Assembly (NCBI GenBank): GCA_023659975.1
Contig: JAGXOI010000002.1
Location: 2,273-43,468, forward strand
DNA from: Candidatus Aenigmarchaeota archaeon LH_S4
GTDB lineage: Archaea; Aenigmatarchaeota; Aenigmatarchaeia; QMZS01
DNA: 41,196 bases
Direction of reading: 5' to 3'
Notes under the pieces: generated by a model
Database searches by the model: none
Seen by the model: the letters and a program-made list of their open reading frames with translations, nothing else
What the model was told of the DNA's origin: nothing
Shown: positions 1 through 41,196 of the stretch, in pieces
Layout of the letters: every line of letters starts with the position of its first letter
How positions within the stretch are numbered: position 1 is the first letter of the stretch
Position numbers and translations under genes: made by a program

Positions 1-87
1 GGAGGAAGAAGGTAAGCCTGAAGAAGAGAGAGAGGAAGAAGGTAAGCCTGAAGAAGAGAGAGAGGAAGAAGGTAAGCCTGAAGAAGA
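1..87 (+). repeat. 30-bp tandem repeat, about 3 copies
   Basis: gaggaagaaggtaagcctgaagaagagaga repeated in tandem at the window edge. Confidence 0.9.
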
Positions 88-163
88 ATACAATACAGGA
101 AAAAGGGGTTTAGAAGAGATTAGGGAAAAAGTTAGAAAAATAGAAAAAGAGGAAAATTTGTAA
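2..163 (+). CDS. C-terminal fragment of a charged repeat protein (EEEGKPEEER decapeptide repeats), 5' end outside window
   Basis: Open frame from position 2 to TAA at 161-163; three tandem copies of a 30-bp unit encode EEEGKPEEE(R). Confidence 0.6.
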   Translation, partial: EEEGKPEEEREEEGKPEEEREEEGKPEEEYNTGKRGLEEIREKVRKIEKEENL

Positions 164-535
164 AATGGTAGGAGAAAAAGAGAAGAGGGAAATAGAAATT
201 TTAAGGGATGAGATAAAAGAAGATATAAAAAAATTAGAAGTAATGCAAACACAGAACCCTAAACAGATATGGTGAATTGTCACAGAAGATAGATGAGCTA
301 GATGATCTAAATCTTGAGTTATTAACTCCAAGAAGAGATTAAAAAAACTAACTGACGCGGGCGAATTGAGGACAATCTGAAAAATCCGTTAGAACCCAAC
401 AACATCAGAGTGTACACAAAAAAGCAACTGCGAAAACTTAAGTGAATATTGTGACAGAGAACTCAGGAAGGAAGATACATGAAAGAGAAGAAGCAATGAT
501 GAAGGAAGAACCAAAGAAAAATAGATAATTAAAAC

Positions 536-898
536 CTAAAGAATCCCAAAATAAGGCAGAGCAAACAAAATAACTTGTGTTACAGCAAATCCTAAAACCG
601 CAATTTTTAGTTTATCTCCCCAGTCTGCATCAGAGATGAGCATTACTAAAATAATCCAACAGATAATACTGAGTATCATATCACCAAATGGAATTGCATA
701 GAAAAAAGAGAGATAAGGACTTAAAAAAGTTGAGAGGATAAAAGGTAAAGTAGTAGCAAAGAAAGCAATTATAATTGAACGTACTGGAGATAAATCCCAA
801 CTATCAAATATTCCGCTTGAAATCATCAATACAACTGCTGCAACTATAAATGGAACCAGCCATGAACTTAACATCGGAACTATTGATTCAAGTACCAT
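536..898 (-). CDS. Small multi-pass membrane protein, unknown function
   Basis: 120 aa, several hydrophobic segments. Confidence 0.6.
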   Translation of the reverse strand: MVLESIVPMLSSWLVPFIVAAVVLMISSGIFDSWDLSPVRSIIIAFFATTLPFILSTFLSPYLSFFYAIPFGDMILSIICWIILVMLISDADWGDKLKIAVLGFAVTQVILFALPYFGIL

Positions 899-930
899 AA
901 TTATAATTTAAATATATTTATTTGTAAATT

Positions 931-1593
931 TCAAGAAAAAACACCCAAAATAGAATTACTAATCAAAACCCAGAAATTCCAGATAAAAGGGACAAATAAA
1001 AACAGGATAAAAAGTGCTATCAGGATTCTTAAGGAACTTCTTGAACCTTTAACTCTAAAACCATAGAAAAGTCCTACAAAAGCTCCACCTATGTGTGCAA
1101 TATGGGCAACATTCGGAGGATAGTTTGCTATTAATCCTATAATTGCATAAACTAAATATCCAATACCAATAATTCCTAAAGGAATCGGGACAAAAACTTC
1201 CATTTTTATTGGTTTTATTAAAATTGCCGCAGCTATTATTGAAAAAATTCCAGCAGAGGCTCCAACAGATATCTGAGTAGAAGAATAAATAAAAGAAGAA
1301 AGCAAATCACCTAAAAAAGCCCCTGCAATGAATAAAATCAGAAATCTTTTTTTTCCAATTTCTTCTTCTAATGCTAAACCAAAAATTAATAAAACTAGTA
1401 TATTGGACAATAAATGGTCAAGATTGGAATGTAGAAAAATCGAAGTAATTAAAACATAAAATTTTCCTGAGAGCAAAGTCTCAGTTGAGTAACCATAATC
1501 ATTAAAAATCTGCTCTGTATTTGAAGTCCATGCGAAAATGGTAGCTGTAAGACATAAAACCACCAAAATAACTGTTACTATACTTTTTGCCAT
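931..1593 (-). CDS. Rhomboid family intramembrane serine protease
   Basis: HSNLDHLLSN, GASAGIFSIIAA (catalytic GxSG) and HIAHIGGAFVGLFYG (catalytic His) motifs; multi-pass TM. Confidence 0.92.
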   Translation of the reverse strand: MAKSIVTVILVVLCLTATIFAWTSNTEQIFNDYGYSTETLLSGKFYVLITSIFLHSNLDHLLSNILVLLIFGLALEEEIGKKRFLILFIAGAFLGDLLSSFIYSSTQISVGASAGIFSIIAAAILIKPIKMEVFVPIPLGIIGIGYLVYAIIGLIANYPPNVAHIAHIGGAFVGLFYGFRVKGSRSSLRILIALFILFLFVPFIWNFWVLISNSILGVFS

Positions 1594-1641
1594 AACTATC
1601 CAATAAAACCTGGTATTTAAAAATTAAAAACAAATAAAAGT

Positions 1642-1836
1642 ATGATAATTCCTGTTAGGTGTTTCACTTGCGGAAAAGTAATTGGTCATTTTTGGGAAGA
1701 ATACAAAAAAAGAGTTGAAGCAGGTGAAGAGTCTGCTAAAATTTTGGATAGTTTGGGGATTACAAGATACTGCTGCAGAACAATCTTCTTGACTCATGTT
1801 GATTTAATCAAAGAAATTGCCCAATTTAAAGTCTAA
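1642..1836 (+). CDS. rpoN: DNA-directed RNA polymerase subunit N (RPB10 family)
   Basis: [15 protein letters not shown]...RYCCR zinc-binding signature, 64 aa. Confidence 0.97.
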
Positions 1837-1844
1837 TTAATTTT

Positions 1845-2252
1845 TTATTTTTCTGTCTTATTTTCTTTTGGTTCATTTAAAGGTTTTTCAACCTCTTCTT
1901 TTTTCACAAATTCATCAAATTTTTTAGAACCTTCTTTTATCACCTTTAAATTTATTTGCGCTATTTCTTCTGAAATAGTTTCTCCTCTAATACTTTTCCT
2001 TCTCCTGACTCCTTTTCCCTCTGGTCTGTACCCAACACTACCAGACAGAACCAACTTTTTCCTTGTTATTCCCTTTACCCCTTTTCTCATTGGAAATCCT
2101 TGTTTGTCGCTTCCACCTGTAATTTGTAATTCATATTTTTCCAAACCAAAGATATTTCCTTCTAATTTCTCTCCAATTTTCTTTCCGTAGATTATGTTTG
2201 AGTCAAATTCTCTCTGAAAACTTTTTCCTTTCATCGAAATAACTGCTTTCAT
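1845..2252 (-). CDS. rps6e: 30S ribosomal protein S6e
   Basis: ITGGSDKQGFPMRKGVKG and GYRPEGKGVRRRKSIRG signatures. Confidence 0.96.
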   Translation of the reverse strand: MKAVISMKGKSFQREFDSNIIYGKKIGEKLEGNIFGLEKYELQITGGSDKQGFPMRKGVKGITRKKLVLSGSVGYRPEGKGVRRRKSIRGETISEEIAQINLKVIKEGSKKFDEFVKKEEVEKPLNEPKENKTEK

Positions 2253-2273
2253 AATTTCTTAAAAATATTAATA

Positions 2274-2609
2274 ATGAAGGGCTTATATCCTGCAGTAGTT
2301 TATGTTCTCCTGTTCGCAGTCGGGATTATAGTTTTTATCTCAATCTATCATTTTACAAACGATTTTGTCTATGAGAATAATGCAGAGTTGGAAAAAGTAC
2401 AGGCAGAGAAAATCTGTGTTTTTCTGAAGAATTTGGATGGTAAAGAAGGTGAATTTGAGATAGATATAGGAGAGTTTAAAATAGAAACAAATCCATTAAA
2501 AATAATTGGTTCTTCTGTTTATAGTTGCGGAATAAGGTTAAACGATTCTGGTTCCTGTTTAGGTGAATGTAGGATTAGTGTTTTAGGGGATAAAGTTGTT
2601 TTTTCCTGA
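2274..2609 (+). CDS. Small N-terminally membrane-anchored protein (possibly pilin-like)
   Basis: 111 aa with a single N-terminal hydrophobic segment. Confidence 0.55.
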   Translation: MKGLYPAVVYVLLFAVGIIVFISIYHFTNDFVYENNAELEKVQAEKICVFLKNLDGKEGEFEIDIGEFKIETNPLKIIGSSVYSCGIRLNDSGSCLGECRISVLGDKVVFS

Positions 2610-2981
2610 CATATATCTTACTAGTTTTTCTAAATCTTCTGGTTTAAAACTCAATTTTCTGGATGGTCCAAAATTTAAAGAAATACCTTCTCCTTTATGA
2701 AATGTATATCTAAATGGTTCTGGTAAAACAATTTCTCCATTTTTAGATAAACGAAACTCTTTATATTCTTTATCTATAGGAGATATTTCAAAAGGTATTT
2801 CCTTTCTGTTATGTACCACAACACATTTTTCGTGAGGATTGATTCCCACCTTTTCCAAATATTTAAAGTTAATACCAGCTTCAGCATACAAGCAATTTTC
2901 ATCTAGATCCTCCTTCAATCCAATTCTAACTGAGAAACCACCTATTACTGAAGCATAAAGGTCTCCTCCAACATTTATCAA
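2583..2981 (-). CDS. Hypothetical protein
   Basis: 132 aa ORF; overlaps the convergent ORF by 27 bp. Confidence 0.55.
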   Translation of the reverse strand: MINVGGDLYASVIGGFSVRIGLKEDLDENCLYAEAGINFKYLEKVGINPHEKCVVVHNRKEIPFEISPIDKEYKEFRLSKNGEIVLPEPFRYTFHKGEGISLNFGPSRKLSFKPEDLEKLVRYMSGKNNFIP

Positions 2982-3019
2982 AGAAATATATAAACCATAC
3001 TGTTAATTAATAATAAACT

Positions 3020-4159
3020 TTAACTAAATTGTTTTTCCTTTTCTGATTTTTCAAAGTTCTTCCTCAAAAGTTTCTCAACACCTTTTGTATTATCTTCAAT
3101 AATCAAATTTAAAAATTCTTCTGAATCCATAAATTTACTTTTCTCCTTTAGCAATTTCAGCCCGTATTCTTCAGCACTCAGTTGTTTTCTAAAAATCTCT
3201 GTTTTCTGTTTCTCAAAGTTTTTCTCTATCTCTTTTTTGAAAATCAGAATTCCTTTTTCCCTGTATTTTCTTTCAATTATATTCAAATCTAAATGGCTTG
3301 TATTTTTTATTTTTATTTTGATGATTGGTTTTAATTTTCTCTCTGGAAGGTTCTCAAGGAATTCCTCTATCTCTTCTTTTGTCTCAACTGATTTAAAATA
3401 AAAGTCTCTCTGTTCTATCTCCCTATACTTTAATTCTTTGTTTAAAGTAAAATAACCTTTTCTAACTTCAGACTCTTTTTTGTTCAACTGTGTAGGAATT
3501 GTGCTTCCAGCCATTAGTAATTTTCCATTTTTCAAAGGAACCTCATTTTTCCAGTGAATATGACCATCCAGAATAATGTCAAAACCAGTTGGCAAATCAG
3601 AAATTTTCAAGTTAACATCCTCGAGAGGAGAATAAACAAAAGGCTCAATATTCTGATGTAGTAAGAGAATATTCTTAGCATTTAGAACAGGCTTCGGAGC
3701 CCATTCCTCCAAAACATCTTTTGAATATTTCTCTGGAACATAACTCATTCCATGAATAGCTATTTTCTCTCCTTTTAGTTCAAAAACAATTTTCTGGCAG
3801 TGGAGATTAATCAGCAAACCAGCGTTTTCAAGGCTCTGAATCGGATTTATTAGGTTTGCCCTTCTCTCGTGATTCCCATAAATTGAGATAAAAGGAACTC
3901 CTTGCAGAGCTCTCATATTAATTTCCTTGTCGCACTCAATAAATTTAATTTCACTTTTCTTATCTTTCAATTTTGAGAGAAAATGCATCGCTTCTGCCAG
4001 AACTTCCAGTCTTGGAACTCTTGAATCAAATAAATCTCCAGCAAAAAGGATTAAATCATTTTGCTCTTTTAAAATCTCATCCAAAACAGAAAAACAGTCT
4101 TTTTCTCTCTCTGTATTATAACCATAGCCTAAGTGAAAATCTGAAGTTAGGAGGAGCAT
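3020..4159 (-). CDS. mre11: Mre11-like DNA repair exonuclease (calcineurin-type phosphoesterase)
   Basis: TSDFHLGY, LFAGDLFD, GNHERR, HGMSYVP and DGHIHW metallophosphoesterase motifs. Confidence 0.9.
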   Translation of the reverse strand: MLLLTSDFHLGYGYNTEREKDCFSVLDEILKEQNDLILFAGDLFDSRVPRLEVLAEAMHFLSKLKDKKSEIKFIECDKEINMRALQGVPFISIYGNHERRANLINPIQSLENAGLLINLHCQKIVFELKGEKIAIHGMSYVPEKYSKDVLEEWAPKPVLNAKNILLLHQNIEPFVYSPLEDVNLKISDLPTGFDIILDGHIHWKNEVPLKNGKLLMAGSTIPTQLNKKESEVRKGYFTLNKELKYREIEQRDFYFKSVETKEEIEEFLENLPERKLKPIIKIKIKNTSHLDLNIIERKYREKGILIFKKEIEKNFEKQKTEIFRKQLSAEEYGLKLLKEKSKFMDSEEFLNLIIEDNTKGVEKLLRKNFEKSEKEKQFS

Positions 4160-4175
4160 AATTTACAAAAACAAA

Positions 4176-4931
4176 TCACTTATTAATTTTCTCAAGTTCC
4201 TTAGTTAATTCTTCTCTGATTTCCTCACTTTTGTCTTCATCAGAGAAATAATCTAGTCTTGAGGCAACCATTATTTTTGCAGAAAGTAGTCTGGCAACTC
4301 TCCCTCGATTTTCTTTTTTTGCCTCCTGAATAAAATTTGATTTGAAAATCATTCCATACTTTGGGATTTTCTGCTTTTCTTCAAGATATTTAAATAAAGA
4401 TTTTTCTGCCCCTATAATCTGGATTTTAGAGGAAGGCATTTTTGATAGGTTTTTCAACCCCCTTGCTTTGGCAATTAGATTTGCAGCAAGGATAGGACCC
4501 AAAAGAGTAGATAAATTTGGTGCAATTTTTTTAACTCCGTCTTTAACCTCATTTTCCAATTTATCTTTTAGTTTCTCTGTATTTCCAATTGTTGGTTTAT
4601 AAATCCCATATTTTGACAGAATTTTTTCCCTATTTCTTAGAACATTTATGTTATAAGTTAATTCATCGAGAGTCCTTGAAGCTAAAATAAGTTTTTCTTC
4701 ATCCTTTCCTCTACTTTTCAATTTCAATTTTGTTAGGGCAATTCCAAATTCATTCATCCACCTCTGGAAGTTTTTATATGGAAATAATTCTTCTAATTCT
4801 TCTTTAAGAACTACTATCTCATTTTCCCTCTCTAAAAATTGCTTTGCTGCTATTTTAGGGTTCTCTGAGAATTTTTGTATTAACTTCCTGCTCTCAAGAA
4901 TTCCAAAAGGAAGTTTTGTTTTTCTAATCAT
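4176..4931 (-). CDS. nop5: Nop5/Nop56-like C/D box RNP protein (start reassigned to MIRKTKLPFG)
   Basis: NOP domain LGPILAANLIAKARGLKNLSKMPSSKIQIIGAEKSLFKYL; the ORF track extends upstream to 4994 but that extension is antisense to a fibrillarin 5' fragment. Confidence 0.93.
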   Translation of the reverse strand: MIRKTKLPFGILESRKLIQKFSENPKIAAKQFLERENEIVVLKEELEELFPYKNFQRWMNEFGIALTKLKLKSRGKDEEKLILASRTLDELTYNINVLRNREKILSKYGIYKPTIGNTEKLKDKLENEVKDGVKKIAPNLSTLLGPILAANLIAKARGLKNLSKMPSSKIQIIGAEKSLFKYLEEKQKIPKYGMIFKSNFIQEAKKENRGRVARLLSAKIMVASRLDYFSDEDKSEEIREELTKELEKINK

Positions 4932-4953
4932 AATTCTATAATGGAGATTTTTA
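4871..4953. repeat. Left copy of an 83-bp direct repeat (5' ends of nop5 and fibrillarin)
   Basis: atttttgtattaacttcctg...ataatggagattttta is identical to 6681-6763. Confidence 0.97.
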
Positions 4954-4979
4954 GAGGGGTTTATAAGAGAGGGGAAAAC
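4941..4979 (+). pseudogene. Fibrillarin 5' fragment (MEIFRGVYKRGEN)
   Basis: atggagatttttagaggggtttataagagaggggaaaac parallels the fibrillarin start MEIFKGVHKKGNG at 6751. Confidence 0.85.
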
Positions 4980-5033
4980 TTTTTTGCTCGTCACTTTCAG
5001 AACTATTTCTAAAGTATAAAGATTAATTTATGG

Positions 5034-6629
5034 CTACTCCTCAAATACGCTCTTTATATCTGGATGCAGGCCCTCTTCAACTTTTTCGATTGCTTTTTGT
5101 CTAATCCTTTTTATCTCTTCGTTTTTCTCATTGAATTCAGATTTGGAGTAGAGCTTCTCCGGGTGTAAGAAAACGTCATCTACGTATCTAACTGCTTTGG
5201 GTACCTTAAAACCGGTTGGTGAATCTATCCATTCTTCAAGACCCCTTCTCAATAAAGAGTCCAGTATAGAAACGGTCTGCTTCAGCTTTATATCTTGGTA
5301 GGAATGACCCTCACCTATACCACCGGTGTTGAGCAGGTAGAACTTGACATTGGGGATTCCCTTCAATATTTCATAAAATCTGTTGGCGTGGTAAGCTCTA
5401 TCACCGGCAACGAATGGGTCGTAGAAAAAAACACTTCTGATCTTACCTGCTTGAGTTGGATCTCCTGCAGAGGATTCCATCGCCTGTCCAACTACCATCA
5501 GAGCAGCAGCCTGTTCCAGAGTCAGTTTAGATATAGCAGGAATAGTCGGTCCTCTGGTTATCAAGATGAGGTTATCTACTCTGTCCACATCGATATGGTC
5601 GCTGGCATGCATGAAGTCTCTTCTCTGTATAACTGCCCTACCGTTGGAGGTCCTCTCAAAATTATAGAGGTCAAAATCCCCTTCTTCTGTTACATAAACG
5701 TTTTCACATAAAGTTTCGGGTTTCATCAGGCCGTAATAGATCTCCATGTGGTCTCTGGGGTTAACACCCTCTGTTTTTACGAATGTCCCCCCTGCCTCAA
5801 AGCCATAAAATGAACCATCAGGATAGAGAGTACCTCCATCATCCTGAATGAGCCATGACTTTTCTCCCTGCTTTCTAGCCAGGATCTTGGAGGTCAGAAT
5901 TGTTTTTCCATTGGCGGAGAGAGCCATCAGCAGAGTTCGAACTTTTCTGTAATCACCATGTACTGACTGAAGATAATCTTCACGGCAGCCACTATGGAGG
6001 AATAAGCCTCCTTTCTTGACTTTGGCTCCCCAATCCTCAGCAGCAAAAACTCCTTTTTTGTATTCTCCTATGTAACTACTATTCCTGACTATTTTGATTA
6101 CCCTACCGTCTTCCAGAATTGCCAGTCTTATTGTAATATCTTTCTCTGGGAGGGGTTTGGATTTATTCTCTTCAAAAGCCTCATCAAAGAAGAAGATCAT
6201 CTGATAATCCGGTTCCTCAATTTTCTGTCTTCTCACATGGAAGAGGTTACCGCCTCCATACGCAAGGTGAGCAAAACTCTGGGGTACAATTAATCTCACA
6301 GTTGTGTCACTATTTTTATTTCCTACGACTCTGTCAATGGCGATAAGATTTTCTTTGCTGAGATAGTCTTCACACTGCTCCAGGAGCTTCGTCTCTTCCT
6401 CTCCAAAAAGGTGATCTTTGCTATTTTTTGTAAATTTAGCCGCTCTAGAAGTTGGGTCGCTTTCCGCCACAAAATTCCTGTGTACTGTCTTGACAACTCC
6501 TGGCTGTTTTTTGACCATAGCTCTTAGCTCTCTTCTGGATGGATTTTCAGCCAATCGGCCTTCTTCCAACGCCTTTTTATATATTCTATCCGCAACATTG
6601 GCGAATTCTTCCAAGTCCAACTCTGACAT
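5034..6629 (-). CDS. pckA: Phosphoenolpyruvate carboxykinase, ATP-type family, divergent
   Basis: FAHLAYGGGNLFHVRR, LSANGKT P-loop-like, WLIQDDGG...FYGFEAGGTFVKTEG, LILITRGPTIPAISKLTLEQAAALMVVG; about 530 aa. Confidence 0.85.
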   Translation of the reverse strand: MSELDLEEFANVADRIYKKALEEGRLAENPSRRELRAMVKKQPGVVKTVHRNFVAESDPTSRAAKFTKNSKDHLFGEEETKLLEQCEDYLSKENLIAIDRVVGNKNSDTTVRLIVPQSFAHLAYGGGNLFHVRRQKIEEPDYQMIFFFDEAFEENKSKPLPEKDITIRLAILEDGRVIKIVRNSSYIGEYKKGVFAAEDWGAKVKKGGLFLHSGCREDYLQSVHGDYRKVRTLLMALSANGKTILTSKILARKQGEKSWLIQDDGGTLYPDGSFYGFEAGGTFVKTEGVNPRDHMEIYYGLMKPETLCENVYVTEEGDFDLYNFERTSNGRAVIQRRDFMHASDHIDVDRVDNLILITRGPTIPAISKLTLEQAAALMVVGQAMESSAGDPTQAGKIRSVFFYDPFVAGDRAYHANRFYEILKGIPNVKFYLLNTGGIGEGHSYQDIKLKQTVSILDSLLRRGLEEWIDSPTGFKVPKAVRYVDDVFLHPEKLYSKSEFNEKNEEIKRIRQKAIEKVEEGLHPDIKSVFEE

Positions 6630-6680
6630 ATTATTATACCCTTTTCAACTTAAACTCAACTGGATTCCACCAAAAACCCA

Positions 6681-6763
6681 ATTTTTGTATTAACTTCCTG
6701 CTCTCAAGAATTCCAAAAGGAAGTTTTGTTTTTCTAATCATAATTCTATAATGGAGATTTTTA
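6681..6763. repeat. Right copy of the 83-bp direct repeat (nop5 5' remnant plus fibrillarin start)
   Basis: Identical to 4871-4953, offset 1810 bp; nop5 homology stops abruptly at 6681. Confidence 0.97.
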
Positions 6764-7347
6764 AAGGAGTTCATAAAAAAGGAAATGGTTTATATACAAA
6801 AGGGAAGAATCTCGAAGAGTGGAATCCCTATAAATCAAAACCTGCAGCAGCGATTTTACTAGGTTTACAGAATTTTCCTGTAAAAAAAGGGCAGAAAATT
6901 TTATATTTAGGTGCTGCTCACGGGACAACACTTTCTCACTTCTCAAATATTGTTGGTGACAAGGGACTTATTTATGGAGTTGAAATCTCTGCTAAAATAA
7001 TTTCAAATTTAGTTGAAAAAGTGAAGAAAAAATCAAATGTTGTTCCCCTACTTGAAGATGCAAGATTTCCAGAAAAATATGGGTGGATTGGAAATGTTGA
7101 CTTAATTTATGAAGACATTGCCCAGAGAGACCAGGTTCAAATCCTGAAAAGAAACAAGATTTTTCTGAAAGAGAGGGGAATTATTGTAATTACCCTAAAA
7201 GCAAAGGCAATAGATTCACTAAAAGAAGTTAAAGAAATTTATAGGGAAGCAATCAAAGAATTGAGTAAAGATTTTGAAATTTTAGAAGTTTTGGATTTAG
7301 AGCCTTATGAGCACGACCATCTTTTTATTGTTGGTAATATGAAATAA
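6751..7347 (+). CDS. flpA: Fibrillarin-like rRNA/tRNA 2'-O-methyltransferase
   Basis: ILYLGAAHGTTLSHFSNIVG, YGVEIS, LIYEDIAQRDQVQI, VITLKAKAID. Confidence 0.97.
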   Translation: MEIFKGVHKKGNGLYTKGKNLEEWNPYKSKPAAAILLGLQNFPVKKGQKILYLGAAHGTTLSHFSNIVGDKGLIYGVEISAKIISNLVEKVKKKSNVVPLLEDARFPEKYGWIGNVDLIYEDIAQRDQVQILKRNKIFLKERGIIVITLKAKAIDSLKEVKEIYREAIKELSKDFEILEVLDLEPYEHDHLFIVGNMK

Positions 7348-7349
7348 AT

Positions 7350-7928
7350 ATGAAAGTTATTGCCCTGGGAGCAGAAGCAAAGATTTATTTAGATAGGGAT
7401 AAAATAGTCAAGGAGAGAATTTCCAAAAAATATAGAGAAAAAGAATTAGATGTTTTTTTGAGGAAAAGGAGGACAAAGAAAGAAGCAAAATTATTATCAG
7501 ATGTGAAAAGGCTTGGAATAAAAGTTCCTACCTTGTTTGATGTGAAAAATTTTTCAATAGGGATGGAATTTATTGAAGGAAAAAAATTAAAAGAATATCT
7601 CAACAAAAATAATTATAGAAAACTCTGCAAGAAAATCGGGGAAGCTATTTCAAAGATACATTCGGCTGATATAATTCATGGAGACCTAACAACCTCAAAT
7701 ATTATTGTCAAAAATGAAGAACTCTACTTTATAGACTTTGGTCTCGGAGTAGAAACAAAAAGTTTGGAGCAGAAAGCCTCTGATTTACTGACTTTAGTTC
7801 AAAATTTCAGAGCAGTTCACCCAGAATTTAATTGCTGGAAATATTTTTTGTCAGGTTATAAAAATAGAGAAACAGAGAAAATTTTGGAAGTTTTTGAAAA
7901 GATGTTAAAGAGGAGAAGGTATATTTAA
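7350..7928 (+). CDS. bud32: KEOPS complex kinase Bud32
   Basis: GAEAKIY, GMEFIEGKKLKEYL, DIIHGDLTTSNIIV, FIDFGLG motifs. Confidence 0.94.
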   Translation: MKVIALGAEAKIYLDRDKIVKERISKKYREKELDVFLRKRRTKKEAKLLSDVKRLGIKVPTLFDVKNFSIGMEFIEGKKLKEYLNKNNYRKLCKKIGEAISKIHSADIIHGDLTTSNIIVKNEELYFIDFGLGVETKSLEQKASDLLTLVQNFRAVHPEFNCWKYFLSGYKNRETEKILEVFEKMLKRRRYI

Positions 7929-7943
7929 GTTAGTTACTAAATT

Positions 7944-8126
7944 ATGGTTGAGAAAGCTTGTAAGATTTGTCATATGCTGACAGAGAAAAAGGAATGTCCA
8001 GTTTGTAAAACAAAAGAGTTAACAGAGAATTGGCAGGGGATTGCTATTATTTTTAATCCTGAAGAAAGTGATGTTGCAAAAGAGTTAAATTTCAAATTAT
8101 CTGGAAAATACGCTATTAAGGTATAA
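7944..8126 (+). CDS. spt4: Transcription elongation factor Spt4 (RpoE'')
   Basis: KACKICHMLTEKKECPVCKTKELTENWQGIAIIFNPEESDVAKEL. Confidence 0.95.
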   Translation: MVEKACKICHMLTEKKECPVCKTKELTENWQGIAIIFNPEESDVAKELNFKLSGKYAIKV

Positions 8127-8158
8127 TTTTCTTATATATATATCTATATGTATTAGTT

Positions 8159-8806
8159 ATGGCAGTAATGGAAGCACTACCCATGTTGTTGACAAATCTC
8201 GGAGAAAGTACAATTGCTTTTCTTCCTAACCTTATAGGAGCATTGATAATTCTCTTATTGGGTTATATAATAGGAAAAGTTGTTGGAGTGGTGATTGAAA
8301 AAATCTGCAGAGGTGCAATGTTGGACAAGTATATAAAAAGTAAAGGATTCAAATTGAGTTACCTTTTTAAGGTGGCAGGATCTTGGATAGTTTATTTAGT
8401 AGCAATACAAGCAGCATTTCAATATTTGGGAATAATAGCCTTGGCAATGTTTGTGGATAAAATTGTAAATTTCATACCAATGGCTGTTGGTGCAGCAATA
8501 ATTATAGTAGTCGGTTACATCTTGGGTAATTTCTTTGAGGAGCAAATAAACTTAAGCAAAGGAAAATATAGGGAGTTAGTTGGTAGAATAGTAAACTTCT
8601 TTGTAATTTATGTAGCAATTGCAATGGCTTTGCCGGTTATAGGGATAGACACAATGCTGGTAAATAGCATACTATTGGTAATAATAGCAAGTGTTGGTCT
8701 TGGATTTGCCATTGCAATGGGTCTTGGATTGAAGGAGGTTGTTGCAAAGGAAGCAGATAAATATATTGGTGATGTAGAAAAGTCATTTGTTAAAAAGAAA
8801 AAATAA
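8159..8806 (+). CDS. MscS-like transmembrane helix protein
   Basis: Repeated hydrophobic segments LIGALIILLLGYIIGKVVG and GAAIIIVVGYILGNF. Confidence 0.75.
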   Translation: MAVMEALPMLLTNLGESTIAFLPNLIGALIILLLGYIIGKVVGVVIEKICRGAMLDKYIKSKGFKLSYLFKVAGSWIVYLVAIQAAFQYLGIIALAMFVDKIVNFIPMAVGAAIIIVVGYILGNFFEEQINLSKGKYRELVGRIVNFFVIYVAIAMALPVIGIDTMLVNSILLVIIASVGLGFAIAMGLGLKEVVAKEADKYIGDVEKSFVKKKK

Positions 8807-8867
8807 TTTTATTTTTTAGTTTTTTTTAAATTTTAATATTTAATAGGGTATATTCTTTGAATATATT

Positions 8868-9545
8868 ATGGAACCTGTAACTACAAGGCTGAAAAAAGGT
8901 GGGGAAGTATTTGAAATTTTAGTTTATCCAAGGGAAGCTCTTGAGTTCAAACAAAGAAAAAAAATAGTAGAAGATGTTATTGTTTCAGATGAAATATTTT
9001 CAGATATAGAGAGGGGTGAAAAAGTATCCTCTCAGGATTTAAACAAAAACTTTGGAACTGAGAACAGGATTGAAGTTGCAAAAAAAATTATAATTGAAGG
9101 AGAAATACAAATTCCAAAGGAACTAAGAGATGAAATGCTGGATAAAAAGAAAAAGCAGATTGCGGCAATTATTTCAAAGACAGCAATAAATCCTCAGACA
9201 AAGGCACCACATCCAATTGAAAGAATTTTAAGAGCTATGGAAAATATAGGAATTAATATAACTTTTTATAAAAGTGTTGAAGAGCAGGTCCAGGAGATAA
9301 TAAAAAAAATTAGAGTAGAAATCCCTCTATCAATTGAAAATCTAAAGATGGAAATAAGAATTCCAGCAAAATATTCTGGTGCTGCCTATGGAAAAATCAA
9401 ATCTCTTGGTAAAATCCTAAAGGAAAACTGGAATAGTGATGGAAGTTTTTTCTGTTATTTGGAAATCCCTGCAGGACAGAAAAATGATGTCTATGATAAA
9501 CTTGGATCTTTAACTCATGGAGAAGCTTTTATCAAGGAGAAATAA
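8868..9545 (+). CDS. sdo1: Ribosome maturation protein SBDS/Sdo1
   Basis: LKKGGEVFEILVYP, INPQTKAPHPIERILRAME, PAKYSGAAYGKI. Confidence 0.96.
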   Translation: MEPVTTRLKKGGEVFEILVYPREALEFKQRKKIVEDVIVSDEIFSDIERGEKVSSQDLNKNFGTENRIEVAKKIIIEGEIQIPKELRDEMLDKKKKQIAAIISKTAINPQTKAPHPIERILRAMENIGINITFYKSVEEQVQEIIKKIRVEIPLSIENLKMEIRIPAKYSGAAYGKIKSLGKILKENWNSDGSFFCYLEIPAGQKNDVYDKLGSLTHGEAFIKEK

Positions 9546-9546
9546 G

Positions 9547-10194
9547 CTAAAAAACCTTCAAGCCTTCCTGAAGCTCAGCAAGTTCCTTACCTTTTAAATT
9601 TTTTGGAATAATTGCTCCTTTTGTATTTGCTAAAATTTCAGCTCCAGGGAAACCCTCATAAAATTCCAGTTTTTTAAATTCAATCCCAAGAGTTTTTTCA
9701 AGAATTTCAATTTCAGCATCTTTACAATTTTTATGCACAATTCCAGCTTTGTTTGTTACTGTGGCAAGAACTCCAGGAAAAGGTAAATCCGAGATTGTTG
9801 TTGCCTCTGTCTTCAGTTTCAGTTCCTTTTCAAAGAAATATTTTTTTTCTGCAAGATAAGGAGAGAGAATACAACCCTTGTCATTGCACAAAACCAGATT
9901 TCCCAAGGTTGTAAATATTCCTGTCAGTTTTATAACTTCTTTTTCTAAATTTTTTATCTCTGAGTCTGAAACAAGTTCAGGAACAAACATATATTTTAAA
10001 TTTGCCGCTGAAAATAATCCAATTAAGGAAGAATTATATAAACTTATCTTCTTTATTTTAACTTCTAAAGATTCTGATATTTTTTGGGTTTGGGCTTTTT
10101 TAACTTCTGCAGGAAGATACCCTACACTTTCTGTTATTAATCCCAGTAGACCTAAAGTTGGACTCCCTGAAAACTCTGTTTGATAGACTGCCAT
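9547..10194 (-). CDS. eif6: Translation initiation factor aIF-6
   Basis: GLLGLITESVGYLP, SLYNSSLIGLFSAANLKYMFVP, GNLVLCNDKGCILSP pentein-type repeats. Confidence 0.95.
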   Translation of the reverse strand: MAVYQTEFSGSPTLGLLGLITESVGYLPAEVKKAQTQKISESLEVKIKKISLYNSSLIGLFSAANLKYMFVPELVSDSEIKNLEKEVIKLTGIFTTLGNLVLCNDKGCILSPYLAEKKYFFEKELKLKTEATTISDLPFPGVLATVTNKAGIVHKNCKDAEIEILEKTLGIEFKKLEFYEGFPGAEILANTKGAIIPKNLKGKELAELQEGLKVF

Positions 10195-10200
10195 AAATAA

Positions 10201-10428
10201 CTACTCCTTATTTTTTTCAATAGCAAGTTTCACATCATTAAGCATTATTGTTTTCCTGTCTGCGTGTCTTGCAAATTTATCTGCTTTTTGAATAATTTTC
10301 TCCAATTCTGAAATCAAGTATTCTGAAATAAATAATGCCGTATCTTTGCTAATTCTTTCTGCACCCAATTCCCTTGAAAGCCTTAGAATAGTATGTAATG
10401 GTAACTTAGATTTCTTTTTTTTGAACAT
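10201..10428 (-). CDS. Archaeal histone
   Basis: Histone-fold ERISKDTALFISEYLISELEKIIQKADKFARHADRKTIMLNDVKLAI. Confidence 0.95.
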   Translation of the reverse strand: MFKKKKSKLPLHTILRLSRELGAERISKDTALFISEYLISELEKIIQKADKFARHADRKTIMLNDVKLAIEKNKE

Positions 10429-10430
10429 AA

Positions 10431-10736
10431 TTATCTAAATAGAAAAAAAGAAGCAACAGAATAAAGACCTTTAATCAAGAAATAAAAAAATAGGATTATT
10501 ATAACTAAATTACCAAACCCGTAAGAAAATAAAATGAGAAAGGCTATGATTAAATCCAAGAGGGATAGAAATATGAATAAAGGAGTAATTGTGGGCAGAA
10601 TCGGGATAAAAGAAGAAATCCCTCTTAAAAAGAGAAAAAGAATCAAAATAAGTGCGATTGGGTTTTCTAGGTAATTTAAAAAAAGCAGAATTCCTGTAAC
10701 GATATCAATAAAGCCCATCAAGTCAAAGAACGACAT
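10431..10736 (-). CDS. Small membrane protein
   Basis: 101 aa, several TM segments. Confidence 0.6.
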   Translation of the reverse strand: MSFFDLMGFIDIVTGILLFLNYLENPIALILILFLFLRGISSFIPILPTITPLFIFLSLLDLIIAFLILFSYGFGNLVIIILFFYFLIKGLYSVASFFLFR

Positions 10737-10766
10737 TATAACAATTTAATTTTTTATTAACATTAT

Positions 10767-10938
10767 GCCTCAGTAGCTCAGTAGGTGGAGCATCTGGCTG
10801 TTAACCAGGAGGTCGAAGGTTCGAGTGAAGACTTTTCTTTCCTAAAAGAAAATTCCTCAAAGTCAAAAGAAAGGGAGGTTCCTGCTTCGCAGAGATATTA
10901 TCTCCTGTATTTTGATTACGGAAATCCTTCCTGAGGCG
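10767..10938 (+). tRNA. tRNA-Asn(GTT) interrupted by a 99-nt intron in the T-loop
   Basis: Acceptor GCCTCAG/CTGAGGC, D-arm GCTC/GAGC, anticodon arm TCTGG CTGTTAA CCAGG, T-stem GAAGG/CCTTC; loop TTCGAG|intron 10826-10924|T. Confidence 0.92.
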
Positions 10939-10997
10939 GAACTCTTTTGTATATGTTACTTTCCTTAGAGAGATAGCAAAACAAGGTGCATATATGA

Positions 10998-11147
10998 AAG
11001 AGTATAAAAAACAACAATCAGAGAAAACTTAGTTATAGAAGATTATTAAGAATTTCAGAATATAATAAACAATTATTGATAAAATATTTAGAAGAAAAAC
11101 AATCAGAGAAAGTTCATATCTGTGTATACCTTTACTTGCTACCTTAA
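10998..11147 (+). pseudogene. Startless open frame, possible tyrosine recombinase core-binding-domain relic
   Basis: ...LSYRRLLRISEYNKQLLIKYLEEKQSEKVHICVYLYLLP*; resemblance judged by eye only. Confidence 0.25.
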
Positions 11148-11385
11148 TTTCCCTATTTTACTGCGAGAGGCACGAAGTTCTAGAGCAAATTAAAATGCAA
11201 AACTTAAAATTAATTATGCAGGAGATATAGGAAAAACCTTTACTAACATTAGGGATAGATTTAATAAATAATCTATGATTAATTAATTATATGCAGATTA
11301 AAAATATTTCAAAAGAAAATAGACTAAGAGAAAGATTTCAAAAATTAGGAGCATCTGCTTTGAATGGTGTTATACAATAAATAAT

Positions 11386-11757
11386 ATGCAAATCCAGGAA
11401 GTATCAGAATGGTTGGATAAGTATAACAGTAAAAATGAATCCTTTGATTTAGAAAAAGAAATAGAGACTATAATAAGCCAGAAGAATTATCTAACAAAAG
11501 AAGATTTGATAACGATAGTAAAATGGAAATATCATAAAGGTTTAGAAAAAAATAGAGAAAGGGCAATTAATTTTCTTGAACAAATGAATGGTTCGGAAAT
11601 AGAAAAAATTACTCAGGAAGCATTTGAGATTGAAGAAGAGAGTAAAAAAATAAGAAAATTATGTAAAATTAAAAGTGTAGGAATATCTTTAGCAAGTTGT
11701 ATTTTTTGTTTTTCTATACTTTTTTCTTTACCGTTCATTTTTTCTTCCTTTTTCTAG
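11386..11757 (+). CDS. Hypothetical protein, possibly a truncated helix-hairpin-helix-type protein with hydrophobic C-terminus
   Basis: 123 aa; IVKWKYHKGLEKNRERAINFLEQ...SVGISLAS then a hydrophobic tail. Confidence 0.5.
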   Translation: MQIQEVSEWLDKYNSKNESFDLEKEIETIISQKNYLTKEDLITIVKWKYHKGLEKNRERAINFLEQMNGSEIEKITQEAFEIEEESKKIRKLCKIKSVGISLASCIFCFSILFSLPFIFSSFF

Positions 11758-11894
11758 CATAAAGGATAACTTTAACTTTTTGGAGGACTTTAGCATAAAA
11801 AGTAACTTTCTCACCTTTTTTAGTATGGAATGAAATTTTATCTTCTGTGGATTTTGTTGCCCAAAAACTTACTTTTCTTTTTTCCTTACCCTTT

Positions 11895-14819
11895 TCACAT
11901 ACCTTCAACAAAATCTCCTAATGTTCCTTCTACTTTTGACTTAGTTAACTTAGCATATTCTAATATCTCCTCTGTTGATCCCCCTTTATCTCTCATTTCA
12001 TAAAAAGTATTTTCTCCGAGTAAAACATAATTCCAAGTGCAATTCATTCTATCTTCTGCTTTTAGTTCATTGATTTTAGTTATCCAATCAATTGTTGCCA
12101 GCCTTTTTTGTTTTACATTTTGGCTACTTAAATCTTTTTGTGCTTTTGTTTCAACAAGATAAATTTTATTATCAATTCTTACAATAAAATCAGGGTAATA
12201 ACGAGCTAATAAACCATCTTCTCTAATATAAAAAATATGAGCAAAGTCATGATAATTCTCGTTAATTTTGAGAAAGGCTCTAACTTTTGAGTCTGTGTCA
12301 ACAAATTCAATAAAACTCTTTTCAAATCCACCTTTGTGTGAAGGATAAGCCAATTTTTCGTAAATCACTTTTGAGATATCTAAAGAAAAATTTTCCCTCA
12401 TTTTAATCTCTGAAACTTCAGAAAAGAATTTTTTGATCACTTTTGCATCAGTAATTTCTATATTCTTTTGAAGATCATAGATTGTCTGACTTACTTGCTT
12501 AATAATGTGGGTAACTATCTTTGATTTGGATAATAATAAGACTCTCCAGTTATTGTCTTTTAAAGGGTCAAAATCTTGATTAAACAATTTATGTTTTATG
12601 TAATTATCTGTTAGTTTTGCTATTTCTACAGTATTAACTTGCATCATTGGAAAGGTTTTTTTATTCTTTTCACCAACAACCAATGAGGATACTCCATTTA
12701 CTAATCTGGCAATAAATTCGTTATAACTTTTTGCAGTAAAAATATCCGCAGTTACAGAATATTCTCCAAATCTTGTCTTAACTGTTATTTCCTCTGAATA
12801 GAAAGTATCTCCTTCTCTATGAACTAATTTCTTTAAATCTTCTAAAGGGATAGGAAAAGGTGCTAAATTTTCAAAAGATAATTCTTTTGGTGCTAAGTTT
12901 TCTTCTTTGTCTCTAACAATAATTGGCCAGAAAAAATCATAATTTTTGTAATCTTTTCTTAATCCAACTTTTATTATATCTCCTAATATACTTCTTCGGT
13001 CTGTTGGTATTTCGGTTGTTGCTCCGATTGCACCATCTCTTAACAAACTATCGTAGAATTGTATAAAGGCTGGATGCTCAACTATACTTAAAATATCTAG
13101 ATAATTATTTGGCTCTTCTTTCTTTTCAAGCAATTTTATTCTATTTTCTTTTTTAATTTCTTGAAACTCTGGCTCTCGCCACATTATTCTTAATCCTCTT
13201 CCGATTATTTGCTCCAAAAGAATATATGAAGTACTTGAACGCAAAGGAACAATCACACAGATATTATTTACATCAAAACCCTCTCTTAACATTAAAACAG
13301 AAACAATTACTTTTGGTGTTTCATGTTTATCCATATTAAACAACTTCTGCTTTATTTCTATCCATTCTTTCTGTGGAATTTGTCCTTTTTTGTTAGAATC
13401 TATTTGCATAACATCTTCATCAGACAAACCCTCTGATTTTAAGAAAGTTATAATCTGAGGCGTAACTTTTGTATCCTCGCAGATTATTAACATTTTTGGG
13501 TATTTATTTGAAATTCCATTTCTATCTGCTGTTAATGCAACAAATTCTTTTTCCAGTATTTTGAGTTTTTGGAGTCCTGCTCTAATCATAATTTTTTGCC
13601 CTTTTGACAAACCAATGACAGTTTTTCCTTCCCTTTCTGCTTTAAAATCTAAAGGAAGAGCGGCAATATCTTTTCTCTTATCTAAGGCTATTGTCTTAAC
13701 AAACCCTTTTTTTATTGCAGTCACTAAATCAAAATTAACTATAATATGCGGAAAAAAATGTTTTGTTCTTTTCTGGCCAGAACCGCTTACATTAAAAGGG
13801 GTTGCAGAAAAGTCAATTTGAATAAAATTATCTTTTTTTGTTTCTGATATTTTAGTCAGACTTTTCTGCCATTCAACTTCAAAAATTTCTCCTGCTTTTT
13901 TAACTTCATGAATATGATGAGCTTCATCATTGAAAATAACCAAATCTGGCAGGTTTCTCAAATATTCAATTTCTTTTCCTTTTGAATAATTATTATCTAA
14001 TTCATTTAAACTATGTCCTGCTGTTGTTCCCGGTGTGATTGGTAATATCTCTTTTACAACTTTGGAAGGATCATCTAAGGGACTTCCATAATTTTCTTCT
14101 TCTTCAACACCTGCCAAAAGATGCCAATTGGTTATAGCAATTAGCCCTTCTCCAGTAACTTTTTTACCAATCTCTTCTTTTTTAACCACATTTGACTGTA
14201 TAAAACCAAAAACAATATCTCTAAAAGCAGGAGGTATAAATAAATTTTCAAACATTTTAAAATCTGATTTTTCAAAATCTCTTGTTCCGTCTTCCTGTTC
14301 CTTACCTAAAAAAGCATCCCGTAACCTTTCATAAACTATTAATCCTGGTGCAACCAAAAGAAAATTTTTGGAATATCTTCCATTTGGAGTTTCTTCATAT
14401 TTTGCGTTTAGATATTGCCAGATTAAGATAGCATGAAGAACCCATGTTTTTCCTGTTCCTGTCGCCATTTTAACACCATATTTTGAATAATTGTATTTAT
14501 CTTTTTTGAGGTCCAGCATATCTACTTCTGTTAATGATTCTAGATTTGCTGACATATACATATCATAAACATTTTTACATTTTAAAATTTCATGCAGATA
14601 AATTATATTAAGAATTGCTTGTTTCTGTCCTTCATGAAAATTAATATTTCTTGTTTCACAAAAAGAATCAGAAAACCAGAATTTTAATAAATCTTTTGTA
14701 ATCGGAGTTACTTTCTCTAAAAATATGCCTGCTTCCCACTCTTTATTTGCCATCTCTGTAACAATTCTGGCAAATTTTAAAGGAATATTCCTTGTCCCAA
14801 TATTTGTTGGAGTTACCAT
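11895..14819 (-). CDS. res: Type III restriction enzyme, Res subunit (SF2 helicase plus PD-(D/E)xK nuclease)
   Basis: MATGTGKTW Walker A, FNDEAHH, FSATPF, QIIGRGLRIMW; C-terminal PDFIVRIDNKIYLVETKAQ nuclease motif. Confidence 0.92.
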   Translation of the reverse strand: MVTPTNIGTRNIPLKFARIVTEMANKEWEAGIFLEKVTPITKDLLKFWFSDSFCETRNINFHEGQKQAILNIIYLHEILKCKNVYDMYMSANLESLTEVDMLDLKKDKYNYSKYGVKMATGTGKTWVLHAILIWQYLNAKYEETPNGRYSKNFLLVAPGLIVYERLRDAFLGKEQEDGTRDFEKSDFKMFENLFIPPAFRDIVFGFIQSNVVKKEEIGKKVTGEGLIAITNWHLLAGVEEEENYGSPLDDPSKVVKEILPITPGTTAGHSLNELDNNYSKGKEIEYLRNLPDLVIFNDEAHHIHEVKKAGEIFEVEWQKSLTKISETKKDNFIQIDFSATPFNVSGSGQKRTKHFFPHIIVNFDLVTAIKKGFVKTIALDKRKDIAALPLDFKAEREGKTVIGLSKGQKIMIRAGLQKLKILEKEFVALTADRNGISNKYPKMLIICEDTKVTPQIITFLKSEGLSDEDVMQIDSNKKGQIPQKEWIEIKQKLFNMDKHETPKVIVSVLMLREGFDVNNICVIVPLRSSTSYILLEQIIGRGLRIMWREPEFQEIKKENRIKLLEKKEEPNNYLDILSIVEHPAFIQFYDSLLRDGAIGATTEIPTDRRSILGDIIKVGLRKDYKNYDFFWPIIVRDKEENLAPKELSFENLAPFPIPLEDLKKLVHREGDTFYSEEITVKTRFGEYSVTADIFTAKSYNEFIARLVNGVSSLVVGEKNKKTFPMMQVNTVEIAKLTDNYIKHKLFNQDFDPLKDNNWRVLLLSKSKIVTHIIKQVSQTIYDLQKNIEITDAKVIKKFFSEVSEIKMRENFSLDISKVIYEKLAYPSHKGGFEKSFIEFVDTDSKVRAFLKINENYHDFAHIFYIREDGLLARYYPDFIVRIDNKIYLVETKAQKDLSSQNVKQKRLATIDWITKINELKAEDRMNCTWNYVLLGENTFYEMRDKGGSTEEILEYAKLTKSKVEGTLGDFVEGM

Positions 14820-14826
14820 TTTTCAC

Positions 14827-15321
14827 TTATACATATTTATTAATTATTTTTATTGTTTGATTAACCATATCTTTCCTTTCCTCAGGTTCGCCGGGTTCAA
14901 TAGCATCCTTATTTTTTCTAAAATATACTACTAAACTGTTTGAAATAGAAAGAACATTTTCTTCAATTTTTTTAAGTTCGTCTTCCGTTAAAATTTTACT
15001 ACTTAAAATAACTTTGCGATTTTTTAGTCTATCATATTTTGCTGTAATATTCATCAAATTATTTCTTATTTCGTTTTGTGCATTAATTATCTTATCACGA
15101 AACTTTGCGTTAATTGATTCACTTTCAAAAGAAGTTGTAAATATATTTTTATAAAAAAGTAAATTGACTTTAAGTCTGATAAGTTCTTTTTTAAATTCAA
15201 AAAATGGAACAATAATAAATAATTCAAGATATTTAGTAATTAGAAATATAACTAAGGCAATAAATATAGTAGCAATTATTGGAAAGGTGGATTGTAAAAT
15301 CATATCAAGAAATGTAACCAT
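14827..15321 (-). CDS. Membrane-anchored coiled-coil protein encoded between mod and res
   Basis: 164 aa; one long N-terminal TM segment (IIATIFIALVIFLITKYLELFIIV) then charged helical region; spaced 1 bp from mod and 7 bp from res. Confidence 0.7.
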   Translation of the reverse strand: MVTFLDMILQSTFPIIATIFIALVIFLITKYLELFIIVPFFEFKKELIRLKVNLLFYKNIFTTSFESESINAKFRDKIINAQNEIRNNLMNITAKYDRLKNRKVILSSKILTEDELKKIEENVLSISNSLVVYFRKNKDAIEPGEPEERKDMVNQTIKIINKYV

Positions 15322-15322
15322 C

Positions 15323-17236
15323 TTAAATCACCTCTGCAATAGCAACACTTTCAAAACCAAAAACATCAACTGCTTTTACGCAAATTTTTCTCTTTTTACC
15401 GTCTTTTGGGATAATCAATTTTGCTTTTTTAATGACTCTAAGCGGGTCATTGTTATTCGCAATATTTTCCCTGTAATCCTGCCATTTGCTTCTGAATACT
15501 TCTCCATCATATTCTGGGTCAATGCTCCAGTATTCTATCAGACTTAGAGGGTCTTTGGAAACTACCTTTTGTAATTTTTCTTTATTTTTCTCATCCAAAG
15601 GCAAAGCATCAGGAGATAATAAAACATAATTATCAAGTTCAATTGTTAGCTCATAATTATCTTTATCATATTCTCTTTTTGTAATTGGTTTAATTGTCAA
15701 ATACTGTAAAGAAGAAAATCTTAATTTTCCTGTTTTAATCAATTTTTCATAACTGGTCTTTGATTTTAACTTGTCCAATAAATCCGGTGGAATAACCAAT
15801 ACTTCTAATTTATCATCATTCAAGGAAGTTATTATCTGGCTAATATCACTAACAAAATTCCAACCCAAAACAACAATTTTATTCCACCCACCCATAAATC
15901 TGTATCTTAACTCCTGAGCTTTTTTTAATGTGTTGTATCCCGTCATTTTTGTTGGTGAATCAACAAAAACAAGGGTTTTTGATTGTTTAATATAACCTAA
16001 ATTATTTAATGTTCCGTTTTGTTGTGGAAATGGCAAAGCACCATAGAGATTTAAAACAACATGGGCTAAATCTCCAATTCTTCTAAACTGTGATTTTTCA
16101 AACTGCTCTTTCTGATAATCCCCAATTGCCTGATATAAAAAGGGTTTTATATCTTGGTCGATTAATCTTTTTCTTGTAATCATACAGGCAGGTTTTCCCA
16201 ATTCACACATAATCCATTTTCTTCCCAACTTTTCAGCAACTGCTCCTGTTGTTCCGGAACCAGCGAAGAAGTCAGCAACAATATCGCCAGGATTAGAAGA
16301 GGCAAGGATAATGCGTTTTAAAAGAGCTTCGGGTTTTTGAGTAGTAAAATTTACTTGTTCAGAAATCATAGCTACACCAGTAGGAATGTAAATCCAGTCT
16401 TCAGGAAATTTCCCTCTTTCCGATAGTTGAATTACAACTGGCTCTCTTCCATGGTGAAAGATTTTCCTTCTTCCTGCCATCCTCTTGGATGCTTCACTAT
16501 ATTCTTGCCTAATCCTATCAGCTTCAAAAATATAATCATTTGATTTAGTATACCAAAATATATTCTCGTGCCTTCGAGCGAAAATTCTCATGCCTGGAGA
16601 AGTAGCCCCACTATAAACCCACACAATCTCATTCATGAAATTCTCCGCTCCAAAAATCTCATCCATCAAAACTTTAACATAATGTCCCACATGCCAGTCA
16701 CAGTGCACATAAATAGAACCATTTTCTGCTAAAAGCTCTCTCATCAAAACCAATCTAGGAATCATCATTCTTAAATAACTTGCAGTTCCATCTTTCCAAG
16801 TATCAGAATAAGCAAACTGCTCAATAACTGTTGGTTTTTGTTCTATTGTTGTTTCTTCTCCATCTCCCTTTTTAACATTGGGCAGAGTTATTTTTGTTCT
16901 GTAATCCGCTTTTGAATCAAAAGGGGGGTCAATATAAATTAGATCTATACTTCCACGCATTGATGGAGTAATGTGATTTCCTGCCAAAAGTGCCTGCATT
17001 GCCAAAAGGTTATCTCCATAAATTAATCTGTTAAACCACTCTCTTTTATCAACTTCTCTAATTCTCCCTTTAAATAGCCCGGAAGTGTCTTTTGATGGCA
17101 AAACCAATTCATTTGTCTGCAAAGTTATTTTAGTGTTTTTTGAAAGACTATCCAATATTCTTTGAGCCTCTTTCTTGCCTTGTGCAATTATTTTTGGCAG
17201 TTGCTCAATTAAAGAAACTGAATTGTTAGAGTTCAT
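15323..17236 (-). CDS. mod: Type III DNA methyltransferase, Mod subunit (beta-class N6-adenine)
   Basis: [13 protein letters not shown] (motif IV) preceding [21 protein letters not shown] (motif I). Confidence 0.92.
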
Positions 17237-17332
17237 AAACTAATAAAAAAATAAAAAACCTATTCCTAATTTCTTAAGGACTAGCTCTACTCCATAAAAC
17301 AAAAACTAAAAAATCTAAAAATGAAAAATAAA

Positions 17333-17617
17333 TTATTTTTTCTTTCTTTTCTTTGGTTTTTCAACTTTTACTTCTTTTTTCTCCTTTTCCTTCGCTTTTT
17401 TCTCTTTCATTGTATCCCTGATTTCTTCTGCTTCAATCCAGACTACAAGCACTCCTATAACTAGTAAAATAAGTCCTATTGAACCAACGAGAATTATCTT
17501 CAGACTAAAAAGAGAATCTACCAATCCCACTACTTCAAAAGCACTGTGATACACATACCATGCTATTCCTGCTATTGCCACCAGCAAACCAATTATCAAC
17601 TTTACTACCGCGTTCAT
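17333..17617 (-). CDS. Small two-TM protein with Lys/Glu-rich tail
   Basis: 94 aa ORF. Confidence 0.6.
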   Translation of the reverse strand: MNAVVKLIIGLLVAIAGIAWYVYHSAFEVVGLVDSLFSLKIILVGSIGLILLVIGVLVVWIEAEEIRDTMKEKKAKEKEKKEVKVEKPKKRKKK

Positions 17618-17652
17618 AATATACCTAATATATTAATTAGTTTAGTATTTTT

Positions 17653-18228
17653 ATGGTGGTATTCAGCAACTATATTCAGAAAGCGTGGAAAAAACCCAAA
17701 GAAAACAAGTTATACAAAGAGAAATTGATAGATTTCAGGAAACAGAGAGTTATCACAAAAATAGACAATCCAACAAGAATAGATAGGGCTAAGACTTTGG
17801 GTTATAAAGCAAAACAGGGTTTTGTTGTTGTAAGAGTAAAAATCAAAAAGGGAACAAGAGTAAGAAAGAGGGTAACAAAAGGAAGAAAGCCTTCAAAACT
17901 TGGGACAAGAATCCCAGCAAAAAAAAGCAAGCAGGTTATTTCAGAAGAAAGGATTGCAAAAAAATTTCCTAATTTAGAAGTCCTTAACTCTTACTGGGTT
18001 GGAGAAGATGGAAAAAGCAAATGGTACGAAGTTATTTTAGTTGACAAAAACCATCCCCAGATAAAAAATGATAAATCTATTAACTGGATTCTCTCAAGGA
18101 AAAACAAGAATAGGGTTTCAAGGGGCTTAACTTCTGCAGGAAAAAAATCCAGAGGTCTAACGAAGAAAGGTAAAGGTGCTGAAAAAATCAGACCAAGTAT
18201 TGGAGCAAAAGGAGGACAAGGAAAATAG
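17653..18228 (+). CDS. rpl15e: 50S ribosomal protein L15e
   Basis: [70 protein letters not shown]. Confidence 0.97.
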
Positions 18229-18672
18229 TTATTTGTCTGTGCTTCCAAAACCCCCTCTGCTATTTTTTTCAAATATTTCAATATCAGAAACTTCCTCTAA
18301 TTCAGGTCTCTCAAATCTCAAAAAAACAATCTGCCCTATTCTCTCTCCTTTTTCAATGACAACTTCTTTTTCTCCTATATTATAAAGATTCAGTTTTATT
18401 GAATCTTTTTCTCCGCAATAATCTAAATCGATAACCCCTACAGAATTTAGCATTATCAGATTTTTCTTAACCGGGAGAGAACTTCTGATAAATATCGCAG
18501 GGAAAAAATCTTTTTGGTCTGTTCTGATTATTATTCCTGTATCTACCAATCTGCTGGATTTTGCTTGAATTTTAACCCTTTCAAGAGAGCAGATATCATA
18601 GCCAACAGAATCCTTTGTTTTATATCCAACATCATTTATACCCTTAGGTACATAAATTTTTACTTTACTCAT
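18229..18672 (-). CDS. dut: dUTP diphosphatase
   Basis: SVGYDICS, RSSL, NSVGVIDLDYCGE, GERIGQIVF, RGGFGSTDK. Confidence 0.94.
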   Translation of the reverse strand: MSKVKIYVPKGINDVGYKTKDSVGYDICSLERVKIQAKSSRLVDTGIIIRTDQKDFFPAIFIRSSLPVKKNLIMLNSVGVIDLDYCGEKDSIKLNLYNIGEKEVVIEKGERIGQIVFLRFERPELEEVSDIEIFEKNSRGGFGSTDK

Positions 18673-18679
18673 ATTAGAT

Positions 18680-18921
18680 TGCCCCTGCTGGGATTTCCAA
18701 ACATCTTTTCTTTTTCTAAAAGGAAAGGGATGCCTTTGAACCCAGGTCCCCGCCTATCTCCATTTCATAGACTTTAAAGTCTCAAACCTTTCTCATACCT
18801 CAGATTTCCCTATTTGCGTGTAATACATAAATTTGTTTCCTTAGGTTGTCAGACCTTCTTTTTTAGAAGAAGGAATGACTGCGAAAGGGCGGTATCCTTG
18901 ACCGGACTAGACAACAAGGGC
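18680..18921 (-). tRNA. tRNA-Glu(TTC) with two introns: 37/38 (about 126 nt, 18756-18881) and T-loop 59/60 (41 nt, 18694-18734)
   Basis: Reverse strand: acceptor GCCCTTG/CAGGGGC (one GU), anticodon arm CCGCC CTTTCG|intron|A GGCGG, T-arm CTGGG TTCAAA|intron|T CCCAG. Confidence 0.9.
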
Positions 18922-18932
18922 ATAAATTATTT

Positions 18933-19655
18933 TTAAGTTTTTAAAGAAGTCAAAAACTCTCTCTCAAGAAAGTGTAATTTTCCTGGGACAACAATAACAC
19001 AGGGAGAGCAGTTTAGATTAAGCAATTTTCCTATTTTATCATATTTTAAAACTTGTTCCTTACTTCCAACTTTGCAAAAGACAAGTATTTCTGTTTCTTT
19101 TGAAATTAGTTTTTTCCTGAATTTATTTTCCAAATCAAGAAGGATTTTTAACCCTTCACCACAACTCATCAATTTTTCTTTTGTTATATCCAGCAAAAAC
19201 AAAGTATGGGCCTCCTGTTCTAAATTTTCTTCCAGAATTTTATAGGGTGACTTGGAATAACAAAAAGGAATTGTAGAGATTTTTCCGAATTTGTAGATTT
19301 GCAGTCCAGTCTCCCCAAGAGCAGAAAATATTGAACTCGAATGGATTATTTTGGTTCTAATATTTTTTTTCTTTGCTTCTACTAAAATAGAAATGTGGGT
19401 TGTTGCAATTAGAGGGTCTCCTGGAACTAACAAGGCAACATCTTTTTTCTTAGCATTTTTTAGAATTTTATCAATATTATCTTCCAGGTCTTCCCTCTTT
19501 AATTCCTCTACTTTTATACCTAAACTTTTTAGATTACCATTCCAGAAACTTGTATATTTCTCAATAAAAACTTTATCACATTTTTTTGCTATTTCCAGAC
19601 CTTTAAGAGGTATATCTTTCTCATCCCAGAGACCAAGTCCTATTAAATATAACAT
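18933..19655 (-). CDS. dphB: Diphthine synthase
   Basis: MLYLIGLGLWDEKDIPLKGLEIAKKCDKVFIEKYTS, LVPGDPLIATTH. Confidence 0.95.
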   Translation of the reverse strand: MLYLIGLGLWDEKDIPLKGLEIAKKCDKVFIEKYTSFWNGNLKSLGIKVEELKREDLEDNIDKILKNAKKKDVALLVPGDPLIATTHISILVEAKKKNIRTKIIHSSSIFSALGETGLQIYKFGKISTIPFCYSKSPYKILEENLEQEAHTLFLLDITKEKLMSCGEGLKILLDLENKFRKKLISKETEILVFCKVGSKEQVLKYDKIGKLLNLNCSPCVIVVPGKLHFLEREFLTSLKT

Positions 19656-19683
19656 AGCTGAAGCCTTTTTTTAAAAAACTTCA

Positions 19684-20022
19684 TTATAGAAGTTTTAAAT
19701 CTTTAACAATTTCATCAATTTTTTCGTCCTCTGCTGGACCAATCCCTAGAGAAGTGATTGTTGCTCTCGGAACCTGTGTCAGCCCAGCATCTATAACAAG
19801 AAAATTTGAGAGTTTCTTTTCTCTTGCAATTTCCTGAAATTTAATTAATTTAGATTCGTCTTCAACTTTCAAAACAATTTTTTTACTTCCTTCTCTATCC
19901 CAATCCTCTTTTCTCTTTTTTTCTGTTCTTCTATAAGCCCCTAAACTTGCGTGGGCAACCTGAGATCCAATCTTTCCTTTACCTAATTTTAAATCTTTCC
20001 TAACAAGAATTACCTGTTTCAT
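19684..20022 (-). CDS. pth2: Peptidyl-tRNA hydrolase, Pth2 family
   Basis: KQVILVRKDLKLGKGKIGSQVAHASLGAY, DAGLTQVPRATITSLGIGP. Confidence 0.96.
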   Translation of the reverse strand: MKQVILVRKDLKLGKGKIGSQVAHASLGAYRRTEKKRKEDWDREGSKKIVLKVEDESKLIKFQEIAREKKLSNFLVIDAGLTQVPRATITSLGIGPAEDEKIDEIVKDLKLL

Positions 20023-20459
20023 CTTTTTGGGGTCGCAACAACTCCTCCAAGACCGGAAGCAGCAAATTTGTGAATAATACCAGATATCATATTAGAAATA
20101 TCTTGTATTTCACCTGCTGAAATCTCAAGTTTTTTAGGTTCCAAAACTTCAATTGAACTTGGTCCATAAGAAATTGCTATCATTATCAAAGTTTTTAAGT
20201 CTTTAACCATTACATCAGTTTCTACAATCTGGGAATAACCCTTTTCTACTTTTTTCATTGGATTCTTAACTTCTTCTATTTTGCTAAAGTCCTTTTTGTA
20301 TAAAAAAATTGTTTTTATTTTTTCAAGTTTTTCAATATGTTCTCTCAGACTTTTCTCAACAATTTCCTGAGTTGTACCAAGAACTTCAAAAATAAGATTA
20401 GATTTCATCCATTTTTTTTGTTCTAATTCCTTAAGTTTTGCCTTTATTTCTGCGTCCAT
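20019..20459 (-). CDS. Conserved-looking hypothetical protein translationally coupled to pth2
   Basis: 146 aa, overlaps pth2 start by 4 bp. Confidence 0.7.
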   Translation of the reverse strand: MDAEIKAKLKELEQKKWMKSNLIFEVLGTTQEIVEKSLREHIEKLEKIKTIFLYKKDFSKIEEVKNPMKKVEKGYSQIVETDVMVKDLKTLIMIAISYGPSSIEVLEPKKLEISAGEIQDISNMISGIIHKFAASGLGGVVATPKR

Positions 20460-20566
20460 AATTAAGAGGAAAATATAAGTTAGTGTTTAAAATTATGGTT
20501 TCAACAATAAATAATCTTTTATCCCTACAAAGTACAAGATGTTAAATTTTAATACCAAAAAATAAC

Positions 20567-20764
20567 TGCAGGAGGGGAGATTCCCGAAACTTGTTTTCTT
20601 TGAAGTGTTGGACTTTCTTTTTTTAAAAAGAAAAGCCTTATTCGAACTCCCGAACCGACTAACAGACAGAGTCCTTAGCCCTGCGCCTTTTTATGTAAAC
20701 TTCTTCTTTTTGACCTAAAAGTTTTTCTTGAAAGAAAAAGCCTTGACCACTTGGCTACCCCTGC
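20567..20764 (-). tRNA. tRNA-Leu (anticodon read as AAG) with two introns: about 25/26 (55 nt, 20685-20739) and T-loop 59/60 (60 nt, 20581-20640)
   Basis: Reverse strand: acceptor GCAGGGG/CTCCTGC (one GU), D-stem GCC/GGC, anticodon arm CAGGG CTAAGGA CTCTG, long variable arm, T-arm GGGAG TTCGAA|intron|T CTCCC. Confidence 0.85.
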
Positions 20765-20770
20765 ATAAGG

Positions 20771-20862
20771 TTTTATATATAATTTTTATTAAATTATGAG
20801 CAAGAGAAAATCAAACTTTTTATATATATCTTTATTAAATTATGAGTAGAGAAAAATTAAAG
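20771..20862 (+). repeat. Imperfect tandem duplication of promoter plus start codon region
   Basis: ttttatatataatttttattaaattatgagcaagagaaaatcaaac followed by ttttatatatatctttattaaattatgagtagagaaaaattaaag. Confidence 0.8.
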
Positions 20863-22740
20863 TTTGTTGGTGTCTTGGTGATTTTGGTTATTTTAGGGTT
20901 AGCTTTTGTATTGTTTAAGTCTGTCTTAATACATCAGGAATCTGGTGTTGTAGGAGTTGAAAAATTCTCCTCAGAACAGGAATTCAGAGACTATCTGAAA
21001 GAATCAGCAAAATCATCAAATTTGGGACATTATGGTGTGGGGGCTGGATCTGTTAGGGCTACGGCAACGGCAGAACAAACTGGTGCTCTTATAAAATCAG
21101 AAAGAGGTTTGGGTGAAGAGACAGCAGAACCTGAAAGGGTTTCTAAAACAAATGTCCAGGTTCTTGGAATTGATGAGCCAGATATTGTAAAAACAAATGG
21201 TAAGGAAATTTATTTTTCTCCAAGTAGTCGGAGATACAGAACATATAGAAGACATTATGAAAATAAAAGAAAAACAAAGGTTGTAAATGCATTTCCTTCA
21301 AATAATTTGAAAAATTTGGCAGAAATAAACAATACAGGGAAACTTTTGTTGTATGAAAATATTTTAGTAGTTCTCTCCGGAGATAAAGTTTATGGTTATG
21401 ATGTTTCTTCCCCGGAGAATCCTGATAAGAAATGGGAAATTGAATTAAACAGTAGTTTTGTTTCAGCAAGACTTTATGATGGTAAAATATATTTAATAAC
21501 AAAGAATCAGATCAATCAATATACCCCTTACCCTATTATACCCCTTACTTGTAAGGGAAATCCAGTTCATGTTAAGTATAATAAAATATATCATCCTGTT
21601 AAAAAAATTCCTGTTGATATACTTTATCACACTTTCTTAATAAATCCATCTTCAGGTGAAACAGAAGGTTCAATTTCTTTTTTAGGCACTTCAGGTGATT
21701 CAGTTGTTTATATGTCAAATAATGCGGTTTATATAACTTATTCTTACAATGGAGATTTTGTTAAATTAGTTTGTAACTTCATAAATGATGAATGTAAGGA
21801 TTTGTTTCCTTCTTATATAATTGAAGATATAAATAAGTTGAAAGGATATGATATAAGCAGGCAGGCAAAAATGACTGAATTACAAACAATCCTGGAACAG
21901 TACATGAGTTCATTGAGTAGAGATGAGAGTGTAAAACTGGAAAATGAATTTTCAAACAGAATGGAAGATTATTTAAAGGAACACATAAGAGAACTTGAAA
22001 AAACAGGAATCGCAAAAATAAACCTTGATTTGGAATTTGAAGCAAGTGGAGAAATTCTAGGAAAACCTCTAAATCAGTTCTCTCTTGATGAATTTGAGAA
22101 TAATTTGAGGGTTGCAACAACAGTTGGAGTGCGGGGGGAAAGCACTAATGACTTGTATGTTTTAGATGAAAACCTGAATATTATTGGAGAAATAAAAGAT
22201 TATGGTTTGCAGGAAAAAATTTATTCTGTGAGATTCCTTGGAGATAAAGGTTATATTGTTACTTTCAAACAGATTGACCCTTTCTTTGTAGTTGATTTAT
22301 CTGACCCAACAAATCCTGAAATAAAAGGAAAATTGAAAATCCCTGGTTATTCATCTTATTTGCATCCTCTAGAAAAAGATAAAATATTGGGTATAGGAAA
22401 AGAAGGCTCAAAAGTTAAAATTTCTCTTTTTGATGTTTCCTCCCCAGAAAATCCTGAAGAAGTTAGTAAATATAGAGTACAGGAGCATTGGTCTGATATT
22501 TTAAATACTCATCATGCATTCCTGCTTGACAAAGAACATGAAATATTTTTCCTTCCTGGAAGTAAGGGCGGATATGTTTTCTCTTATGAAAACTACGAAA
22601 TAAAACTTGAGAAAGTAATAACTGATATAAGTGCAAAAAGAGGTATTTATCTGGATGATTACTTATATATAGTTGGAGATAACAAAATTGTGGTCCTGGA
22701 TGAAAATAGTTGGGAGAAACTAAATGAATTAGAACTTTAA
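20842..22740 (+). CDS. Membrane-anchored beta-propeller domain protein
   Basis: N-terminal TM; VQVLGIDEPDIVKTNGKEIYF signature of the secreted Beta_propel-type family; repeated V.DLSDPTNPEI blades. Confidence 0.85.
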   Translation: MSREKLKFVGVLVILVILGLAFVLFKSVLIHQESGVVGVEKFSSEQEFRDYLKESAKSSNLGHYGVGAGSVRATATAEQTGALIKSERGLGEETAEPERVSKTNVQVLGIDEPDIVKTNGKEIYFSPSSRRYRTYRRHYENKRKTKVVNAFPSNNLKNLAEINNTGKLLLYENILVVLSGDKVYGYDVSSPENPDKKWEIELNSSFVSARLYDGKIYLITKNQINQYTPYPIIPLTCKGNPVHVKYNKIYHPVKKIPVDILYHTFLINPSSGETEGSISFLGTSGDSVVYMSNNAVYITYSYNGDFVKLVCNFINDECKDLFPSYIIEDINKLKGYDISRQAKMTELQTILEQYMSSLSRDESVKLENEFSNRMEDYLKEHIRELEKTGIAKINLDLEFEASGEILGKPLNQFSLDEFENNLRVATTVGVRGESTNDLYVLDENLNIIGEIKDYGLQEKIYSVRFLGDKGYIVTFKQIDPFFVVDLSDPTNPEIKGKLKIPGYSSYLHPLEKDKILGIGKEGSKVKISLFDVSSPENPEEVSKYRVQEHWSDILNTHHAFLLDKEHEIFFLPGSKGGYVFSYENYEIKLEKVITDISAKRGIYLDDYLYIVGDNKIVVLDENSWEKLNELEL

Positions 22741-23918
22741 AAATCCAAAATTCTCTTTTGCTCCAATAACTTGCTTTTCTTTATATATTCCTCTGGTTTA
22801 ACTCTCGTTTTTAAGTTTAGTAGAAGTTCTTTGAGAGAATTAAATTTTTTTGGTTGTTTTCTGAAAGCAGCCCTTACATTTTCCCTGACTTCCCAGACTC
22901 CAACAGGAATTTCATAACCTTCCCTAACTTCTCTTATTATTATTGCTCTTGCCTGCTTTCTCATATTATACAAACCTTCTGAAACCGCAAATCTTGCAGC
23001 ATAGTAACCACCACTTTGCAAACTTGCATAGTGTTTTCTTCCCTGATAAAATTCAGACTCAACTGTGGTCTCTGGTGAACTGCTGTCTGAATTCCAAACT
23101 GTTCCAGGGAACCAAGTTTCAAATAGCTCAAATTCCCAATTACCAGGGAGCAAAATAACATAAAAATGATTATCTAGATAAGAACTCTCAAATAATAGGT
23201 ATTCATTTGTCGAGGAAAATTCTTTTATCCCTGTGATAAAATGTTTGGAGAGTAAATCATCTATCGCTGTAATACTCCATTTTGTTGGAACAAGTTTTTT
23301 CTTTATTCCTAAGACTCCAGAACTCAGGATTTTTGAAATCTGTGAAACATTGAAATTTAAGTTATAAAATTCTATTACAGTATTGTTTGCTTTTATATCA
23401 TCATCAATCAGTTTATATACTTTTTTTCCGATTTTTGGATTGTCAACAACCTTTATTTTATTTACTTCACCGCTTGCCCCCATCGGTTGGAGAATTGGTG
23501 AAAAGGAGAGGGAAAAAGAAGGTTTTTTTCTGAAGTTAATTTCCAAATCAACCGGTTTAGTTGAAAGAGTTAGTTCCTGCAATTCTCTTACATATCTATC
23601 CTTTGTGAAAATATTTTTTTGTATTTTTCCCCTTACAAGAGAATATCTATCCTCAACTACTTTTTCCTGAGCCAGACCAAACATTTTTTCAGGAGTATCA
23701 ACTCTTTCCAGATTGGATTCATCCAAAGAAACCATCGGACCAACAAAAACATCTGGGTAATTCTCATGACCTACAAAAACAGATTTTGGGGAAGGTCCAA
23801 ACAAAGTTTCCTTGATTTTTGGAATAGTAAGTTTCTGATAATAAATTCTTGTTAGAATTGGACATCTATCTCTTCCACAGAGTTTTCTTGTTCCTTTACA
23901 GATATGACAGAGATTCAT
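22737..23918 (-). CDS. nre: Nre-type archaeal DNA repair protein with C-terminal PIP-like motif
   Basis: MNLCHICKGTRKLCGRDRCPI zinc motif, ESSYLDNHFYVILLPGNWEFELFE, YYAARFAVSEGL; ends in QKRILDF. ORF extension to 23972 is probably not used. Confidence 0.88.
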   Translation of the reverse strand: MNLCHICKGTRKLCGRDRCPILTRIYYQKLTIPKIKETLFGPSPKSVFVGHENYPDVFVGPMVSLDESNLERVDTPEKMFGLAQEKVVEDRYSLVRGKIQKNIFTKDRYVRELQELTLSTKPVDLEINFRKKPSFSLSFSPILQPMGASGEVNKIKVVDNPKIGKKVYKLIDDDIKANNTVIEFYNLNFNVSQISKILSSGVLGIKKKLVPTKWSITAIDDLLSKHFITGIKEFSSTNEYLLFESSYLDNHFYVILLPGNWEFELFETWFPGTVWNSDSSSPETTVESEFYQGRKHYASLQSGGYYAARFAVSEGLYNMRKQARAIIIREVREGYEIPVGVWEVRENVRAAFRKQPKKFNSLKELLLNLKTRVKPEEYIKKSKLLEQKRILDF

Positions 23919-23925
23919 ACTTATG

Positions 23926-25149
23926 TTAATATTCACCAAGACCTTTTTGCCTGTATTTGAAAAATTCAACATCTGGTTCTTTTTTCAAAGGTAAAAGTTT
24001 TCCATAGACTCCGGCTCCTCCTGGAATCTGCTGGATTTCATCCTTTCTAAAAGCCTCAATATATTCTCCCACTTTTTTGTCAATTTTTTTTAGTTCTTCA
24101 ATTGGAGAGTCAATTAAAACTTTGATTTCATTACCAAATTTTTTGATAAACTTTTCCCATATTTCAGAGACTGTTTTTGAATAAAAACTTTTTATGGAGT
24201 AAGCTGTTGCAATTATTTCTGTTAAAGGATAGATATGAGTATATTTTGGTCTTTCCTGATTTCCTTCACAATCTGAGAGTTCTAAAATCCTGTCTTTTAC
24301 TCCTTTATTTATTGTTCCTCTACAGTTTCTGCATCTCCAGTTTAATTTTTTTGCATCTTCAAGTTTGTAAAATGTTAAGCATTTCTTACACCTTGACAAA
24401 TGATATTTCCCGTGTTCAGGGTAAAAACCACAATTTAGAATTACTTTTCTCCCATCTTTTTGGAGTAAGGCCTTTTTTAATTCTTCAAAACTAAATTCTT
24501 TGATTTTGAATCTGTTAAATTCTCTTGCAAGTCTTAAGGGATAGGGTGAGTGTGCATCAGAATTTGAAAGAAAAGTCAATCTGTGTAATTCAGAAATTTT
24601 ATCCGCGAGGTAGGAGTCCGCAGAAAGACCAAGTTCAAGAAAGGAAATTTTTTCAGAATATTTTCCATAGCATTCTTTTAAAGAATTGAAGTGTGCATAA
24701 ATCCCGAAGTAAGGAGTGAAAGCGTGAGCTGGACCGAACAATCCCTCACTCTCCAAAACAAACTCAGCAATTTTTTCTCCTCCTATTCTCAACCATGGCC
24801 TACCATCTGCATCCAGATTATCCGAATATCCTAAAAGTTTTTCTCTTAATTCTTCTGCTTTTGAAAAAGACGGAAGTAAAATTACATGGTGAACCCTATC
24901 TTTATCCTGAACTTCAACTTCTATAACAAATTTTGTTTCACTTTCCCTGTAAGTATAAATTCCTTCCCCTTTTAGGTTTTCTTTCAGGTGTGCCAGCCAC
25001 TTGTTATGCAGGCAGTCCCCTGTTCCAAGAAACTGAACCCCCTTTAATTTAGCCTGCTCTGCAAGAATAGGAATCTCCATTCTCTTAGAAACAGCCCGGG
25101 CATATTTTGAATGGATATGTAAGTCTGCATTTATTTCAAGGAAGTCCAT
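23926..25149 (-). CDS. endoQ: Endonuclease Q-like PHP-domain DNA repair nuclease
   Basis: NADLHIHSKYARAVSKRM, GTGDCLH, GPAHAFTP, LSNSDAHSPYPLRLAREFN; CxxC zinc site CKKC...CRNC. Confidence 0.9.
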   Translation of the reverse strand: MDFLEINADLHIHSKYARAVSKRMEIPILAEQAKLKGVQFLGTGDCLHNKWLAHLKENLKGEGIYTYRESETKFVIEVEVQDKDRVHHVILLPSFSKAEELREKLLGYSDNLDADGRPWLRIGGEKIAEFVLESEGLFGPAHAFTPYFGIYAHFNSLKECYGKYSEKISFLELGLSADSYLADKISELHRLTFLSNSDAHSPYPLRLAREFNRFKIKEFSFEELKKALLQKDGRKVILNCGFYPEHGKYHLSRCKKCLTFYKLEDAKKLNWRCRNCRGTINKGVKDRILELSDCEGNQERPKYTHIYPLTEIIATAYSIKSFYSKTVSEIWEKFIKKFGNEIKVLIDSPIEELKKIDKKVGEYIEAFRKDEIQQIPGGAGVYGKLLPLKKEPDVEFFKYRQKGLGEY

Positions 25150-25154
25150 AACTA
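25079..25154. repeat. Left copy of about 76-bp direct repeat (endoQ 5' end)
   Basis: attctcttagaaacagcccgggcatattttgaatg...ggaagtccata, matches 26007-26082 with 4 visible mismatches. Confidence 0.95.
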
Positions 25155-25155
25155 T

Positions 25156-25572
25156 TTATTTTCTTCTTAACAAAGTTTTTACGATTTCCAAGAACTCTTT
25201 AACTACAGAAATTCTAATGAAAACATCAAAAACATCTTTTTCAGATAAATCATAATATTCGTGAGATAACAAGTTTCTATAAAAAACCAGATTAGATAAT
25301 TTTCTTTCCAAATCCTTAGAAATAAATTTATTTCTGTACATTAACCTGAAAATATCTTTGTAAGTAGAGGGCATACCTAATTTATTTGCAGATACTATTT
25401 CATCCCCCAAATCAATTACCCTATTTGTTATTGAAAACAGAACCATAGATAATGAGTAAAAGTTTTTTCTGCTTTTTAAGTCTACAACACTTCTAATGTT
25501 TAAACTATCTAAATCCTTAAAATATCTCTCTATATCTTCAATTATCTTAGTTATTCTTTCTGTATCATACAT
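25156..25572 (-). CDS. hepT: HepT-like HEPN toxin (type VII-like HEPN/MNT module)
   Basis: RNLLSHEY matches RX4HXY; start reassigned to MYDTERITK overlapping mntA end. Confidence 0.88.
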   Translation of the reverse strand: MYDTERITKIIEDIERYFKDLDSLNIRSVVDLKSRKNFYSLSMVLFSITNRVIDLGDEIVSANKLGMPSTYKDIFRLMYRNKFISKDLERKLSNLVFYRNLLSHEYYDLSEKDVFDVFIRISVVKEFLEIVKTLLRRK

Positions 25573-25942
25573 ATTTATCCAAAATTCTGTCATAATGCCT
25601 GTCAATTATAGGTTTAAAATCCAGATAAGACTTGAGTGTATTGGATCTTGTCCTATGCAAAAACAGTTCATCTTTTTGATATAATATTTTACCTTCCTTA
25701 AACATCCTAAATCTTACATTAAGCGGCAAATCAGAGAATATAGAAATGTCTATTTTTCTTGAAGAGCAACTCAAGATTTCTTCTCTTCTCTTTTTTTGAA
25801 TATCCTTGTCCGTAATCACACAAATATCTATGTCAGAAAAAGGTTTTGTTTTTTTCCTTGCATAAGAACCAAACAAGTAGATTCCCTCCACCCCTTTTAT
25901 ATTTTTAATTTCATCCACAACCAACTTAATTTCTTTGTTCAT
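25565..25942 (-). CDS. mntA: MntA-like minimal nucleotidyltransferase antitoxin
   Basis: GSYARKKTKPFSDIDI matches GSX10DXD. Confidence 0.9.
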   Translation of the reverse strand: MNKEIKLVVDEIKNIKGVEGIYLFGSYARKKTKPFSDIDICVITDKDIQKKRREEILSCSSRKIDISIFSDLPLNVRFRMFKEGKILYQKDELFLHRTRSNTLKSYLDFKPIIDRHYDRILDKYV

Positions 25943-26006
25943 AAACTAACCTCTAAATTTGTTAATATATAGGAACTTAGAGAAAATGTGTAAGAATGGT
26001 CTAAAT

Positions 26007-26082
26007 ATTCTCTTAGAAACAGCCCGGGCATATTTTGAATGAATGTGTAAGTCTGCGTTTATTTTAAGGAAGTCCATATAAA
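26007..26082 (-). pseudogene. Right copy of the direct repeat: endoQ 5' fragment (MDFLKINADLHIHSKYARAVSKR...)
   Basis: Reverse strand atggacttccttaaaataaacgcagacttacacattcattc...; three of four differences from endoQ are synonymous. Confidence 0.9.
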
Positions 26083-26204
26083 GGCTTCCTTTTTAAAAAA
26101 GAAAAATTATGTTATTCTAATTTTTCCCGTTCAAAGACAATTTTTTCAAATTCTTTCGTTAAATCTACTTTCTAATTAAGAATTTTCTAAATAAAAATAA
26201 AAAA

Positions 26205-27053
26205 TTATTTGGATTCTTCCTTTGCTTTTCTTTCAACGTCTTTTATTACTCCTTCTTCTTTCTCTCCACCGAAATATTCTTCCCAGATCTGTTTCTCTTC
26301 TTCTGGCAATTTCTGCCAATTTAGGTTTGAATCTTTTACTTTTTCCCAGGCTTCCTTTGCTCTTTCATGAGTGTATGAACCTGGACCACCAATTTTGCCT
26401 TTCTTTACTTCTGTTTCAAGGTCTTTTCTTACTTCTTCTTTTTTCTCTCTACCGAAATATTCTTCAAGGTATCTTTTCTCTTCTTCTGGCAATTCCTTCA
26501 AATCCCCTGAATCTCTTGCTTTTTCCCAGGCTCCCTTTGCCATTTCATAAGTTTCTGAACCTGGACCAGCAATTCTATCTCTGTCGTGGTACATTGAAGC
26601 TTTTACTCTATTATATAACTCATCCATATTCCCTATCCTTCTCTCAATTTCATTATAAAAACTATGATTACTAAAGTCTGTCTCCTCTCTATTCTCTATT
26701 CCTCTCACCACAGCCCAAGCAGAATAATATGCTTTTGGGTCCTCCTTCAATCTTTCAGTGATAAGATCTCGGTCTTTCTTTGGAAGTGCTGCTACACCTT
26801 CAGCTATTTTATACTCCATACTGATAATATCATCCTTTACTTTTCTAGATACCTCTTTATCACGTATATTTCCTGTTATCTTTGCTATCTCATAACGAGC
26901 ATCCTGTAATCCTTGAATCATTAAATATGCTTCTTCTCCCTTTTCTGATAACTTCGGTGGTTTTGTTGCCTTTGCAAAAGAATCCATTACGTCTTGGTAT
27001 GCTTCACTTTTTGGATCTTCTCCCATATATTTATTTCCTATCATTTTCACCAC
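26205..27053 (-). CDS. Charged protein with C-terminal internal repeats, unknown function
   Basis: 282 aa; IAGPGSETYEMAKGAWEKARDS..LKELPEEEKRYLEEYFGREKKE and IGGPGSYTHERAKEAWEKVKDS..WQKLPEEEKQIWEEYFGGEKEE. Confidence 0.75.
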   Translation of the reverse strand: MVKMIGNKYMGEDPKSEAYQDVMDSFAKATKPPKLSEKGEEAYLMIQGLQDARYEIAKITGNIRDKEVSRKVKDDIISMEYKIAEGVAALPKKDRDLITERLKEDPKAYYSAWAVVRGIENREETDFSNHSFYNEIERRIGNMDELYNRVKASMYHDRDRIAGPGSETYEMAKGAWEKARDSGDLKELPEEEKRYLEEYFGREKKEEVRKDLETEVKKGKIGGPGSYTHERAKEAWEKVKDSNLNWQKLPEEEKQIWEEYFGGEKEEGVIKDVERKAKEESK

Positions 27054-27069
27054 TAATATATAATGTATT

Positions 27070-27087
27070 AAAACTATATATAGTTTT
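27070..27087. promoter_or_regulatory. Perfect 18-bp palindrome AAAACTATATATAGTTTT upstream of the repeat-protein gene
   Basis: Self-complementary, 16 bp upstream of the predicted start, overlapping a TATA-like sequence. Confidence 0.5.
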
Positions 27088-27163
27088 CGGTGATAAAATA
27101 TATATTTTCTACTATCGTAATTTTTTCAAAATTAAATAAATCCTCTAATTTAATAACTAGAAA

Positions 27164-27994
27164 TTACCTCCCGCGTTTCTCCAGATAAACCCCCAAAATT
27201 GTTGCGTTTTGAATCCATGTGTTTGGAATATCTATTAGCAGTGCTATTATTAAAACACTTGCTAATTGACCAAAAACACTTGAATATCCAGTAATTAACA
27301 AAATAGAAGTTAAAGCAACCAAACTTGTTGCACTCATTGTTAACCCAGTTTTAAAAGCACTCCTATATTGTAGGTCAAAGTTTCCCCTCTCTTTCAGGGT
27401 TCTTGTTGTCAACAAAATATCTGTATCCACTGAATAACCAAGCACCATTAGAAGGGATATAAAGGTTGCAATAGAAAGGGGGATTCCAATAATATTCATC
27501 AAAAACAAAGTTATTGTTATATCTGAGAAAGCGCATAAGATAACCGCAAAGGAAGGAATAAAAGACCTGAAGAGAATAAAAATTATTATTACCATTGCAA
27601 CAAAAGCAAAGATAACAGAATAAACAATCTCTCCCAAAATCTCACTACTCAATTTTGGGTCTATTTCACTCACTCCATAATTTTTAATTTCAAGGGTTTT
27701 ATTAATATCATCTATTAAATTACCAATATTAATTTCAGAACACTCTATGGATAACTGGGTCTCTATTGCACTTGTTGTTGTATAACCACTAATTTCATAT
27801 TCTTTCTGCAGTTTGTCTCTTAAATCTGAAATTTCAAAAAAACCAGCATCTGAAAAGGAGATTGTAATTAAATTACCTCCTTCTAATTCAATACTTTTAT
27901 CAAGTAAAAAACCTGTTGTAGTTTGTTTATAACCCAAAAATCCAAGACTAAATAAAAGAAGTCCTATTGTAATAAAAATAAGTTTTCGGTTCAT
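27164..27994 (-). CDS. secF: Protein-export membrane protein SecF (start reassigned to MNRKLIFITIG)
   Basis: FRSFIPSFAVILCAFSDITITLFLMNIIGIPLSIATFISLLMVLGYSVDTDILLTTRTLKE. Confidence 0.92.
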   Translation of the reverse strand: MNRKLIFITIGLLLFSLGFLGYKQTTTGFLLDKSIELEGGNLITISFSDAGFFEISDLRDKLQKEYEISGYTTTSAIETQLSIECSEINIGNLIDDINKTLEIKNYGVSEIDPKLSSEILGEIVYSVIFAFVAMVIIIFILFRSFIPSFAVILCAFSDITITLFLMNIIGIPLSIATFISLLMVLGYSVDTDILLTTRTLKERGNFDLQYRSAFKTGLTMSATSLVALTSILLITGYSSVFGQLASVLIIALLIDIPNTWIQNATILGVYLEKRGR

Positions 27995-28049
27995 ATAACT
28001 TTTTTCTTTTAAAAAAAATAAGGCTTGATAAAATAAGTCAACTACTATT

Positions 28050-29762
28050 ATGCCTGGAAATCTATTTATTGATTTAAGTCTAATTATTATCCTTGCAATG
28101 GTTGTTTGTGGGTTCATACGATTAATTAAGCAACCTTTGATAATAGGATATCTTCTCACAGGAATTATAGCAAGTTTTTTGGGTCTAGTTCCATCTGGTG
28201 AAGCAATGGAAGCATTTTCACACATAGGAATTGCCCTACTTCTGTTTGTGATTGGACTGGGATTAAACCCAAAGGTGATAAAAGAATTAAGTAAGCCTTC
28301 TTTAGTTATTGGTGTTGGGCAGTTTACTATAACCACTTTAATTGGGTATCTAATGTGTACTTTTTTTGGTTTTCCAATTATAACTTCCCTATATATCGCA
28401 GTTGCCTTGTCATTCAGTAGCACAATTGTAGTAATGAAAATATTATCTGATAAAAATGACACAGAGACTTTGTATGGTTATTTGTCAACTGGTTACTTAA
28501 TTATACAGGATTTGATTGTAGTAATTATTTTGATGATAATCACTTCGATTTCAAGTGAAGTTGGGATCGCTGAGATTGCCTTTGAAACTATTTTAAAAGG
28601 AATTGGTTTGTTGGGTATCTTGTTTTTAATTGGTATTTATGCTCTACCAAAAATTACTGAGTTAATTGCAAAATCACAGGAATATTTGTTGTTATTTTCC
28701 CTTGGGTGGTGTTTTGCCCTATCCCTATTATTTTATTATATGAATTTCTCTATAGAAACTGGTGCTTTGATTGCAGGATTCACTTTGGCTCTATCACCCT
28801 ACCGATATGAAATAAGTTCAAAGATGAAACCTCTCAGAGACTTTTTTATAATATTGTTTTTTATAGCTATTGGCTCCCAGATTGTTATTGGAAATATTGG
28901 TCAATACCTAAAAGTTATAGTTGTATTGTCTGTATTTGTGATTTTTGTAAAACCCCTTATAATAACCTCCCTTCTTGGATTTTTAAGATATACAAAAAGA
29001 ACAAGTTTCCTTACAGGACTTACTTCTGGCCAGATAAGTGAATTTTCCTTGATTATGGTAGCCTTAGGTACTGCTATGGGGTTTTTATCTCCTGAAATTT
29101 TATCTCTGGTTACCATTATAGGCTTTATAACCATTGCCGGGTCGAGTTATTTTATGCTCTATTCAAACCAATTATATTTTTACTTATCCCCTTATCTCAG
29201 AATTTTTGAAAGAAAGGGTGGAAGGATTGATGCACAACATAGTTACAAGGAAAGTGATTATGAAGTGATTCTTTTTGGTTACAGCAGGATAGGATATGAT
29301 ATATTAGAATCACTCAAGAAAATAAAAAAGAAATATTTAGTAGTTGATTACAATCCTGTAATTATAAGAAAATTGACAAAAGATTCTGTAGACTGCAGGT
29401 ATGGTGACGCAGCTGATTACGAATTACTAAATGATTTAAGATTACCAAAAGTAAAAATGGTTATATCAACAATACCAAATTATGATAGTAATGCAATGTT
29501 AATCAAAAAGATAAGAGAATGTAACAGTAATGCAATAATAATTGTAGTCTCTCACAATATAGACCAGGCTATTGAGTTATATGAGCAAGGGGCAACCTAT
29601 GTTCTTACACCTCATTTATTGGGTGGGCACCATGCATCTATGATGATAGAAGAATATGGTTTTGACATAAAAAAGTTTTTAAAGGAAAAACTTATCCATC
29701 TAAATGACTTAAACCATAGAAGTGATTTGGGACATAACAAACCAAAACATGAGAGGAAATAA
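28050..29762 (+). CDS. CPA2/KefB-type cation:proton antiporter with C-terminal TrkA-N (RCK) domain
   Basis: TM exchanger domain GFIRLIKQPLIIGYLLTGI...; C-terminal VILFGYSRIGYDILESLKKIKKKYLVVDYNP. Confidence 0.9.
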   Translation: MPGNLFIDLSLIIILAMVVCGFIRLIKQPLIIGYLLTGIIASFLGLVPSGEAMEAFSHIGIALLLFVIGLGLNPKVIKELSKPSLVIGVGQFTITTLIGYLMCTFFGFPIITSLYIAVALSFSSTIVVMKILSDKNDTETLYGYLSTGYLIIQDLIVVIILMIITSISSEVGIAEIAFETILKGIGLLGILFLIGIYALPKITELIAKSQEYLLLFSLGWCFALSLLFYYMNFSIETGALIAGFTLALSPYRYEISSKMKPLRDFFIILFFIAIGSQIVIGNIGQYLKVIVVLSVFVIFVKPLIITSLLGFLRYTKRTSFLTGLTSGQISEFSLIMVALGTAMGFLSPEILSLVTIIGFITIAGSSYFMLYSNQLYFYLSPYLRIFERKGGRIDAQHSYKESDYEVILFGYSRIGYDILESLKKIKKKYLVVDYNPVIIRKLTKDSVDCRYGDAADYELLNDLRLPKVKMVISTIPNYDSNAMLIKKIRECNSNAIIIVVSHNIDQAIELYEQGATYVLTPHLLGGHHASMMIEEYGFDIKKFLKEKLIHLNDLNHRSDLGHNKPKHERK

Positions 29763-29843
29763 TCTAACTAAATATCCTAAATCCTTCAATCCATTATCTT
29801 TGGATCCTTTTTAATCATCCTTCTAAGGAAAAATACTAAAAAA

Positions 29844-32315
29844 TCAATATTCTTCTTTTGTTACTTTATTTATAACCCATGCGATTGAAATTCCTAAAAT
29901 GAAACCAATTATTGTTCCCGCAATTAAAATAGTCCATTCATATAATCCCAAGGGAACAATTTTAAAGTAAGTATTCAGAGGGGAATAAATCAGAGTTAAT
30001 TGCAAACCTAAAGACAAAATTAAAGAATAAACAAGGAATTTATTTGCAAACCAGTCTTTTAAAGATGGTAATTTTTCATTATATTTGATAACTGCAATTC
30101 TGACAAATTCGTACATTATAAATCCTGTGAAAAGAGCAGTTCTCGCTTTATCCACTCCTAAAGGTAAAATAATAAGAAAAACAGCAATACTTTCTAAGAC
30201 AATTAATGATCCCATACCACCTATCAGCATACCTAACTTTTTATTTATTATTCCCTCTTTTTTCTTCCTTGGTTTTCTTTTCATTATATCTGGTCTTGCA
30301 GGGTCTATTGACAGAGCCAAAGCTGGTAAACCATCTGTTATCAGATTTATCCAAAGTATCTGAACTGGAAATAGAGGGATAAAAGGGAGGAAAATTATAG
30401 TAAGTAAAACAACAGCTACTTCTGCAACATTACATGTAAGCAAGTAATTAACAAATTTCCTTATATTGTCAAATATTCTTCTTCCATCCTTAATAGCATT
30501 TCTTATAGTTGCAAAATTGTCATCTAATAAAATAATATCACTTGCCTCTCTTGCAACTTCTGTTCCCTTTATTCCCATTGCTGTACCAACATCAGCTTTT
30601 TTCAAAGCCAGGGCATCATTTACTCCATCCCCTGTCATTGTAACTATATGTCCTTGTTTCGATAAAGCCTCCAAAATTTTCACTTTATGAAATGGAGTTG
30701 CTCTTGCAAAAATATTAATACCCTTTTTTAAAGATTCTCCTAATTCATTTTCATCCATATTATCCAAATCGTTACCCGTAAGAACACCTTTTGTTTTTAT
30801 ATCAACCTCATCTGCAATAGATTTTGCTGTTAGAGGATTATCTCCTGTAATCATTATAGTCCTTATTCCTGCGGAATAGCATTCAGCAATCGCTTCTTTT
30901 GCTTCTGGTCTTGCAGGGTCAGAAAGAATAACCAAACCAATAAAAATTAAATTTTCTTCATCCAATTTTTTATAACTTTTATAACCCAAACCCAAAACCC
31001 TGTAACCTTTCCTTGCAAATTGTTTATTTTTAGATAAAATCTGTTTTTTTAATTTTGAATCTAACTCAACAACTTTTTTACCAATTAAACATCTATTAGA
31101 TTTTTCCACAATAATCTCTGGTGCTCCTTTTGAAAAAATAATTTTTTTACCTAAATCCTGAGCAACAGTCATTATCTCCCTAGCAGAAGTGAATGGAATT
31201 TCATCAATTCTTTTCCCCTCTTCTTTCATTAAGTTTAATGAGTATTGTTTTAAAGCAATATCTGTTTCATCTCCAACCCATTTTTTCTCTTTATCTTTTA
31301 AACTTTCTTTAGCATCATTACAATAACAGCAACATTTTGTTGCCAAATCTCTTGCTTTTTTGTTTTCTTCTATTAACCAGATTTTTCTTACTTTCATTTT
31401 TCCTTCTGTTAAGGTTCCAGTTTTATCGCTACAAATAACATCTGCAGAACCTATGGACTCTGTTATTGCAAGCCTTCTGACTAATGCATTTTTCTTAACC
31501 ATATCCCTTGCTCCCAAGGACAAAGCAATTGTGATAACTGCGGGTAAACCTTCTGGAATTGCTGCAACAGCCAAAGAAACTGCAATTAATCCAGCTTCCA
31601 AAAAACCAAATTTATTAAAGCCGATAGCAAAAGTTATAACGATTATTAAACTAGTTATGCCAACAATTCTTCTTGTAAATTTTTTCATATGCGACTGAAA
31701 AGGGGTTTCAACTTCTTTTATTTCCTGCATCTTGCTTGCAATCTTACCAACTTTTGTCTTCATGCCTGTGTTAAAAACCTTTGCAATAACTCTGCCTGTA
31801 TAAACCGGACAATTTTTGAAAATTTTGTCATCTTCCTTTTTCTTTTCAGCTCTTGATTCTCCAGTTAATATTGATTCATCTATTTCTAATTTACCTTCAA
31901 TTATTTGAGCATCAGCGGGAGCAACATCCCCACCCTCCACAACAATTAAATCACTAGGGACAATTTCTGTTGAATTTATTTCCTGTTCCTTTCCATCTCT
32001 TATTACTTTAGCCTTGGGGGTTGCCATTTTCTGTAAAGCTTCTACTGCCCTTTCAGCTTTGTAGTCCTGAACAAAACCTGCAATTCCTGCTGCAAAAACG
32101 ATAATTAAAATTAAAATTGAATCAAAAAAACCTTCACCTTTAAAAAAATTAACAGAGAAAGAAAGGATTGCCGCACCAATTAACAAAATAATTATTGGGG
32201 AGATAAATTGGGAAATTAACATTTTAAAGGGAGAAACTTTTTTCTCTCTCTTAATTTCATTTTTTCCATATTTTAATTTTTCTTTTACTTCCTGACTTGT
32301 TAAACCTTTTTTCAT
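29844..32315 (-). CDS. P2-type cation-transporting ATPase
   Basis: LTGES, AAIPEGLPAV, SDKTGTLTEG, MTGDGVNDALALKKADVG. Confidence 0.95.
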   Translation of the reverse strand: MKKGLTSQEVKEKLKYGKNEIKREKKVSPFKMLISQFISPIIILLIGAAILSFSVNFFKGEGFFDSILILIIVFAAGIAGFVQDYKAERAVEALQKMATPKAKVIRDGKEQEINSTEIVPSDLIVVEGGDVAPADAQIIEGKLEIDESILTGESRAEKKKEDDKIFKNCPVYTGRVIAKVFNTGMKTKVGKIASKMQEIKEVETPFQSHMKKFTRRIVGITSLIIVITFAIGFNKFGFLEAGLIAVSLAVAAIPEGLPAVITIALSLGARDMVKKNALVRRLAITESIGSADVICSDKTGTLTEGKMKVRKIWLIEENKKARDLATKCCCYCNDAKESLKDKEKKWVGDETDIALKQYSLNLMKEEGKRIDEIPFTSAREIMTVAQDLGKKIIFSKGAPEIIVEKSNRCLIGKKVVELDSKLKKQILSKNKQFARKGYRVLGLGYKSYKKLDEENLIFIGLVILSDPARPEAKEAIAECYSAGIRTIMITGDNPLTAKSIADEVDIKTKGVLTGNDLDNMDENELGESLKKGINIFARATPFHKVKILEALSKQGHIVTMTGDGVNDALALKKADVGTAMGIKGTEVAREASDIILLDDNFATIRNAIKDGRRIFDNIRKFVNYLLTCNVAEVAVVLLTIIFLPFIPLFPVQILWINLITDGLPALALSIDPARPDIMKRKPRKKKEGIINKKLGMLIGGMGSLIVLESIAVFLIILPLGVDKARTALFTGFIMYEFVRIAVIKYNEKLPSLKDWFANKFLVYSLILSLGLQLTLIYSPLNTYFKIVPLGLYEWTILIAGTIIGFILGISIAWVINKVTKEEY

Positions 32316-33481
32316 TTTATAGTCTTCTTTTGTATACCCCACTTTACAAGTAGGTTAGAAAATAAAAGTGGAATAACAAATGTGAACAAAATTGTTGAAG
32401 CAATAATCACAGAATACAAATCAATACCAATTAGACCCCTATTAAACAAAATTTTTATAATAACGATGCTTGTACTAAATCTTACTGAGAGACCAATTCC
32501 TAACATGATAGACTGTTTTACACCAAGTTTTTTCTTTCCTATAATATAACTACCAATAACTTTTGCCCCCATAGACACTGCAGCAACTAAAAGAATGAGT
32601 AAAGGATAAGAAATTAAATAATTAATATCCATTGACATACCAACCCAAAGGAAGAATATTGGCGCAAAAAAACCATAACATATTGTTTTAATTTCACTTT
32701 CTATTGTTTTCAACCTCTTTTTTGGAATGAAATTTTTAAGGCTAATCCCAGCAAGCAGTGCAGCAATGGGTGCGGCTTCTGCATATCCCCCAATTCCTAA
32801 AAATAGAAAGAATATAAAAATTATAAAGACAAATAAAGTTTCAATGGAATGGAATTTAAATTTTCTACCTTCTTCTTTTAGTTTAGTTAATCCTAGGGTA
32901 AAAATGAAAAGAATAAATAATGAAATTAATATCATACCTATATTAAAATGTGCCTGGGTTACTGAGCCAATTAAAATAACGATCAAAATTAAAATAAATA
33001 TTTCTATTATATCATCTATGATTCCTATCCCTATTATTGTTTGACCTAACTTCCTATTTATTATCTTAAATTCGTCCAATATTGGGATTAAAATCGCTTC
33101 TCCAACAGTTGCAAAAGATAGAGCAACGAGAATAGATATAAGCCATGAACAATTAAAAACAAAGTGAAGTAATAAACTTCCAAATATTGCTTCAAAGAAA
33201 ATAATGAAAAATGTCGCACCAAAAATAAACTTACTTTTAGTTTTTAATTTTTTTAAATCCAGTTCAAAACCAATTATAAAAAGTAAGAAATACATTCCAA
33301 GCTGAGCCAAAAATTTAAATGTTGAAGAAGATGTAATCGGATAAAAAGGATTATGAACAGCAAGCAAAGAACCTAAGATTAATGCAGCGAAAATCCACGG
33401 AATTCTTATTTTTTCTATTAATCTGCCGATGATAAATGTAAATAAAAAAGCAATTGCCAAGAACAAAAACATATTTATCAT
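32312..33481 (-). CDS. CPA2-type Na+/H+ antiporter without RCK domain
   Basis: Multi-pass; GRLIEKIRIPWIFAALILGSLLA, GFELDLKKLKTKSK, SFATVGEAILIPIL. Confidence 0.88.
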   Translation of the reverse strand: MINMFLFLAIAFLFTFIIGRLIEKIRIPWIFAALILGSLLAVHNPFYPITSSSTFKFLAQLGMYFLLFIIGFELDLKKLKTKSKFIFGATFFIIFFEAIFGSLLLHFVFNCSWLISILVALSFATVGEAILIPILDEFKIINRKLGQTIIGIGIIDDIIEIFILILIVILIGSVTQAHFNIGMILISLFILFIFTLGLTKLKEEGRKFKFHSIETLFVFIIFIFFLFLGIGGYAEAAPIAALLAGISLKNFIPKKRLKTIESEIKTICYGFFAPIFFLWVGMSMDINYLISYPLLILLVAAVSMGAKVIGSYIIGKKKLGVKQSIMLGIGLSVRFSTSIVIIKILFNRGLIGIDLYSVIIASTILFTFVIPLLFSNLLVKWGIQKKTIK

Positions 33482-33499
33482 AATTTATATTATTTCTCG

Positions 33500-36151
33500 T
33501 TAAAAAAATCTTTCTTTTTTACTCATAACTTTCAAAGCATCAAAAACAACTACTATAGACAAAGATACCAAAGCTGCAATAATTACATTAAATATTCCTA
33601 TTGGGGTGGTCTCAAATATCAAATTTAGTGGAGAATAAATTATCAATGCTGTTAATAAAATAGATGCTGCAGAAGCATAAACTAAGTATTTATTTGTAAA
33701 TAAGGATAATTTATAAACAGGATATTTGAAAGACCTGAAATTAAATGCATTTGCTATTTCAAAGAATATTAATGTTAATAAACCTGTAGTTCTGGCTGTT
33801 GTTATAGCTATACTTTCTGCGACTCCTTGCGCAAGAAGAGAGTTAAGAGTTAGGTAAAATACTCCTAAAGTGCCGAGGCCTAGTATAGTCCCGGCAATTG
33901 CAAGCAGTAAAATTAGCTCTCTGTTCAGAATACTAGATTTTTTTCTTGGTTTTGCTTTCATAATACCCTTATATGGTGGATTAAAACCTAAACTAATTGC
34001 TGGTAAATCATCTGTAACCATATTCATAAACAAAATCTGCAGGGCAAGTAGAGGTAAGGGTAGACCTAATAATATTCCAAAAAATATGACAAACAACTCT
34101 GCATAATTGCAAGAAAGCTGATAGGTAACAAATTTTTGTATATTGCTAAAGATTGTTCTTCCCTCCTTGACAGCAGAAATAATTGTGGCAAAGTTATCAT
34201 CTTTCAAAATCAAATCTGCTGATTCTTTGGAAACATCTGTTCCACTTATACCCATCGCTACACCAATATGTGATTCCTTTAGAGTAGGGGCATCATTCAC
34301 TCCATCCCCAGTCATAGTAACAATCTCTCTATTTTGTTTAAGTGCCTTTACAATTCTTAATTTATGTTCTGGTCTGACTCTGGCGAATATTGTTGTTTTA
34401 TTTACAATTTTTGAAAGTTCATCATCTGTTAATTTATCCATTTCTTCTCCTGTAAGGACCTCACCAGGAAGCCTTATTTCCCTTGCTATCTCAACAGCAG
34501 TTTCTTTGTTGTCACCTGTAATCATTTTTACTTTTATTCCCGCTTCTTCACATGAAAGTAAAGCGGATTTAACTTTTGCTCTTGGTGGATCTTCTATAGC
34601 TACTAAACCTAAAAATACAAGGTCATTTTCAAAGTGGTTTTTATCAAAATAGGAAGTCTCTTTATAAGCAATGGCAAGAACCCTATATTTTTTTAATGTA
34701 AAAGTTTTATTAAAATTCATTATCTTTTCTTTTTCTTTTTCACTTAGTTCAATAATTTTATCTTCTCTCTGTACAAATTTACATTTCTTAATTAAAATTT
34801 CCGGAGCCCCCTTTGAATAAACATAGTTCTTTCCTTTCTCCCTGTACAAGACAGACATCATTTTTCTTTCTGAGTTGAAGGGAAGTTCTTCTTTTCTTGT
34901 AATCCGCATATCTTCCCTGAAAATTCCTGCTTTTGCAGACATTATCAATAAAGATGCTTCTGTTGGACTACCTTTTATACTACACTCGCTATCGGTTCCT
35001 TTTCTCTCAATTTTTGCATCGTTGCACAAAATAGAGGTTTTTAAGAGTAGGTTTAGAGGAATATTTTCTTTCTTTCCATCTCTTTTAATATCTATTTTCT
35101 GATTCTTTAAGAGTAGACTACCTTTTGTACTGTAACCTGTACCAGTGATACTGATAACTTTATTATCTATAAATATTTTTTTTGCTGTCATCTCTCCTTT
35201 TGTTATAGTACCAGTTTTATCTGCACATATTACTGTAGTTTCTCCAAGAGTTTCAATTATTGACATTCTGCTTAATATTGCATTTTTCTTTGACATCCTG
35301 TAAGCACCATAAGCAAGAGTTGAGATGATAACAACAGGAAGTCCTTCAGGAAATCCTGCTACACATAAAGCAATAACAACAATAAGAACTTCTACCAGAA
35401 TACTATAAGAAAAAGAAGTGCTTCTTATTAACATAATAGCACCGGTTAAAACAGAAACAACTATCGCTATAAAAGCCATATATTTTGCCAACCTATTCAC
35501 TTTCTTTTGTAAAGGTAATTCTTTTTCTGCCCTGGAAATCATCCCTGCAATCTTTCCAAACTCTGTATTCATCCCGGTATGCAAGACCTCTGCTCTGGTT
35601 TTTCCATTAACAACATAAGTCCCCATGAAAATTTGATTATCTTCCCTATAATTTTTCTTATTTTTTGCTGCAAATTTTTTGATTTCTTTAGATTCTCCTG
35701 TCAGGGTAGATTCGTTAATTTTTAATTCTTTTTCTTCCAAAATTAAGCAATCTGCCGGGATTTTTTCACCAGTTCTTAAAACAACAATATCTCCCCGGAC
35801 TATTTTCCTTGAAGGCACTTCAACTTCTTTCCCATCCCTTATAACAACAGAAATTGGTGTAATTATTTGCTTCAAAGACTTAATTGCACTCTCTGCTTTG
35901 TATTCCTGAAAAAATCCAACAAATATAACAATAACAATAATTACAAAAATTGTGTATCCTGTTACTAACTCACCAACAAAAAAGGATAATAAGGCTCCAA
36001 CAAATAGTAAATAAACCATGAAATTATTCTTTATCTGCCTCAAAAGAATTTGTAATGGAGAAATGTGAAGAAGTTCTTTTATTTCATTGTAACCATATTC
36101 TCTAAGTCTTTTAGTGGCTTCTTTTTGGGTAAGACCTTTTAACTTCTTCAT
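33500..36151 (-). CDS. P2-type cation-transporting ATPase (second)
   Basis: LTGESKE, AGFPEGLPVV, ADKTGTITKG, MTGDGVNDAPTLKESHIG. Confidence 0.95.
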   Translation of the reverse strand: MKKLKGLTQKEATKRLREYGYNEIKELLHISPLQILLRQIKNNFMVYLLFVGALLSFFVGELVTGYTIFVIIVIVIFVGFFQEYKAESAIKSLKQIITPISVVIRDGKEVEVPSRKIVRGDIVVLRTGEKIPADCLILEEKELKINESTLTGESKEIKKFAAKNKKNYREDNQIFMGTYVVNGKTRAEVLHTGMNTEFGKIAGMISRAEKELPLQKKVNRLAKYMAFIAIVVSVLTGAIMLIRSTSFSYSILVEVLIVVIALCVAGFPEGLPVVIISTLAYGAYRMSKKNAILSRMSIIETLGETTVICADKTGTITKGEMTAKKIFIDNKVISITGTGYSTKGSLLLKNQKIDIKRDGKKENIPLNLLLKTSILCNDAKIERKGTDSECSIKGSPTEASLLIMSAKAGIFREDMRITRKEELPFNSERKMMSVLYREKGKNYVYSKGAPEILIKKCKFVQREDKIIELSEKEKEKIMNFNKTFTLKKYRVLAIAYKETSYFDKNHFENDLVFLGLVAIEDPPRAKVKSALLSCEEAGIKVKMITGDNKETAVEIAREIRLPGEVLTGEEMDKLTDDELSKIVNKTTIFARVRPEHKLRIVKALKQNREIVTMTGDGVNDAPTLKESHIGVAMGISGTDVSKESADLILKDDNFATIISAVKEGRTIFSNIQKFVTYQLSCNYAELFVIFFGILLGLPLPLLALQILFMNMVTDDLPAISLGFNPPYKGIMKAKPRKKSSILNRELILLLAIAGTILGLGTLGVFYLTLNSLLAQGVAESIAITTARTTGLLTLIFFEIANAFNFRSFKYPVYKLSLFTNKYLVYASAASILLTALIIYSPLNLIFETTPIGIFNVIIAALVSLSIVVVFDALKVMSKKERFF

Positions 36152-36203
36152 AATAACATGAAACTATTTTAGATAATTTGTTTATTTTAAACTATAATAA
36201 AAT

Positions 36204-36423
36204 TTTTGCACTTTTAATATAAACCTTCCATAGCGGTTTTAACCACTTCCCCAATATTCCCAATTTTCTCATACAATTCAATACTCCACTCAACAAACTT
36301 TCCAACTTCCTTTTACTGCTCTGACAAAGTGATTAAAACAAGGTTTGTTAAAGAGAGTTCTGAATTTTGACAAAAATTATTGATATATTTGCTAAATATC
36401 CTTAAAAACTAAAAAGTGCAAAA
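36204..36423. mobile_element. MITE-like element, copy 1
   Basis: 220 bp; termini TTTTGCACTTTT / AAAAGTGCAAAA; about 98% identical to 40853-41073. Confidence 0.85.
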
Positions 36424-36466
36424 GTTATATAGTTAAGTAACAAATACCTTATATTTAAGTTTAATT

Positions 36467-36907
36467 GTGGGGAAAATCTTAATAGCTGGTTTAGGAGATA
36501 AATTGCGGGGTGATGATGGTCTTGGCCCTTTAGTAATAGAAAAACTCAAAAATGAGAAATTACCTGAAAATGTTGAAGTGGAAGATTTTGGTTCAGGAGT
36601 CTTTGCTCTTCTAAACAAAATAGAGCAATATGAAAAAATCATTGTTGTGGATGCTATCAAAAGAGAAGGTAACCCAGGAGAAGTATATAACTTTGAATTA
36701 TCTGATTTAAAAAAAGGAAAACTCACAAATATCCATGAGACTAAAATAGATAAGATAGTTCTCGTGGCTAAAGAGCTGGGTGTTGAGACAAAAATATTAA
36801 TTGTGGGTTGCGAACCAAAATCAATGGAATATGAAGTTGGTCTATCAAAAGAAGTGGAAAAAGCGATTCCTGAAATAATAGATTTGATTGTTGCTTCTAT
36901 TAACTGA
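36467..36907 (+). CDS. Hydrogenase maturation protease (HycI/HyaD family), GTG start
   Basis: ILIAGLGDKLRGDDGLGPLVIEKL, VVDAIKREGNPG, VGCEPKSMEYEVGLS. Confidence 0.93.
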   Translation: MGKILIAGLGDKLRGDDGLGPLVIEKLKNEKLPENVEVEDFGSGVFALLNKIEQYEKIIVVDAIKREGNPGEVYNFELSDLKKGKLTNIHETKIDKIVLVAKELGVETKILIVGCEPKSMEYEVGLSKEVEKAIPEIIDLIVASIN

Positions 36908-36926
36908 TAAAAAATTTTATTTAATT

Positions 36927-37100
36927 ATGATAGAAATTTCAAGAAAAGATAATGTTTCCTTTTCTGATATAGCACCTTCAAAATTTTGGAGGGCTGGAGG
37001 AGGTAAACTCCTTGATTATTTTAACAATGTCTCAAGAATGTTAAAAAACCCTAAAAAAGTATATGTAGATGAACTAATTGGTTTCCATAGTGGGATTTAA
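36927..37100 (+). CDS. Small protein of unknown function within the hydrogenase operon
   Basis: About 57 aa from MIEISRKDNVSFSDIAPSKFWRAGGG. Confidence 0.45.
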   Translation: MIEISRKDNVSFSDIAPSKFWRAGGGKLLDYFNNVSRMLKNPKKVYVDELIGFHSGI

Positions 37101-37124
37101 TAAAGAGTAATGTGTAATTAAATA

Positions 37125-38093
37125 ATGTATTATGTTCTAAAGAAAAAAGATCTCCCAAAATTCGTGAAACTGTTAAACAAAGATTTTGAGGTAATAGCTC
37201 CCGTAAAAAAGAATGGCTCTCTTATTTTTGATAAAGTAAGTTCCGCGGATGAAATCGTGAAGAATTATATAAACACTGATTACCCTCCAAAGAATCTTTT
37301 CCTCCCTGATGGAGAAACAATATTTGAATACAAGAAATCCAATAATATAAAAATAAAGCATCCTGGAAAGCCAAAGAAAAGAGTGATATATAGAATTAGA
37401 CCTTGTGATGTAAATGCTCTGTTGAAATTGGATAAAATATTGGGTGGAGGATTCTATTACAGAACAAAAAGGGAAAACACGAAAATCATAGCAATTAACT
37501 GCACCAAAGCTGGGGAAAATTGTTTCTGCACAAGTTTAGGGGATGACCAGTTAAAGGAAGGTTTTGATTTGTTATTAACAGATGTTGGAAAAGAATTTTA
37601 CATAAAGATTGGGAGTGAGTGGGGCAAAAAATTGATGAAACACAAAATCTTCAAGAGAGCGGAAAACTCGTTCAAGAAAACTTTTTTTGAATGCAAGAGA
37701 TTTTTCTTAGCAAAAGATTTAGACAAAAAAATAGAAAGAAATTTCAACACAAAGATCTGGGAAAAGCACTTCAAGAAATGTTTTTCCTGCACTGCTTGTT
37801 CAGTAGTCTGCCCTATGTGCTATTGTTTTGATTTAGTACAAGTTCCAAAATCTGAAAATGAAGGTAAAGTAAAAAAATTCTGGAGTTCCTGCTTGTTAAA
37901 AGAATTTTCAAGAGTTGCAGGAGATTTTATTTTCAGAGATAAAAGAGTTAATAGGGTGAGGCAATTCCTAAGTCACAAATTCTTATATGGAAAAAAACAT
38001 TATGATGAATTCTTGTGTGTTGGTTGCGGTCGTTGCATATCACATTGTCCTGTAGGAATTGACTACGAAAAGTTTTTAGAGGAAATAAAATGA
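37125..38093 (+). CDS. hydB: Cytosolic [NiFe]-hydrogenase beta subunit (iron-sulfur, sulfhydrogenase HydB-like)
   Basis: RPCDVNALLKLDKIL; ferredoxin-like CFSCTACSVVCPMCYC and CVGCGRCISHCPVGID. Confidence 0.9.
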   Translation: MYYVLKKKDLPKFVKLLNKDFEVIAPVKKNGSLIFDKVSSADEIVKNYINTDYPPKNLFLPDGETIFEYKKSNNIKIKHPGKPKKRVIYRIRPCDVNALLKLDKILGGGFYYRTKRENTKIIAINCTKAGENCFCTSLGDDQLKEGFDLLLTDVGKEFYIKIGSEWGKKLMKHKIFKRAENSFKKTFFECKRFFLAKDLDKKIERNFNTKIWEKHFKKCFSCTACSVVCPMCYCFDLVQVPKSENEGKVKKFWSSCLLKEFSRVAGDFIFRDKRVNRVRQFLSHKFLYGKKHYDEFLCVGCGRCISHCPVGIDYEKFLEEIK

Positions 38094-38914
38094 AAATATA
38101 TACACCAGATATTGGGAAAATTAAAAAAACAATAAAAGAGACAGAGGACACGAAAACTTTTCAAATAGAACTAGAAAACAAAATTTTAAGAGAACATTTC
38201 TATTTTAACCCAGGTGAATTTGTCTTAATCACAGTTTTCGGTGTTGGGGAAGCACCATTCTCGATCTCTTCCTCCCCTTTCAACAAAAATTATTTTGAGA
38301 TAACTGCAAGAAAAACAGGTAATGTAACAAATGCTCTTTTCAATCTTAAAGAAGGGAATAAAATAGGTGTTAGAGGACCTCATGGTAAAGGATATCCAAT
38401 GGATGAGTTTGAACACACAAATATTATACTTATTAGTGGGGGTTGTGGACTTGCCCCTCTGAAATCACTAATCGAATATGTAATACAAAAGAGAGGTTAT
38501 TATAACAAACTAACCTTGCTTTATGGAGCCAAAACACCTCAAAATATTATTTACGAAAAAGAAATTTCAAAATGGAAAAAGATCAAGAATTTTGATGTTC
38601 ATTTAACTGTGGACAAAGGTAATAAGAAATGGAAAGGTAACTTAGGAGTGGTCACAAAACTAATAAACAAGGTTAAGAATTTTGAAAACTCTGTGGTTTG
38701 TCTTTGTGGACCTCCTGTAATGATGAAGTACTCAATTCCAGAATTAAAGAAAAAAGGAGTTGAGGATGAGGATATTTTTGTTTCCCTGGAGAGAAAAATG
38801 CAATGCGGTTTAAAAATTTGCTGTCATTGCAATATTAATGATGTTTATGTTTGTAAGGATGGTCCTGTGTTTCGTTATTTGGACATTAAAGATTTGAGTG
38901 AATTAGGATGGTAA
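38090..38914 (+). CDS. hydG: Hydrogenase gamma subunit (FAD/NAD(P)-binding oxidoreductase, HydG-like)
   Basis: PFSISSSP, LISGGCGLAPLKSLIEYV, LLYGAKTPQNIIY, CGPPVMMKY, ERKMQCGLKICCHCNI. Confidence 0.92.
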   Translation: MKIYTPDIGKIKKTIKETEDTKTFQIELENKILREHFYFNPGEFVLITVFGVGEAPFSISSSPFNKNYFEITARKTGNVTNALFNLKEGNKIGVRGPHGKGYPMDEFEHTNIILISGGCGLAPLKSLIEYVIQKRGYYNKLTLLYGAKTPQNIIYEKEISKWKKIKNFDVHLTVDKGNKKWKGNLGVVTKLINKVKNFENSVVCLCGPPVMMKYSIPELKKKGVEDEDIFVSLERKMQCGLKICCHCNINDVYVCKDGPVFRYLDIKDLSELGW

Positions 38915-39615
38915 AGAAAAAAGTTGGTGTGTTTAAATTCACATGTTGTTCCGGATGTCAAGTGGAGATTCTAAACCAAGCTGAGAGATTTTTGGAACTA
39001 AGGAAAAAACTTGATTTCAAATACATGAAAATCTTAAAGAAAGGGAAAATTCAAAAATTTGATATAGGGTTTATTAAAGGTGCAATTTCTTCAAAGGAAG
39101 AAGTTGAATTAGCAAAAGAAATCAGAGAAAAAACTGATTACTTGATTGCATTGGGCAGCTGCGCAGTTCTTGGAGGAATTTCTGCAATGCAAAACTTTGT
39201 TTCTGCTAAGAACAAAAGAAAAACAAATTACACACCTAAAGACAAATCAGTTCCAGTTGAAAAATATGTTAAGGTTGAGTACAGATTAAGAGGTTGCCCT
39301 ATTACTGGTTCCGAATTTTTACAAATGATAAATGATCTTTTAGCAGGAAAAACACTAAGGGATCTGGAAACACCTGTTTGCAACGAGTGCAGGAAAAACA
39401 ATAATGAATGTTTGATAGAAAAAGGTGAATTTTGTGCAGGTCCAATAACATATGCAGGTTGCAAAGCAATCTGCCCAGAAAACAATACTTCTTGCATAGG
39501 TTGTAGAGGGATAACAAAAGATGCGAATTTAAAGGAGTGGAAGAAGAAAATGAAAGAAAAGGGATTTGAGGAAAAGAGTAAAGAAGTTTTGAGAATATTT
39601 AATCATGAGCCATGA
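38908..39615 (+). CDS. hydD: [NiFe]-hydrogenase small (delta) subunit
   Basis: FTCCSGCQVEIL, ALGSCAVLGGISAMQN, RGCPITGSEFL, Cys-rich C-terminus. Confidence 0.93.
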   Translation: MVKKKVGVFKFTCCSGCQVEILNQAERFLELRKKLDFKYMKILKKGKIQKFDIGFIKGAISSKEEVELAKEIREKTDYLIALGSCAVLGGISAMQNFVSAKNKRKTNYTPKDKSVPVEKYVKVEYRLRGCPITGSEFLQMINDLLAGKTLRDLETPVCNECRKNNNECLIEKGEFCAGPITYAGCKAICPENNTSCIGCRGITKDANLKEWKKKMKEKGFEEKSKEVLRIFNHEP

Positions 39616-40849
39616 AATGACTAGAGTGGGAGGTAATGCAACAATTATTTTAGAGAAAGATGGAAAAAAATTAATTCCTAAAGTTAATATATATGAATCC
39701 TCAAGAAAATTTGAAAAAATCCTAATCGGAAAAAAAGTAGAGGAAATACCTGATTTAGTGAGCAGAATCTGTGGTATTTGCCATGTACCTCACAAATTAG
39801 GAGGAATAATGGCTATTGAGGATGCTCTGAATGTAAAAGTAGGGAAAGAGATAGAGATGTTGAGAGAACTCCTAAACTTAGGTTCCTTAATGAACAGCCA
39901 CGTGTTGCACTTGTTCTTCATGGTTCTTCCAGATATAAAAGAACATGATAATATATTTGAAATGACAAATAACTATAAAAATCTCATCAATAAAGGACTA
40001 AAATTAGAAAAAGTAAGTGAGGAAATTGTTAAAGTTGTTGGTGGTAGGGAGGTACATACATTAACCCCTAAAATTGGTGGTTTCACTAAATTCCCTGGAA
40101 GAAAGGATCTGAACACACTTCTAAAAAATTTAAAAGAAGCAAGAAAAGATGCTTTGGAAGCAATTAAAGTTTTTTCAGAAAACAAAAAGGACTTGAAGTT
40201 CAAAAAGAAAACCAGGCACATCTCCTTGAAAGGAAATAAAAATTATGAAGTTCTTAAGGGAGACTTAATCGCAGATGGTTTTGACTTTTCCGCAAAAGAG
40301 TATGGAAAATTCCTAAAGGAATACGAAGTTGATTATTCCACAGCAAAATTCTCTGAATTCAACAACAAAAGTTATATGGTGGGCGCTCTCTCTAGGTTGA
40401 TTAATAATGGAGATAACTTGCCAGCAAAAATAAAAAAATATTTGAAAAATTTGGAATTAAACTCACCATTCTCCAACAATCTTGCACAAACAATTGAAGT
40501 TTATTATTGCATTGAAAGAGCTATAGAGATTATTGAAAATTTGAAATTGAGGGAAAAGAATGTTGATTTTAAGTATAAAGAAAGTGAAGGAATAAGCGTA
40601 ACTGAAGCTCCAAGAGGGATTCTAGTTCACCATTACAAAATTGGAAAAAATGGAAAAGTGAAATATGCTAACATAATCACACCAACTGCTCAAAATCTGA
40701 AAAGTATGGAGGATTCTGCAACAGAGTTCATACCTTCTGTGCCTAAAAAAGATCTAGAACATTTCCTTGAAAGATTGATTAGGGCTTATGATCCATGCAC
40801 CCCCTGCTCAACTCATTTCCTTGATGTAAGATACAATGATTATTTATAA
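39605..40849 (+). CDS. hydA: [NiFe]-hydrogenase large (alpha) subunit, group 3b-like
   Basis: L1 RICGICHVPHK and L2 DPCTPCSTH with cleavable C-terminal tail FLDVRYNDYL. Confidence 0.94.
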   Translation: MSHEMTRVGGNATIILEKDGKKLIPKVNIYESSRKFEKILIGKKVEEIPDLVSRICGICHVPHKLGGIMAIEDALNVKVGKEIEMLRELLNLGSLMNSHVLHLFFMVLPDIKEHDNIFEMTNNYKNLINKGLKLEKVSEEIVKVVGGREVHTLTPKIGGFTKFPGRKDLNTLLKNLKEARKDALEAIKVFSENKKDLKFKKKTRHISLKGNKNYEVLKGDLIADGFDFSAKEYGKFLKEYEVDYSTAKFSEFNNKSYMVGALSRLINNGDNLPAKIKKYLKNLELNSPFSNNLAQTIEVYYCIERAIEIIENLKLREKNVDFKYKESEGISVTEAPRGILVHHYKIGKNGKVKYANIITPTAQNLKSMEDSATEFIPSVPKKDLEHFLERLIRAYDPCTPCSTHFLDVRYNDYL

Positions 40850-40852
40850 AGG

Positions 40853-41073
40853 TTTTGCACTTTTAATATAAACCTTCCATAGCGGTTTTAACCACTTCCC
40901 TAATATTCCCAATTTTCTCATACAATTCAATATTCCACTCAACAAACTTTCCAACTTCCTTTTACTGCTCTGACAAAGTGATTAAAACAAGGTTTGTTAA
41001 AGAGAGTTCTGAATTTTGACAAAAATTATTGATATATTTGTTAAATATCCTTAAAAAACTAAAAAGTGCAAAA
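40853..41073. mobile_element. MITE-like element, copy 2, same orientation as copy 1
   Basis: 221 bp; 3 substitutions and 1 single-base indel relative to copy 1. Confidence 0.85.
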
Positions 41074-41082
41074 CTTATACTG

Positions 41083-41196
41083 TCAACTACCCCTCCCTAA
41101 AGGAAGGGGCTTGTAACTACTACTAATGCAACGAGTTGTAGTGTTACATTTGGCTGGTTGACACACAGCCTGCTCCAATACGGAAGAACCGAGTTG
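41083..41196 (-). CDS. Probable C-terminal end of an IS605-type OrfB/TnpB, truncated by window edge
   Basis: Open frame QLGSSVLEQAVCQPAKCNTTTRCISSSYKPLPLGRGS* overlapping an IS605-end-like hairpin sequence tcaactacccctccctaaaggaaggggctt. Confidence 0.5.
   Translation of the reverse strand, partial: QLGSSVLEQAVCQPAKCNTTTRCISSSYKPLPLGRGS

Follow-up and report, generated by a model that had tools for sequence, protein, structure and literature searches.

A pckA gene between nop5 and flpA in an Aenigmarchaeota genome, bracketed by direct copies of both gene starts

Insertion with long target duplication has been described for R-M systems, according to PMC3031569, which cites Nobusato et al. 2000. 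In homology-facilitated illegitimate recombination, imports are anchored by short or diverged homology (PMC6382021). The locus described here lies in a 41,196-nucleotide stretch of DNA (the window) from Candidatus Aenigmarchaeota archaeon LH_S4 (G000), in which a gene for PEP carboxykinase (PEPCK), pckA, stands between nop5 and the fibrillarin gene flpA, two RNA-modification genes that are read divergently. The comparison included the sister genome, Candidatus Aenigmarchaeota archaeon LH_S6 (G008; JAGXOK010000004.1), G002, G003 and G005 of the same genus as G000, and G010 of another genus; all genomes compared are draft MAGs, and G000 is 72% complete. The locus resembles long target duplication in that long direct copies of host DNA enclose a foreign gene, no recombinase is present, the site is empty in relatives, and in the sister genome this site also carries an R-M operon. 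It differs in its metabolic cargo, in copies that are diverged in G008 and homogenised in G000, and in flanks that form a mosaic of two lineages. With homologous or homeologous island exchange (PMC6382021) it shares a cargo apparently brought in on flanks of a related lineage, short homology where the tract ends (16 bp, on the left) and mosaic neighbouring genes; however, flank fragments are doubled around the cargo and the resident flanks were not simply replaced. As in gene conversion between direct repeats, a sharp-edged local perfect identity could be observed although the G008 copies are diverged, whereas here the tract spans two gene starts and alters the FlpA N-terminus. The case is best called a variant combining features of known kinds, of interest as local evolution and not as a new kind of element. 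Its features, in window coordinates, are as follows.

4176..4931, minus strand: nop5, a short Nop5/Nop56-58 homologue of 251 aa (PF01798, E 1.3e-41); codons 1 to ~42 are G010-like and the rest G002/G003-like.
4870..4953: left one of the two exactly matching 84-bp direct repeat copies, made up of nop5 codons 21-1, 9 bp of intergenic DNA and ATGGAGATTTTTA.
4941..5011, plus strand: flpA-prime remnant, ORF MEIFRGVYKRGENFFARHFQNYF*, a non-functional start fragment that holds a TATA-like box.
5013..5016: junction at which, in G008, an additional AT-rich segment of ~373 bp separates the flpA-prime remnant from the pckA 3' end.
5034..6629, minus strand: pckA, predicted divergent ATP-type PEP carboxykinase of 531 aa, acquired horizontally.
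6630..6679: DNA upstream of pckA; as far as the repeat boundary it is shared with G008, at 96% identity over 52 bp.
6680..6763: right repeat copy; its G008 counterpart is a nop5 remnant of 77-78% identity, followed by the R-M operon.
6751..7347, plus strand: flpA, encoding a fibrillarin of 198 aa whose MEIFK start is derived (PF01269, E 2.7e-63).

The exact direct repeat bracketing pckA (4870-4953 = 6680-6763) confirmed the identical blocks reported in the first-pass annotation and was found to be one base longer (84 bp, noted as 83 bp); over 103 bp the two copies are 95% identical. Each copy consists of the first 21 nop5 codons on the minus strand and, across the 9-bp gap, the beginning of the flpA frame, ATGGAGATTTTTA, and the earlier description of its content as nop5 start, intergenic DNA and flpA start was therefore accurate. 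The longest exact repeat in third-order Markov simulations of the window sequence was 19 bp, and thus the 84-bp repeat is real at the sequence level. The left copy is ~98.8% identical to the left copy of G008, and G010, which lacks pckA, holds one copy of the block with 89% identity to the left copy over 82 bp.

A profile search of the pckA product revealed a match to PEPCK_ATP (PF01293; E 2e-39, 136 bits against a cutoff of 26.5), while the NCBIfam subfamily NF006821 scored 351 bits, slightly under its cutoff of 369. PDB matches were weak (best E 1.7e-12). In the alignment with 1ygg, EYKKG, LH, SANGKT, QDDGG and NGR were in register, and these contain K-K-G, H, the P-loop S-x-x-G-K-T, D-D and R, which we take to be the nucleotide- and metal-binding residues of ATP-type PEPCK. 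On sequence evidence, the product is a divergent ATP-type PEPCK in which the nucleotide- and metal-binding motifs are kept. The gene has a G+C content of 43.0% and a GC3 of 42.3%, against a GC3 of 19-33% in the other window genes measured, and its codon-usage distance is the largest among the window genes measured; the G+C richness relative to its neighbours, first seen by eye, is supported. Among 11 family genomes, pckA could be detected in two, G000 and G008, whose products are 96% identical at the amino acid level. Four further matches, 29-37% identical, were obtained from 160 genomes of the phylum, and the nearest relative found outside G008 was 62% identical and belonged to an uncultured bacterial MAG (L047). 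A viral-contig scan revealed no pckA, and plasmid relatives were below 33% identical among the matches listed. The presence of pckA in two of the 11 family genomes, with relatives of 29-37% elsewhere in the phylum, supports horizontal acquisition of the gene.

The nop5-flpA gap measures 12 bp in G002 and G003, ~38 bp in G005 and ~74 bp in G010, and none of these gaps contains pckA. Since nop5 and flpA are adjacent without pckA in these genomes, an insertion has occurred, and this empty-site comparison supports the divergent nop5-flpA arrangement that had been proposed as ancestral. In G006 and G009, nop5 and flpA are on separate contigs. The gap in G001 and G004 is occupied by ORFs of 191 and 182 aa (L038:8119-8694 and L037:7799-8347), for which no Pfam match could be found. 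A transposon or an integrase could be considered as the vehicle, as one discrete cargo gene is accompanied by direct repeats; however, 84 bp is far above the usual target duplication length, and the repeat is made of host gene starts. No transposase, integrase or terminal inverted repeats were found in 4870-6763. Simple transposition of pckA, already doubted in the first-pass annotation, was rejected on the lack of a recombinase and of inverted ends, and transposon- or integrase-mediated insertion in general is regarded as hardly credible.

The gene order in G008 is nop5, flpA-prime remnant, ~373 bp, pckA, nop5-start remnant, R-M operon and flpA. The left junction of the insert is the same as in G000, and the identical site of pckA in both genomes indicates that it arrived before they split. 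The ~373-bp segment, present only in G008, had no other match in 21 genomes. The R-M operon (L032:4625-9159), of ResIII-type restriction, encodes a res-like protein of 872 aa and a DNA methylase of 639 aa; a ResIII-like gene in the window itself (11895-14819) is a different one, 32% similar to that of G008. An artefact, in which strain variants were chimerically joined during assembly, would be conceivable for a draft MAG with an 84-bp repeat, a length within the k-mer range of some assemblers. However, a contig of the separate genome G008 also contains pckA together with the left junction and the boundary of the insert on the right, and a false join of the right copy from G008-like sequence would need overlaps of just 16 bp and a few bp, which makes an artefact very improbable.

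The right nop5-start copy in G008 is 77-78% identical to the left copy. The right-hand sequence of G000 agrees with that of G008 over 42 bp to the left of the repeat and the first 16 bp inside it, changes over to the left-copy sequence, and from 6766 the flpA DNA is identical to G008 for 125 bp; this succession is expected of a conversion tract. The FlpA start of G008, MEQIFPGV, is of the family type (MKQIFSGV, MAEQIFPGV, MEQILPGI, MKPIFPGV), and the DNA upstream of this flpA start is also present in G010. In G000, FlpA begins with MEIFKGV; the first codons are those of the left remnant (MEIFRGV), and this start is probably a hybrid. As the G008 right copy is 77-78% identical, is followed by a different flpA start and is separated from it by the R-M operon, the 84-bp identity is probably secondary, and the perfect repeat most likely arose afterwards in G000 as a gene-conversion or crossover tract. 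Its reading as a plain insertion footprint was not sustained, because G008, with the same insertion, has a diverged right copy. The statement that the start codons remained intact holds in that each gene keeps one, but the MEIFK start of G000 differs from MEQIFP, the family type seen in G008. It does not follow from a perfect repeat around an insert that the repeat dates from the insertion, and a sister genome can reveal a probable later gene conversion. Conversely, G008 could have gained a new right side from a relative, comprising the nop5 remnant, the R-M operon and the flpA start, with G000 nearer to the original; at a G000-G008 divergence of ~4%, zero changes in 84 bp since the split would not be very improbable.

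Analysis of the neighbouring genes revealed mosaic flanks. Within the first ~105-135 nt of nop5 in G000/G008, sites favoured G010 over G003 by 18:4, with a break at 105 or 114, whereas the remaining sites were divided 53:147 (Fisher p ~5e-7 for the contrast, a value somewhat optimistic because the breakpoint was picked from the data). A tree of the larger nop5 part placed G000/G008 as sister to G002/G003 with a support of 0.936; the tree of the short part placed them outside the G002/G003 group with weak support. In flpA, nt ~180-390 (window ~6931-7140) are G010-like, with 84-97% identity over ~200 bp, and windows 240-360 are 95-97% identical to G010 versus 72-80% to G003; the two ends of the gene are G003-like. 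A fragment of the 414-aa hydrogenase subunit is 96% identical between G000 and G010, which are otherwise distant. Given the nop5 and flpA mosaics, together with this 96% fragment despite an overall nop5 identity of 61% between the two genomes, exchange with a G010-like lineage appears likely, also beyond the nop5-flpA site. The earlier suggestion that pckA arrived with DNA of a related lineage is plausible from the mosaic flanks, although on evidence that differs from the one originally given.

If the locus had instead arisen by insertion with long target duplication, a target of ~84 bp would have been duplicated once, G000 would show the original footprint, and the right side in G008 would have been replaced when the R-M operon came in from a relative along with nop5/flpA flanks of its own. 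The coincidence of insert and repeat boundaries, the direct repeat at both insert ends (84 bp exact in G000, the 77-78% nop5-start copy in G008), the single 89% block without pckA in G010, and the R-M operon in G008, the usual cargo of such insertions (PMC3031569), would agree with this account. However, a single duplication does not give flpA parts that differ strongly past the repeat beside nop5 parts that are identical. The diverged right copy of G008 speaks against the simple case, as do the family-type flpA start in G008 but not in G000 and the nop5 5' end introgressed in both genomes alike. We consider such a duplication possible but unlikely.

Fairly probable, in our judgement, is the entry of pckA into the common ancestor by homologous or homeologous recombination, with later left-to-right copying in the G000 lineage. 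The order of these events is inferred from the two occupied sites. Without transposition, pckA and flanking DNA would have entered the nop5-flpA gap of the G000/G008 ancestor on a circular or linear molecule that bore short pieces of the nop5 and flpA starts, so that copies of both starts would come to lie on each side of pckA. Both essential genes would retain their body, a start codon and the DNA close upstream. In the G000 lineage, a short gene-conversion or crossover tract would subsequently have overwritten the right junction with the left one, giving the 84 identical bp, changing the first flpA codons from MEQIFP to MEIFK and removing the R-M operon, if this was already present. At this locus, the gain of a foreign metabolic gene beside two housekeeping genes by a small-genome DPANN archaeon can be traced through sites that are empty, occupied and doubly occupied. 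A wider reading, in which the gap between nop5 and flpA serves this archaeal family as a recurrent docking site for pckA, the R-M operon and other ORFs, is rather doubtful. If true, cargo would move between related lineages bounded by gene-start pieces, homologous recombination would dock it without a dedicated recombinase, recombination between the repeats would let it leave with both essential genes restored, and the interlocked divergent starts would select for long duplications that preserve each promoter.

Beyond ATGGAGATTTTT, the left copy reads RGVYKRGENFFAR, to which the FlpA starts of G002, G003 and G006 are nearest. The stretch RGVYKRGEN scored 35 (BLOSUM) against FlpA of G002/G003; scores of at least 33 were reached by 12 9-mers in a background of 617,641, and the majority of the 12 were copies of the RGVYKRGEN stretch itself. 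The previously noted continuation of the left copy into a diverged flpA start was thereby borne out. A coincidental likeness was also considered, as the G010 intergenic region has ATGGAGATTTTT, and was rejected for the part beyond ATGGAGATTTTT, where RGVYKRGEN lies far above background. The frame of the flpA-prime ORF is broken by 1 nt in G008, and no donor genome with the flpA-prime sequence (an FlpA beginning MEIFRGVYKRGENFFAR) was found. A TATA-like TTATAAA on the minus strand lies inside the flpA-prime remnant, 35 nt upstream of the nop5 ATG, and the same motif occurs in G002/G003 at -41, within flpA. Across 124 upstream regions, a TATA-like peak was observed at -25 to -21, unlike these -35/-41 positions. 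Because the divergent genes are only 9-12 bp apart, promoter elements may sit in the coding start of the neighbour, a suggestive reading only, which would explain the survival solely of insertions that duplicate both starts.

Other repeats could be observed in the window. A 219-224 bp MITE-like repeat with TTTTGCACTTTT-type inverted ends (36197-36420 and 40846-41070) flanks a [NiFe]-hydrogenase-like operon (36467-40849); its full or partial matches number 9 in G000 and 4 in G008. It was rejected as an instance of the same phenomenon as the pckA repeat because of its TTTTGCACTTTT inverted ends and its multiple copies, as shown by the 9 matches in the genome. Past its second copy, a CCCCTCCCTAAAGGAAGGGG hairpin at the contig end (41080-41196) recalls IS200/IS605-type ends. 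Positions 2-91 contain three copies of a 30-bp tandem repeat, GAGGAAGAAGGTAAGCCTGAAGAAGAGAGA, and 26216-26574 contains paired imperfect repeats with ~180-183 bp spacing, which are probably repeat units of a coding region.

Follow-up and report, generated by a model that had tools for sequence, protein, structure and literature searches.

A [NiFe]-hydrogenase operon between two near-identical MITEs in a draft Aenigmarchaeota genome

How did a hydrogenase operon come to lie between two near-identical MITE copies in an archaeal chromosome? The stretch of DNA analysed here (the window; 41,196 nucleotides) corresponds to contig C26 of a draft Aenigmarchaeota MAG (G000; 779 kb in 103 contigs, 72% complete). 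This contig extends 123 bp beyond the right MITE copy. The window was compared with Candidatus Aenigmarchaeota archaeon LH_S7 (G010), a member of the same family and another genus, and with further genomes (G001 to G009), several of which are incomplete MAGs. The reading that we tentatively prefer is that a horizontally exchanged operon was joined to the chromosome at the MITEs, most likely by recombination between MITEs.

An earlier note on this DNA had described two near-identical copies in the same orientation with terminal inverted repeats, and this description holds. The left copy (36204..36423, plus strand; 220-bp core with extended ends at about 36198-36429) and the right copy (40853..41073, plus strand; 221-bp core, starting 3 bp past the stop codon of HydA) are 98.2% identical, with 3 substitutions and one 1-bp indel, and each carries the inverted repeats TTTTGCACTTTT / AAAAGTGCAAAA exactly over 12 bp. 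Chance is ruled out for a 219-nt repeat of at least 96% identity inside 5 kb. The true MITE ends lie ca. 5-6 bp beyond the core, as seen from an unoccupied copy of the site of the parent IS, and both copies are non-coding, holding just transposase remnants of ca. 30 aa.

The parent IS was found in the same genome (C59:22696-23900; 1,205 bp). The MITE matches 124 bp at the left end and 104 bp at the right end of this IS, the left copy aligning with LE 1-124 and RE 117-220, and between these ends lies an intact gene for a 385-aa transposase, which scored 163.7 bits against the IS701 model NF033540 (cut-off, 150). Since the ends of the repeats match those of the C59 IS and the transposase lies between the latter, the repeats are MITEs formed by internal deletion. 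The suggestion that they were MITE-like, with inverted ends, was thus borne out, and the transposase family with matching ends that the earlier note had proposed to look for is an IS701-family IS resident in the genome. This IS is mobile, as it interrupts a gene that is unbroken in G005 and is flanked by a 7-bp duplication (TAATTAT); the comparison with G005 places its right end 6 bp past GTGCAAAA. When flanks were shuffled, a repeat of 7 bp was reached in a few per cent of trials and one of 9 bp in under 1%. The element resembles IS701 in its transposase above the model cut-off, its inverted ends and the derivation of a MITE by internal deletion; it differs in belonging to an archaeal (Aenigmarchaeota) lineage and in having target repeats of 7-9 bp instead of the 4-bp target duplication of IS701, so that its placement is by the transposase only. 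At E ≤ 1e-40, the transposase was detected only in this genome among 156 genomes of the class, and a search of viral contigs for relatives of the MITE pattern and the transposase returned none.

The MITE is multi-copy, with two full copies in the window, one in LH_S7 and several partial or derived ones; an exact search of the genome contigs with the MITE pattern gave a single match, in LH_S7. The LH_S7 MITE shares the deletion junction with the window MITEs and is accompanied in that genome by a second deletion derivative. Two small deletions are common to both window MITEs and absent from the LH_S7 MITE, and the window MITEs are therefore sister copies. In both genomes (G000 and LH_S7), the element search also located members of the MITE family at places unrelated to the hydrogenase, so that the family is not tied to this cargo. 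Members of the IS family can evidently carry cargo: an LH_S7 element between the 16S and 23S rRNA genes (L057:15881-17317) has the same ends, an ORF of 337 aa at the position of the transposase, a 9-bp repeat (ACCTTTATA) and the same right boundary as the C59 IS.

Gene calls and profile matches agree with the earlier note that the two MITEs enclose only a maturation protease, HydB, HydG, HydD, HydA and a small ORF; all six genes are on the plus strand. The 5' region of the operon (36430..36466, plus strand) consists of the junction base 36430 and an AT-rich leader, with the putative TATA-like element GTTATATAG at the MITE edge. Upstream of the left MITE lies a calcium-type P-type ATPase gene (33500..36151, minus strand), which is outside the cassette and syntenic in same-genus genomes. 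The left MITE, whose ends border on TATA-like sequences, precedes the protease start codon by 43 bp and is ca. 50 bp away from the start of the divergent ATPase gene; it is possible that it forms a divergent promoter boundary.

The first enclosed gene encodes a 146-aa hydrogenase maturation protease of the HycI/HupD type (36467..36907; TIGR00072, 1.9e-37, above cut-off; PF01750, 3e-24). It is followed by the 57-aa ORF (36927..37100), which matched no family and lies nearly entirely within a 195-bp stretch absent from LH_S7. HydB, the Fe-S electron-transfer subunit (37125..38093; 322 aa), matched PF17179 (2.9e-27) and, as its best NCBIfam match, sulfhyd_ShyB (1.9e-49, below the equivalog cut-off). 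HydG, the FAD/NAD(P)-binding subunit (38090..38914; 274 aa), was likewise assigned by profile matches, and HydD, the small [NiFe]-hydrogenase subunit (38908..39615; 235 aa), matched sulfhyd_HydD (5.5e-48) and PF01058 (6.1e-25). HydA, the large catalytic subunit (39605..40849; 414 aa), contains the cysteine motifs RICGIC and DPCTPCSTH, and its stop codon lies at about the usual distance past the last of these, just before the right MITE.

Judging from the HydBGDA subunits, the Ni-binding cysteine motifs and the nearest solved chains, which for HydA are those of sulfhydrogenase 1 alpha, the operon encodes a group 3b-type [NiFe]-hydrogenase. The gene order of sulfhydrogenase 1 of Pyrococcus and Thermococcus is HydBGDA, as here. 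All four subunits are shared with that group 3b [NiFe] enzyme, whereas the scores obtained here are well under the NCBIfam equivalog cut-offs, the protease gene is inside the operon and the Glu of the RxEGH motif is missing from HydA. This conserved residue, which participates in proton transfer, is replaced by Gly (TRVGGN) in the N-terminal motif of HydA (39605-39640), and Tyr occupies the position in two relatives from the class. The Gly-for-Glu replacement is a candidate for an altered proton path or an altered function. HypD and a HypE-like protein, which are needed for hydrogenase maturation, are encoded on contig C52 of G000, with 98% counterparts in the sister genome G008; no HypD was found in the remaining genomes of the family, among them LH_S7. 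Thermal Aenigmarchaeota are known to have group 3b hydrogenases (PMC8407114).

A second copy of the operon, 98.2% identical to that of the window at the nucleotide level over 3.2 kb, is present on contig C11 of LH_S7 without MITEs. Its neighbours there are an Lsm gene on one side and a DHH gene on the other, a site other than that in G000 and one for which comparison with relatives gave no conserved synteny. The LH_S7 copy is decayed, with a frameshifted protease gene, 195 bp gone and HydA ending after ca. 67 codons at a multi-copy hairpin repeat. Elsewhere in the class, HydA shows at most 43% identity over its full length, and no hydrogenase was found in G001 to G009, several of which are incomplete MAGs. 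Aligned DNA of G000 and LH_S7 (a comparison covering about 541 kb of each genome) has a modal identity of 68%, with a minority of segments at 86-98%. The operon has thus, as these identities indicate, been exchanged horizontally between Aenigmarchaeota lineages and, over evolutionary time, is mobile. The two genomes share about 15 further gene-sized segments at 92-98% identity, mostly without border repeats. Recent exchange between the two genera is accordingly frequent and general and mostly unbordered by repeats, and the MITEs are not needed for it. Examples of such segments are an anaerobic ribonucleotide reductase-like gene with its activase and a methyltransferase-like gene. The repeat of ca. 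300-325 bp with apparent hairpins, one copy of which cuts HydA in LH_S7, is multi-copy in both genomes (L056:14193-14499, L056:8076-8390 and L166:18136-18462); an Rfam search gave no match for the L056 copies and, for the LH_S7 contig stretch and the contig end, nothing but a tRNA.

Aligned from base 36430, the window and LH_S7 are identical at 197 of 200 positions rightwards and at only 17 of 40 leftwards, and base 36430 is the first base past the left MITE end, as set by the empty site of the IS. The left MITE edge, one of two outer junctions and the only one to which this evidence applies, is thus by comparison a rearrangement junction, at which the operon DNA shared with LH_S7 stops and beyond whose MITE the native, ATPase-side chromosome begins. 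Because the LH_S7 border is ca. 20 bp from the Lsm start codon, the space within which the borders could differ is small.

The ATPase gene on the chromosomal side of this junction has orthologues, in part syntenic, in seven genomes of the genus. On its 5' side, which is readable for at least one gene in six of these seven, other genes and no hydrogenase are present: a 342-aa gene in G002 and G003, a gene of ca. 100 aa in G001, G005 and G007, and a different gene in G006. The G004 contig stops shortly into the same ATPase-upstream region as that of G005. The site is therefore variable and hydrogenase-free elsewhere in the genus. The gene adjoining the ATPase in G002 and G003 was not found in G000. 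G008, which is ca. 97% identical to G000, was discarded as an operon-free sister; the neighbouring ATPase is missing there too, and the absence hence reflects missing data.

On the right, the 3' end of a TnpB-type (IS605/IS1341-like) element (41082..41196, minus strand) adjoins the MITE, taking over ca. 3-4 bp past it and being cut by the contig end. It shares 92% identity with the 3' end of the gene for a 387-aa TnpB on G008:C1 and matches PF07282 (1.7e-23) and PF01385 (7.8e-11). Contig C18 of G000 starts with the same kind of TnpB-type end. Between the outer flanks on the left and on the right, exact matches reach 4 bp at most, which is chance level. The left MITE itself shows no target duplication above chance level either (best match next to it, 4 bp), and a 5-bp TTATA repeat at the right MITE can equally be read as the element end; its interpretation as a target repeat was dropped after the G005 empty site of the parent IS was considered.

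We infer that recombination, rather than transposition as a unit, joined the operon to the chromosome. The two sister MITEs are internally deleted derivatives of the resident IS701-family IS and would be movable in trans by its transposase. MITE copies would have landed in AT-rich sequence immediately flanking the operon on both sides; the operon would then have been joined to the G000 chromosome by recombination of the operon-side MITEs with resident MITE copies. MITE-MITE recombination is preferred, and unit transposition ranked as its first rival, because the left MITE shows no target repeat of its own and the right one runs into the TnpB-type element after ca. 3-4 bp. Counting against the preferred reading are the MITE-free operon of LH_S7, the other exchanged segments that mostly have no border repeats, the restriction of the junction evidence to one side and the small space within which the borders at the Lsm gene could differ. 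The earlier note had suggested that the unit looks like a composite transposon or a metabolic cassette excisable by recombination; operon exchange, the left-edge junction and the operon-free site in relatives support this in part, while transposition as a unit is hypothetical. Two copies do flank a cargo here, but they are MITEs, not ISs, and neither contains a transposase, which leaves at most a non-autonomous variant. In such a variant, the IS701 transposase would have acted in trans on the outer MITE ends and moved the MITE-hydrogenase-MITE unit upstream of the ATPase. This is unlikely in our estimate, even though the copies have the same orientation and intact ends, an intact transposase gene is present in the genome, a cargo-carrying family member exists in LH_S7, the junction coincides with the element edge at a site where relatives lack the operon, and miniature elements have been shown experimentally to move intervening DNA in the case of TIMEs (PMC4133298). 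The left outer flank (ACTATAA) and the right one (ACT(G)) also agree at the few testable bases; however, the flanks match by no more than the chance-level 4 bp before the TnpB-type element intervenes, and the MITE-free operon of LH_S7 speaks against this explanation as well.

The bracket may also be coincidental, two MITEs having inserted independently beside an operon already in place and having had no role in its movement. The occurrence of the MITE and its relatives away from the hydrogenase, the position of these elements in TTATA-like AT-rich sites, such as operon edges supply, and the exchange of other segments without MITEs all fit this explanation. We nevertheless consider it quite unlikely, since the left MITE edge matches the border of the shared operon to single-base precision, and a simple recent insertion of the left MITE is disfavoured by the lack of a target repeat of its own though the copies differ by less than 2%. 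The latter argument is weakened by two MITE-type copies in LH_S7 that are also without convincing target duplication. Improbable in turn is an artefact in which a short-read assembler linked unrelated flanks from the community via the MITE repeats. The draft state of the MAG, the repeat at both cassette ends, the contig stop soon after the right copy and the unmatched flanks of the left copy would be consistent with it, but the contig reads across both copies, between which there are four differences, HydA stops at about the usual distance past its last cysteine motif, close to the right copy, and LH_S7 independently has the operon embedded in archaeal DNA.

A broader possibility, which we regard as rather unlikely, is that the locus represents a MITE-bounded non-autonomous metabolic transposon, or a MITE-targeted exchange cassette, through which a whole hydrogenase operon spreads among DPANN archaea. 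Gene sets bracketed by MITEs are familiar chiefly from bacterial resistance genes, and a search of the open literature for MITE-flanked hydrogenases, in related combinations of terms, found none. The TIMEs and mosaic non-autonomous transposons of Pseudomonas are Tn3-derived and were experimentally shown to mobilise flanked host DNA (PMC4133298); the present locus is alike in that miniature elements flank host DNA in a composite-like manner, and differs in being IS701-derived and known from genomic inference alone. The class 1 integrons of Acinetobacter flanked by MITEs, which have been reviewed (PMC10969869), also have two near-identical MITEs around a functional gene set, those being bacterial resistance integrons and this an archaeal metabolic operon. 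The arrangement described here offers a concrete vehicle by which small-genome archaea may gain or lose a whole energy-metabolism module. As the earlier note had suggested, the present pair of direct repeats could permit clean deletion of the operon by homologous recombination, an outcome that is plausible and to be expected of 220-bp direct repeats, and the junction predicts empty sites with a single MITE in sister strains.

A second pair of IS-derived pieces in the same orientation was observed in LH_S7 (L058:1095-6227, on its contig C4). The pieces are ca. 4.7 kb apart and enclose genes including a helicase-like one; the left end of the right-hand piece is missing.
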